Origin: Deltaproteobacteria bacterium
GTDB taxonomy: Bacteria > Myxococcota_A > UBA9042
Assembly: GCA_016875335.1 (NCBI GenBank)
Contig: VGRO01000038.1
Location: 1 to 36,846, forward strand
Length of the DNA: 36,846 nt
Reading direction: 5' to 3'
Shown: positions 1 through 36,846 of the stretch, in pieces
Numbering within the stretch: position 1 is the stretch's first letter
How the letters are laid out: each line of letters opens with the position of its first letter
Translations under genes and position numbers: made by a program
Notes under the pieces: generated by a model
Databases searched by the model: none
Seen by the model: only the letters and a program-made list of their open reading frames with translations
What the model was told of the DNA's origin: nothing

Positions 1-1
1 T

Positions 2-1987
2 GGCCGACGGCGGCGCGGTGGCCCCGGGGGCGGGGCGACAACGGCCCAGGCGGGGCTGAACGCCCAATTCGCACGGGTGGACGCCAAGGGCACCCTGCTG
101 TGGTCCAAGGATTTCGGCCAGGCGGGCGCCGACGAGGTGGCGCTGGCCGTCGCCGCGGGCGCAAGCGGGGCTCCGCTGGCGGTGGGGTGGCGCAAGGCGG
201 GCGCCGCGACCGACGCGTGGGCGCTGCGATTGACCAGCGCGGGCGGCTATGTGTGGGATACCGCGCTCTCGACCGGCGGTGGCGAGGCGCGCGCAGTGCA
301 CCTCGGCGACGATGGTACAGCAGCCGTGGCCGGCTGGCAGGTGGTCGGCAGCAAGCCCGTGGGTCGATTGTGGTCGCTGACCGCCGAGGGCAAGCCAGCG
401 GGGTCGGGCGCCCAACTGGCCCTGGCCGGCGCGGTCCGCTTCGAGGCGTTTGCGCCGTCCGGTTCTGGATGGCTGGTGGTCGGCACGGTCGGAGACGGTT
501 CGGCCGCGCGGGCCACCTGGTGGCGGCTCGATGGCGGCGGCAAGGTCGTGTGGCAGCGCCAGGCCAAGGTCGCTTCGGCGGCCCACGCGCTGTTGCCGGC
601 GGCGGGCGATCGCTGGCTGGTCGCCGGCATGAGCGACCCTTCGGGCGGCAACACCGACGCCTGGCTGGGCGCCATCGACGGCCTGGGCAACGTGCAGTGG
701 GCGCGCGAATTGGACGGTGGAGCGGCCGATCGTGCACTGGCCGTGGCTTGGACCAGCGACGGGGGCCTGGCGGTGACCGGCCTGCAGGTCGTCGGCGCAA
801 TCCAGCGGGCGCTATTGGCCCGCACCGACCTTTTCGGGCACGCCTCTTGTGCCGCGGCGGGCTCTTGCCTCGGCAAGCCGATGGCTGCGTGCGCCGACGG
901 CAAGGCGTGCACCGCGGACGACTGCCACCCCACCGCCGGCTGTCAGGCGCTGCCTGTGGACGCCTTTGCGTGTGATCCCCAAGACGGCTGCAGTCTGGAC
1001 GGTCAGTGCCAATCGGGCGCGTGCAAGCCGGGCACGGTCGGCCGCCTGTACCAGAAGACCCATGCGCTTGGCGCCGGGCTTGCCTTTGGCGCCGTTGCCA
1101 CCGACGAGGCCGGTGCGACCTGGATCGCCGGCTACGACACCGCCGGGCCCGCGCCGCACAAGTGGCGGGTCTTCCCGCTGGACGCAGCGGGCAACCTCGG
1201 ACCCGGCACCGTCGTCGCGACGGGCAAGCAGTTCAACAACAACCCCTACCCGGTCGAGGTCGCGGCCGCGGTCCCGCGCGGCGGCGGCGGGCTGGTCATC
1301 GGCGGCAGCTCCACCGACTCCACGGTCCTGATGGCGCGCGTCGTCGGCACCAACGCCAACGGCACACCTGCATGGGAACTCAAGGAGTTCTTCTCCAACC
1401 CCACGGACGCACGCCTGCACGATCTGGTGCCGAACAGCGACGGCACGGTCACCGCGCTCTGCAACTTCAAGACGGGATTCGGCCTGATGCGCGCCAAGGC
1501 GTCGGGCCAGATCGTGTGGAAGACCGAGGTGGCCGGCAACGAGGCCTACGAACTCCGCTTGCAGCGCGCGGCCTTCGTCCCTAGTGGCGCGCTCATCGGC
1601 GGCGGCACGGCCCGGGCGACCCAAGTCGGCCCCGAGGAATTCGCGGCCGTGCGGATAGATGCTTCCGGCAAGGTGGTGTGGTCGCGTTTCGTCGGCCTGC
1701 CGTTCCGCCCCGGCGCCGCGTTCGCCACGCCGTCCACCGTCGACTTCTGGGGCACCCTGGCGACCGCAGCGGGCAGTCGGCCGGCCCGGGTGCGCGTCTC
1801 GCACGACGGTGCGTTGGTCGGCGTGTTCCGCTACGGCGACCCTCAGGCCACGACCGAGGTCATTGCCGCCGTGCAGCGCCCGGACGGCACCTGGCTGCTC
1901 GGCGGCCGGCGCTGGCAGGGTCAGTCCCCTTCGGCGTGGCTCGGTGGCATGAACGGCAGCGGCGATCTGGCCTGGCAACGCACCTAG
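2..1987 (+). CDS. Extracellular repeat protein, N-terminal/central part (5'-truncated; ends at an in-frame amber)
   Basis: The frame is open to the window edge, so the gene begins upstream; the GTG at 77 is only the first internal start-like codon. The protein has repeated beta-strand units of the type 'D-G-N-V-x-W-x-x...D-x-x-x-A-V-A...G-G-x-x-V-x-G', typical of secreted beta-propeller-like proteins. Between them, at about nt 840-1035, lies a Cys-rich insert of the 'C-A-D-G-K-A-C-T-x-D-D-C...G-C' type also found in the large lipoproteins downstream. It probably acts on the cell surface or outside the cell, but no catalytic motif is visible. The TAG at 1985-1987 lies inside a repeat that continues in the same frame after it, so this and the next entry are two halves of one gene. 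In the first 30 bases the plausible protein (ADGGAVAPGAG) is in another frame, suggesting an indel in the G-rich tract near base 30. Confidence 0.75.
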   Translation, partial: GRRRRGGPGGGATTAQAGLNAQFARVDAKGTLLWSKDFGQAGADEVALAVAAGASGAPLAVGWRKAGAATDAWALRLTSAGGYVWDTALSTGGGEARAVHLGDDGTAAVAGWQVVGSKPVGRLWSLTAEGKPAGSGAQLALAGAVRFEAFAPSGSGWLVVGTVGDGSAARATWWRLDGGGKVVWQRQAKVASAAHALLPAAGDRWLVAGMSDPSGGNTDAWLGAIDGLGNVQWARELDGGAADRALAVAWTSDGGLAVTGLQVVGAIQRALLARTDLFGHASCAAAGSCLGKPMAACADGKACTADDCHPTAGCQALPVDAFACDPQDGCSLDGQCQSGACKPGTVGRLYQKTHALGAGLAFGAVATDEAGATWIAGYDTAGPAPHKWRVFPLDAAGNLGPGTVVATGKQFNNNPYPVEVAAAVPRGGGGLVIGGSSTDSTVLMARVVGTNANGTPAWELKEFFSNPTDARLHDLVPNSDGTVTALCNFKTGFGLMRAKASGQIVWKTEVAGNEAYELRLQRAAFVPSGALIGGGTARATQVGPEEFAAVRIDASGKVVWSRFVGLPFRPGAAFATPSTVDFWGTLATAAGSRPARVRVSHDGALVGVFRYGDPQATTEVIAAVQRPDGTWLLGGRRWQGQSPSAWLGGMNGSGDLAWQRT

Positions 1988-1990
1988 AAG

Positions 1991-2809
1991 TTGGGCCTGG
2001 GCACCGGCCTGTCGACCGCCGGCGCGCTGCTGGGGCTGGCGGAGGGCGACGCCATCGCCGTCGGCACCGCGGTCGCGGGCGGCGTGGACCAGGGCTACGT
2101 GCAGCGGATCGACCCGTGGGGCCACATCAGCTGTCCGGCGCTCGGCGCGTGCGCCCAGGTCGCCGCCACCGGCTGCGACGACGGCAAGCCGTGCACCGCT
2201 GGCCGCTGCGAGGGCGCCACAGGCTGCTTGCAAGGCCCGGCAGGCTGCGACGACGGCAACCCTTGCACCACCGACGCGTGCGCGGCGCCGGGCGGATGCG
2301 CGTACGCGGCCGGCTGCGACGACGGCGACGCCTGCACCCTGGACACGTGCGATGCGACCTCCGGCTGCAAGCACGCCACCGCGACCTGCAATGGCAAGCC
2401 CTGTGCGCCAAACCAGTGCGCCGCGGCGGCGTGCACCGGCACCTGGTTCAACGGCCGCTGCTGGCACGCCAACGCCAACGCGACCTCGTGGCAGGCCGCG
2501 CGGTCGGCCTGCGAGGCGCAAGGGAGGCAATTGGCGAGCGTGCACTCGCTCGCCGAAAACCAGTTCGTCGCTGGGCTGGTCGGCCCCGGCAAGGCGTCCA
2601 TTTTCATCGGTCTGCACAGCCCGAGCGGCGACGTCAGCCAATACCAGTGGACGGACGGCACGGCCGGGGATTTTTCGCTATGGGGCTATGGTGGTTTGCC
2701 CTCGAAAGCGGGGCCGGCGTACCTGCAAGCGAGCGGCGGCTATGTGTGGCTGGCGACGGCGTCGCCCACGGTGACGTTTGGCGCGGCGTACGTGTGCACC
2801 GGGCTATAG
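1991..2809 (+). CDS. C-terminal half of the same protein: Cys-rich repeats plus C-type-lectin-like domain
   Basis: This is in the same frame as the preceding ORF, separated from it only by TAG. The first 45 residues (ending G-Y-V-Q-R-I-D-P-W-G-H-I-S-C) complete a repeat that matches the one ending T-D-L-F-G-H-A-S-C at nt 850, so the TTG start is nominal. Next come four C-D-D-G-x-x-C-T units (about residues 55-140). From residue about 150 there is a C-type-lectin-like fold: F-N-G-R-C-W, then W-x-x-A-R-x-A-C-x-x-x-G-x-x-L-A-S-V-H-S-x-x-E-N-x-F, F-I-G-L, Y-x-W-T-D-G and a terminal Y-V-C. The usual Ca/sugar triads (EPN, QPD, WND) are not seen, so ligand binding is uncertain. The role is probably adhesion or scaffolding outside the cell. 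The gene meets the next one tail to tail. Confidence 0.7.
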   Translation: MGLGTGLSTAGALLGLAEGDAIAVGTAVAGGVDQGYVQRIDPWGHISCPALGACAQVAATGCDDGKPCTAGRCEGATGCLQGPAGCDDGNPCTTDACAAPGGCAYAAGCDDGDACTLDTCDATSGCKHATATCNGKPCAPNQCAAAACTGTWFNGRCWHANANATSWQAARSACEAQGRQLASVHSLAENQFVAGLVGPGKASIFIGLHSPSGDVSQYQWTDGTAGDFSLWGYGGLPSKAGPAYLQASGGYVWLATASPTVTFGAAYVCTGL

Positions 2810-2825
2810 ACGGTATGGCCGAGGT

Positions 2826-2845
2826 CCCGACCCGTTCCGGTCGGG
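2826..2845. terminator. Hairpin between convergent genes
   Basis: A perfect 7-bp stem (CCCGACC / GGTCGGG, 6-base loop) fills the 37-base gap between the stop of the lectin-like gene and the stop of the heparinase-like gene. Its position suggests a bidirectional terminator. There is no U-tract on either side, so intrinsic termination is uncertain. Confidence 0.4.
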
Positions 2846-2846
2846 G

Positions 2847-5024
2847 TCAAGGACCGGCACTCGCCGGGACGAACTGCGCATCAACCCGCCGGGTCAACGG
2901 TAGATGCACGCGCCACGAGCCTGCGGCGCCTTGCCACACAAGCTCGCCCGTCCGCATCGTCAGGTGCGTTGGGGCGCGGTGCAGGGACAAGCGCGTCGCC
3001 ACGACGGCGTCCTTTGCGTGCAGCCGCGAGATCGTGCGAGGCGCGTCCCAGCGGACGGGCAGGGTCGCTGCCGCGGTGCCGGTCCACGCCACCCGGTCGA
3101 TACTCAGTTCCACCCCTGGCCGACCGCTCCAACTCAGAATCGCGCCGACTGAATCGGCCGCAACGGTCGGTTCGCCCTGCGCCCGCTCATGGATCGCCAG
3201 CGCCCGCGGCCGATCTGCGTGCACCTGGTCCAAGACCAGCACGGCGTGCGGGTCCGCCCCAAAGAGCAGCGTGCGCCGATGGAGCACACCGTCGTACAGG
3301 TCCGAACGGGCCTGGAGGACCGCCCACTGCAACGCCTCGCTCGTGCCCGCGGAGTCCGTGAACTCGAACTCAGCCGAACCCTGGCGCTGCGCTGCGTCAT
3401 CGACACTGAGGGCCGATTGCGCCGGTGTGGAGGTCAGCTCATGCCGATTCGCAATGAAGTACGGCGGATAGCCTGGACCGGCGAGCAGCGGCCGGCCCGC
3501 GCCGAACAACGTCAGCGACAGCTTGTCGGCGTGCTGATGCGCGACGGAGGCCGGACCCGCCATGAGCGTGGCCACGATCGGCGGCGCGGCGTTGCCCGCA
3601 CCGGTCGTGCGCACCAGCCCGTACCCCGCGGTCCACACCCGAGCGAGCGCCGGGCGCGCCGCCAGCGTGTCCCGTGCCGACAGTTCCGCGCGCTCCCGCC
3701 ATGCGGGCCACGGGTGCGGCCAGCCCAACAGCTCGTCGCAGCGACCGCCGGGGGCAGTGTCGGCGATGACCGGCAGCGTGCCGTCCGGCAGGCGCAAGTC
3801 CTGCAGGAAATGGACCATCTCGCGCAGGCGTTCGACCTCGTGCGCTGACACGGTCAGGCCGCTGGCCTGGCGACGCCAGGCGTGCCAGAGCAGGAAATAG
3901 GTCACCACGCAGTGATAGCCCGGCGTCAACTCGCGCGAGACGCCATCGGTCGTCACCAGCGTGGCGAGGTATCGGTCGTGTCGGGTCAGGGCCAACGCGA
4001 GCATCTGGCGGCCCGGGTCGAACTCTGGCAGCGCCAGGGCCATCGCCAGGAGGGCCGCGTTTTGCATCAGGCCGTGGTTGGTCACGTCGTTCCATTGGTC
4101 CGGTTCGACAAGCGCGCGACGGTGCCGAACCAGCATGTCGAGCATCTGTGCAGCGGATCCGATGTCGTAGCCGCCAGCGCGCACCAGGCGATCGTGCAGC
4201 TCGAGCAGGGCCATGGTGCGATTGGGTCCCGGGTCGTCTCCCCACACGATGGGGTCAGGCCAGGGCCACGCGCGGAACGACCACGCCGTCGCCGGCCAAT
4301 GCACGGCAAAATCACGAGCGCGAGCGAGCAGTTTGGGATCGGGGGCCGTGTCGTACGCCCCAAGCCACGCCAGCAGGTGGTCGCCGCGATGTGCGGAAAA
4401 GGCGAGGCCTCCAGTGAGGCTCAGCCACGGAGCCGGTGCTCCCTCGGGCCAGGCAACGCCCGCATCGCCCAAAATCGCGATGCGGCCGGCGCGCAGGCCG
4501 TCGACGCGAGCCCGATCCTGAACTGAGTCTCGGACGGACCAGTTCAGGGACCACGGCCCCGGGGCAAGGTGGCGATTGCGCAGGTGGTCGACGAGCAGGT
4601 CGCGGGCCCGGTCCGTTTCTCCGGCGGCCAGCCGACTTGCTACCTGGGCCAGGTCGGGGTGCGCAGTGTCCACCGCCTGACGCCAATCTGGAGCGTTGCA
4701 GCGCTGCCAGTACGCGCTGGCGCTGGCCAAGGTGGCGATGGCCGCCAACAAGACGGCCGAGACCACGACCCGTGCGTGCCGAAAGAACCAAGCCCATGCC
4801 CGGACGCCGCGCCAAGCGCCGAACAACTCGACCCCGCCAAGGCAAGCCGCGACAGTGGACAGGATCCAAAGGCACAGCCGCCGCGGTCCGACATCGACGT
4901 AGCCATCGGCCAAGAACAGAGGGCCGAACACCGGCGGGGCCAGCAGGACCGCGCCGGACTCCAAGACCAGGCCGCCCAGCGCCCAGGCCCAACGCGTTTC
5001 GCGCAGGCGCTCAAGCCAGCCCAT
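2847..5024 (-). CDS. Membrane-anchored heparinase II/III-like (polysaccharide lyase superfamily) protein
   Basis: A 725-aa protein from the ATG at 5024. Three hydrophobic segments (about residues 15-35, 50-70 and 86-103) anchor it in the inner membrane. The large remainder matches the heparinase II/III architecture: an alpha-helical toroid with N-H-G-L-M-Q-N (about 316-322) and S-R-E-L-T-P-G-Y-H, then a beta-sandwich opened by H-Q-H-A-D-K-L-S (about 496-503) and G-A-G-R-P-L-L-A-G-P-G-Y. These Asn/His/Tyr positions are where lyases of this superfamily have active-site or metal residues. The substrate is probably an acidic polysaccharide and cannot be named. A GTG at 5069 would add 15 residues, but those codons lie in a degenerate mobile-element copy (5031-5165), so the ATG is preferred; neither start has a clear Shine-Dalgarno. 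Membrane segments on a lyase are unusual and suggest action near the envelope, perhaps in polysaccharide export or turnover. Confidence 0.8.
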   Translation of the reverse strand: MGWLERLRETRWAWALGGLVLESGAVLLAPPVFGPLFLADGYVDVGPRRLCLWILSTVAACLGGVELFGAWRGVRAWAWFFRHARVVVSAVLLAAIATLASASAYWQRCNAPDWRQAVDTAHPDLAQVASRLAAGETDRARDLLVDHLRNRHLAPGPWSLNWSVRDSVQDRARVDGLRAGRIAILGDAGVAWPEGAPAPWLSLTGGLAFSAHRGDHLLAWLGAYDTAPDPKLLARARDFAVHWPATAWSFRAWPWPDPIVWGDDPGPNRTMALLELHDRLVRAGGYDIGSAAQMLDMLVRHRRALVEPDQWNDVTNHGLMQNAALLAMALALPEFDPGRQMLALALTRHDRYLATLVTTDGVSRELTPGYHCVVTYFLLWHAWRRQASGLTVSAHEVERLREMVHFLQDLRLPDGTLPVIADTAPGGRCDELLGWPHPWPAWRERAELSARDTLAARPALARVWTAGYGLVRTTGAGNAAPPIVATLMAGPASVAHQHADKLSLTLFGAGRPLLAGPGYPPYFIANRHELTSTPAQSALSVDDAAQRQGSAEFEFTDSAGTSEALQWAVLQARSDLYDGVLHRRTLLFGADPHAVLVLDQVHADRPRALAIHERAQGEPTVAADSVGAILSWSGRPGVELSIDRVAWTGTAAATLPVRWDAPRTISRLHAKDAVVATRLSLHRAPTHLTMRTGELVWQGAAGSWRVHLPLTRRVDAQFVPASAGP

Positions 5025-5030
5025 CTGCAA

Positions 5031-5165
5031 TTGGACTGAACCAGGTCGATCCGTCACGACACGTGCCACAGCCGCGCGCCGACGCTATGCGACGGGAAGC
5101 TGCGACCCACGAACCAAGCAAGTGGGACCCAAAAAACGATGGAGCACATCCGTTTCGGTCCCCAG
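5031..5165 (-). repeat. Degenerate copy of the 135-bp hairpin mobile element
   Basis: This aligns with little gapping to the four intact copies (7151, 13123, 28941, 31738), in the same orientation as the copy at 28941. Shared blocks are GGACTG, GTCGATC, AGCCGCG, GCGACCCACG and CAAGCAA. Both main hairpins persist although their bases differ. The central stem reads CGACGC-TAT-GCGACG (5 of 6 pairs) instead of CGGACC-N3-GGTCCG. The outer arms read GGGACC/GGTCCC instead of GGGCCC/GGGCCC. It ends a few bases upstream of the ATG of the heparinase-like gene and so forms its leader. Divergence is too great to recognise target duplications. Confidence 0.65.
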
Positions 5166-5271
5166 CCGCTCCAAACCCAGCACGACCGTTCGGCTCCGTT
5201 GCCGGCCGGTTGTCCTTGCCCGCGTGGCGCTATCCGGGCGACAGCCCAGCATGCGGTTGACTGCAAGGCGC

Positions 5272-6150
5272 CTAGTACCTCAGGACCGAAATTCGCGCCG
5301 GGTTCCGGCGCGCAACAGGGCTGAGGTACTTCCGGCCGCGGCTGCGGCCGGACGCGGGGGTGAGCGCGCATGAGCGCGCGAGGGGGCTGCGAGCCCCCTT
5401 CACGAAACAAGCAGCTAGTAGGCGAAACCGATTGAGGATTTGTTGCGGCATTGCGGCCCGTTTCCCGACGCGAATTTGGGGTTTCGCCTACTAGTACCTC
5501 AGGACCGAAATTCGCGCCGGGTTCCGGCGCGCAACAGGGCTGAGGTACTTCCGGCCGCGGCTGCGGCCGGACGCGGGGGTGAGCGCGCATGAGCGCGCGA
5601 GGGGGCTGCGAGCCCCCTTCACGAAACAAGCAGCTAGTAGGCGAAACCGATTGAGGATTTGTTGCGGCATTGCGGCCCGTTTCCCGACGCGAATTTGGGG
5701 TTTCGCCTACTAGTACCTCAGGCCCGAAATTCGCGCCGGGTTCCGGCGGCAACAGGGCTGAGGTACTTCCGGCCGCGGCTGCGGCCGGCCGCGGGGGTGA
5801 GCGCGCATGAGCGCGCGAGGGGGCTGCGAGCCCCCTTCACGAAACAAGCAGCTAGTAGGCGAAACGGATAGAGGATTTGCTGCGGCATTGCGGCCCGTAT
5901 CCCGACGCGAATTTGGGGTTTCGCCTACTAGTACCTCAGGCCCGAAATTCGCGCCGGGTTCCGGCGCGCAACAGGGCTGAGGTACTTCCGGCCGCGGCTG
6001 CGTCCGGCCGCGGGGGTGAGCGCGCATGGGCGCGCGAGGGGGCTGCGAGCCCCCTTCACGAAACAAGCAGCTAGTAGGCGAAACGGATGGAGGATTTGCT
6101 GCGGCATTGCGGCCCGTATCCCGACGCGAATTTGGGGTTTCGCCTACTAG
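5272..6150. repeat. Four tandem 219-bp palindrome-rich units (CTAG-bounded)
   Basis: Units start at 5272, 5491, 5710 and 5928 (219, 219, 218 and 219 bp), and a closing CTAG ends the array at 6150. Units 1 and 2 appear identical; 3 and 4 resemble each other more. Each unit is a series of hairpins. In unit 1: AGTACCTCAG/CTGAGGTACT (5274-5283, 5321-5330) enclosing GCGCCGG-GTT-CCGGCGC; CCGGCCGC/GCGGCCGG; AGGGGGCT-GCG-AGCCCCCT; and a perfect 15-bp inverted repeat CTAGTAGGCGAAACC/GGTTTCGCCTACTAG (5415-5429, 5480-5494). Every unit is divided by CTAG into a 139-bp and a 72-bp part. A CTAG-flanked inverted-repeat segment resembles a small IS5-type non-autonomous element, since the IS5 subgroup duplicates CTAG; this is inference. 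No convincing gene lies in the array. Confidence 0.9.
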
Positions 6151-6255
6151 GCCCCGCCCCCTGCGCCGGCCCGTGCGCCTGACGCAGTCGCCAGCGCGAT
6201 ACTGCTCTGGCAGGCGGGCAGTGTCAAGGCGGCGCCGCGCCGGTAGACCCCGCGC

Positions 6256-6284
6256 TTGTCAGCACGGGCGTGCGCGGCTACCCT
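6256..6284 (+). promoter_or_regulatory. Putative sigma-70-type promoter for the methyltransferase
   Basis: TTGTCA (6256-6261), a 17-base spacer, then TACCCT (6279-6284). The implied leader is about 30 bases before the ATG at 6320. The match is fair in a GC-rich background. The stretch 6151-6255 shows nothing recognisable. Confidence 0.35.
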
Positions 6285-6319
6285 TGCGCCGGCCCCAAGG
6301 TGGCCCAAGGATTGCCCCG

Positions 6320-7150
6320 ATGTCCGTCGCTTCTGACCCGCAGCAACTCAAGTCCGACGTGCGCGCGCACTGGACGGCCGAACCGTGTGGCACCCGCGAA
6401 GTCGGCGGACCCGATCGCCGAGCCTATTTTGACCAGATCGAGCGCGAACGCTATGAACTCGAACCGTTCATCCCGCGTTTTGCCGGTTTCGCCGAAGCGC
6501 GCGGCAAGAAGGTGCTTGAGATCGGCGTGGGCGCGGGCACCGACTTTATTCAATGGTTGCGCAATGGTGCAGACGCGACGGGCATCGACCTGACCGATCA
6601 CGGCATCGCGCTGACGCGCGAACGGGCCGCGCTCGAGGGGTTCTCGCCGGAGCTGCGTCAAGGCGACGCCGAAAGCCTGCCGTTTGCCGACAACACGTTT
6701 GATATCGTCTATAGTTACGGTGTGTTGCACCACACGCCCGACACCGAGAAGGCCGTAGCCGAAGTGCTGCGCGTGCTCAAGCCCGGCGGCACCGCCCGCC
6801 TGATGCTGTACCACTACCCGTCCATGACTGCTTTGCTCTTGTGGGGCGTGCACTTCGCCGCCAAGGGCCAGGTGTGGAAGAGCCCGCGCCAGGCCGTGCA
6901 CGAGCACCTCGAAAGCCCGGGGACCAAGGCGTATACCCTCAAGGAATTCGACCAATTGCTCAAGGGTTTTGGCGATCGCCGCTATGAGGTCGTGTTCCTC
7001 GGTGGCGACCTGCTGAGCTACCGCCGCTCGAAGAAGTACCAGTCGCCCGTGCATCGCGTGATTTGGGCTGTGTATCCGACGGGTTTGGTCAAGCGTTTTG
7101 GCAAGGGGTTGGGGCACGGGACACTGATCGAGGCGCGCAAGCCGCTGTAA
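6320..7150 (+). CDS. Class I SAM-dependent methyltransferase
   Basis: A 276-aa protein from the ATG at 6320, preceded by AAGGA (6307-6311) at 8-base spacing, which fixes the start despite a long open frame upstream in the repeat array. The Rossmann methyltransferase core is clear: motif I V-L-E-I-G-V-G-A-G-T (65-74), the acidic ribose-binding end of strand 2 in T-G-I-D-L (D90), G-D-A-E-S-L-P-F (115-122), the Methyltransf_11-like Y-S-Y-G-V-L-H-H-T-P-D (131-141), and V-L-K-P-G-G (152-157). The C-terminal 110 residues are basic with several Tyr/Trp and probably form the substrate cap. The substrate (small molecule, lipid or sugar) cannot be told. The gene stands alone, has its own likely promoter, and its TAA stop is one side of the target duplication of the element at 7151. 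Confidence 0.85.
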   Translation: MSVASDPQQLKSDVRAHWTAEPCGTREVGGPDRRAYFDQIERERYELEPFIPRFAGFAEARGKKVLEIGVGAGTDFIQWLRNGADATGIDLTDHGIALTRERAALEGFSPELRQGDAESLPFADNTFDIVYSYGVLHHTPDTEKAVAEVLRVLKPGGTARLMLYHYPSMTALLLWGVHFAAKGQVWKSPRQAVHEHLESPGTKAYTLKEFDQLLKGFGDRRYEVVFLGGDLLSYRRSKKYQSPVHRVIWAVYPTGLVKRFGKGLGHGTLIEARKPL

Positions 7151-7285
7151 GGGCAAGGAAATGATTTACTCAATCATTCCCCGGGCCCGTTTGCTTGCTC
7201 CGTGGGTCGCCAGCTCGCGGACCAAGGGTCCGACTCGCGGCTCCGTCCTGATGTGAGAGTGATCGACTTATTGTTTTCCAGTCCC
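7151..7285 (+). mobile_element. 135-bp hairpin MITE, copy 1 (target duplication TAA)
   Basis: Flanked by TAA at 7148-7150 and 7286-7288; the left TAA is the methyltransferase stop codon. The element begins GGGCAAGGAAATGATT and ends TTTTCCAGTCCC, giving imperfect termini (GGGCAAGGAAA against GGGACTGGAAA). Inside are a 5' hairpin around AAATGATT-TACTC-AATCATT and a central hairpin CGGACC-AAG-GGTCCG. The other intact copies are at 13123, 28941 and 31738, all 135 bp. There is no coding capacity. The 3-bp TNA duplication points to mobilisation by an IS5-family (ISL2/IS1031-like) transposase, which is inference. Confidence 0.8.
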
Positions 7286-7320
7286 TAAGCCGGCTCGGCC
7301 CACCCTGGCCGAGCCCGCCG

Positions 7321-10300
7321 CTACTTCCCATCACAGTTATCATCCACCAAATTCTGATACGTCAGCCCCATCAAGAACCCGGTCTCCTGCGTACACGACC
7401 CGCTCACCCCGGCCAGCATCACCCGCTTGCCGACCAGCGCCACCGCTGCCGCCGCTCCGTGCGAGCTGTTGTAGACGCTGCCAAGGCTCAACTGCGTCGG
7501 ACTCCACGCCCCAAACGCCGTGGTCAAGTACAGGGACATCGCCGGCACCAGCGCGTGCAAGGCGCCATTGCCGTCCACCGTCAGCCCGAGCCCGGTCGCA
7601 TACGCCGTGTTGCCGCCCTGCGCCACCTGCAGCGGCTTGGACCATGCTCCGCCTTGCAAGGCCATGTACATCAAGAGATCCGACCCGCCGCTCGGCACAT
7701 TCTTGCGGTACAGGACATGCCGCACGCCCGCGCCGTCCACCGCCAGGGCCACGTCGGCCGCGGCTTCCGCCACCAGCGTTTCGATCGCCCACGGGCCGTT
7801 GCCCTTGCGGCTGGCCATGCGCACGTTCTTGCCGCCGTAAACCGCGACCACCGTGCCATCGGCCAAGAGCGCCACGTCCTGCGTGCTGCCGGTGCCGAAC
7901 GACGGGTCGGGGATCTCGGTCTGCGAGGCCACCCCGCCCTTGACCGTCGCGTAGCGCATCACCTGGTTGCCGGCGTCGTACCAGGTCAGGTGCGCGGTGC
8001 CGTCGGGGGCCATGGCCAGCGCGCAGGGGTTGAGCGCTTGGGTCGCGGCGTCGACCGTGACCATGGGCTTGAACGTCGCCCAGTTGCCGGTCGCGTAGCC
8101 CATGCCCTTGGGCGAGTAGCCGCCAGACTGGGTCACCACGCCGCAGGCGTGCCAATCGCCGCCCTGCGTCACCGCCATCGAGCCAGGCCGCAGCACCGTC
8201 GCCGCCTGGAAAAGCCGCCACTCGTAGGCTTGACCCAGCCAGCGCGCCACAGCCATGGCGCCGAAAGTGATGCCAATTCCCGCCGGGTCGCCGACGCCGA
8301 GGTTGGCGCTGCGCGGTCCAGTCCAGCCGACCATGGGCCCCTGACACCATTCGCTTGCCGCGCCGCGGTCCACGTATTCAAAGCCAAAGCTGCCGCCTTT
8401 GCGGGTGCCGAGCCGCACACGCTCTTGGAGCGGACCCGTGGTAGCGCTCAGAAAAGCGACGTACAGCTCGCTGCCCCACGTCGCCACCGCGGTTGGCGTG
8501 GACTTGCCCACGGTCACCAGGTTGCTCAGCTGCCACGGTCCCGGCTTGCCGATCGCCAGGCGGCCCATGCCGGTGTCCACGTTGACGTAGGTGATGTGCA
8601 CCGCACCGGCCGCGTTAGTTGCGATCGACGTCCACTGGCCGACGGTGCCGGCCTGGTCGACCACCTCCGATTTCCAGATGCCGCTCGCGTTGCTGGTGTA
8701 GAAAAGGTCGCTGCCCACCAGCTCGTAGTGGCTGATGTGGACCTTGCCGGCGTTGTCGACCGCCAGCGCGGCGTAGAACCCGGCGGCGATGCTCTGGCCT
8801 TCAACGGCTTTGGCGGTGAACGTGCCCGGGCTGCCGTCGTCCGTGGCCCAGCGCAGGTCCTGGTTGGTGTAGTCCAGGTAGGCGAGGTGGACGGCGCCGG
8901 TGCCCGACACGGCGATGCTGACGAACTGGCCGACGTCGTTTTGGCTGTCCACGGTCTTGGCCAGCCACTTGCCACCGTCGTTGTTGGCGTAGCGTACGTC
9001 GCCGCTGCCGTTGTCGTACCAGGCGGCGTGCAGCAGGCCCCCTGGCCCGGCCGACATCGCCACGTAATCGCCGATGTTGGCCTTGGCTTCAATGAGCTCT
9101 GTCATCCAGCCCTGAGCGCTGCGCCAGGCGTGGCGCACGGCCTTGGTGGTGAGATCCTGATACACGATGTGCGGCACATTGGCGGCGTCGACGGCCAGGG
9201 CGAAAGCGCCGACGGCATTCTTCTCGTCCACCACTGCGCGCACCCAGTTGGGGTTGCCGGCCTCGCGCGACCACGCGTAGAGCAGGACCAAGTTCTGGGT
9301 CAGCGCCGCGCTTTGGTTGCGTGTGGCCAGCCACTGGGTGCCGTCGTTGGCGACCTTGAGCGCCGTGCCAGCCGCAGGGTTGTAGTGGAAATACGGGGTG
9401 CTGGTGGCCAGCCGGTGGTCGATGTCCACCTCCAGTTTTTCCGTCGCGCCGGGGTTGATGGCGGCTTTGGTGTCTTCGCAGTCGCCGCCGCCCTTGGTGC
9501 AGGTCTTCGGGTTGGCGGGACCTTTGCCCAGTTGCATCTTGCTGTCGCACCAGTCGTCGTTGTCGTCGTCGCAGCCGTCGTCCACGCCACCTTTGCAGTC
9601 GTTGTCAAAGTCGTCGCACACTTCAAGCTGGCCCGGGAAGCACGCCGCGCAGTTGTCGTCGCAGTCGTCGCCGCCGCAACTGGTTGGCAGGTGGCCGTCG
9701 CCGTCGGCGTCCTTCTTGCCCTTGGGCGTGCATTTGCCCTTGCCGCAGGCCTCGTCGATGGTGCAGTTGTTGTTGTCGTTGCAGGGGTCGCCGTCGGGCA
9801 ACGCGGCCACGGTGCAGCCTTTTTTGGGGTCGCAGCCGTCGGTGGTGCACGGCTCGCCGTCGTTGCAGCCGACCTTGGGGCCGCCCAGGCAAATGCCGTT
9901 GGCGCATTTGTCGCTTTGGGTGCAGGCGTCGCCGTCGTTGCACGGCGTGCCGTCGACGAGTTTTTGGTAGGTGCAGCCCTTGGCGGGGTCGCACAAGTCT
10001 TGGGTGCAGGTGTTGGCGTCGTCGCAGTTGGTGGGTTTGGCGCTCTTGCAGGCGCCGCCGGCGCAACTGTCGGCGTCGGTACACGAATTGCCGTCGTTGC
10101 ATGCGAGCGTGTTGGCGGCAAACGTGCAGCCGTTCTTGGGGTCGCAGCCGTCGTCGGTGCAGGCGTTGCCGTCGCTGCACGGCAGTTGGCCGGCGCCCAA
10201 GCACTGGCCGCCATTGCACTTGTCGCCGCTGGTGCACGCGTTGTTGTCGTTGCAGCCGATGCCCTGGTTGTTGGCGTGGGCGCAGCCGGTCTTGGCGTTG

Positions 10301-12819
10301 CAGTTGTCGATGGTGCAGGGGTTGTTGTCGTCGCAGTCCAGGGCCTTTTGCGGCGTGCAGACGGCCGATTTGCACACATCGCCGTCGGTGCACACGTTGC
10401 CGTCGTCGCACGGCAAGGTGTTGTTGTTGTGGACGCAGCCGGCCTTGGGGTCGCAGCCGTCGCTGGTACACGGATTGGCGTCGTCGCACGGCAAGGTGGC
10501 GCCCGGCTTGCACAACCCGGCCGCGCATGCGTCGCTCACCGTGCACGAGTTGCCGTCGCTGCAACTGACGCCGTCGAGCGGCGACGACGTGCAGCCCTTG
10601 TTGGCGTCGCACACGTCTTGGGTGCACGGGTTGTTGTCGTCGCAGGCTGCCGCACCGTACTTGCCGAGGCAACTGCCCTGCTTGCAGGCGTCGCCGCTGG
10701 TGCAACCGTTGCCGTCGTTGCAGTCGCCGCCGTCGTTGGTGGGGGCAATCGCGCACTTGCCGCTTTTGGCGTCGCACTGGCTCTTGACGCATTCGGCGCC
10801 GTTGCCGATGGGCGGCGGGCACAAGATGACCGTGCCCGGGTCCACCTGGCAGGTGTGGGTGATCTTCTCGCAGAACAGCGTGCCGTTGCACAGATTGCCG
10901 TCTTCCTTGGCGGCGCAGTCGCTGGTGGCGCTGCACTCGCCGCAGCCATAGGTGCCGGCCTGGCACTGGCCACCCGCGCAGTAGTCGCCCTTGGTGCAGG
11001 CGTCGCCGTCCTCGCACGGGCCGCCCTTGGCCGCCTTGGTGCACCCCGACTTGGCATCGCAACTGTCGGCCGTGCAAGGGTTCTTGTCGTCGCAGATCAA
11101 CGGCTGGCCCTTGCAGCCGGCGCCGGTCGCAGTGATCTCGCAGGCGTCGCTGACGGTGCACACATCGCCGTCGGTGCACGCGGCGCCCGCCTTCGGCGCG
11201 TGGATGCAGCCGGTCTTGGCGTCGCAAGCGTCGGCGGTGCACGGGTTTTCGTCGTCGCAAGGCAGTTTGCCGAGCCCGATGCACTTGCCGCCGAGACACC
11301 CGTCGCCGAGCGAACAGGCGTTGCCATCGTCACACGCCGCCGCGTTGTAGAAGTGCTTGCACGCCGCGACCCCGCCTTGCAGCGCATCGCAGCCGTCGTC
11401 GGTGCAGGGGTTGGCATCGTCACATTTGCTCTGCGTCGCCAGGCACTTGCCGCCACTGCAAGCCGCCGCGATGGTGCAGACGGTGCCGTCGCTGCAGGTG
11501 GCGCCATCGGCAAGCGCCACGCCTGTGCATTGCAGTTTTCCGCCGCTGCCGGCGCCACACAGGTCGCCACTGGTGCAGGCGTTGTTGTCGTCGCAGGGAC
11601 CGGCCGGGGTCGGCTTGTGCGTGCACCCCGTGGCCGAACACGCGTCAAAGCTGCACGGGTCGCCGTCGTCGCACGACACGCCGATGCCGCCGCATTTGCC
11701 GTCCTTGCACAGGTCCTCGTAGGTGCAGACGTCGCCGTCGTCGCAGGGTTTGGTCACGGTCGCGAACACGCAGCCGCCCTGGCCGAGGTTGCAGGCGTCT
11801 TCGGTGCAGCCGTTGCCGTCGTTGCATGCGGCCTCGTCCGTCTGGCCGTCGCAGTCGTCGTCCTTGCCGTTGCACGTTTCGGTCGCCGGCTCAGGAGCGT
11901 CGCAGGCGCCTTTGCCTTGGGCGCAGGTCAAGGTGCCGGTGCAGGTGCCGTTGGCGTTCGAATTGCTGCACGGGGCGTTGCCGAGCCCCTCGTCGGTGGC
12001 ACCGTCGCAGTCGTCGTCTTTGTTGTTGCAGAGTTCGGCGGAGGGCACCGGGGCGTCGCACAACGTCAGGCCGTCTTTGCCGCAGAACCGCGCGCCCGCG
12101 CAGGTGCCCGCTGGCGACGTCTGCTTGCAGGCCGTTTGCAGTTGGGCAACTTGCGCGGTCGGGCTGCACGCGCACAGGCCAATCTGCTGCCGGCACTGCC
12201 CGGCGGTGACCCCGTTGTGGGTTTCACTCGCACAGAAGTAGCCGCCTGGGCAGTCGGTATCGGCCTTGCACTCGGTGGCGCAAAACGACCCGTCCTTGCC
12301 GTAGTCGACGCAGAACTGGATGCCGCCGCCGAGCGTATTCTTGCAGTCGGCGTCGGCCTTGCATGGGTCGCATAGTTTCGGGTACTTGGCGATACACACG
12401 AACACCGCGTCGCTGCCGGGCACCGGGCCGCATGCGTAGCCTTTGGGGCAACTGTCGGTGCAGGTCTTGCTGCACTGCTTGCCAGCGGCGGTCGGCAGGC
12501 AGGCGGCGCTGGCACACTCGCTGTTGTCGCTGCACGGCCAGCCAAAGGTGCCGGGGGCGGGCGGCAGGTCGGCGGCAGGCACATCGGCGGCGCCGTCGGC
12601 CGGGGCGTCAGAGCCGAGGTCGCCGACAACGCTGTCCAGGCCGCCATCTGCGGGGTCGTCGCCGTCCTTGGCGAATACGGCGCCGACGTCGGTGGGCAGC
12701 GTGCCGACGGTTTCGGGCGTGCCGGCGCCGGTGGTGTTGGTGGCGTCTTCGCACGCCGCGACGGCGCAACAGACCGCCGCGAGGGCGACCGCCACCGCCC
12801 GATTGCTGTGTTTGCCCAT
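7321..12819 (-). CDS. 1832-aa Cys-rich surface lipoprotein with MopE motifs, about 24 tandem Cys repeats and a C-terminal repeat fold
   Basis: The ATG at 12819 follows GGGAGG at 6-base spacing. A lipoprotein signal with lipobox V-A-A-C (about residues 20-23) precedes an acidic Ala/Asp/Gly stalk (to about 90), then a Cys-rich block of the D-C-P-x-G-Y-x-C type (90-250). Two MopE-type motifs follow, C-N-N-K-D-D-D-C-D-G (about 262) and C-N-G-K-D-D-D-C-D-G (about 315); such motifs are linked to copper or calcium binding. About 24 repeats (about 330-1055) then mostly alternate between C-D-D-x-N-P-C-T-x-D-x-C-D-x-x-x-G-C and C-x-D-G-x-x-C-T-x-x-D-x-C-x-x-G-x-C. A D-A-D-G-D-G-H acidic motif and a third MopE-like motif precede a C-terminal region (about 1140-1832) of strand repeats such as H-L-T-W-Y-D-A-G...V-M-R-Y-A-T, probably a beta-propeller of the sialidase-like kind without visible catalytic residues. 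It is probably exported and lipid-anchored on the cell surface. Its ligand is unknown. Confidence 0.85.
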   Translation of the reverse strand: MGKHSNRAVAVALAAVCCAVAACEDATNTTGAGTPETVGTLPTDVGAVFAKDGDDPADGGLDSVVGDLGSDAPADGAADVPAADLPPAPGTFGWPCSDNSECASAACLPTAAGKQCSKTCTDSCPKGYACGPVPGSDAVFVCIAKYPKLCDPCKADADCKNTLGGGIQFCVDYGKDGSFCATECKADTDCPGGYFCASETHNGVTAGQCRQQIGLCACSPTAQVAQLQTACKQTSPAGTCAGARFCGKDGLTLCDAPVPSAELCNNKDDDCDGATDEGLGNAPCSNSNANGTCTGTLTCAQGKGACDAPEPATETCNGKDDDCDGQTDEAACNDGNGCTEDACNLGQGGCVFATVTKPCDDGDVCTYEDLCKDGKCGGIGVSCDDGDPCSFDACSATGCTHKPTPAGPCDDNNACTSGDLCGAGSGGKLQCTGVALADGATCSDGTVCTIAAACSGGKCLATQSKCDDANPCTDDGCDALQGGVAACKHFYNAAACDDGNACSLGDGCLGGKCIGLGKLPCDDENPCTADACDAKTGCIHAPKAGAACTDGDVCTVSDACEITATGAGCKGQPLICDDKNPCTADSCDAKSGCTKAAKGGPCEDGDACTKGDYCAGGQCQAGTYGCGECSATSDCAAKEDGNLCNGTLFCEKITHTCQVDPGTVILCPPPIGNGAECVKSQCDAKSGKCAIAPTNDGGDCNDGNGCTSGDACKQGSCLGKYGAAACDDNNPCTQDVCDANKGCTSSPLDGVSCSDGNSCTVSDACAAGLCKPGATLPCDDANPCTSDGCDPKAGCVHNNNTLPCDDGNVCTDGDVCKSAVCTPQKALDCDDNNPCTIDNCNAKTGCAHANNQGIGCNDNNACTSGDKCNGGQCLGAGQLPCSDGNACTDDGCDPKNGCTFAANTLACNDGNSCTDADSCAGGACKSAKPTNCDDANTCTQDLCDPAKGCTYQKLVDGTPCNDGDACTQSDKCANGICLGGPKVGCNDGEPCTTDGCDPKKGCTVAALPDGDPCNDNNNCTIDEACGKGKCTPKGKKDADGDGHLPTSCGGDDCDDNCAACFPGQLEVCDDFDNDCKGGVDDGCDDDNDDWCDSKMQLGKGPANPKTCTKGGGDCEDTKAAINPGATEKLEVDIDHRLATSTPYFHYNPAAGTALKVANDGTQWLATRNQSAALTQNLVLLYAWSREAGNPNWVRAVVDEKNAVGAFALAVDAANVPHIVYQDLTTKAVRHAWRSAQGWMTELIEAKANIGDYVAMSAGPGGLLHAAWYDNGSGDVRYANNDGGKWLAKTVDSQNDVGQFVSIAVSGTGAVHLAYLDYTNQDLRWATDDGSPGTFTAKAVEGQSIAAGFYAALAVDNAGKVHISHYELVGSDLFYTSNASGIWKSEVVDQAGTVGQWTSIATNAAGAVHITYVNVDTGMGRLAIGKPGPWQLSNLVTVGKSTPTAVATWGSELYVAFLSATTGPLQERVRLGTRKGGSFGFEYVDRGAASEWCQGPMVGWTGPRSANLGVGDPAGIGITFGAMAVARWLGQAYEWRLFQAATVLRPGSMAVTQGGDWHACGVVTQSGGYSPKGMGYATGNWATFKPMVTVDAATQALNPCALAMAPDGTAHLTWYDAGNQVMRYATVKGGVASQTEIPDPSFGTGSTQDVALLADGTVVAVYGGKNVRMASRKGNGPWAIETLVAEAAADVALAVDGAGVRHVLYRKNVPSGGSDLLMYMALQGGAWSKPLQVAQGGNTAYATGLGLTVDGNGALHALVPAMSLYLTTAFGAWSPTQLSLGSVYNSSHGAAAAVALVGKRVMLAGVSGSCTQETGFLMGLTYQNLVDDNCDGK

Positions 12820-12976
12820 GGTCCGCCTCCCGCGCGCTCGACCTGCCCGCGGCGCAGGCTACGGCATTGTGGTGGGGGCGGCAATGGCAGTGCTTGGGCA
12901 GGGCGCAGGCCCAACAGGCGCCGCGCGGTTGGCCCAGGCCGATGTGCGCTCGGGTGCAACTCGCTGGGACCCTGAG

Positions 12977-13292
12977 AGGGTGTTTATGTTTGATTGCCGT
13001 CGCGAGCGGAATCAGGCGCCCGACAGGCGAGGCGGAGGTTGTCAGGCGACTGAGGCGTAGCCCCACGCTACGCCGCAGGGAGCCTGGCGACCGACAACAA
13101 AGCATGTCGGGATGCATGGTTAGGGCCCGGAAATGATTTACTCAATCATTTCTTGGGCCCGTTTGCTTGCTCAGTGGGTCGCCAGCTCGCGGACCAAGGG
13201 TCCGACTCGCGGCTCCGTCCTGATGTGAGAGTGATCGACTTATTGTTTTCCAGTCCCTTACGCGTAGCAGGCGTTTCAAACATAAACACCCT
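12977..13292. mobile_element. AGGGTGT-type MITE 1 with 5-bp target duplication CTGAG
   Basis: Perfect 17-bp terminal inverted repeats, AGGGTGTTTATGTTTGA at 12977-12993 and its complement at 13276-13292, are flanked by direct CTGAG at 12972-12976 and 13293-13297. The interior holds a long imperfect hairpin that includes GGCGTAG/CTACGCC and GTTGTC/GACAAC arms, plus an inserted 135-bp element (13123-13257). Without the insert it would be about 178 bp, close to the related 197-bp element at 28740. There is no open frame of note. Together with its insert it fills most of the gene-free stretch 12820-13349. Confidence 0.8.
13123..13257 (+). mobile_element. 135-bp hairpin MITE, copy 2 (target duplication TTA), nested in MITE 1
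   Basis: Bounded by TTA at 13120-13122 and 13258-13260. This copy has the best outer pairing of the 5' hairpin, with GGGCCC on both sides of AAATGATT-TACTC-AATCATT, and a central stem CGGACC-AAG-GGTCCG. It lies inside the AGGGTGT-type element, so it inserted after that element. Confidence 0.8.
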
Positions 13293-13349
13293 CTGAGAGC
13301 CTCAGGCGAGCAGGCGTGCCGCCCGGCTGCCGATTCGTCGCGTGCGCGC

Positions 13350-14822
13350 TCATCCGCCCAGCTCGCCCGCAAGAACCCGCTCCGCCGCACAAGGCGCCAG
13401 CCACGCATGCGCCCGCGCCGACACCTTGGCCGCCCGCTTGGCCATCGCCGCGGCCTCCCGCGACACCCGTCCTGGATGCGGTGCTCCCGCCATGTCGCGT
13501 CGCCGCAGGGCCTTGCGCACATCGATGGCGCCCGCGACCACGGCCTTGTCGACGCCCAGCTTCTCGGCCACCCGCGCGGCGCCGAGCTTGCCGAAGGTCG
13601 TGTTCTGCGCGACCAGCTCCGCCACCAGCGCTGCCACTTTTTCATGAGCGGTGCGAAACGGCATTGCGGCGCGCACAAGCTCGTCGGCCAGATCGGTCGC
13701 CAACAGGAAGCCCTTGTCCAGCGCGGCCAGCAGCGCCTTCTTCTGCCACTGCGCCGCCGCCAGCATGTCGGCCGTCACCTGCAGGCAATCGCCCCACGTC
13801 TGCAGGGCATCGAAAAGCGGCTCCTTGTCCTCCTGCATGTCCTTGTTGTAGGCGAGCGGCAGACCCTTGAGTGCCACCAGCAGCGTCACCAGGTCGCCGA
13901 TGACCCGGCCGGACTTGCCGCGCAAAAGCTCCGCCATATCCGGGTTTTTCTTCTGGGGCATGAGCGAACTGCCGGTCGTGAACGCGTCGGGCAGCCGCAC
14001 GAACCCGAACTCCGCCGAGGCAAAAAGGCACAGTTCTTCGCCGATGCGCGACAAGTGCACGGCCCCCAGCGCCGCGGCGGCCATCGCCTCGACCAGGTGG
14101 TCGCGGTCGGCAACCGCGTCGAGCGAGTTGCGGGTCGTGCCCGAAAACCCGAGCAATGATGCCGTCTTGTCGCGGTCGATCGGCAGCGTCGTGCCGGCCA
14201 GCGCCCCGGACCCCAAGGGCGAGACATTGAGGCGTTCCAGGCAATCCAAGACGCGCCCGGCATCGCGCAGTTGCGCTTCGGCGTGGGCGAGCAGCAGGTG
14301 GCCCACCGTCACCGGCTGCGCCCGCTGCAGGTGGGTATAGCCCGGCATCGGCCAGTGTGCGTGGGCGCGCGCCGTTTCGGCCAACACGGACGCCAACCGC
14401 GCGATGTAGCCGGCCATCTGCGCCAGGGTCCGCCGCAGCCACAGCCGCTCGTCCACGGCCACTTGATCGTTGCGCGATCGCGCCGTGTGCAGCCGCCCGG
14501 CCGGCTCGCCGATGCGGTCGCGCAGGGCGGCCTCGATGTTCATGTGCACGTCTTCGCGCGCCACCGACCACCCGAAACGGCCCGCCTGGATGTCGGCCCA
14601 AACCGTGCGCAGGCCGGCGACGATGGCCGCATGATCGGCGGCTGGCAAGATGCCTTGATCGCGCAGCATGGTGGCGTGGGCAATGGAACCCACGATGTCG
14701 TCGTACGCCAGCGCCTGATCGTAGCCGACCGAGGCGTTGAGCTTCTGGACCAGCGGGTGGGTGGCTTCGGCGTAGCCGCCGCCCCACAGGCGGTCTGGGG
14801 CCTTGCCGACGGCGTCGGTCAT
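13350..14822 (-). CDS. argH: Argininosuccinate lyase
   Basis: A 490-aa enzyme, the usual length, that splits argininosuccinate into arginine and fumarate in the last step of arginine synthesis. It belongs to the fumarase/aspartase superfamily of cytosolic homotetramers. Signature regions are intact: W-G-G (13-15), H-T-A-R-S-R-N-D-Q (112-120), M-P-G-Y-T-H-L-Q (159-166, with the conserved His), and the flexible catalytic loop G-S-S-L-M-P-Q-K-K-N-P-D (284-295). The ATG at 14822 has GGAG six bases upstream; a longer open frame to 14873 adds nothing conserved. It lies 83 bases downstream of the giant lipoprotein gene in the same direction, and the gap holds an 8-bp GC stem (14857-14892) without a U-tract. 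No other arginine gene is nearby, so this housekeeping gene stands isolated among surface-protein genes. Confidence 0.96.
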   Translation of the reverse strand: MTDAVGKAPDRLWGGGYAEATHPLVQKLNASVGYDQALAYDDIVGSIAHATMLRDQGILPAADHAAIVAGLRTVWADIQAGRFGWSVAREDVHMNIEAALRDRIGEPAGRLHTARSRNDQVAVDERLWLRRTLAQMAGYIARLASVLAETARAHAHWPMPGYTHLQRAQPVTVGHLLLAHAEAQLRDAGRVLDCLERLNVSPLGSGALAGTTLPIDRDKTASLLGFSGTTRNSLDAVADRDHLVEAMAAAALGAVHLSRIGEELCLFASAEFGFVRLPDAFTTGSSLMPQKKNPDMAELLRGKSGRVIGDLVTLLVALKGLPLAYNKDMQEDKEPLFDALQTWGDCLQVTADMLAAAQWQKKALLAALDKGFLLATDLADELVRAAMPFRTAHEKVAALVAELVAQNTTFGKLGAARVAEKLGVDKAVVAGAIDVRKALRRRDMAGAPHPGRVSREAAAMAKRAAKVSARAHAWLAPCAAERVLAGELGG

Positions 14823-14905
14823 GGGGACTCCAACACAGCGCCATGTTTTGGTTTTCGCCGGGCGCCGCTGCAACGGTCGCAGGACGCCCGGCCGGGCGCG
14901 CGGGC

Positions 14906-17900
14906 CTATTTGACGACGATCTGGCCCTTCATGCCAAACGATGCGTGCGGGCCGCAGACGTAGTAGTAGGTGCCGGGCTTGGTGAACGGGATCTTCTTGG
15001 TCTGGCCAAAACCGACCGAGAAGCCGTCGGGCACCGGCACCGCGTCGCCGGATTCCCAGTCGGACTGCGACACCTCAATGACGTTGTGGTTGCCGGGCAC
15101 GGTGAATTCGACGATGTCGCCGACGGCGATGGTGAGCGGCGTGGGGGTGAAGGTGAAGCCGCTGGTCGTGACCTTGTGGATGGCCGGCGGCAGGCCGGTC
15201 TGGATGCGCACGTCGTCGACGAACCAACCGGGGCCGTCGTTGGCGAAGGAGTCCTTGGTGGTGAAGCGGAAGCGAATCTTGATCTTCTTGCCGATGTGCG
15301 CCTTGAGGTCCACGGTCATCAGGACCCATTTGTTCAAGTCGCCGATCGGCTGCTTGGGTACGGTCTGCAGCACGGTGGTGCCCTGCATGATGTCGACCAG
15401 CGCGTCTTCAAACGGCTCCGCGAATCCGGTGAACGACGCATACGACAGGACCGCCACGGGCACGCCGGTGAGATCGATTTCGGGCGACGTGGCATTGCCG
15501 GCCGAGACGCCGCCGGTGCCGGCATAGCTCGACCCGTCGTTGATGTTGAGCGAGCACGGCGGGCTGAAGGCCGCAGGCTGCGCCGGGGTGCCATCGACAC
15601 CCCAACCGACACCGTTGACACCCTTGGCGTCCAGGGTCCAGCCAGCGGGCACGCTGCAGGCATCGAAGCTCTCGTTGAGCCCGAGTTTGCACACCAACGT
15701 CGGTCCCTTGCAGGAACCGGCCGTGCACACGTCGCCGTCGGTGCACGCCACGCCGTCATCGCACGCCACGCCGTCCTTTTGCGGCGTGAAACTGCACAAG
15801 GCCTGGCTGCCGTTGACCGCACAGGCGTCGACCGTGCACGGGTTCTTGTCGTCGCACGCCGGCAGGGTGCCGCCACACTTGCCGGCCTTGCACACGTCGG
15901 CGTTCAGGCACGGGTTGTTGTCGTTGCAACTGCTGCCGTCGGCGCTGCTGCCGACGCCCACGCACGCACCGGCCTGGCAGTTGTCGCCCGTGGTGCACGC
16001 GTTGTTGTCGGTGCACAGGGCCTTGTCGGCCTTGGGCTGGCCGCCCGCGCACTTGCCGGCCTTGCAGCCCTCGGCGGTGGTGCAGTCGTTGTCGTCGCTG
16101 CAAACGGCGCCGTCGGCCATCGGCACCGCCGCGCAGTCGCCGCTCGCCGGTACGCAATTGTCGGTGGTGCAGCTGTTGCCGTCGTTGCACACCTTGGCCA
16201 CGCCGGCGCACGCCGAGTTCGCGCATTTGTCGGCGAGCGTACAGGCATTGCCATCGCTGCACGGGGCGCTGTTGGCGGCGTTGGTGCATCCGCCCGAGGT
16301 GACATTGCAGGTGTCGGTGGTGCACGGGTTGCTGTCGTTGCAGTCGGCATTGGTTTTGCAGGAGGCGTCGCCGATGACCAGGTTCTCGATGAATGCACCG
16401 ACCGTGGCATTGAACTGGCAGTTGGTGGCCGAGAACGAGAACTGCACCCGGAACCGCTGACCGATGAACTTGCTGGCGTCCAGTTGCACGACTTTCCAGT
16501 AGTTGGCGCTGTCGTAGGTCGCTGTCACCGCCGTGGCTGTCGAGTTGATGGGCAAAAGCGCCACGTCGAGGTTGTCGAAGCTGTTGTTTTCCCAGGCGCC
16601 GCTGTACTGGAACTTGACGTGCAGTTTGGTGCCAGTGTAGCCGGTGGCGTCGATGACCGGCGACAGCGCCTTGCCGCCGACCTTGGTGGCGCCGGTCGGG
16701 CACTGGAAGTCGACGTCGTTGTTGAAGTTGAGCGAACAATCCGGCGACAGGAAGCCGGGCGGATTGGGCTTGGCGTCCACCATCCAGCCCGGGCCCGGCT
16801 GCGGCGGGTCGTTGACGATGAGCCACGACGTCATGGGGTCGCCGCACTTGAAGTCGTTGGCGTAGGGCGGCTTGACCTCGGAACAGCCGTTGGTGTACGC
16901 CGACTTGCAACCCGCCTTGGGGTCACAACTGTCGGCCGTGCACTTGTCGCCGTCGTCGCACGAGATCGGCTGGCTGCCCTTGCACACGCCGGCCTGGCAC
17001 GCGCTGGCTTGGGTGCACACGTCGCCGTCGTTGCACAGGTTGGCGTCAAGCGGTGCCGACACGCACTTGGACTTGTCGCACTTCTCGACCGTGCACATGT
17101 CGGCGTCGGGCGGGCATTCGCTGTCTTGCGAACAGCCAGCGTTGGTAGGCGCGATGATGGTGACGTCGTCGATGAACCAGCCGGCACCGCCATTGGCGAA
17201 GCTGTCGCCGCTCTCGAAGCGGAAGCGAACCTTGATGGTCTTGCCCGCAAACTGCGCCAACGAAATCGGCGCCGGCTGGTACCAGGTCATGATCTTGTTT
17301 TCGGTCAACTGGAACGAGTAGGCCACCGACACGAAGTTGTCGGTCGAGATGTCGATGTACTTTCGGTCGTAGTTCGACCCGGTCTCAGTGTCGTAGTAGG
17401 TCCAATACTTGAGCACCTGACCAGGCCCGACAGCGACTGCCGGCGAAATCGCCGTGCCGTTGACCGTTCCCGCAAAGTCCTTGCCGTTGTTGAAGTTGAG
17501 CGAACACGCCGGGCTCTTGGGCGCTGGCGGGTTGGGCGTGGCGTCAAACGCCCACGCGCTGCCGTTGCTCGGCGCGCTCATCGTCCAGCCCGCGGTGTTG
17601 CAGTCCATCGGCCAGTCGGCAACCACGGCCACGGTGCAGGCAGTCGCGGCGGCCTTGCACAGGCCGGCCTTGCACACCTCGTTGACGGTGCACAGGTCAC
17701 CGTCGCTGCACGGGGCGTCCTCGGCCATGGGCACGCTGGCGCAGATCTTGCCGCCGGGTCCGTTCTGGGTGCAGGTGTCGAGCGTGCACGGGTTGCCGTC
17801 GTCGCAGGCGTTGCCGCCCTGGCACTTGCCCGACAGGCACTTGGGACCGGCGGCCACGCAGCCGTCGCTGGTCGAGCACGACGTGCCGTCGGCCGCCGCC

Positions 17901-20900
17901 ATCTTTGGCACGCACTTGCCACCCTTGCACGCATCGCCCGCGCTGCAGGCGTCGCCGTCGCTGCAACTGAGGTTGTCGGCCACCGGCAACCCGGTGCACT
18001 TGCCGTTGGCGCACGCGTCTTTGTCCGTGCACGCATTGCCGTCGCTGCAGAACGCCGCGTCGGCCAGCGGCGTGTAGACGCACCCCACCGCAGGGTCGCA
18101 CTTGTCGCTGGTGCAGGCCTCGTTGTCGTTGCAGATCTTGCTCGGACCCGCCGCGCACGCGCCCGCCTTGCAGTTGTCGGCTAGCGTACACGGGTTGCCG
18201 TCCTCACACGGGGTGCCGACAAGCGGGGTGAACGTGCATTTGCCAGTGGCGCAGGTGTCTTTGGTGCACGCGTCGCCGTCGCCGCAGTTGGCGTCGGTCT
18301 GGCAGCTCTTGGCTACGTCGGTCCAAATCGACAGGTCGTCGACGAACCAGCCAGCCCCGCTGTTGACATTGCAGTTGACCGAGTCAAAGCGGAAGCGGAC
18401 CTTGATCTCTTTGCCAGCGAGCGGCGTCAAGTCCACCAGCACCTGTTTCCATTGGGTATTGGTGCTGTCGTTGTCGACCAACAGCGACACCGGGATGGTC
18501 TTGAAGTCGTCGGCGCTGGCCTCGATGTAGCGCAGGTCGGCCGCATCGGCCGTGCCGGTGCCGGCCCACGACCACACCTTGAGCAACGCCGATTTGGCGC
18601 CGGCCAGGCTATAGGTCTTGGCCGACGCCGCGCTGCCGTCGACCTTGGTGGCGCCGGTCGGGCACGAGAAGTTCTGGCCATTGTTGAAGTTGAGCGAACA
18701 CGCCGGCGAGAAATAGCCGGGGTTGGCGGCCGTACCGTCGATGGCCCACTGCACGGGCGTCGGGTCGGCTTGCGGCGGCACGACCCAGCCACCCTTGCCG
18801 CAGTCGAACTTGTCGTTGGCGGCGTTGCTGCACGGCCCAACAGTTCCCACGCACTTGCCGGCCTTGCACGCGTCGCCCGCCGTGCACGGGTCGTTGTCGC
18901 TGCATGCGGCGTTGTCCGCGGCGGGCGCATTGGCGCACACCCCGGAGCTGGCGGTGCAGTTATCGGTCGTGCACGGGTTTGCGTCGTCGCACTTGGCGCG
19001 GCCTACGCACTTGCCGCCCTTGCAGTTGTCGTCGATGGTGCAGTTGTCGCTGTCGCCGCAGCTGCTGCCGTCGTCGGCGTTGGCGTATTTGCAGCCGGCG
19101 ACCGGGTCGCAGCTGTCGATGGTGCAGGCCTGGTTGTCGTTGCAGTTTGTGGCGGTGGGACCCAGGCAGCCGCCTGCGCCGTTGCAGACGTCGCCGGTCG
19201 TACACTTGCTGCCGTCGTCGCAGGGCAGCTTGTTGAACGGGTACTGGCAGGCGCCATTGACGCACTTGTCGTCGGTGCACGCGTTGCCGTCACCGCAGTC
19301 GCCGTCGCCGCCGCAGCCCTTGGCCTTGTCGGTGAGAAGCACCAGGTCATCGACGAACCAGCCTACGCCCGAATTGCTCAGGCAATGCAGCGAGTCGAAG
19401 CGGAATCGCACCTTGACGGTCTTGCCGGCCAGCGGCGTCAGGTCGAATGCCAGCAGCTTCCAGCCGTTGAGCGCCGATGCGCTGTTGTCGAGCTTCCACG
19501 CCAACGACACGGTCTTGAAGTCGTCGCCGCTGGCCTCGACCCAGCGCTGATCGGTGTAGTTGTCGGTGCTGACACCGGCCCAACTCCAGAACTTGAGCAC
19601 GGCCTGCTTGCTGCCCTCTAGGTTGAGCGCCGCGCCCAGCGTCGCCGTCCCTGCCACCTTGGCCTGGCCGGTCTGGCACAAAAAGCTCTTGCCGTCGTTG
19701 AAGTTGAGCGAGCACGCCGCCGACTTGTAGCCGGGCGGCAGCGCCGTGCCGTCCACCGACCAACCGCTGTGGGTGGCGGTCTCGGGCAAGGGGGCAATCA
19801 CGAACGCCTGGGCCTCGGTACAAGCAATCGCCAGGCTGTAGGCCACTGAGCACGGTCCAGCCGTGCCGGCGCACTTGCCGGCCGCACAGGCGTCGCCAGC
19901 GGTACAGGCGTCGGCGTCGCTGCATGGCGTGCCGTCGGGCGCGTTGGGCGTCGCACAGGTGAAAGTGCTGGCGTTGGGCGTGCACTTGTCGTCGGTGCAC
20001 GGATTGCCGTCGTCGCAAGTGGGGTAGGCGACGCACTTGACACTTTCACAGTGGTCGAGCTTGGTACAGGGGTCCCCGTCGTTGCAGGTGTTGCCGTCCG
20101 CCAGCGGCTTGAAGACGCACTGGCCGGACAGCTTGTCGCAACTGTCGCTGGTGCACGGGTTCTTGTCGTCGCACGGCACGGCGCTGCCTGCGCAGTTGCC
20201 CTCTGCGTCGCAAGCGTCGTCGGAGGTGCACTTGTTGTTGTCGTCGCAGTCGCCCGCGGGCTTGGCGAGGTTCACGCAGCCCTTCTGCTTGTCACAACTG
20301 TCGGCGGTGCAGGCGTTGCCGTCGTCGCAGGCGCCGTTGTCGCTCAGGCACTTGCCGGCCTTGCACACGTCCTTGGTGCAGGCGTCGCCGTCACTGCACG
20401 CCGCGCTGTCGTCCGCGGCATTGCTGCAGCCAGCCTTGGCGTCACAGGCGTCCTTGGTGCACGGGTTCTTGTCGTCGCAACTGGAGAGCGCGCTCACACA
20501 TTTGCCGGCCTTGCAGCCCTCCGCGGTGCACGCGTCGCCATCGGTGCAGGTGGCGGTGTCAGGCAGCGCCGCGTTCTTGCAGCCGTCCTTGGCGGCACAG
20601 GTGTCGGCCGTGCACACGTTGTTGTCGTCGCACAAGCCCGGTTTTTCGTCGACGGCGCCGCTGCAATCGTTGTCGATTCCGTCGCAGACTTCGATCGAAG
20701 GCGTCGCGGCGGTGCACGGGGTCAGGCCGGCCGCAGTGCAGGTGCGGTCCGCTTTGCAGGGGCCGTTGCTGCAGGTGGTGCTGGCGCCCGCGGCGATGGC
20801 GGCCGGGCTGCACTTGCAGACCGCGTTGTCCTTGGGCTTGCAGAACTTGCCCTTGGCACCGCTGACGTCCGCGCCGTCCACGCAGCTATACCCATCGGGG

Positions 20901-21817
20901 CAGTCCGGGCTCAGCAGGCACTGGAACCCGCAGAAACTGCCGTCGCCGCCAAACGCAACGCATGCCCCGGCCTTGCCCGCTGCGGACGGCTGGGCGCACT
21001 GGTCGTTCGCCTTGCACGGCGAGCACAGCGCGATGTCTTGTTCGAGGCACAACGCCTTGCCGCCCGCCTTGGCGCAGCCGAATCCCGCCGGGCAGGCGTC
21101 GTTGGCGCCGCAGGCCGCCACGCACACTGGCTTGCCGGCCAGGTTCAGGCCACATTCGCCGCTGGCGCAGTCCTTGGATTCCTTGCACGCGCAGCCCGTT
21201 GCGCCGGGGCAGACCGGGCCGGCGTCGGCGGTTTCGGCCGCAACGTCGCCGGTGTCGCCCGAGGCCGTTTCGCCGCCCGCAGCGTCGGTGTCGGGGGCCA
21301 GCGCGGTTTCGCCACCGGTCGCGTCCCCGTCCGCGCCAGCGGTGGTCTCGGCCGCGACGTCATCCAAGGTTTCAGCCGCCGTCTCGGCGGTCACTTCTGC
21401 GGTGACCTCGGCCGCGACGTCCGGCGCAATTTCCGCCTCGGTATCCGGTCCGACCTCCGCGGCCACCTCCGCGGCCACCTCTGCGGCGACTTCTGCGGCG
21501 ACTTCTGCGGCCACCTCGGCGGCGACTTCGGACGCGGCTGCGTCCGTGTCGGCTGCGGTGTCGGGTGCGGCATCGACGGCCGCGTCGGTTCCGCCGCCCG
21601 TGGTGTCGATGGGGACGCCGTCCTCGCCGCCGCCTCCGATGGTGTCAGTGGTCACGGCCTGGTCGGCCACACCGACCGCGTCGGCCCCGGTGTCGGCGGT
21701 GGATGTGCTGCCGCCGCCCGCGCCGCACGCCGCCAGTGCGGACAGGGCGCACAGTATCAAAAGACGCCACAGCACCGACGCGCGGACGCGCGCGCCAAAA
21801 CTCGCCGACGTTGTCAT
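14906..21817 (-). CDS. 2303-aa Cys-rich lipoprotein with five beta-sandwich domains and a C-terminal cupredoxin
   Basis: The ATG at 21817 gives a classical lipoprotein signal ending L-A-A-C (about residues 28-31), with TTGAGG 8 bases upstream. A long Thr/Ala/Glu/Val stalk follows, including six E-V-A-A units (about 97-122), then a Cys-rich block (225-370) with a MopE-type motif [10 protein letters not shown]. Many C-x-D-G-x-x-C-T repeats are interspersed with five homologous domains of about 165 residues (about 656-830, 995-1170, 1393-1560, 1650-1823, 2043-2209). Each has C-S-L-N-F-N-x-G near the start, and four of the five end with a G-W-F-[VI]-D-D-type motif (jelly-roll or MAM-like fold); the fourth is degenerate there (G-A-F-I-E-N). 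The last 94 residues form a plastocyanin-like domain with type-1 copper ligands: His2244 in G-N-H-N-V and C-G-P-H-A-S-F-G-M (Cys2288, His2291, Met2296). The protein is presumably surface-anchored. A role in electron transfer, copper handling or adhesion is inferred. Confidence 0.87.
21452..21529 (-). repeat. Six 12-bp coding repeats (E-V-A-A) in the lipoprotein stalk
   Basis: Near-perfect 12-base units read GAGGTGGCCGCG with variants on the minus strand and encode Glu-Val-Ala-Ala. They lie just after the lipobox in the presumed extended stalk. Because the unit is a multiple of three, length change by slippage would keep frame and vary stalk length. Confidence 0.8.
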
Positions 21818-21905
21818 GCGATGCCTCAAACGGGTTCTGGAAAGGACCGCGCGCCGACCCGCGCGCTTCGCCGCGGCCGCCGGTGGAGCGGCAGGCCGAA
21901 CGCGC

Positions 21906-21935
21906 AGTGTAACGAAGTGTGTACAGGGGGCGCAA
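21906..21935 (-). promoter_or_regulatory. Possible promoter of the cupredoxin lipoprotein gene
   Basis: On the minus strand, TTGCGC (21930-21935), an 18-base spacer and TACACT (21906-21911), about 90 bases before the ATG at 21817. It is one of few less GC-rich spots in the divergent region 21818-22193. The match is weak, and no other element is seen there apart from the plus-strand promoter candidate at 22129. Confidence 0.25.
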
Positions 21936-22128
21936 GCCCGTCTGCATCCCCGCATGCTTCGAGGTGCGGCCCCTCAAAGGCGCGGCGGCGCCGATGGTTT
22001 CGGCTTGCGCTCCAGCGACTTGGCCAGGACCAGAAGCCGGATGACTGGCCTTCCGCCGGCACGGCCTCGACCCTCGCCGCAGCGTTGCGACCGAGACTGG
22101 CCCGACGAACACCGCGTCCTTTTTCGCC

Positions 22129-22157
22129 TTGACAGCTCGCGTTCCGCGGCGCATGGT
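22129..22157 (+). promoter_or_regulatory. Possible promoter of the 443-aa lipoprotein gene
   Basis: An exact TTGACA (22129-22134), a 17-base spacer and CATGGT (22152-22157), a poor -10. It would start a transcript about 30 bases before the ATG at 22194, which favours that start over the one at 22329. Confidence 0.35.
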
Positions 22158-22193
22158 CCAATCCAGGCGCAAGCAGCGCCCCGCGGAGCGGCC

Positions 22194-23525
22194 ATGTCGC
22201 ACCTGCCAACTCGCCTCGCCGCCGCGCTGGCGTGTTTGTGGACCCTGCCTGCGTGCTGGACCGACCCTGTGCAGCGGCCGACGGGCCAGGCACCACGGCC
22301 GCCCGGCGCGCGGCCCGGTAGAACCGCCATGAACCGTCCACCTCGTCTTCTCTTCGTCCTTGCGGCGGCGCTGGCCCTGCCGCGCTGCGCCAGCGACCCC
22401 AAGCCCGCCGCGACTGCGGACGGCGCAACCACGGCCGACACCGCGGTCGCCGATGGGTCGCCCGCCGACGGCGCAGTCGCCGACACCGCCAAGGCCGATG
22501 CAACCAAGGCCGAAACCGGCACCGGCGACGCCACCACGGCCAGCGACACCAAGGCTGGCAGCACGGGCGACGCCAAGCCGGCCGACGTCGCCAAAAAGTT
22601 GCCCACCTGCGCCGAGGCCGCTGGCGGCTGGGTGGTCACCGGTACGTGCAGCACCGGCGGGGCGTCGATCCCGTATGCGTGCATGAAAGCCAAGGACTGC
22701 ACGCTGACGTGGGAGACCGACTACCGCAATTGGAGCGGGCCGCTCACGGGCGCCACCTACGCGCTCAAGAACGGCACGGGCAGCGAAAAGATCGACGGCA
22801 CCTTCGAGTCGATGGACACCGGCAGCTACACCTACGCTGGCCCCGGCATCACCTGCAATGCAACCATGGAGCGGTTCGTCTCCACCGTGGCGCCCCAACC
22901 GTGCTGCGACCCGGTGGGCCAGGACTGCGCCGACAAGAACACGGCCTGCGTACCGATGGCCGAGCAGTGGAATGGCCAGGAGATCTTGACGACCGGGTGC
23001 CTGCCGTTGGCCGACGGCGCCACTACCAGCGAGGGCGCGGTGTGCAAGCTCGCAGCCGAGCAGCCCTGCGCGGCCGGGCTTCTGTGCGCGCGCCCTGTTG
23101 GCGTCAGCAGCGGATCCGAGGGCACGTGCAAGAAGCTGTGTGCCGCCGCGACCCACTGCGGCAGCATCCAATCGTGCGTCATCGTCGGCGGCGCGCCCAA
23201 GACCGGCGTGTGCAGCGCAACGTGCGGGCCCTTTGCGACGGCCGGCGACCCGTTGGCGTGTCCGGCGGGCTTTGGCTGCAGCCCGGCCGCCGTCGCCAGC
23301 GCTCAGGCCGAGCGCGAGCTGGGCACCGTGTGCCTCAAGCAGGGCAACGGAAAAGCCGGCGATGCGTGCACGAGCAGCACCACCTGTGCCCCGGGGACGA
23401 CCTGCAACTCGGGTCAATGTCGGCCGTTGTGCGACGACGCGCATCCTTGCGCAGCGGGCGCGTGCGCCGGCTTTGGACTGCCCGAGGGCAAGACGGTCGG
23501 CAAGGGGTTTGGCTACTGCAAATAG
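22194..23525 (+). CDS. Cys-rich lipoprotein with two possible in-frame signal peptides
   Basis: From the ATG at 22194 the product is 443 aa, with GGAG about 5 bases upstream and a lipoprotein signal ending L-P-A-C. A second in-frame ATG at 22329 (398 aa) begins another signal-like segment ending L-P-R-C. Arg before the Cys is atypical for lipoprotein processing, yet the Thr/Ala/Asp stalk follows that Cys directly, as in the neighbouring lipoproteins. The start is therefore genuinely ambiguous. After the stalk come a small domain with G-S-E-K-I-D-G-T-F-E and about 24 Cys in pairs of the C-A-A-G-L-L-C, C-P-A-G-F-G-C and C-A-P-G-T-T-C types. It lacks the C-D-D-G-x-x-C-T repeats. It is probably surface-anchored and of unknown function. 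It is divergent from the giant lipoprotein and convergent with the next gene, 63 bases away. Confidence 0.75.
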   Translation: MSHLPTRLAAALACLWTLPACWTDPVQRPTGQAPRPPGARPGRTAMNRPPRLLFVLAAALALPRCASDPKPAATADGATTADTAVADGSPADGAVADTAKADATKAETGTGDATTASDTKAGSTGDAKPADVAKKLPTCAEAAGGWVVTGTCSTGGASIPYACMKAKDCTLTWETDYRNWSGPLTGATYALKNGTGSEKIDGTFESMDTGSYTYAGPGITCNATMERFVSTVAPQPCCDPVGQDCADKNTACVPMAEQWNGQEILTTGCLPLADGATTSEGAVCKLAAEQPCAAGLLCARPVGVSSGSEGTCKKLCAAATHCGSIQSCVIVGGAPKTGVCSATCGPFATAGDPLACPAGFGCSPAAVASAQAERELGTVCLKQGNGKAGDACTSSTTCAPGTTCNSGQCRPLCDDAHPCAAGACAGFGLPEGKTVGKGFGYCK

Positions 23526-23588
23526 GCGAAGCGTGCGCCGCGGGCGCCAAGCCCACCCGCGCGGGTCGGGCCACCGAGGCTGCGCCGG

Positions 23589-25406
23589 TCAGTTGGCCTT
23601 GCCGTATTTCTTGGGCAGCGCCCAGCGCACGATTGGACCGGTGCTGCCATAATACGCCGGCACGTGGTACAGCCAGCCACCCGGGCCCATGGCGATGCGG
23701 CCCTTGGCGCCGGCCGTCGCGAGTTGTTGCAGGTCGGTGCCGTCGGGAGCCAACGAGACGACCGTGTTGTCGGACAGTTGCGCATACAGCCGGCCATGCC
23801 ACGGGTCGCGCGCGATGCTGGTCGGCGTCTTGGGCAGCTTGATGATCAGCTTGGGCTTGGTGGCCTTGCCGAGCACCGGTGCGAACCACACCTCGCCGTT
23901 GTCGAGCGCAACCGCCAACCGCGCGCTGTCGAAGGGGCACGCCGCCACGACGCGCGACGCAAAGGTCGCCACCACCGATTTCTGCGCGCCGCCCAGGTCC
24001 ACGGCGTGGTAGTCGCCGTTCTTGCCGACGTTGCCGGCGTACAGCACCAGGTCCAGGCCCCACGTCAAGCCCTGCGGCCCCGCGTCCAGGGCGCCATTGC
24101 CAAAGGGCCCGCTGCCGCTGGTCACCGTGTTGGCCGGGATCTTGTTGGGCAGCGCGCCGCTCTTCTGGTCCACCCACGCCACGCCTTGCTGACTCGACGG
24201 CGTGCTGATGCAACCGCACGTCGCACAACAGGTGTACGTGAACGCGACCTGCGAGTCGGCCGATCCGAAGACCCCGCCCATGCCCTGCAACGCCGCGACC
24301 TCACCCATGTTCAAGTTTGTGATGCCGGTGTACTGCTTGACCTCGCCCCACGGCGACAGGTGCCGGACGTAGTCGGGGCCAGAGATGCAGGTGGCGCCCC
24401 AGGCCCCGCATTGGCCGTCGAAATCGAGGTCGACGATGCCACCGTCGCACGACGACAGCGTGCCGCACTTGGCAAACACCGGGTCGTTCAGGGTGCCCTT
24501 GTCGCCCGGTTGGCCGAGCGGCGGCGGTTCGCACGGGGCCGGCGGCCGCTCGCACGGACAGTCCACGCCCCAGCACTGACCCGCGGCGCACGCGACCCCC
24601 GCGCATGGCAGGGCAGCGATGCACTGGCCCGGATCGGCATCGCAGACCGTGCCCGGGCCGCACTGCACGATGACGCCGGTCGCCAAGGCGCACCCCTCAC
24701 TGGGGCTCGAAACGACGCAGCCCTTGGCGGGATCGACGCACTGGCCCGGATGCTCCGATCCGACATCACACACTGCGGGCGCCTGACACGGCTGCGCGCC
24801 GGGCAGGCGGCAATCGGTCGCGCACACCCCTTGCTGGCAGAGTTGCCCGGGGCCATTGCAATTGGCGGCCGAGCAGGGCGGCTTGGCGTCGGGCGCCGCG
24901 TCGGCCTTGGCGTCTGCGCTCGCGTCGCCCTGGCTGTCCGCTGGCGCGTCGCTCTTGGCATCGGACGCAATCTCGGCCTTGATGTCGCCAGCGACCTCGG
25001 CCTTGGTTTCGCTGGCCTCCGCCGCTGCGCCATCCAGCGCGGTGCCAGAGTCTGCGGCTTGAACTTCGGCGGCCGGCGGCGAATCCTCGGGGCCTGGTGC
25101 GGCGTCCGCGGTGGCGGCATCGCCCGCGTCGGGCAGTGCCGTGTCTGCAGCGCCAGTGGCGTCGTCGTCCGCGGCAACGTCGCCGCCCTCGACCGGCTCG
25201 GGTAGCGCGTCTTGCGCGGAGACGGGGGTAGCGTCGCCGGCTAGCGCGTCGGGCGCGGCGTCCTTGGCTGGGCGCAGCCCCAGTCCGTCCAGCGCGCTGC
25301 CAAAGGCCGAGGTGTCCGCCGCGTGCTGAGTCGCGACCGGCGGGTTGCTGCACGCGACAAGGGCCGCAACGGCAAGCATCGACATCGGATGTGCGGTGCT
25401 GGGCAT
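23589..25406 (-). CDS. Lipoprotein: acidic stalk, Cys-rich block, C-terminal beta-propeller-like domain
   Basis: A 605-aa protein. The ATG at 25406 gives a short lipoprotein signal with lipobox L-V-A-C (about residues 16-19). A much longer open frame upstream lacks any signal, so this start is chosen although its Shine-Dalgarno is poor. Residues 30-190 are an Ala/Asp/Thr-rich stalk. Residues about 190-310 hold Cys pairs such as C-N-G-P-G-Q-L-C-Q-Q-G-V-C. The remainder has short repeats (A-G-N-V-G-K-N-G-D-Y-H-A-V-D-L, D-P-W-H-G-R-L-Y-A-Q-L-S-D-N-T-V-V-S-L) resembling NHL/SMP-30-type propellers. An odd T-C-C-A-T-C-G-C-I cluster sits at about residue 390. It is probably a surface protein with a binding role; no catalytic motif was found. 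Confidence 0.75.
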   Translation of the reverse strand: MPSTAHPMSMLAVAALVACSNPPVATQHAADTSAFGSALDGLGLRPAKDAAPDALAGDATPVSAQDALPEPVEGGDVAADDDATGAADTALPDAGDAATADAAPGPEDSPPAAEVQAADSGTALDGAAAEASETKAEVAGDIKAEIASDAKSDAPADSQGDASADAKADAAPDAKPPCSAANCNGPGQLCQQGVCATDCRLPGAQPCQAPAVCDVGSEHPGQCVDPAKGCVVSSPSEGCALATGVIVQCGPGTVCDADPGQCIAALPCAGVACAAGQCWGVDCPCERPPAPCEPPPLGQPGDKGTLNDPVFAKCGTLSSCDGGIVDLDFDGQCGAWGATCISGPDYVRHLSPWGEVKQYTGITNLNMGEVAALQGMGGVFGSADSQVAFTYTCCATCGCISTPSSQQGVAWVDQKSGALPNKIPANTVTSGSGPFGNGALDAGPQGLTWGLDLVLYAGNVGKNGDYHAVDLGGAQKSVVATFASRVVAACPFDSARLAVALDNGEVWFAPVLGKATKPKLIIKLPKTPTSIARDPWHGRLYAQLSDNTVVSLAPDGTDLQQLATAGAKGRIAMGPGGWLYHVPAYYGSTGPIVRWALPKKYGKAN

Positions 25407-25674
25407 CGCGAGGGGCTTCGCCCGCAAGGGCGTGCGGGCTGTAGCGTAGCCGATTCGGCAGTTTGTGGAAGGGCCGTGGGGCCGCGAGCGGGCCTGTGGA
25501 TGGCAGCCGTCAACAGCACATGTCGGGGTTGAAGCGTCCTGGGAACTCTTCAACGGGTCGGGCGCAGCACGCGGTTGGTGCAGCAACATCGTCTGAGGCG
25601 ACCCACCCGGCAACCCCACGATCGCCAGTCCGGCACCCGACGCAGGACTTTTGCCATCGCGCACGGGCAGCCTG

Positions 25675-27030
25675 TCACCCCGCCCGAAATCCCTCGATTT
25701 CGTCGGCGCCGATCCCCGCGTACGTCAACCAGCGATAGACCTGCCTGCGGTGGACGCCGAACTCGTGGGCAAGCGCCTCGACGCGTCCGTGATGCCGGCG
25801 CAGGGCATCGCGCAGGTGGGCGGGAGGCGGCCTGCGGGCCTCCGTCGGCGTCAGCGTCGCCTCGGGCCGGGCCACGGCGACCTTGCGGATCAGGTCGTCG
25901 GGCAGGTGCTCCAGGCCGACCGGGTCGCGACCGGCCAGCGCCCGCGCCCGCGACAAGGCCCCGCGCAGCGACCGCAGGTTGTCGAGCCAGTTGTGCAGCA
26001 GCACCGCCTCGGCGGCCTCCGTGGTCAGCCGGTCCGCCCACATCTTGGGAGGGCGGCCGTCGACCAGGGGCAGGACCACGTCGGCGAACTCCAGCACGTC
26101 CGCGCGCCGGTCGCGCAATGGCGTCAGGTGCACCGTGTTGCTGCGCAGCCGTGCCAAGAGGTCGCGGCGAAACCGCCCTTCGCGGACCAGGGTCTCCAGA
26201 TCGGCGTTGGTCGAGGCGACGAAGCGCACGTCCACGCGCAGATCCGCGCTGCCGCCCACCGGACGCACCAGGTTTTCTTCCAGCACCCGCAGCAGCTTGG
26301 GCTGCAGGTGGGCCGGCAGGTCGCCGATCTCGTCCAGCACCAGCGTGCCGTGGTTGGCCTCGCGCACCCGGCCCATGCGCGCGGCGGTCGCGCCCGTGAA
26401 CGCGCCGGCCACGTGGCCGAACAACTCGGATTCGAAAAGTTCCGAAGGCACGGCAGCGACGTTCATGCGCACGATCGGGCCGGTCCTCCGGCTGAGGCGG
26501 TGGATTTCGGCGGCCGCGTGTTCCTTGCCGGTGCCCGTCTCGCCGACCAGCAGCACGTGCAGGGGTTGTTCGGCGGCCAGCGCGACGTCAAAGCGCGTCA
26601 ACCGGGCACGTTCGGTCCGGCCGGGCAGGTTGGGCGTCGGATCGGCGTATTGCAAGGCCGTGCCGGCATCGGCCTCGAGCACCAGGACCGTTCCACCCAA
26701 CCGCACCACCGCGCCGTCGCCCAGTCGGGCCTGTCGCACGGGCTGCCCTCCGGCCCAGGTGCCGTTGCGGCTGTCGAGGTCGCGCAACCATACGCCGCTC
26801 AGGTCCGGGTGCACCAGCAACTGGTCGCGCGACAGCGCCGGGTCGTCCAACTGCAGGCCAGCGGCCTTGCGACCGACTGTCCACGGCGCCATGGGCATGC
26901 GCACCACGCGCCCGGCGTGGGCCGGATCTGGACACTTGACCACGTGCAGGCGCCAAACCATGCTGCTCGAGCCCGGTGGCACCTTGGGCAGGTCGGGGGT
27001 GATGGTGGTGGTGGTGCTGTCGCGGTCCAT
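25675..27030 (-). CDS. FHA-domain sigma-54-dependent transcription activator
   Basis: A 451-aa protein from the ATG at 27030. Order: a Thr-rich tail (S-T-T-T-T-I-T, residues 5-11); an FHA domain (about 48-118) with G-R at 53-54 and R-N-G-T at 88-91, but S-R-D-Q in place of the usual S-x-x-H; an AAA+ sigma-54 interaction domain (about 140-370) with Walker A G-E-T-G-T-G-K-E (163-170), the sigma-54-contacting loop G-A-F-T-G-A (209-214) and Walker B T-L-V-L-D-E (229-234); and a Fis-type helix-turn-helix (about 415-440). Activators with an FHA in place of a receiver domain are common in Myxococcota and respond to Thr phosphorylation. The kinase gene ends 8 bases upstream, so the pair is probably co-transcribed and the kinase is the likely partner. 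Targets are unknown. Confidence 0.92.
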   Translation of the reverse strand: MDRDSTTTTITPDLPKVPPGSSSMVWRLHVVKCPDPAHAGRVVRMPMAPWTVGRKAAGLQLDDPALSRDQLLVHPDLSGVWLRDLDSRNGTWAGGQPVRQARLGDGAVVRLGGTVLVLEADAGTALQYADPTPNLPGRTERARLTRFDVALAAEQPLHVLLVGETGTGKEHAAAEIHRLSRRTGPIVRMNVAAVPSELFESELFGHVAGAFTGATAARMGRVREANHGTLVLDEIGDLPAHLQPKLLRVLEENLVRPVGGSADLRVDVRFVASTNADLETLVREGRFRRDLLARLRSNTVHLTPLRDRRADVLEFADVVLPLVDGRPPKMWADRLTTEAAEAVLLHNWLDNLRSLRGALSRARALAGRDPVGLEHLPDDLIRKVAVARPEATLTPTEARRPPPAHLRDALRRHHGRVEALAHEFGVHRRQVYRWLTYAGIGADEIEGFRAG

Positions 27031-27038
27031 CGATCGGT

Positions 27039-28535
27039 TCACTTTGGGATGTAGGGCGCCTTCCAGTCGGCTTGCGCGGGCGCGGGGGGCGAGGGCGGGC
27101 TTTCCGCCGCCGTTTCGCCGCCGTGCGGTGCCGTCCGCGGGCGCTCGGCGCCAGCGCTCGCCGGGCGCTTGGCTCGCGCGAGGCGTATCACCGCAGGCGT
27201 CGCGGGTTCCGTCTGGATCGGCGCCGGGGTCGATGAAATCGGCCGGTGGACGCCCACCGGCATACCTGGAGGCGCCTGCGCCTCGACCCGCGCGGCGACC
27301 CTGCGGCTGTCCCCAGGTCCGACGGACGGCAGTTCGGTCGTACCCGGGGGTTGGTGCGCTGCGGACGGCGTTCGCGCCGACGGACCCGGCGTCGGGGCGC
27401 GCAAGGCTTGCACCCCGGCCAGCAGGCCAACCGCGGCGAGCCCGGACGCACCCACGATCCAGCTCCGGCGACTGCGGGCCTGCGGGATGGCCACCGAAAC
27501 CGTCTGGGTGCCCGTGCGCGATTCGCGCGCTTCGCCCGGTTGCGGGACTATCTGGGTCACCGGCCTCCATTCGGCGACCGACGCCGCCGGATCCGTCAAG
27601 GCCAGCCGCATGTCGCGCGCATTGGCAAACCGATCCGCGGGCCGCTTGGCCAGGGCGCGCATCACCACCTGTGCAAAGCGCGGCGACAACGCCACCGGGG
27701 CGACGCTGGCCACATCGGCGGCGGGCTTGTGCACGTGCCCCCACATCACGGCCATCGCCGTCGGCGCGCGAAACGGTGTGTGCCCCACCACACATCGGTA
27801 GAGCACGACTCCCAAGGCATACAGATCGGCGCGGGCGTCGACCGATTCACCTTGGCACTGCTCGGGACTCATGTATTCCGGTGTGCCCAACGCGTGCTCG
27901 GTGGGGGTCAGCGACGAGTCCTCGACCAGCGCGAGGCCAAAATCGAGGATTCGGACCGCACCGTCTGCGGCCCGCAGCGCGATGTTGCTGGGCTTGAGGT
28001 CGCGGTGCACCAGACCGGCCTCGTGCGCGACCTGCAAGCCGTCGAGCACGTGCTGGGCGATGCGCGTCGCCTCAGCCTCGCTGTAGACCTCGCCCTGGCC
28101 CAAGCGGTCGCGCAGGTGGGCTTCGAGCGTGCAGCCGTCGATGTACTGCATCGCGAGGTAGAGCGCCCCCGACTCGGTTTGGCCCACGTCGAGCACGCGC
28201 GCGAATGCGTCACCGTGCAGGCGGGCCGTGACCTGGGCCTCACGGAAGAAGCGGCGCAGCGACTCGGGGGTCGGCCGCTCGCTGCGCGGCAGCTTGAGCG
28301 CCACCGCGCCCAGGCCGAGCAGGTGCTCCGCGAGGTACACCACGCCGTGGCCGCCGCGGGCAATCTCCCGAACGATCCGATACTTGCCGCACACCATTGC
28401 GCCCGGTTCAAGGTCGACGCGGGCAGTGGCGAGGGCGTCCAGCGAGACCGTGGCAGTGCCATCGCGCGGGCAGACGGGCGCGCTGGCCGACTGGCCGCAT
28501 GCGGGGCAGAGGCGAATGGGCGCTGGAGACGCCAT
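27039..28535 (-). CDS. Ser/Thr protein kinase with N-terminal zinc ribbon and one membrane span
   Basis: A 498-aa protein from the ATG at 28535. It starts with a zinc ribbon C-P-A-C-G...C-P-R-D-G (10-26), followed by a Hanks-type kinase: glycine loop R-G-G-H-G-V-V (60-66), V-A-L-K with catalytic Lys81, H-R-D-L-K-P-S-N (177-184), D-F-G (198-200) and the activation segment G-T-P-E-Y-M-S-P-E (217-225). A membrane helix (about 359-377) follows, then a Pro-rich tail of about 110 residues presumably in the periplasm. The open frame reaches 28727, but the ribbon and a leaderless-type promoter support 28535. It forms a two-gene unit with the FHA activator. It likely senses an envelope cue and phosphorylates Thr residues, possibly in that activator's tail (inference). 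Confidence 0.92.
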   Translation of the reverse strand: MASPAPIRLCPACGQSASAPVCPRDGTATVSLDALATARVDLEPGAMVCGKYRIVREIARGGHGVVYLAEHLLGLGAVALKLPRSERPTPESLRRFFREAQVTARLHGDAFARVLDVGQTESGALYLAMQYIDGCTLEAHLRDRLGQGEVYSEAEATRIAQHVLDGLQVAHEAGLVHRDLKPSNIALRAADGAVRILDFGLALVEDSSLTPTEHALGTPEYMSPEQCQGESVDARADLYALGVVLYRCVVGHTPFRAPTAMAVMWGHVHKPAADVASVAPVALSPRFAQVVMRALAKRPADRFANARDMRLALTDPAASVAEWRPVTQIVPQPGEARESRTGTQTVSVAIPQARSRRSWIVGASGLAAVGLLAGVQALRAPTPGPSARTPSAAHQPPGTTELPSVGPGDSRRVAARVEAQAPPGMPVGVHRPISSTPAPIQTEPATPAVIRLARAKRPASAGAERPRTAPHGGETAAESPPSPPAPAQADWKAPYIPK

Positions 28536-28541
28536 GGGCGG

Positions 28542-28570
28542 ATTGTCGGCGGGACGGCGGCAGCCGTCAA
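28542..28570 (-). promoter_or_regulatory. Putative leaderless promoter of the kinase gene
   Basis: On the minus strand, TTGACG (28565-28570), a 17-base spacer and GACAAT (28542-28547). Transcription would start at or next to the A of the ATG at 28533-28535, leaving no leader; no Shine-Dalgarno is present there. Confidence 0.35.
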
Positions 28571-28739
28571 GGTGCCATTCGCGCTGTGTCGGCGACGCGC
28601 ACGGCGCTTCCGTCATTTCGGGTGCCGAGTCCGTGGTCGGCAGCGATCCGCGTTCGTCCGGCGGGTGCGACCAGGTCCTGCGGCCACCGGTTCGAGCGAC
28701 GGGGTGCCGGCGCAATCCTTCCGACATGGCCCGGGTAAG

Positions 28740-28936
28740 AGGGTGTAGCCAAAACCCGTCCCGCTACGGCCGAAGATCCCGGGAATCTCGCGGCTTACGT
28801 CCTCCCCTGTCCGAATCAGTGTGCTACTGGCTCGGTCGGCGCACTGCGAGTGCGCCTCGGTCGGTCGCTGCGGGCGCGCTCGCGATCTGCCGGCATGCTC
28901 TTCGACCTCGCAACAGACGAGATTTGGCTACACCCT
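28740..28936. mobile_element. AGGGTGT-type MITE 2 with 5-bp target duplication GTAAG
   Basis: A 197-bp element with perfect 14-bp terminal inverted repeats (AGGGTGTAGCCAAA at 28740-28753, complement at 28923-28936) flanked by GTAAG at 28735-28739 and 28937-28941. The interior includes an 8-bp stem GGCGCACT-GCG-AGTGCGCC. It shares the AGGGTGT terminus and the 5-bp duplication with MITE 1 but not the interior. It sits at the very edge of the 135-bp element at 28941, and removing it restores GTAAGGGACTGG, the same edge seen at copy 2. There is no coding capacity. Confidence 0.8.
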
Positions 28937-28940
28937 GTAA

Positions 28941-29075
28941 GGGACTGGAAAATAACAAGTCGATCACTCTCACATCAGGACGGAGCCGCGAGTCGGACCT
29001 TTGGTCCGCGAGCTGGCGACCCACGGAGCAAGCAAACGGGCCCGAGAAATGACGGAGTAAATCATTTCCTGGCCC
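28941..29075 (-). mobile_element. 135-bp hairpin MITE, copy 3 (inverted)
   Basis: Same 135 bp as the other copies, in reverse orientation. The flanks are TAA (28938-28940) and TCA (29076-29078), one mismatch from a TNA duplication. The central stem is CGGACC-TTT-GGTCCG. The 5' hairpin is shortened by a TT-to-CG change (GAAATGA/TCATTTC). With MITE 2 it fills the gene-free stretch before the Hsp70-like gene; 29079-29240 holds only the small palindrome at 29132. Confidence 0.78.
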
Positions 29076-29131
29076 TCATCAAGCCTGCGGGTTGGGAAAC
29101 CTGGCCGAGGCAAGGCCCAAGGCGGGACAGT

Positions 29132-29147
29132 GAGACAGAAGTGTCTC
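29132..29147. promoter_or_regulatory. Palindrome, possible operator upstream of the Hsp70-like gene
   Basis: GAGACA-GAAG-TGTCTC, a perfect 6-bp dyad about 95 bases before the -35 at 29241. It could bind a dimeric regulator or be a short hairpin. No second copy was noticed in the window. Confidence 0.3.
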
Positions 29148-29240
29148 GTCAGTGACGGCCCTTTGCGCGACAGGGTTCGCGGACGCAGTGGTGCATGGCT
29201 CAGTTCGCCGCGCTGCGACCCGTCGTGCCGCCGCGGGCCA

Positions 29241-29268
29241 TTGCACCCCCTCGGCGAGCGCCTATAAT
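29241..29268 (+). promoter_or_regulatory. Sigma-70-type promoter of the Hsp70-like gene
   Basis: TTGCAC (29241-29246), a 16-base spacer and an exact TATAAT (29263-29268), which stands out in this GC-rich DNA. The leader would be about 50 bases to the ATG at 29327. Confidence 0.6.
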
Positions 29269-29326
29269 CGGCCTGCGGACGCCGGCAGCCCGACGGCGAC
29301 GGCCTCGTCACGCACCCAGGGATCTC

Positions 29327-31632
29327 ATGCTCGCCATCGATTTCGGGACTTCGCGCACCAAGGTCGCCTACATGGACACCCGTCGCGGCGAGGCGCGCCT
29401 GTACCGCATCGGCCGCGGCGAGAGCCCGTCGATCCCCTCGCTTTTCTACCTCGGCCCGGGCGGTGAGCGCTTGGTCGGCGACGACGCCTACGACAAGCTG
29501 GAGGGCGAGGCCAACCGCGTCATCCGGGTGCTCAAGCGGCGCCTGCGCGACAGGCAGGTGCGCGCGGGCGGACAGAAGGCGACACCCGAGGAACTGCTGA
29601 CGTTGCTGCTGACCGAGATTCGCCGCCGCTCGACAGACGAAGTGCCCGCGTTTCAAGGGTTTGCTCCGACCAGCGTGGCGCTGACCATTCCGGCGGCGGG
29701 CGCCGGGTCGGGTCCCGCGATCGAAGAACTGATGAAGCGCTGCGCCGAGGCCGCCGGTTTCGACGACGTGACGGTCCTGACCGAGCCCGAGGCCGCCGCG
29801 CTCGGCTGGCGCAAAGACGAGGGCCGCTACAGCGACGAAGAGGCCGTGGTGGTGCTCGACTGTGGCGGCGGGACGGTCGACTGGGCGTGCCTTCGGCGCG
29901 TCGGCGACCGCTATCGGCTCTACGCCGACTGCCCGGCCGGTGGCGACGAGCAGGTCGGCGGCGAGCACCTGGACGAGGACCTGTATGCGTTGGCACGCGA
30001 GCGTCTGGCCGCCTCCGCAGACGCCGCCGCACTGGACGAGTTGGACCAGCACGCCACCAACTACATGAACCGAATCCGCAGGATGCGCGAGCGATTCTGT
30101 CAGTTGGGCGCCAAGGCGGCGCCGCGCCCGGAGACCCTGACCGTCGGATCGGCCAAGGTCGAGTTCACGGCCGACGATTTTCGCCAAGCGTTTGAGCGCC
30201 GCTTCATCGCCAAGGTCTGCGACGGCTTTGGCCGCTACCTCGACGAAGTGCGGCGGGCCACCAACGTGCAGGTGCCCAAGGTGCTGTTGGTGGGCGGCAG
30301 CTTCCAGACGACCGGGCTGCGCGAAGCGTTGCGCGACCGCTGCCGATGCACGCCGACGCACTGGGACGCCAGTGAGTATGCCCCGGTGCGCGGTGCGGTG
30401 TGGGCGGCCGGCGGCATCGCCGTCAGCGCCGTGATGCCGGCCGTGGGCGCCACGTCGCCGATCGCGGCCCCGGCCCTCGCCTCGCCCGCAGCCGTACCGG
30501 TCCCGGCGCGAGCGGCCGCGCCAGCGCCTCAGCCTCCCGCCGCATGGGAACAGCACCGTTGGTACGCGCTGAGCGACGGGATCACGTCGCCCGTGTTGAC
30601 GACCGGGCAGTTGATCGACCGTTGGCGCACCGCGGCCCAGCCGGACGCCTTGCACGTCAACCTGGTGGGCACGGCCAAGTGGGGGTCGATGGGCGACTGG
30701 CCGGCCGAGTGGCCCGACCTGCGCACCTACGTCGCCCGCCCTGCGCCCCCCCTGGCCGCGCCCCCTCTGGCCGCGCCCCCTCTGGCCGCGCCCGGTGCAT
30801 CGGCGCCGAACGCGACCGTGCCAATCGTGCCGGTCCAGCGCGAGGCCACCCGCCCTATCGCGGCCTTCAACCCGTCGGAAGTACCCAAGCGGATCGATGG
30901 ATTCGTGTTCCAGGGCGCCCCCCGTCGGCCGCGCAGGCCAAGACCCCGTCGGCGACGCCCGCGCTGCCGCCCATGCCGGTTGGGCCGGCGCCCGTCACGA
31001 TTCCGCCGCCACCGTCGGGACCTGCGCCGCAGTCCGCGGCTGTCGCCCCCGCCGCTGGCGCACCGCCCCGGGTGCTTGCGCGCGCGGTCGTCGTCGGTCC
31101 TGGGTTGCCGAACGGCGACACGCTGCCCATCACCGTCGAATCCGCCATCGTCGGCCGCAACAAGGACTGCGACGTGGTGCTCAACGACGGCAGCGTCAGC
31201 AAGCGCCACGCGCGAATTTTGCTGCACGGCGGCAGCGTGGCAGTCGAAGACCTCGGCAGCACCAATGGCACCTACGTCAACGGTCGACGCATCCAGGCCA
31301 GAACGGTCGTCCACGCCAAAGATGTCGTCAGTTGCGGCGACTTTGACTTGCGCGTCGCTGCCGTAGAGGCCCTCGCCGGGCCGGTGTCGCTCGGCTTTGC
31401 CGTAGTGCGCGGCGAGGTGGTCGACGTGGACGCGGGCGGACCGGCCCACTTTGGCGGCGTGCGCCCAGGCTGGAAACTGCTGGAGTTGGACGGTCAGGTC
31501 GTCTCGGACCAGGCGCAGGTGGACGCCATCGCCGCCGCGCACCGGCCCGGTCGGGAGGTCGTCGCCGTGTTCCTCAACGCTCGGCGCGAAGAACAGGCAG
31601 TGCCGATCGAGGTGCGCCGGGTGCGGGGCTGA
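29327..31632 (+). CDS. Hsp70-like ATPase fused to GYF2-like, FHA and PDZ domains (frameshifted)
   Basis: The ATG at 29327 starts an Hsp70/actin-fold ATPase: phosphate-1 loop D-F-G-T-S-R-T-K (5-12), phosphate-2 L-D-C-G-G-G-T-V-D (177-185) and adenosine motif V-L-L-V-G-G-S (319-325). The substrate-binding half of DnaK is missing. After a Pro/Ala linker, residues about 407-468 (H-R-W-Y-A-L-S-D-G...K-W-G-S-M-G-D-W) resemble a GYF_2 domain. A second linker carries three 15-bp repeats. At a six-C run (30918-30923) the frame is lost; one extra C restores G-A-P-P-S-A-A-Q and a protein of about 768 aa. It then has an FHA domain with G-R, S-K-R-H and S-T-N-G-T, and a PDZ domain (V-S-L-G-F...G-V-R-P-G-W-K-L-L-E-L-D-G). 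Lesion or assembly error is undecided. A cytoplasmic signalling ATPase binding phospho-Thr partners is inferred. Confidence 0.8.
30752..30793 (+). repeat. Three 15-bp coding repeats in the Pro/Ala linker
   Basis: CTGGCCGCGCCCCCT starts at 30752, 30767 and 30782 (the last copy is partial at its end) and encodes Leu-Ala-Ala-Pro-Pro in the linker between the GYF2-like region and the FHA domain. Frame is kept if copy number changes. Confidence 0.8.
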
Positions 31633-31635
31633 CGC

Positions 31636-31734
31636 GGCCTTTTGCTTGCCTCGCGGGTCGCAAGCTCCCGTCTTGAAAGACGACGCGCCGTTCCGTCGCA
31701 ATTCGCTTCCATCGCGTTGCTGTCGGCGGGGGCC
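31636..31734 (+). repeat. Degenerate, 5'-truncated copy of the 135-bp hairpin element
   Basis: Begins just after the Hsp70-like stop codon and aligns with the intact copies from TTTGCTTGC through the GGGTCGC, AGCTC, CCGTC and ATCG..TT..TGT blocks. The central stem is CGTCTT/AAGACG (31669-31682) in place of CGGACC/GGTCCG, so both arms changed together. The 5' hairpin is absent. It directly precedes intact copy 4. Confidence 0.6.
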
Positions 31735-31737
31735 TCA

Positions 31738-31872
31738 GGGCCAGGAAATGATTTACTCAATCATTTCTCGGGCCCGTTTGCTTGCTCCGTGGGTCGCCAG
31801 CTCGCGGACCAAAGGTCCGACTCGCGGCTCCGTCCTGATGTGAGAGTGATCGACTTATTGTTTTCCAGTCCC
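31738..31872 (+). mobile_element. 135-bp hairpin MITE, copy 4 (target duplication TCA)
   Basis: Bounded by TCA at 31735-31737 and 31873-31875. The right TCA is, on the minus strand, the TGA stop of the coiled-coil gene, so the element sits on a stop codon that the duplication preserves. Termini are GGGCCAGGAAA and TTTTCCAGTCCC. The 5' hairpin is intact and the central stem is CGGACC-AAA-GGTCCG. Confidence 0.8.
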
Positions 31873-32694
31873 TCAGTCGCGTGGCACCGCCCAAGGCCTG
31901 GGTTCTGGCGCACCAAACTTGGCCAGCGCCGCCGCATGGGCCGCCAGCGCGGCGCGCAAACTGTCGTTCTCGCTGCGCAGTCGCGCCAGTTCCGCCGCGT
32001 CGGTCAGGCGCTGCCGCTCCAAGGCGACCACGCGCTGCAAGAGCGTGGCGATGCGGGCCCGCAGGTGGGCGTTTTCAGCGGCAATGGCGTCAGCCCGGGC
32101 CCGCAGTTGCGCCGCGGCCGCCTGGTGCTTGCGCAGGCGCGCGGCCAGGACTTCGCGTTGCCGCTGCAGCGCCGCCCGCTCGGCGTGTGCTCCGGCCTCC
32201 AACTGCTGCAGCAGGCGATCGACGCGCGACTTGTCCGCCAACACGCGCTGGGTTTCACTTGCAGCAGCGGCCAGTTCGACGGCCCGCTCGGCCTCGATGC
32301 GCTGCGCGGCCAGCAGGCGGGCCGCCGCCTCGGCATAGACGCGGGCCATGTCGCGGTTGGCCTGCAGCTTGGCGACTTCGGTGGCTGGCGCCTTCGGCAA
32401 CGCGGCGTCCAGGTGGGCGCCACAGGACTCGAACGCAGCATGCGCCGCGCCGTAGTCGGTCAGCGCCCACAGGCACGCAGCCTGGGTGCAGCGGTCGCGC
32501 GGGTCGCCATGGCGGTCGGCCAGGGCGCCAAACACACCGCAGGCCCTGCGCATGAGGCCCACGTCCTTGCTGCGGTACCAGGCGCGCGCTTGTTGCCGTT
32601 CCGCATCGGCCGGCGGGTCAGCAGCGGCGAACTGCGCAGCCACACAACTGCCTAGCCAAACGCCAAGCCAGAGGACACCGACGCGTGACTTCAT
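31873..32694 (-). CDS. Secreted coiled-coil protein, last gene of the dynamin operon
   Basis: A 273-aa protein; the ATG at 32694 overlaps the TGA of the preceding gene (ATGA), implying translational coupling. It has an N-terminal signal peptide (about 1-25) with a possible lipobox L-G-S-C, a short helical region with Cys pairs that may be TPR-like (30-100), and a long Ala/Arg/Glu/Leu coiled coil (about 105-260). Coiled-coil periplasmic proteins of this kind, like the YbgF/CpoB type, often work with envelope complexes, but no family can be assigned. Its stop codon coincides with the target duplication of MITE copy 4. Confidence 0.75.
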   Translation of the reverse strand: MKSRVGVLWLGVWLGSCVAAQFAAADPPADAERQQARAWYRSKDVGLMRRACGVFGALADRHGDPRDRCTQAACLWALTDYGAAHAAFESCGAHLDAALPKAPATEVAKLQANRDMARVYAEAAARLLAAQRIEAERAVELAAAASETQRVLADKSRVDRLLQQLEAGAHAERAALQRQREVLAARLRKHQAAAAQLRARADAIAAENAHLRARIATLLQRVVALERQRLTDAAELARLRSENDSLRAALAAHAAALAKFGAPEPRPWAVPRD

Positions 32695-33284
32695 GGGGCC
32701 CCCGTGCCGCCAGGGTCGAAGAAGTTTTCATGGACGTTGACGGGTTCGGGTTCGTCGTGCAGCCAAGTCAGGGTCAGGCTGAGGACTTCAAAGCCCAACG
32801 CGTAGCCGGCTGGCGAAAACTGGCTCTCCCTTTTGGGTCCGAGGGCCACCATGAAGCCCATTTGCAGCCCCAATTTGAGACCGAGCGGACCGACCGGCTC
32901 CATGTGCACCAAATGCGGTCCCACGCGGATGACGCCGAACCGCACGAAACGGTTGCCACTTTTGCTCGACAGCGCCTCTTCGTACGATAGGCCCAGCGCG
33001 AACGCGGACAAGCTGAGCAGCGAAAGGCGGCCAGATCTGCCAATCCGGTAGTTGAGGAAATCGACGCCGCCACCAAGTAGGGTAAGCGACGGATCCAGTC
33101 CATCGGCTTGCAGCGTCGCACCAGGTAGTACCACGAACGCCGTCATCGGCAGCGACCGAATGCCATAGTGGGCATCCAGCACCCCGTCTGCGGCCTGCAC
33201 CGGCCGGCTGCCAACGAGCACAACGCACGCAACGCCTGCCCCGAGCCATGCAAGGGCAGCGCGCCCCACCCTGGTTGCGCCCAT
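32691..33284 (-). CDS. Small exported protein, probably an outer-membrane beta-barrel
   Basis: A 197-aa protein with an N-terminal signal peptide (cleavage near V-Q-A-A, about residue 31). The rest is alternating hydrophobic/polar strands with many Gly (L-T-L-L-G-G-G-V-D-F-L-N-Y-R-I; L-G-L-K-L-G-L-Q-M-G-F-M-V-A-L-G), typical of small outer-membrane barrels. The final 20 residues are polar and do not end in an aromatic residue. The start codon overlaps the TGA of the GTPase gene (TGATG) and the stop overlaps the next ATG, so it is tightly coupled in the operon. No named family recognised. Confidence 0.75.
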   Translation of the reverse strand: MGATRVGRAALAWLGAGVACVVLVGSRPVQAADGVLDAHYGIRSLPMTAFVVLPGATLQADGLDPSLTLLGGGVDFLNYRIGRSGRLSLLSLSAFALGLSYEEALSSKSGNRFVRFGVIRVGPHLVHMEPVGPLGLKLGLQMGFMVALGPKRESQFSPAGYALGFEVLSLTLTWLHDEPEPVNVHENFFDPGGTGAP

Positions 33285-35194
33285 CACGCCGCCTTGCTGG
33301 TCGCGCCTGCAGGCGCGGTGGCGGGGGCCGTGACTTTGGCGAGCCGCGCCGCAAACTCCTGGATGAGCGCCGCTGCGGCCTTGGCCTGATCGACCGCGTG
33401 CTTGTGGCCGTCTTTGTTCCTGGCGCGCTGGCTGGTGAGCCAATCTTGCAGCTCCGCCAGTTCGTGCCGGCGCCTGGCCGCGGCCGCCTCGAAAAGCGCC
33501 TCGCCCGCACGGCGAAACTGGGTGACCAGGTCTTCGACGAGCTGCAAAGTGGTCGCGGTGGCGGTTCGGAACTCGCCCTGCAGGCTCGGCACCAGCTTGG
33601 CGCGCAAGACTGCGACTTCTTTGGTCAGCGCTTCCTGCGCTTTGCGCGAGCTCATCCACCACAGTACCGCGACGCCCGTGACCAGCCCGACCGGAGGAAA
33701 CAGCGCCGACGCCGCGCCACCCACGCTCATCGCCAGCGACATGCTGGTCAGCACGTGTTCGGCCCGGGTCGCGCGCGGCTCTTCGATGGTGATTTCGCCG
33801 CCGCCCGCCAACACTGCGTCCGCCGCACCCGCGATGTCCGGTTCCTCCAGATCGAGTTCGGCCTCGCCCAGCAGCGTCCGCGACGCCTCGGTCAGCCGAT
33901 CCAAGGCCGCCTCGCGCAGGGCCGTGCCGACGGCCACGGTGACGGCGGCGCAGTCTTCGCGGCAGCGCTCGACCAGGCCGTTGATGCGGGCCTGCAGCCC
34001 AGACGTCGGGTTGCTGAGCACCTCGGCCACGGCCGTTTCGATGCTGCGATACAGATCGCCCGGCGGCGAGGTCTGCAGCGCCGCGCGGGCCTCGCGGGCG
34101 GCGTCGCGTTGTAGGTCCACCAGCGCCTGGTTGAAGAAGCGCACGGCCTGGCGGTGGTCATTCTGAAGCCAGTCGCTCAGCACCCTGCGGCGTTCGTTGT
34201 ACGAGGCCTCCACCTGCGCAATGTCGCCGGTCGCGACAGCCGTGGCCTGCGCTGCGCGCTCCAGCACCGCCTTGCTCGCCGTAGCCAAGAGCGCCTTGCA
34301 ATCGGCGGCACAGCGCGTCTCCGCCTGCTTGCGCCGCGCGCCGCCAAGCCTGTCGATGAGGAACTTGCGCAAGTCCTCGATGCCGCTGCGCTTGAGGAGT
34401 TTCTCCTTGTGCTCGGGCGGCGCGGTCTCGGCGCGGGCGGCCAGGCGGGCGCTGACGCAGAAATAGGCCAAGGTGTTCGCTGGCTTGCCTGTGGCCTCGG
34501 CAAGGATCTCCAGGTTGCGCTTCTTCCAGCCGAGCACGTGCTCCGGGTCGGCGGCATCGGCCTTGGTCTGCACATAGAGGGTGAACTTTCCTAGCTTTTG
34601 CAACTGCTTGATGTAGTCCACCTCGTCTTTGGTCAGCACGGTCTCCACCGAGTCGGTGACGAAAAGCACGGCATCGGCAGTCGGCACATGGCGCCACGTG
34701 ACCGCCGCATGGTTGCGAAACAGGCCGCCCAGCCCCGGCGTGTCGAGCAGCGTGACGCCCGCGCCCAGAAAGGGCGACGGCGCGTACACGTTGATGGCGT
34801 CCACCTGCCGCAAGTTGGCCGGGTTGCCGTCCTCGGTGGCGTAGGCGGCCACTTCGGCGCGCGCGATGTGTTGGGTCGGCGGGGCGGTGCCGCCGGGCGG
34901 CGGGTAGAGTTCGACTTCGATACGCGGCGGGCCGTGGCGCAGGCGCAGCGCGACCGAGGTGGCCACGTCCGAGGACACGGGCGACAGGTCGGCGACGCCG
35001 GCCAGCGCGTTGATGAGCGAGCTTTTGCCCTTTTTGACCTCGCCGACCACGGCGATGGTTTGGTGCTGGGCTTGGGCGGCGGTGAGCGTCGCGAGTAGAT
35101 CGCGGGCCGGGGCCAGCACGTCGTGGTCGGCGGCGGCGGTGGAGAGGTCGTGCAACAGCCGTTCAAGCGTGTCCGGGGTTTGGGCTTTGGTCAT
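33284..35194 (-). CDS. Dynamin-like GTPase
   Basis: A 636-aa protein from the ATG at 35194, with GAAGAGAG about 8 bases upstream; a GTG at 35203 would overlap that site. It has a dynamin-type GTP-binding domain: G1 G-E-V-K-K-G-K-S-S (51-59), a switch-I region around S-D-V-A-T-S (75-80), G3 D-T-P-G (151-154) and G4 T-K-A-D (210-213). A long helical stalk follows, with a hydrophobic pair of segments at about 485-515 that could insert into membrane, then more helix and an Ala/Thr-rich tail. Bacterial dynamin-like proteins bend, fuse or repair membranes, mostly from the cytoplasmic face. Its genetic linkage to exported barrel and coiled-coil proteins suggests an envelope-remodelling machine. Dynamin-like genes have been seen near Hsp70-family genes in other bacteria, and one lies 1.7 kb away here. 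Confidence 0.88.
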   Translation of the reverse strand: MTKAQTPDTLERLLHDLSTAAADHDVLAPARDLLATLTAAQAQHQTIAVVGEVKKGKSSLINALAGVADLSPVSSDVATSVALRLRHGPPRIEVELYPPPGGTAPPTQHIARAEVAAYATEDGNPANLRQVDAINVYAPSPFLGAGVTLLDTPGLGGLFRNHAAVTWRHVPTADAVLFVTDSVETVLTKDEVDYIKQLQKLGKFTLYVQTKADAADPEHVLGWKKRNLEILAEATGKPANTLAYFCVSARLAARAETAPPEHKEKLLKRSGIEDLRKFLIDRLGGARRKQAETRCAADCKALLATASKAVLERAAQATAVATGDIAQVEASYNERRRVLSDWLQNDHRQAVRFFNQALVDLQRDAAREARAALQTSPPGDLYRSIETAVAEVLSNPTSGLQARINGLVERCREDCAAVTVAVGTALREAALDRLTEASRTLLGEAELDLEEPDIAGAADAVLAGGGEITIEEPRATRAEHVLTSMSLAMSVGGAASALFPPVGLVTGVAVLWWMSSRKAQEALTKEVAVLRAKLVPSLQGEFRTATATTLQLVEDLVTQFRRAGEALFEAAAARRRHELAELQDWLTSQRARNKDGHKHAVDQAKAAAALIQEFAARLAKVTAPATAPAGATSKAA

Positions 35195-35238
35195 GATCGC
35201 CACTCTCTTCAGCGCGCGCCGCGGTCTCGCTGGCGTCG

Positions 35239-36699
35239 CTACCAGCGAAGGCGGCCGATGCTCAGGCCGCTAGTTACATCAGGGCCGGACGCGATGACTT
35301 GTCCTACACGCGCAAACACGGACACGAACGACGGCCACCACCGCCACGTTGGCTTGCAGTCAACACCGGCATAGGCGACTGTGGCATTGAAATCAACGTC
35401 CTTGTACGAGTAGTTTCCGTCGCTATCCCGTTCATGGTAGCCATCGCGCACATCGGGCATTCGTTTTGGCCGGACGCCGTAGTCGACGCCCAAACCGAGG
35501 CGGACGAAGGGCCATGAGTAGTAGATCGACGAGCCGACCTTCCAGCCGCCGCCCTTGATTGCAGCGCCGTGGATGTGCAGGGCGACGTTCCAGATCCGCA
35601 CACCGACAGCACCACCGTAGCTCAAGTGATTGCCAAGAAAGGACTGCCATGTGTGTGCGGCCTCGAGCCGGGTGATAAGGCCTGACAAGGAGGCCGGTTC
35701 GCTGGGCGGGCCAAGCAGTGAAGGCGCGCCACCTCGGGTCTCCTCGCCGACGGCACTGGCTTTGGATGTCTCGGTTGTGGGCGGGGTCACCGCTCGCTCC
35801 GCAGACCTCGGCGTCCTGTCCTTGTCGGCCGGGCCGGTTCCAACCGCTCCCGCCTCGGCCTTTGGCGGCTTGGACGCTCGGGTGGCCTCTTCTGCCAGCG
35901 CTGGCGGCGGCGCAGGTGCCGCGGCCTTTGCCTCCCCCGCCACTTCCTTCGCGACGACCACCGGCGGCGGCGCCGGCGCCGCCTCCTTGGCGGGCGCCGC
36001 AACGGGCGCGGGCGCAGCTTCAACCGGCGCCGCCACCTTCTCCGCCTTGCCCGCCTCCTTCGCCGCCCCGCGCGCGCTCACCAGCTCTGCCCGCCACGCC
36101 TCCGCCTGCGCCCGCTCGGCCAACTCCTTCGGTGCCACCGCCAAAAAGGCCTCGTACACGGCAATTGCGCGATTGGCTTCGCCCGCAAGGTGCAGCGCGC
36201 GGGCCTCGCGCAGCTTCCACAGCAGCTTCTTTGGGTTCAAACGCGCAGCTTCGGCCCACAGCGAAGCCGCGGTGCCAAACTTGCCGGATTTCTCGGCTTC
36301 TGCGGCGCTGTCGGCCGCGGCCTGGGCTTGGCGTTCCTGCACTTCGACCAGACGCTCTTGGGCGGTGGCGCGCAGCTCGGCCGGCAGGTTGGGCAGGCCC
36401 AGCAGTTCGCGAAGCAGCTCGGCCGCCCGCTCCAGTTTTTCGCCGAACATGAACGCTCGGGCGGCGTTATTCAGCGCCACCGGGTTGGTCTTGTCCTGCC
36501 GATACACTTCGAGGAAAAGCTCGCCCGCGCGCACGAAGTTGCCCTCTTCAAAGGCGCGGTTGGCGCTGGCGACCAGCACGTCGATGACTTTGCCCTTGGG
36601 GGCGGCGACCGCCGGCACGGCGGACGTGACCGCGCATACAGCCAGCAACACGGCCCACAGTGGCCCGCGCCAAGCGCTACAAGGCTTCCAGTTTTGCAT
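35239..36699 (-). CDS. TPR protein with C-terminal outer-membrane beta-barrel
   Basis: A 486-aa protein from the ATG at 36699. Signal peptide (1 to about 33, ending A-V-A-A). Residues about 38-190 are TPR-like helical repeats (A-F-E-E-G-N-F-V-R-A-G-E-L-F-L-E-V-Y). A long Ala/Pro/Lys/Glu linker (about 205-325) could span the periplasm. The last 150 residues are amphipathic strands with many aromatic residues and end in R-L-R-W, a terminal aromatic like the outer-membrane barrel signal. It probably links the outer membrane to periplasmic partners. It overlaps the upstream gene by 23 bases, and the GTPase gene starts 44 bases downstream. Confidence 0.78.
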   Translation of the reverse strand: MQNWKPCSAWRGPLWAVLLAVCAVTSAVPAVAAPKGKVIDVLVASANRAFEEGNFVRAGELFLEVYRQDKTNPVALNNAARAFMFGEKLERAAELLRELLGLPNLPAELRATAQERLVEVQERQAQAAADSAAEAEKSGKFGTAASLWAEAARLNPKKLLWKLREARALHLAGEANRAIAVYEAFLAVAPKELAERAQAEAWRAELVSARGAAKEAGKAEKVAAPVEAAPAPVAAPAKEAAPAPPPVVVAKEVAGEAKAAAPAPPPALAEEATRASKPPKAEAGAVGTGPADKDRTPRSAERAVTPPTTETSKASAVGEETRGGAPSLLGPPSEPASLSGLITRLEAAHTWQSFLGNHLSYGGAVGVRIWNVALHIHGAAIKGGGWKVGSSIYYSWPFVRLGLGVDYGVRPKRMPDVRDGYHERDSDGNYSYKDVDFNATVAYAGVDCKPTWRWWPSFVSVFARVGQVIASGPDVTSGLSIGRLRW

Positions 36700-36846
36700 C
36701 GGCTTTCTTCTTGTCGGTTGTGGGTTTGCTGATTTTCTTCTTGGCAGCGGCCGGTGCCGCCGGTGTGGGTGCATCGCCGCCGTTCGCAGGGGCCACAGGG
36801 GCGGCCACCGCGGCAGGAGCCGCGGCAGCCGGCGGCTGCGGGGCCG
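36677..36846 (-). CDS. C-terminal end of a Pro/Ala/Lys-rich protein (cut by the window edge)
   Basis: The frame is open from the window edge to TAG at 36677-36679. The visible 56 residues are Ala/Pro-rich, then K-K-K-I-S-K-P-T-T-D-K-K-K-A-D-A-K-L-E-A-L. The composition resembles the linkers of the downstream TPR protein. It overlaps that gene's start by 23 bases, so it is the preceding gene of the same operon. Function cannot be told from this tail. Confidence 0.6.
   Translation of the reverse strand, partial: APQPPAAAAPAAVAAPVAPANGGDAPTPAAPAAAKKKISKPTTDKKKADAKLEAL

Follow-up and report, generated by a model that had tools for sequence, protein, structure and literature searches.

The last ~94 residues of a 2303-residue predicted lipoprotein, encoded on the minus strand of the window (the whole 36,846-nucleotide stretch analyzed here), form a cupredoxin head that aligns with plastocyanins at all four copper ligands. 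We consider it probable that this head is a functional type-1 copper site, carried at the far tip of a rod with a lipid anchor and acting most likely as a tethered one-electron carrier. Related heads recur at the ends of lipoproteins across the phylum, and in relatives such stalks can end in a monohaem cytochrome c instead. The rod protein is most likely a variant of the lipid-anchored cupredoxins with an exchangeable copper/haem tip.

A type-1 copper domain with the ligands His2244, Cys2288, His2291 and Met2296 had been proposed from the sequence alone, and the residue numbering proved exact. Pfam Copper-bind (PF00127) matches a 114-residue piece carrying the head at 4.5e-12, and since the score of 46.7 bits compares with a cut-off of 21.2, the match is not a chance one. 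A phmmer search of the PDB returned plastocyanins (best 1pla, 1.8e-9), with which the His, Cys, His and Met of the head align ligand-on-ligand. Structure prediction, suggested in the initial annotation as a check, gave a cupredoxin fold: the AlphaFold2 model, built from 11 rows (the window protein, its relative at locus L038 and nine plastocyanin-like proteins from viral contigs), has a pLDDT of 80.5 and a pTM of 0.72. Foldseek placed plastocyanins and pseudoazurins on top (1pla, E 5.7e-8), and in VIA-align the best match was 5fc9, a purple cupredoxin from Nitrosopumilus (Z 11.4, rmsd 1.6 over 82), with plastocyanins at about Z 9-10 (1bxu, Z 10.3). From the ligand alignment and the superposition over model residues 9-100, the four ligands are predicted to converge on one site. 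The NCBIfam models for halocyanin (TIGR03102) and plastocyanin (TIGR02656) score 45.0 and 42.7 bits, under a cut-off of 93.8 and an equivalog cut-off of 87.85, respectively; the head therefore belongs to the superfamily and to no named equivalog. It is under purifying selection (dN/dS 0.23), and the whole rod gene, compared with L038, gives a dN/dS of 0.17 at 81% identity overall. In IMG/VR viral contigs, long open reading frames with a cupredoxin at the end were also seen (L100-L102, L110-L113, L116); in the two that were scanned, L100 and L110, a subtilase domain (Peptidase_S8) lies upstream of it.

Table 1. Features of the rod lipoprotein gene and its downstream neighbor, in window coordinates
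Feature	Coordinates	Strand	Basis or remark
Rod lipoprotein gene with C-terminal cupredoxin head, 2303 aa	14906..21817, stop included	-	open frame reaches upstream to 21955
Signal peptide, ending in lipobox-like LAAC (LSALAAC)	21725..21817	-	sequence
Low-complexity Ala/Thr/Asp/Glu/Val stalk, residues 32-202 (~170 residues)	21212..21724	-	sequence
Cys-repeat span, residues 396 (first) to 2019 (last), four beta-sandwich domains within	15758..20632	-	regex and Pfam
Beta-sandwich 1, MAM / choice-of-anchor J type	19328..19870	-	motif at residue 702, alignment A4
Beta-sandwich 2	18314..18850	-	motif at residue 1040, alignment A4
Beta-sandwich 3	17150..17650	-	motif at residue 1438, alignment A4, NCBIfam choice_anch_J 6.6e-17
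Beta-sandwich 4	16367..16870	-	motif at residue 1694, alignment A4
Beta-sandwich 5, immediately ahead of head	15194..15691	-	motif at residue 2088, Pfam InhA-like_MAM 2.6e-12
Cupredoxin head, residues 2210-2303 (~94)	14909..15190	-	Pfam, phmmer, AlphaFold2, Foldseek, VIA
His2244, first copper ligand	15086-15088	-	alignment to plastocyanins
Ligand loop CGPHASFGM (C-x2-H-x4-M)	14930..14956	-	alignment to plastocyanins
Cys2288, ligand, sole Cys of head	14954-14956	-	alignment
His2291, ligand	14945-14947	-	alignment
Met2296, ligand	14930-14932	-	alignment
Argininosuccinate lyase gene (argH), downstream neighbor	13350..14873	-	thought functionally unrelated

The layout of the rod (Table 1) agrees in most respects with what had been read from the sequence: a head at the tip of a 2303-residue lipoprotein, with Cys repeats and five beta-sandwich domains below it. 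The 2303-residue reading begins at an internal Met (21817) of the minus-strand frame 14906-21955. By eye, LAAC at residues 28-31 reads as an N-terminal lipobox, with Cys31 presumably the lipidated residue. The Cys repeats give 33 regex matches and Pfam Dicty_CTDC in 14 stretches. Five CSLN-type motifs mark the sandwiches, single copies of which are assigned to MAM / choice-of-anchor J folds by Pfam and NCBIfam with scores above the cut-offs (NF038128, 62.2 against 30, residues 1409-1554; PF20773, 47.1 against 26.9, residues 2153-2206). The MopE-type motif claimed for the rod was found as a MopE-like motif of 10 residues at residue 378, but at E<=0.1 the protein has no reported match to the Pfam MopE family (PF11617). 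Only one of its 195 cysteines lies in the head; no CxxCH occurs in the protein, and no other redox cofactor motif in the rod. A 483-residue model that includes part of the rod has a pLDDT of 48, with the Cys repeats at about 25-40, too low to give a shape or length for the rod.

The initial annotation regarded a copper center on such a rod as unusual, a view that had to be corrected, since the rod has several paralogues in its own genome and its family is spread over the phylum. Searching with the head as a single sequence matched 15/137 genomes at 1e-6, and a profile of the head subfamily matched 17/377 genomes of the phylum at 1e-10, in 34 places. The window genome (G000) has four Copper-bind genes, the rod and those designated C188, C13 and C277. 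C188 combines Cys repeats, a CH domain (described below) and a cupredoxin head. C13 (L003/L059) has CH domains and a head, with a frame break just ahead of Cys-x2-His that is either an assembly error or a pseudogene mutation; the copy of C13 in a congener (L054) is intact. C277 is a cupredoxin outside this family; read by eye, its neighbors are Rieske, cytochrome b and cytochrome c genes.

Throughout the subfamily the cupredoxin is the C-terminal head of lipoproteins, on stalks of about 50 to >2,000 residues, the shortest having about 50-90 residues ahead of the head. In all distinct places read, the head ends the open reading frame within 3 residues, except in C13 and in G043:C722, where a tail of 123 residues follows. 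The His/Cys/His/Met ligands are complete in 26/26 heads of the tree, which leaves out C13, G008:C88, G013:C19 (a fragment), G216:C265 (not read) and weak outliers; the outliers among the head matches were G043:C722, G346, G119, G023, G058 and G097. The paralogue G008:C88 lacks the axial Met. Stalk types were assigned by eye. Other cupredoxin-capped Cys-repeat lipoproteins, for which a search had been proposed, were found as long Cys-repeat/sandwich rods (L039, L040, L043 and the shorter L041), as stalks combining Cys repeats with a CH domain (L042, L049, L053, L056) and as a Cys-repeat stalk (L045). The remaining heads stand on CH-domain stalks (L044, L046, L047, L051, L054, L055, L058), a propeller-like stalk (L050) or minimal anchors (L048, L052, L057 and others). 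On the 26-head tree, stalk type changes 9 times where the minimum is 5. An exchange of stalks is therefore likely but not proven, because the starred branches force no more than one change per type. On the same tree, minimal-stalk heads occur across the phylum, and every elaborate stalk seen belongs to family f1.

The CH domain, about 80 residues with an invariant Cys and His and often in tandem (alignment A5; e.g., L044, L051, L054, L181), has no significant Pfam family and is present in 19/52 relatives. It lies within cupredoxin-tipped frames in G000, G001, G003, G005, G006, G008, G011 and G013. In other genomes it belongs to lipoproteins of different make-up, three of which (G043, G026, G039) end in a monohaem cytochrome c domain. 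In another lipoprotein, L200 (G034:C19), CH domains come after a bacterial-globin domain (PF01152, 7.6e-9).

A profile of the cytochrome head matched 18/52 genomes, in 37 places, with no match in the window genome. Open reading frames from 29/30 fetched loci gave 32 matches, not all independent genes, each ending 0-3 residues past the cytochrome head; the 30th locus, L215, had no match in that run and on reading ends in the same way. These monohaem heads were found on Cys-repeat rods, on the CH domain and on minimal lipoprotein stalks. Cytochrome-tipped Cys-repeat lipoproteins are L204, L206, L207, L209, L210, L211, L223 and L215, the lipoprotein N-terminus lying outside view where the frame starts beyond the fetched stretch; Dicty_CTDC was confirmed by Pfam in L204 and L206. 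L204 comes from G004, a genome of the same genus as the window's in which neither the single-sequence nor the profile search found a cupredoxin head, at an assembly completeness of 81%. Among the 52 genomes, 12 have the copper head, 18 the haem head and 5, G008 and G011 among them, both, and mutual exclusion of the two at the genome level was accordingly rejected. Taken together, these data suggest that the electron-handling tip is swappable on one kind of rod.

Cys-repeat rods are abundant in the window genome. A first look gave 2504 candidates, of which 150 were scored, comprising 82 distinct frames (e.g., L068-L097, L250-L289); a Dicty_CTDC expansion of this kind was seen in 0/14 control genomes. 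We read 41 rods from 40 stretches, and 26 have at least 100 residues past the last repeat. The tips of these 26 include C-type lectin, laminin G, FGE-sulfatase, RCC1, MAM, EGF, TSP-1, somatomedin B and fibrinogen-like domains, with neither Copper-bind nor cytochrome at any of the scanned C-termini. Given this variety, the Cys-repeat rods seem to be a general scaffold for display, of which a redox tip is one rare use. The window holds a second Cys-repeat lipoprotein, P0002 (7321-12819, minus strand), with MopE motifs, a reported match to the Pfam MopE family and a C-terminal region of ~600 residues that is propeller-like by eye; it is syntenic in L038 at 81% identity.

The neighbors of the rod gene are housekeeping genes. 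Its adjacency to argH is also found in L038 and L040, and an operon logic was rejected in favor of chance adjacency, since six other family members have argH without the rod. Where conserved neighbors of the paralogues were scanned, they were of GlmS, GlmU, aminotransferase and penicillin-binding types. No redox gene was recognized in the window or beside those paralogues, and no copper transport or resistance gene in the window. Cytochromes, for which a look nearby had been proposed, were not recognized in the window; elsewhere in the genome there are 17 cytochrome-c stretches and three COX1 genes. The LPMO_10 family and the MtrB/PioB conduit families were not found in the genome. At 25675-28727 of the window (minus strand) there is a gene pair for a Sigma54-FHA regulator and a Ser/Thr kinase, with HSP70-like, dynamin-like and TPR genes near it.

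As we picture the mechanism, lipid would anchor the protein to the outer membrane, and the stalk, together with a rod built from disulfides and sandwiches, would set the reach. The head, presumably copper-loaded and displayed on the outer surface, would take or give one electron on touching a partner next to the cell or outside it. A monohaem cytochrome c would do the same in relatives, from the same terminal position. Plastocyanin and cytochrome c6 substitute for each other, and we liken the exchange of copper and haem heads to theirs. A tethered one-electron carrier fits the data because the ligands are conserved, the head is at the tip and a haem substitute exists. Several observations count against it: no redox gene adjoins the rod gene, no MtrB/PioB family was found in the genome, the rod has no cofactor motif for an electron path from membrane to tip, copper and haem heads co-occur in 5 of the 52 genomes, G008:C88 lacks the axial Met and C13 is frame-broken.

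The carrier might instead be periplasmic: the lipoprotein would sit in the outer membrane's inner leaflet, or else in the inner membrane, and its head would extend to respiratory complexes as tethered cytochromes do. The COX1 and cytochrome-c genes of the genome are consistent with this, as are the minimal forms with their short stalks. Laz of Neisseria, a lipoprotein with a cupredoxin and a role in electron transport, is reported not to be surface exposed in N. gonorrhoeae (PMC6277709), and lipidation of the rod therefore does not imply exposure. We nevertheless think a periplasmic site rather unlikely, as a rod of 2,200 residues, made up of Cys repeats and MAM-type sandwiches, would far exceed what the periplasm needs, and sister rods in the same genome end in domains of extracellular-matrix type (C-type lectin, laminin G, TSP-1, somatomedin B).

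The choice between an electron carrier and a copper trap, both of which the initial annotation had entertained, came down in favor of the former. A lipoprotein for copper trapping, acquisition or buffering would be in keeping with the complete type-1 site seen in the sequence, but it is very unlikely: a haem head, which relatives carry at this position on such stalks, cannot trap copper, the protein would bind one copper per 2303 residues, and the window has none of the copper-handling genes mentioned above. Even less probable is that the head feeds electrons to one particular enzyme outside the cell (an oxidase or a polysaccharide monooxygenase), with the sandwich domains keeping it near a substrate; carbohydrate-binding modules are among the Foldseek matches of the sandwich fold, but LPMO_10 was not found in the genome and no such enzyme gene is conserved beside the head family where scanned. 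That the head is a degenerate or purely structural fold is scarcely credible, as the broken frame of C13 and the missing Met of G008:C88 are set against intact ligands in every head of the tree and purifying selection on the head.

A broader and more tentative possibility is that this whole phylum displays a fringe of tethered one-electron heads, copper or haem depending on supply, for contact exchange with minerals, matrix or neighbor cells without multihaem conduits. On lipid-anchored stalks of about 50 to >2,000 residues, such a fringe would mirror at the surface the way plastocyanin and cytochrome c6 replace each other. Extracellular electron transfer has mostly been told as a matter of multihaem conduits and nanowires, from which single-electron heads on lipid-anchored rods, exchanged between copper and haem on one scaffold, would differ. 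They would also provide a natural length series relating reach to electron exchange, and a redox tip points to what a small number of the many otherwise unexplained Cys-repeat rods may do.

Cys-repeat lipoproteins tipped by a cupredoxin or a cytochrome did not turn up in the open-access papers searched. Laz, a small protein, resembles the rod protein in carrying a cupredoxin on a lipoprotein and differs in having no rod; we know of no haem-headed counterpart. The nearest reported parallel found, likened by description, is Slit_1816 of Sideroxydans lithotrophicus, a large, predicted-extracellular cupredoxin-domain protein with adhesin-like domains; its abundance is up on solid magnetite, and its cluster includes multicopper-oxidase-type proteins, SCO1/SenC and a predicted cytochrome (PMC12016527). 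Halocyanin and plastocyanin (TIGR03102, TIGR02656, PF00127) share with the head their fold, ligand order and C-x2-H-x4-M loop. They are, however, small free or anchored carriers, whereas the head described here tips a 2303-residue rod and scores below the halocyanin and plastocyanin family cut-offs. Within the phylum, the lipoproteins tipped by a monohaem cytochrome c match the rod protein in anchor, in Cys-repeat or CH stalk and in having a one-electron carrier as the last domain, with haem c in the place of copper.

Follow-up and report, generated by a model that had tools for sequence, protein, structure and literature searches.

A predicted IniA-type dynamin-like GTPase and a modular Hsp70-like ATPase as probable parts of a two-dynamin membrane-remodelling system in a deltaproteobacterial genome

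We propose that a dynamin-like GTPase encoded near the end of a deltaproteobacterial contig is probably part of a two-dynamin membrane-remodelling machine of the IniA/IniC kind. A modular Hsp70-like ATPase would gate this machine, which in this genome would be coupled to kinase/FHA signalling. The GTPase gene (gene C; its product is hereafter DLP2) lies within a minus-strand run of five genes, A to E (31873–36846), and the Hsp70-like gene lies beside the run. The window, by which we mean the whole stretch of DNA analysed, is one entire contig of 36,846 bases. More tentatively, a dynamin pair with a dedicated modular Hsp70-like ATPase may constitute a widespread, undescribed bacterial membrane-remodelling system in which signals act through the ATPase to switch dynamin assembly, much like the disassembly of coats by eukaryotic Hsc70; the Myxococcales version would add its own transmembrane kinase to supply the phosphate recognised by the FHA domain.

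Results

Layout of the five-gene run

We recomputed the gene calls (Table 1), and the junctions agreed exactly with those of the original prediction: genes A and B overlap by 23 bases, B and C are separated by a gap of 44 bases, C and D overlap by 1 base, and D and E overlap by 4 bases. Gene overlaps of this size are commonplace in operons of high-GC genomes and are unremarkable on their own. Genes A–E are probably co-transcribed. Base composition by codon position is gene-like in B–E, with third-position GC exceeding second-position GC. Since the window is a whole contig, gene A is visible merely as an end piece. At the N-terminus, the products of B, D and E all have a hydrophobic stretch that looks like an export signal, and all three would be exported add-ons to the dynamin system.

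Table 1 Features of the operon and of the adjoining Hsp70-like locus (window coordinates)
Feature	Position	Strand	Description
Gene A	36677..36844	-	Pro/Ala/Lys-rich tail; stop at 36677, start past contig end; 55 codons visible
Gene B	35239..36699	-	TPR protein with Pro/Ala linker and strand-rich C-terminal ~140 residues
Gene C	33284..35194 (alternative GTG start 35203)	-	predicted IniA-type dynamin-like GTPase, DLP2
Gene D	32691..33284	-	small protein, predicted to be exported; no Pfam/NCBIfam match
Gene E	31873..32694	-	predicted exported helical/coiled-coil protein, possible lipoprotein
Hsp70-like gene	29327..31632	+	convergent with operon; ATPase domain, then FHA and PDZ
Inverted repeat, left arm	28940..29076		97% complementary to 31737–31873
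Inverted repeat, right arm	31737..31873		abuts gene E stop

DLP2 matches IniA over its full length

Gene C matches Dynamin_N in Pfam (E 1.4e-18), in agreement with its earlier description as a dynamin-like GTPase, and its GTPase motifs (GEVKKGKSS, DTPG and TKAD) are intact and conserved in the alignment. The nearest match to the GTPase domain in the PDB is IniA. A profile of eight C relatives matched IniA over the full length (E 1.7e-39; positions 16–628 against IniA 10–602), with a full-length match to Nostoc BDLP1 (2J68/2W6D) a close second (E 1.7e-34). The AlphaFold model of C, computed from an eight-sequence alignment (pLDDT 81), has a GTPase head and a long helical stalk, and its top Foldseek match was IniA with GTP (E 5e-16), at a TM-score of just 0.42–0.47. 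A hydrophobic stretch near residue 500 (residues ~490–513) is probably a membrane-binding tip. We conclude that C is, as judged by sequence and modelled fold, an IniA-type dynamin-like GTPase, and probably the DLP2 of a two-dynamin system. We also considered a Bacillus-type DynA and rejected it, given a score of 34 against 1600 bits and a single GTPase domain rather than two fused dynamins.

Full-length relatives of C were absent from the genus and family, where the best match in the 21 other family genomes was partial (31%), and the 379 phylum genomes contained one, in the genome designated G238 (36%, E 2e-92). The nearest Myxococcota dynamins match C in the GTPase domain alone and lie in other neighbourhoods that have no Hsp70-like gene; we therefore rejected them as members of the C family, treated them as a different family and used them as a negative control. 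Other tandem dynamins occur in genomes of the same bacterial family.

DLP2, a second dynamin and an Hsp70-like gene form a conserved neighbourhood

The G238 locus (contig C235) has the order IniB-like acidic protein, DLP2, DLP1, Hsp70-like gene, with three more Hsp70-like genes. DLP1, the second dynamin, is found once in the genome under study, on a contig other than the window (C309; see below), and G238 DLP1 matches it over the full length (54%, E 5e-172). A genome scan with C alone returned no loci, its sequence being too divergent for peptide patterns; DLP1 succeeded as a query. When DLP1 alone was used to scan species genomes, eleven loci were returned: the G238 contig, nine further relatives and one weak match to a dynamin of another kind. 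DLP2 and an Hsp70-like gene adjoin DLP1 in records from Victivallales, Belnapia, Rhodopirellula, Thermoguttaceae and Planctomycetaceae, and in most cases a gene for a C39-like cysteine peptidase lies upstream. On one Planctomycetaceae contig DLP1 lies ~7 kb away from DLP2 and Hsp70, two contigs carry DLP1 alone, and one Chlorobiaceae contig has two Hsp70-like genes with DLP1 at the contig end.

The same arrangement, annotated as dynamin, GTPase and Hsp70, occurs on plasmids of Rhodococcus and Gordonia, several of which have C39 nearby; USK13 has GTPase and Hsp70 with C39 and without an annotated large dynamin. Profile comparisons pair DLP2 with the larger actinobacterial 'dynamin' and DLP1 with the smaller 'GTPase'. 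At one of the Rhodococcus/Gordonia plasmid loci Hsp70 is on the opposite strand and convergent, as in the window. Anabaena has C39 followed by two dynamins, with Hsp70 ~6 kb upstream. No Hsp70 neighbour was present beside control dynamins on Lichenicola, Nostoc and Burkholderia plasmids. Across 12 loci, the distance matrices of DLP2, DLP1 and Hsp70 correlate with r of 0.95–0.96 (0/2000 permutations), which partly reflects shared species history. Dynamin matches were also seen on R. equi plasmids.

We conclude that the conserved partners of C are DLP1 and the Hsp70-like ATPase, both cytoplasmic by sequence. In G238, a distant relative, and in Planctomycetes, Victivallales, Belnapia, Rhodococcus and Gordonia, the three genes make up a single operon, DLP2–DLP1–Hsp70. 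The order B–C–D–E was unique to this genome, an outcome named in advance as refuting the original prediction; what is conserved is the wider neighbourhood of C. Searches of openly accessible journal papers returned no description of a dynamin–Hsp70 operon.

FHA and PDZ domains follow the Hsp70-like ATPase domain in place of a substrate-binding domain

The genome has a single Hsp70-like gene of this type, the one in the window. It is 42–49% identical to its counterparts at the G238 locus, whose products have a membrane helix following the ATPase domain. Its own ATPase domain (HSP70, E 8e-10) extends from 29327 to ~30910, and is followed at 30931–31632 by FHA (E 1e-20) and PDZ domains that are out of frame with it after a C6 run at ~30914. 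The protein shares its ATPase domain family with DnaK and HscA, but falls far below the curated cut-offs (43.7 of 822.55 bits for the DnaK model) and has no DnaK substrate-binding domain or lid; we rejected a DnaK chaperone on the basis of the missed cut-off and the replacement of the C-terminal half by FHA–PDZ. This half is swapped from locus to locus, with TPR, ankyrin, Big_2, FGE-sulfatase or dynamin domains at other loci, and the Victivallales version is a fusion of the Hsp70-like domain with a dynamin GTPase.

Here the Hsp70-like gene points towards the operon, and in other genomes it is usually co-directional. It is enclosed by an inverted repeat of 137 nt, the right arm of which touches the end of gene E, and further copies of the repeat are found elsewhere in the window and on other contigs of the genome. 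We suggest that its present orientation could be the result of an inversion through recombination of the two arms. Its position outside the operon, its convergent orientation and the frameshift before the FHA part count against our model.

DLP1 lies on a contig that very probably abuts the window

Contig C309 has the order IniB-like acidic protein, DLP1, Ser/Thr kinase (L033:3657–5000), and it stops inside the Pro/Ala tail of that kinase. The window contig (C38) starts inside a similar Pro/Ala/Lys-rich kinase tail. We tested the two contigs for overlap and found none, and about ten other kinases of the genome likewise break off at contig ends. The C309 kinase has a mean score of 334 bits to TPR-linked kinases, the highest of the truncated kinases compared (next, 297 bits). 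The join is favoured because this similarity is the highest and because the two dynamins adjoin in other genomes; in our judgement, C309 very probably abuts the window contig directly and carries the kinase domain of gene A. If the contigs are joined, DLP1 precedes DLP2, unlike the usual DLP2–DLP1 order. The proteins beside DLP1 on C309 and in G238 are Gly/Ala-rich and acidic; they have no Pfam or NCBIfam match, and their likeness to IniB is compositional.

The lack of overlap at the C309 join, the other kinases that break off at contig ends, the unusual dynamin order of a joined locus and the presence of DLP2 in a mere 2 of 360 phylum genomes also count against our model. The confinement of full-length C to this genome within its genus and family is also what would be expected if a horizontally acquired dynamin had landed by chance between a kinase–TPR pair and exported genes unrelated to it, and shared no function with either, and such an insertion would fit the near-orphan nature of D and E and the splitting up of the canonical operon. 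However, DLP1 and the Hsp70-like gene, each present once in the genome, have been kept on the same contig or on one with a fitting end, and the GTPase motifs of C are intact. We consider chance insertion distinctly unlikely.

Gene A is most plausibly a kinase tail, and gene B its TPR partner

At 11 loci, a close relative of B lies directly downstream of a gene for a Ser/Thr kinase with a Pro/Ala/Lys-rich tail; one such tail, which resembles gene A, reads KPKAPKPSAPKKK. These loci often show a short overlap, of a few codons, between the kinase and TPR genes, like that between A and B. Because relatives of B follow kinases with such tails, and because of these overlaps, gene A is best interpreted as the C-terminal tail of a Ser/Thr protein kinase truncated where the contig ends. 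The original prediction had the composition of this product right, but what it took for a separate Pro/Ala/Lys-rich protein would be the visible end of the kinase.

Gene B matches TPR_19 in Pfam (E 4e-7), as expected from its earlier description as a TPR protein; no Pfam or NCBIfam family matched its last 140 residues, and the beta-barrel part of that description was not confirmed. The TPR half is a member of a large family of paralogues; it matches 12 places in its own genome and has matches in 22 of the 22 genomes of the bacterial family (identity up to 45%). B has a similar TPR half to the kinase-linked proteins and directly follows a kinase, of which the tail alone is visible here. By these sequence features, B is the TPR partner usually encoded after such kinases in its own bacterial family, and the kinase and TPR gene pair is standard equipment of that family. 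At several of the kinase–TPR loci of the family a gene for a giant surface protein lies downstream.

Genes D and E are specific to this lineage

Gene D has no Pfam or NCBIfam match, and a search of 22 family and 360 phylum genomes for relatives gave one weak match (E 5e-4), to part of an unrelated 847-residue protein. D is nearly an orphan by this search. Its single-sequence model has a pLDDT of 39, and for this reason the earlier label of a barrel-like protein was not confirmed. Gene E has no convincing family match; a WLGSC motif, read from the sequence, fits a lipobox, and E is predicted to be an exported helical or coiled-coil protein, possibly a lipoprotein. The C-terminus of B and D showed no detectable relation to each other (score 28; shuffled mean 28.6).

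The original prediction linked an inner-face GTPase with outer-membrane partners. Under that reading the operon would be the functional unit, a trans-envelope remodelling or secretion machine in which C works directly with B and D in the outer membrane and with the exported E. The overlapping, probably co-transcribed genes, the export signals on B, D and E, the strand-rich appearance by eye of D and the B C-terminus, and the hairpins in the poor model of D are all compatible with such a machine. However, D has no relatives save the one weak match, the B–C–D–E order was not found elsewhere, relatives of B accompany kinases rather than dynamins, no barrel was confirmed, and the conserved partners of C are the cytoplasmic ones. 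B, D and E are lineage-specific, and we regard the trans-envelope machine as quite improbable.

Discussion

Our preferred reading is that of a two-dynamin machine under the control of the Hsp70-like ATPase. IniA performs GTP-dependent membrane tethering and fission (PMC6715688), and IniA and IniC are jointly required for normal vesicle release in mycobacteria (PMC11077946). The original idea of an envelope operon around a dynamin-like GTPase holds, and in the light of these activities membrane remodelling or vesiculation is a reasonable guess; the partners originally chosen for the GTPase are not supported. We envisage that DLP1, the more soluble protein, and DLP2, the membrane-binding one, would pair up at the inner membrane, on its cytoplasmic side, with the DLP2 tip inserting into it, and that GTP hydrolysis would drive membrane tethering, fission or repair. 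Assembly or disassembly of the dynamin coat would be governed by the Hsp70-like ATPase; this protein would have kept its nucleotide-binding domain, with swappable sensor or docking domains replacing the substrate domain. In this genome, the FHA domain may read phosphothreonine written by the operon's own kinase, making a phosphorylation switch. The DLP2–DLP1–Hsp70 operon would have been rearranged here, such that C309, with the IniB-like gene, DLP1 and the kinase, leads into the A tail and B–C–D–E, with the Hsp70-like gene facing them.

Bacterial dynamins have usually been studied pair by pair, and their regulators are mostly unknown. The Hsp70-like neighbour is a testable candidate regulator in Planctomycetes, Actinomycetes, Cyanobacteria, Proteobacteria and myxobacteria. 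It also offers a frame for the control of iniBAC-type systems, which influence mycobacterial vesicle release and drug tolerance, and the local version would link the dynamin machine to kinase/FHA signalling.

An anti-phage or conflict function, of the LeoABC or tandem-dynamin kind, would account for the patchy distribution and for the many copies carried on plasmids, and other tandem dynamins are found in the same family of genomes. C, like LeoABC, belongs to the dynamin family, and is matched by the PADLOC profiles LeoBC (E 1e-24) and LeoA (5e-23). However, these profiles match dynamins generally, the curated LeoA-family model scores 17.6 bits against a cut-off of 325, and the IniA profile match to C is stronger and full length. 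The gene set also differs: no LeoB and LeoC trio is adjacent to C, and no nuclease or phage-sensing partner was seen. Matches of the kinase to PADLOC PD-T4-6 are expected from any such kinase. We judge an anti-phage role unlikely.

Among known systems, mycobacterial iniBAC is the closest to the two-dynamin machine that we favour. C is nearest to IniA by sequence, profile and fold, a large dynamin is accompanied by a smaller second one, and the C309 and G238 clusters include a Gly/Ala-rich IniB-like protein. The IniC-like smaller dynamin is next to DLP2 in relatives; here it is on C309, across the proposed junction. The systems differ in that the wider family keeps an Hsp70-like ATPase and the kinase, TPR protein, D and E are added here; moreover, C is ~20% identical to its actinobacterial plasmid counterparts and the IniB-like match is one of composition, with no family model behind it. 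Bacterial dynamins commonly work as unlike pairs (PMC6104087). Campylobacter Cj-DLP1/2 (5OWV; Foldseek rank 6) are two unlike dynamins encoded by adjacent genes that form a heteromer (PMC6104087); no Hsp70-like gene is described for them in the passages of that source consulted, and their sequence similarity to C is lower. Nostoc BDLP1 shares the stalk-and-tip fold with C, although its match is weaker than that of IniA. The dynamin adjoining BDLP1 bears a DnaJ-like domain (PMC6104087), which hints at an Hsp70 theme in a different arrangement.

Repeats and reading frame at the Hsp70-like gene

A repeat of ~137 nt is dispersed through the source genome, where it is intergenic and occurs on other contigs as well as in the window. 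Two copies bracket the Hsp70-like gene as an inverted repeat (97%), and it is possible that the gene was inverted in connection with them. Within this gene, the FHA-PDZ part is out of frame with the Hsp70-like ORF; the switch, in window positions ~30900–30930, is located at a C6 run and reflects either a sequencing error or a true frameshift.

Variants of the Hsp70-like gene occur in other genomes. A Victivallales record (L153:4854-8219) encodes a dynamin GTPase domain and an Hsp70-like domain as a single fusion. Four adjacent Hsp70-like genes are found in a distant relative (G238, L151:1-8753); in all four proteins the ATPase part is followed by a membrane helix, and their C-termini differ (Big_2 in two, FGE-sulfatase in one, no recognised domain in one).

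Other dynamin, signalling and surface genes

Tandem dynamin pairs of other kinds are patchily distributed among same-family relatives (L029, L097, L099, L102), and may represent defence loci. Across the family, a module ordered kinase, TPR protein, giant surface protein (L055-L074) occurs in many copies per genome; the source genome has 68 kinases. The window itself contains a second signalling pair (25675–28727), on the operon strand, and a surface-type protein that combines Dictyostelium CTDC repeats with a plastocyanin-like domain at its C-terminus.

Repeat sites and additional genes in the window
Feature	Position	Strand
~137 nt repeat, inverted-repeat arm	28940-29076	
~137 nt repeat, inverted-repeat arm	31737-31873	
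~137 nt repeat, further site	7182-7230	
~137 nt repeat, further site	13154-13202	
Ser/Thr kinase, second signalling pair	27039-28727	-
FHA-sigma54 activator, second signalling pair	25675-27795	-
Surface-type protein, 2349 residues	14906-21955
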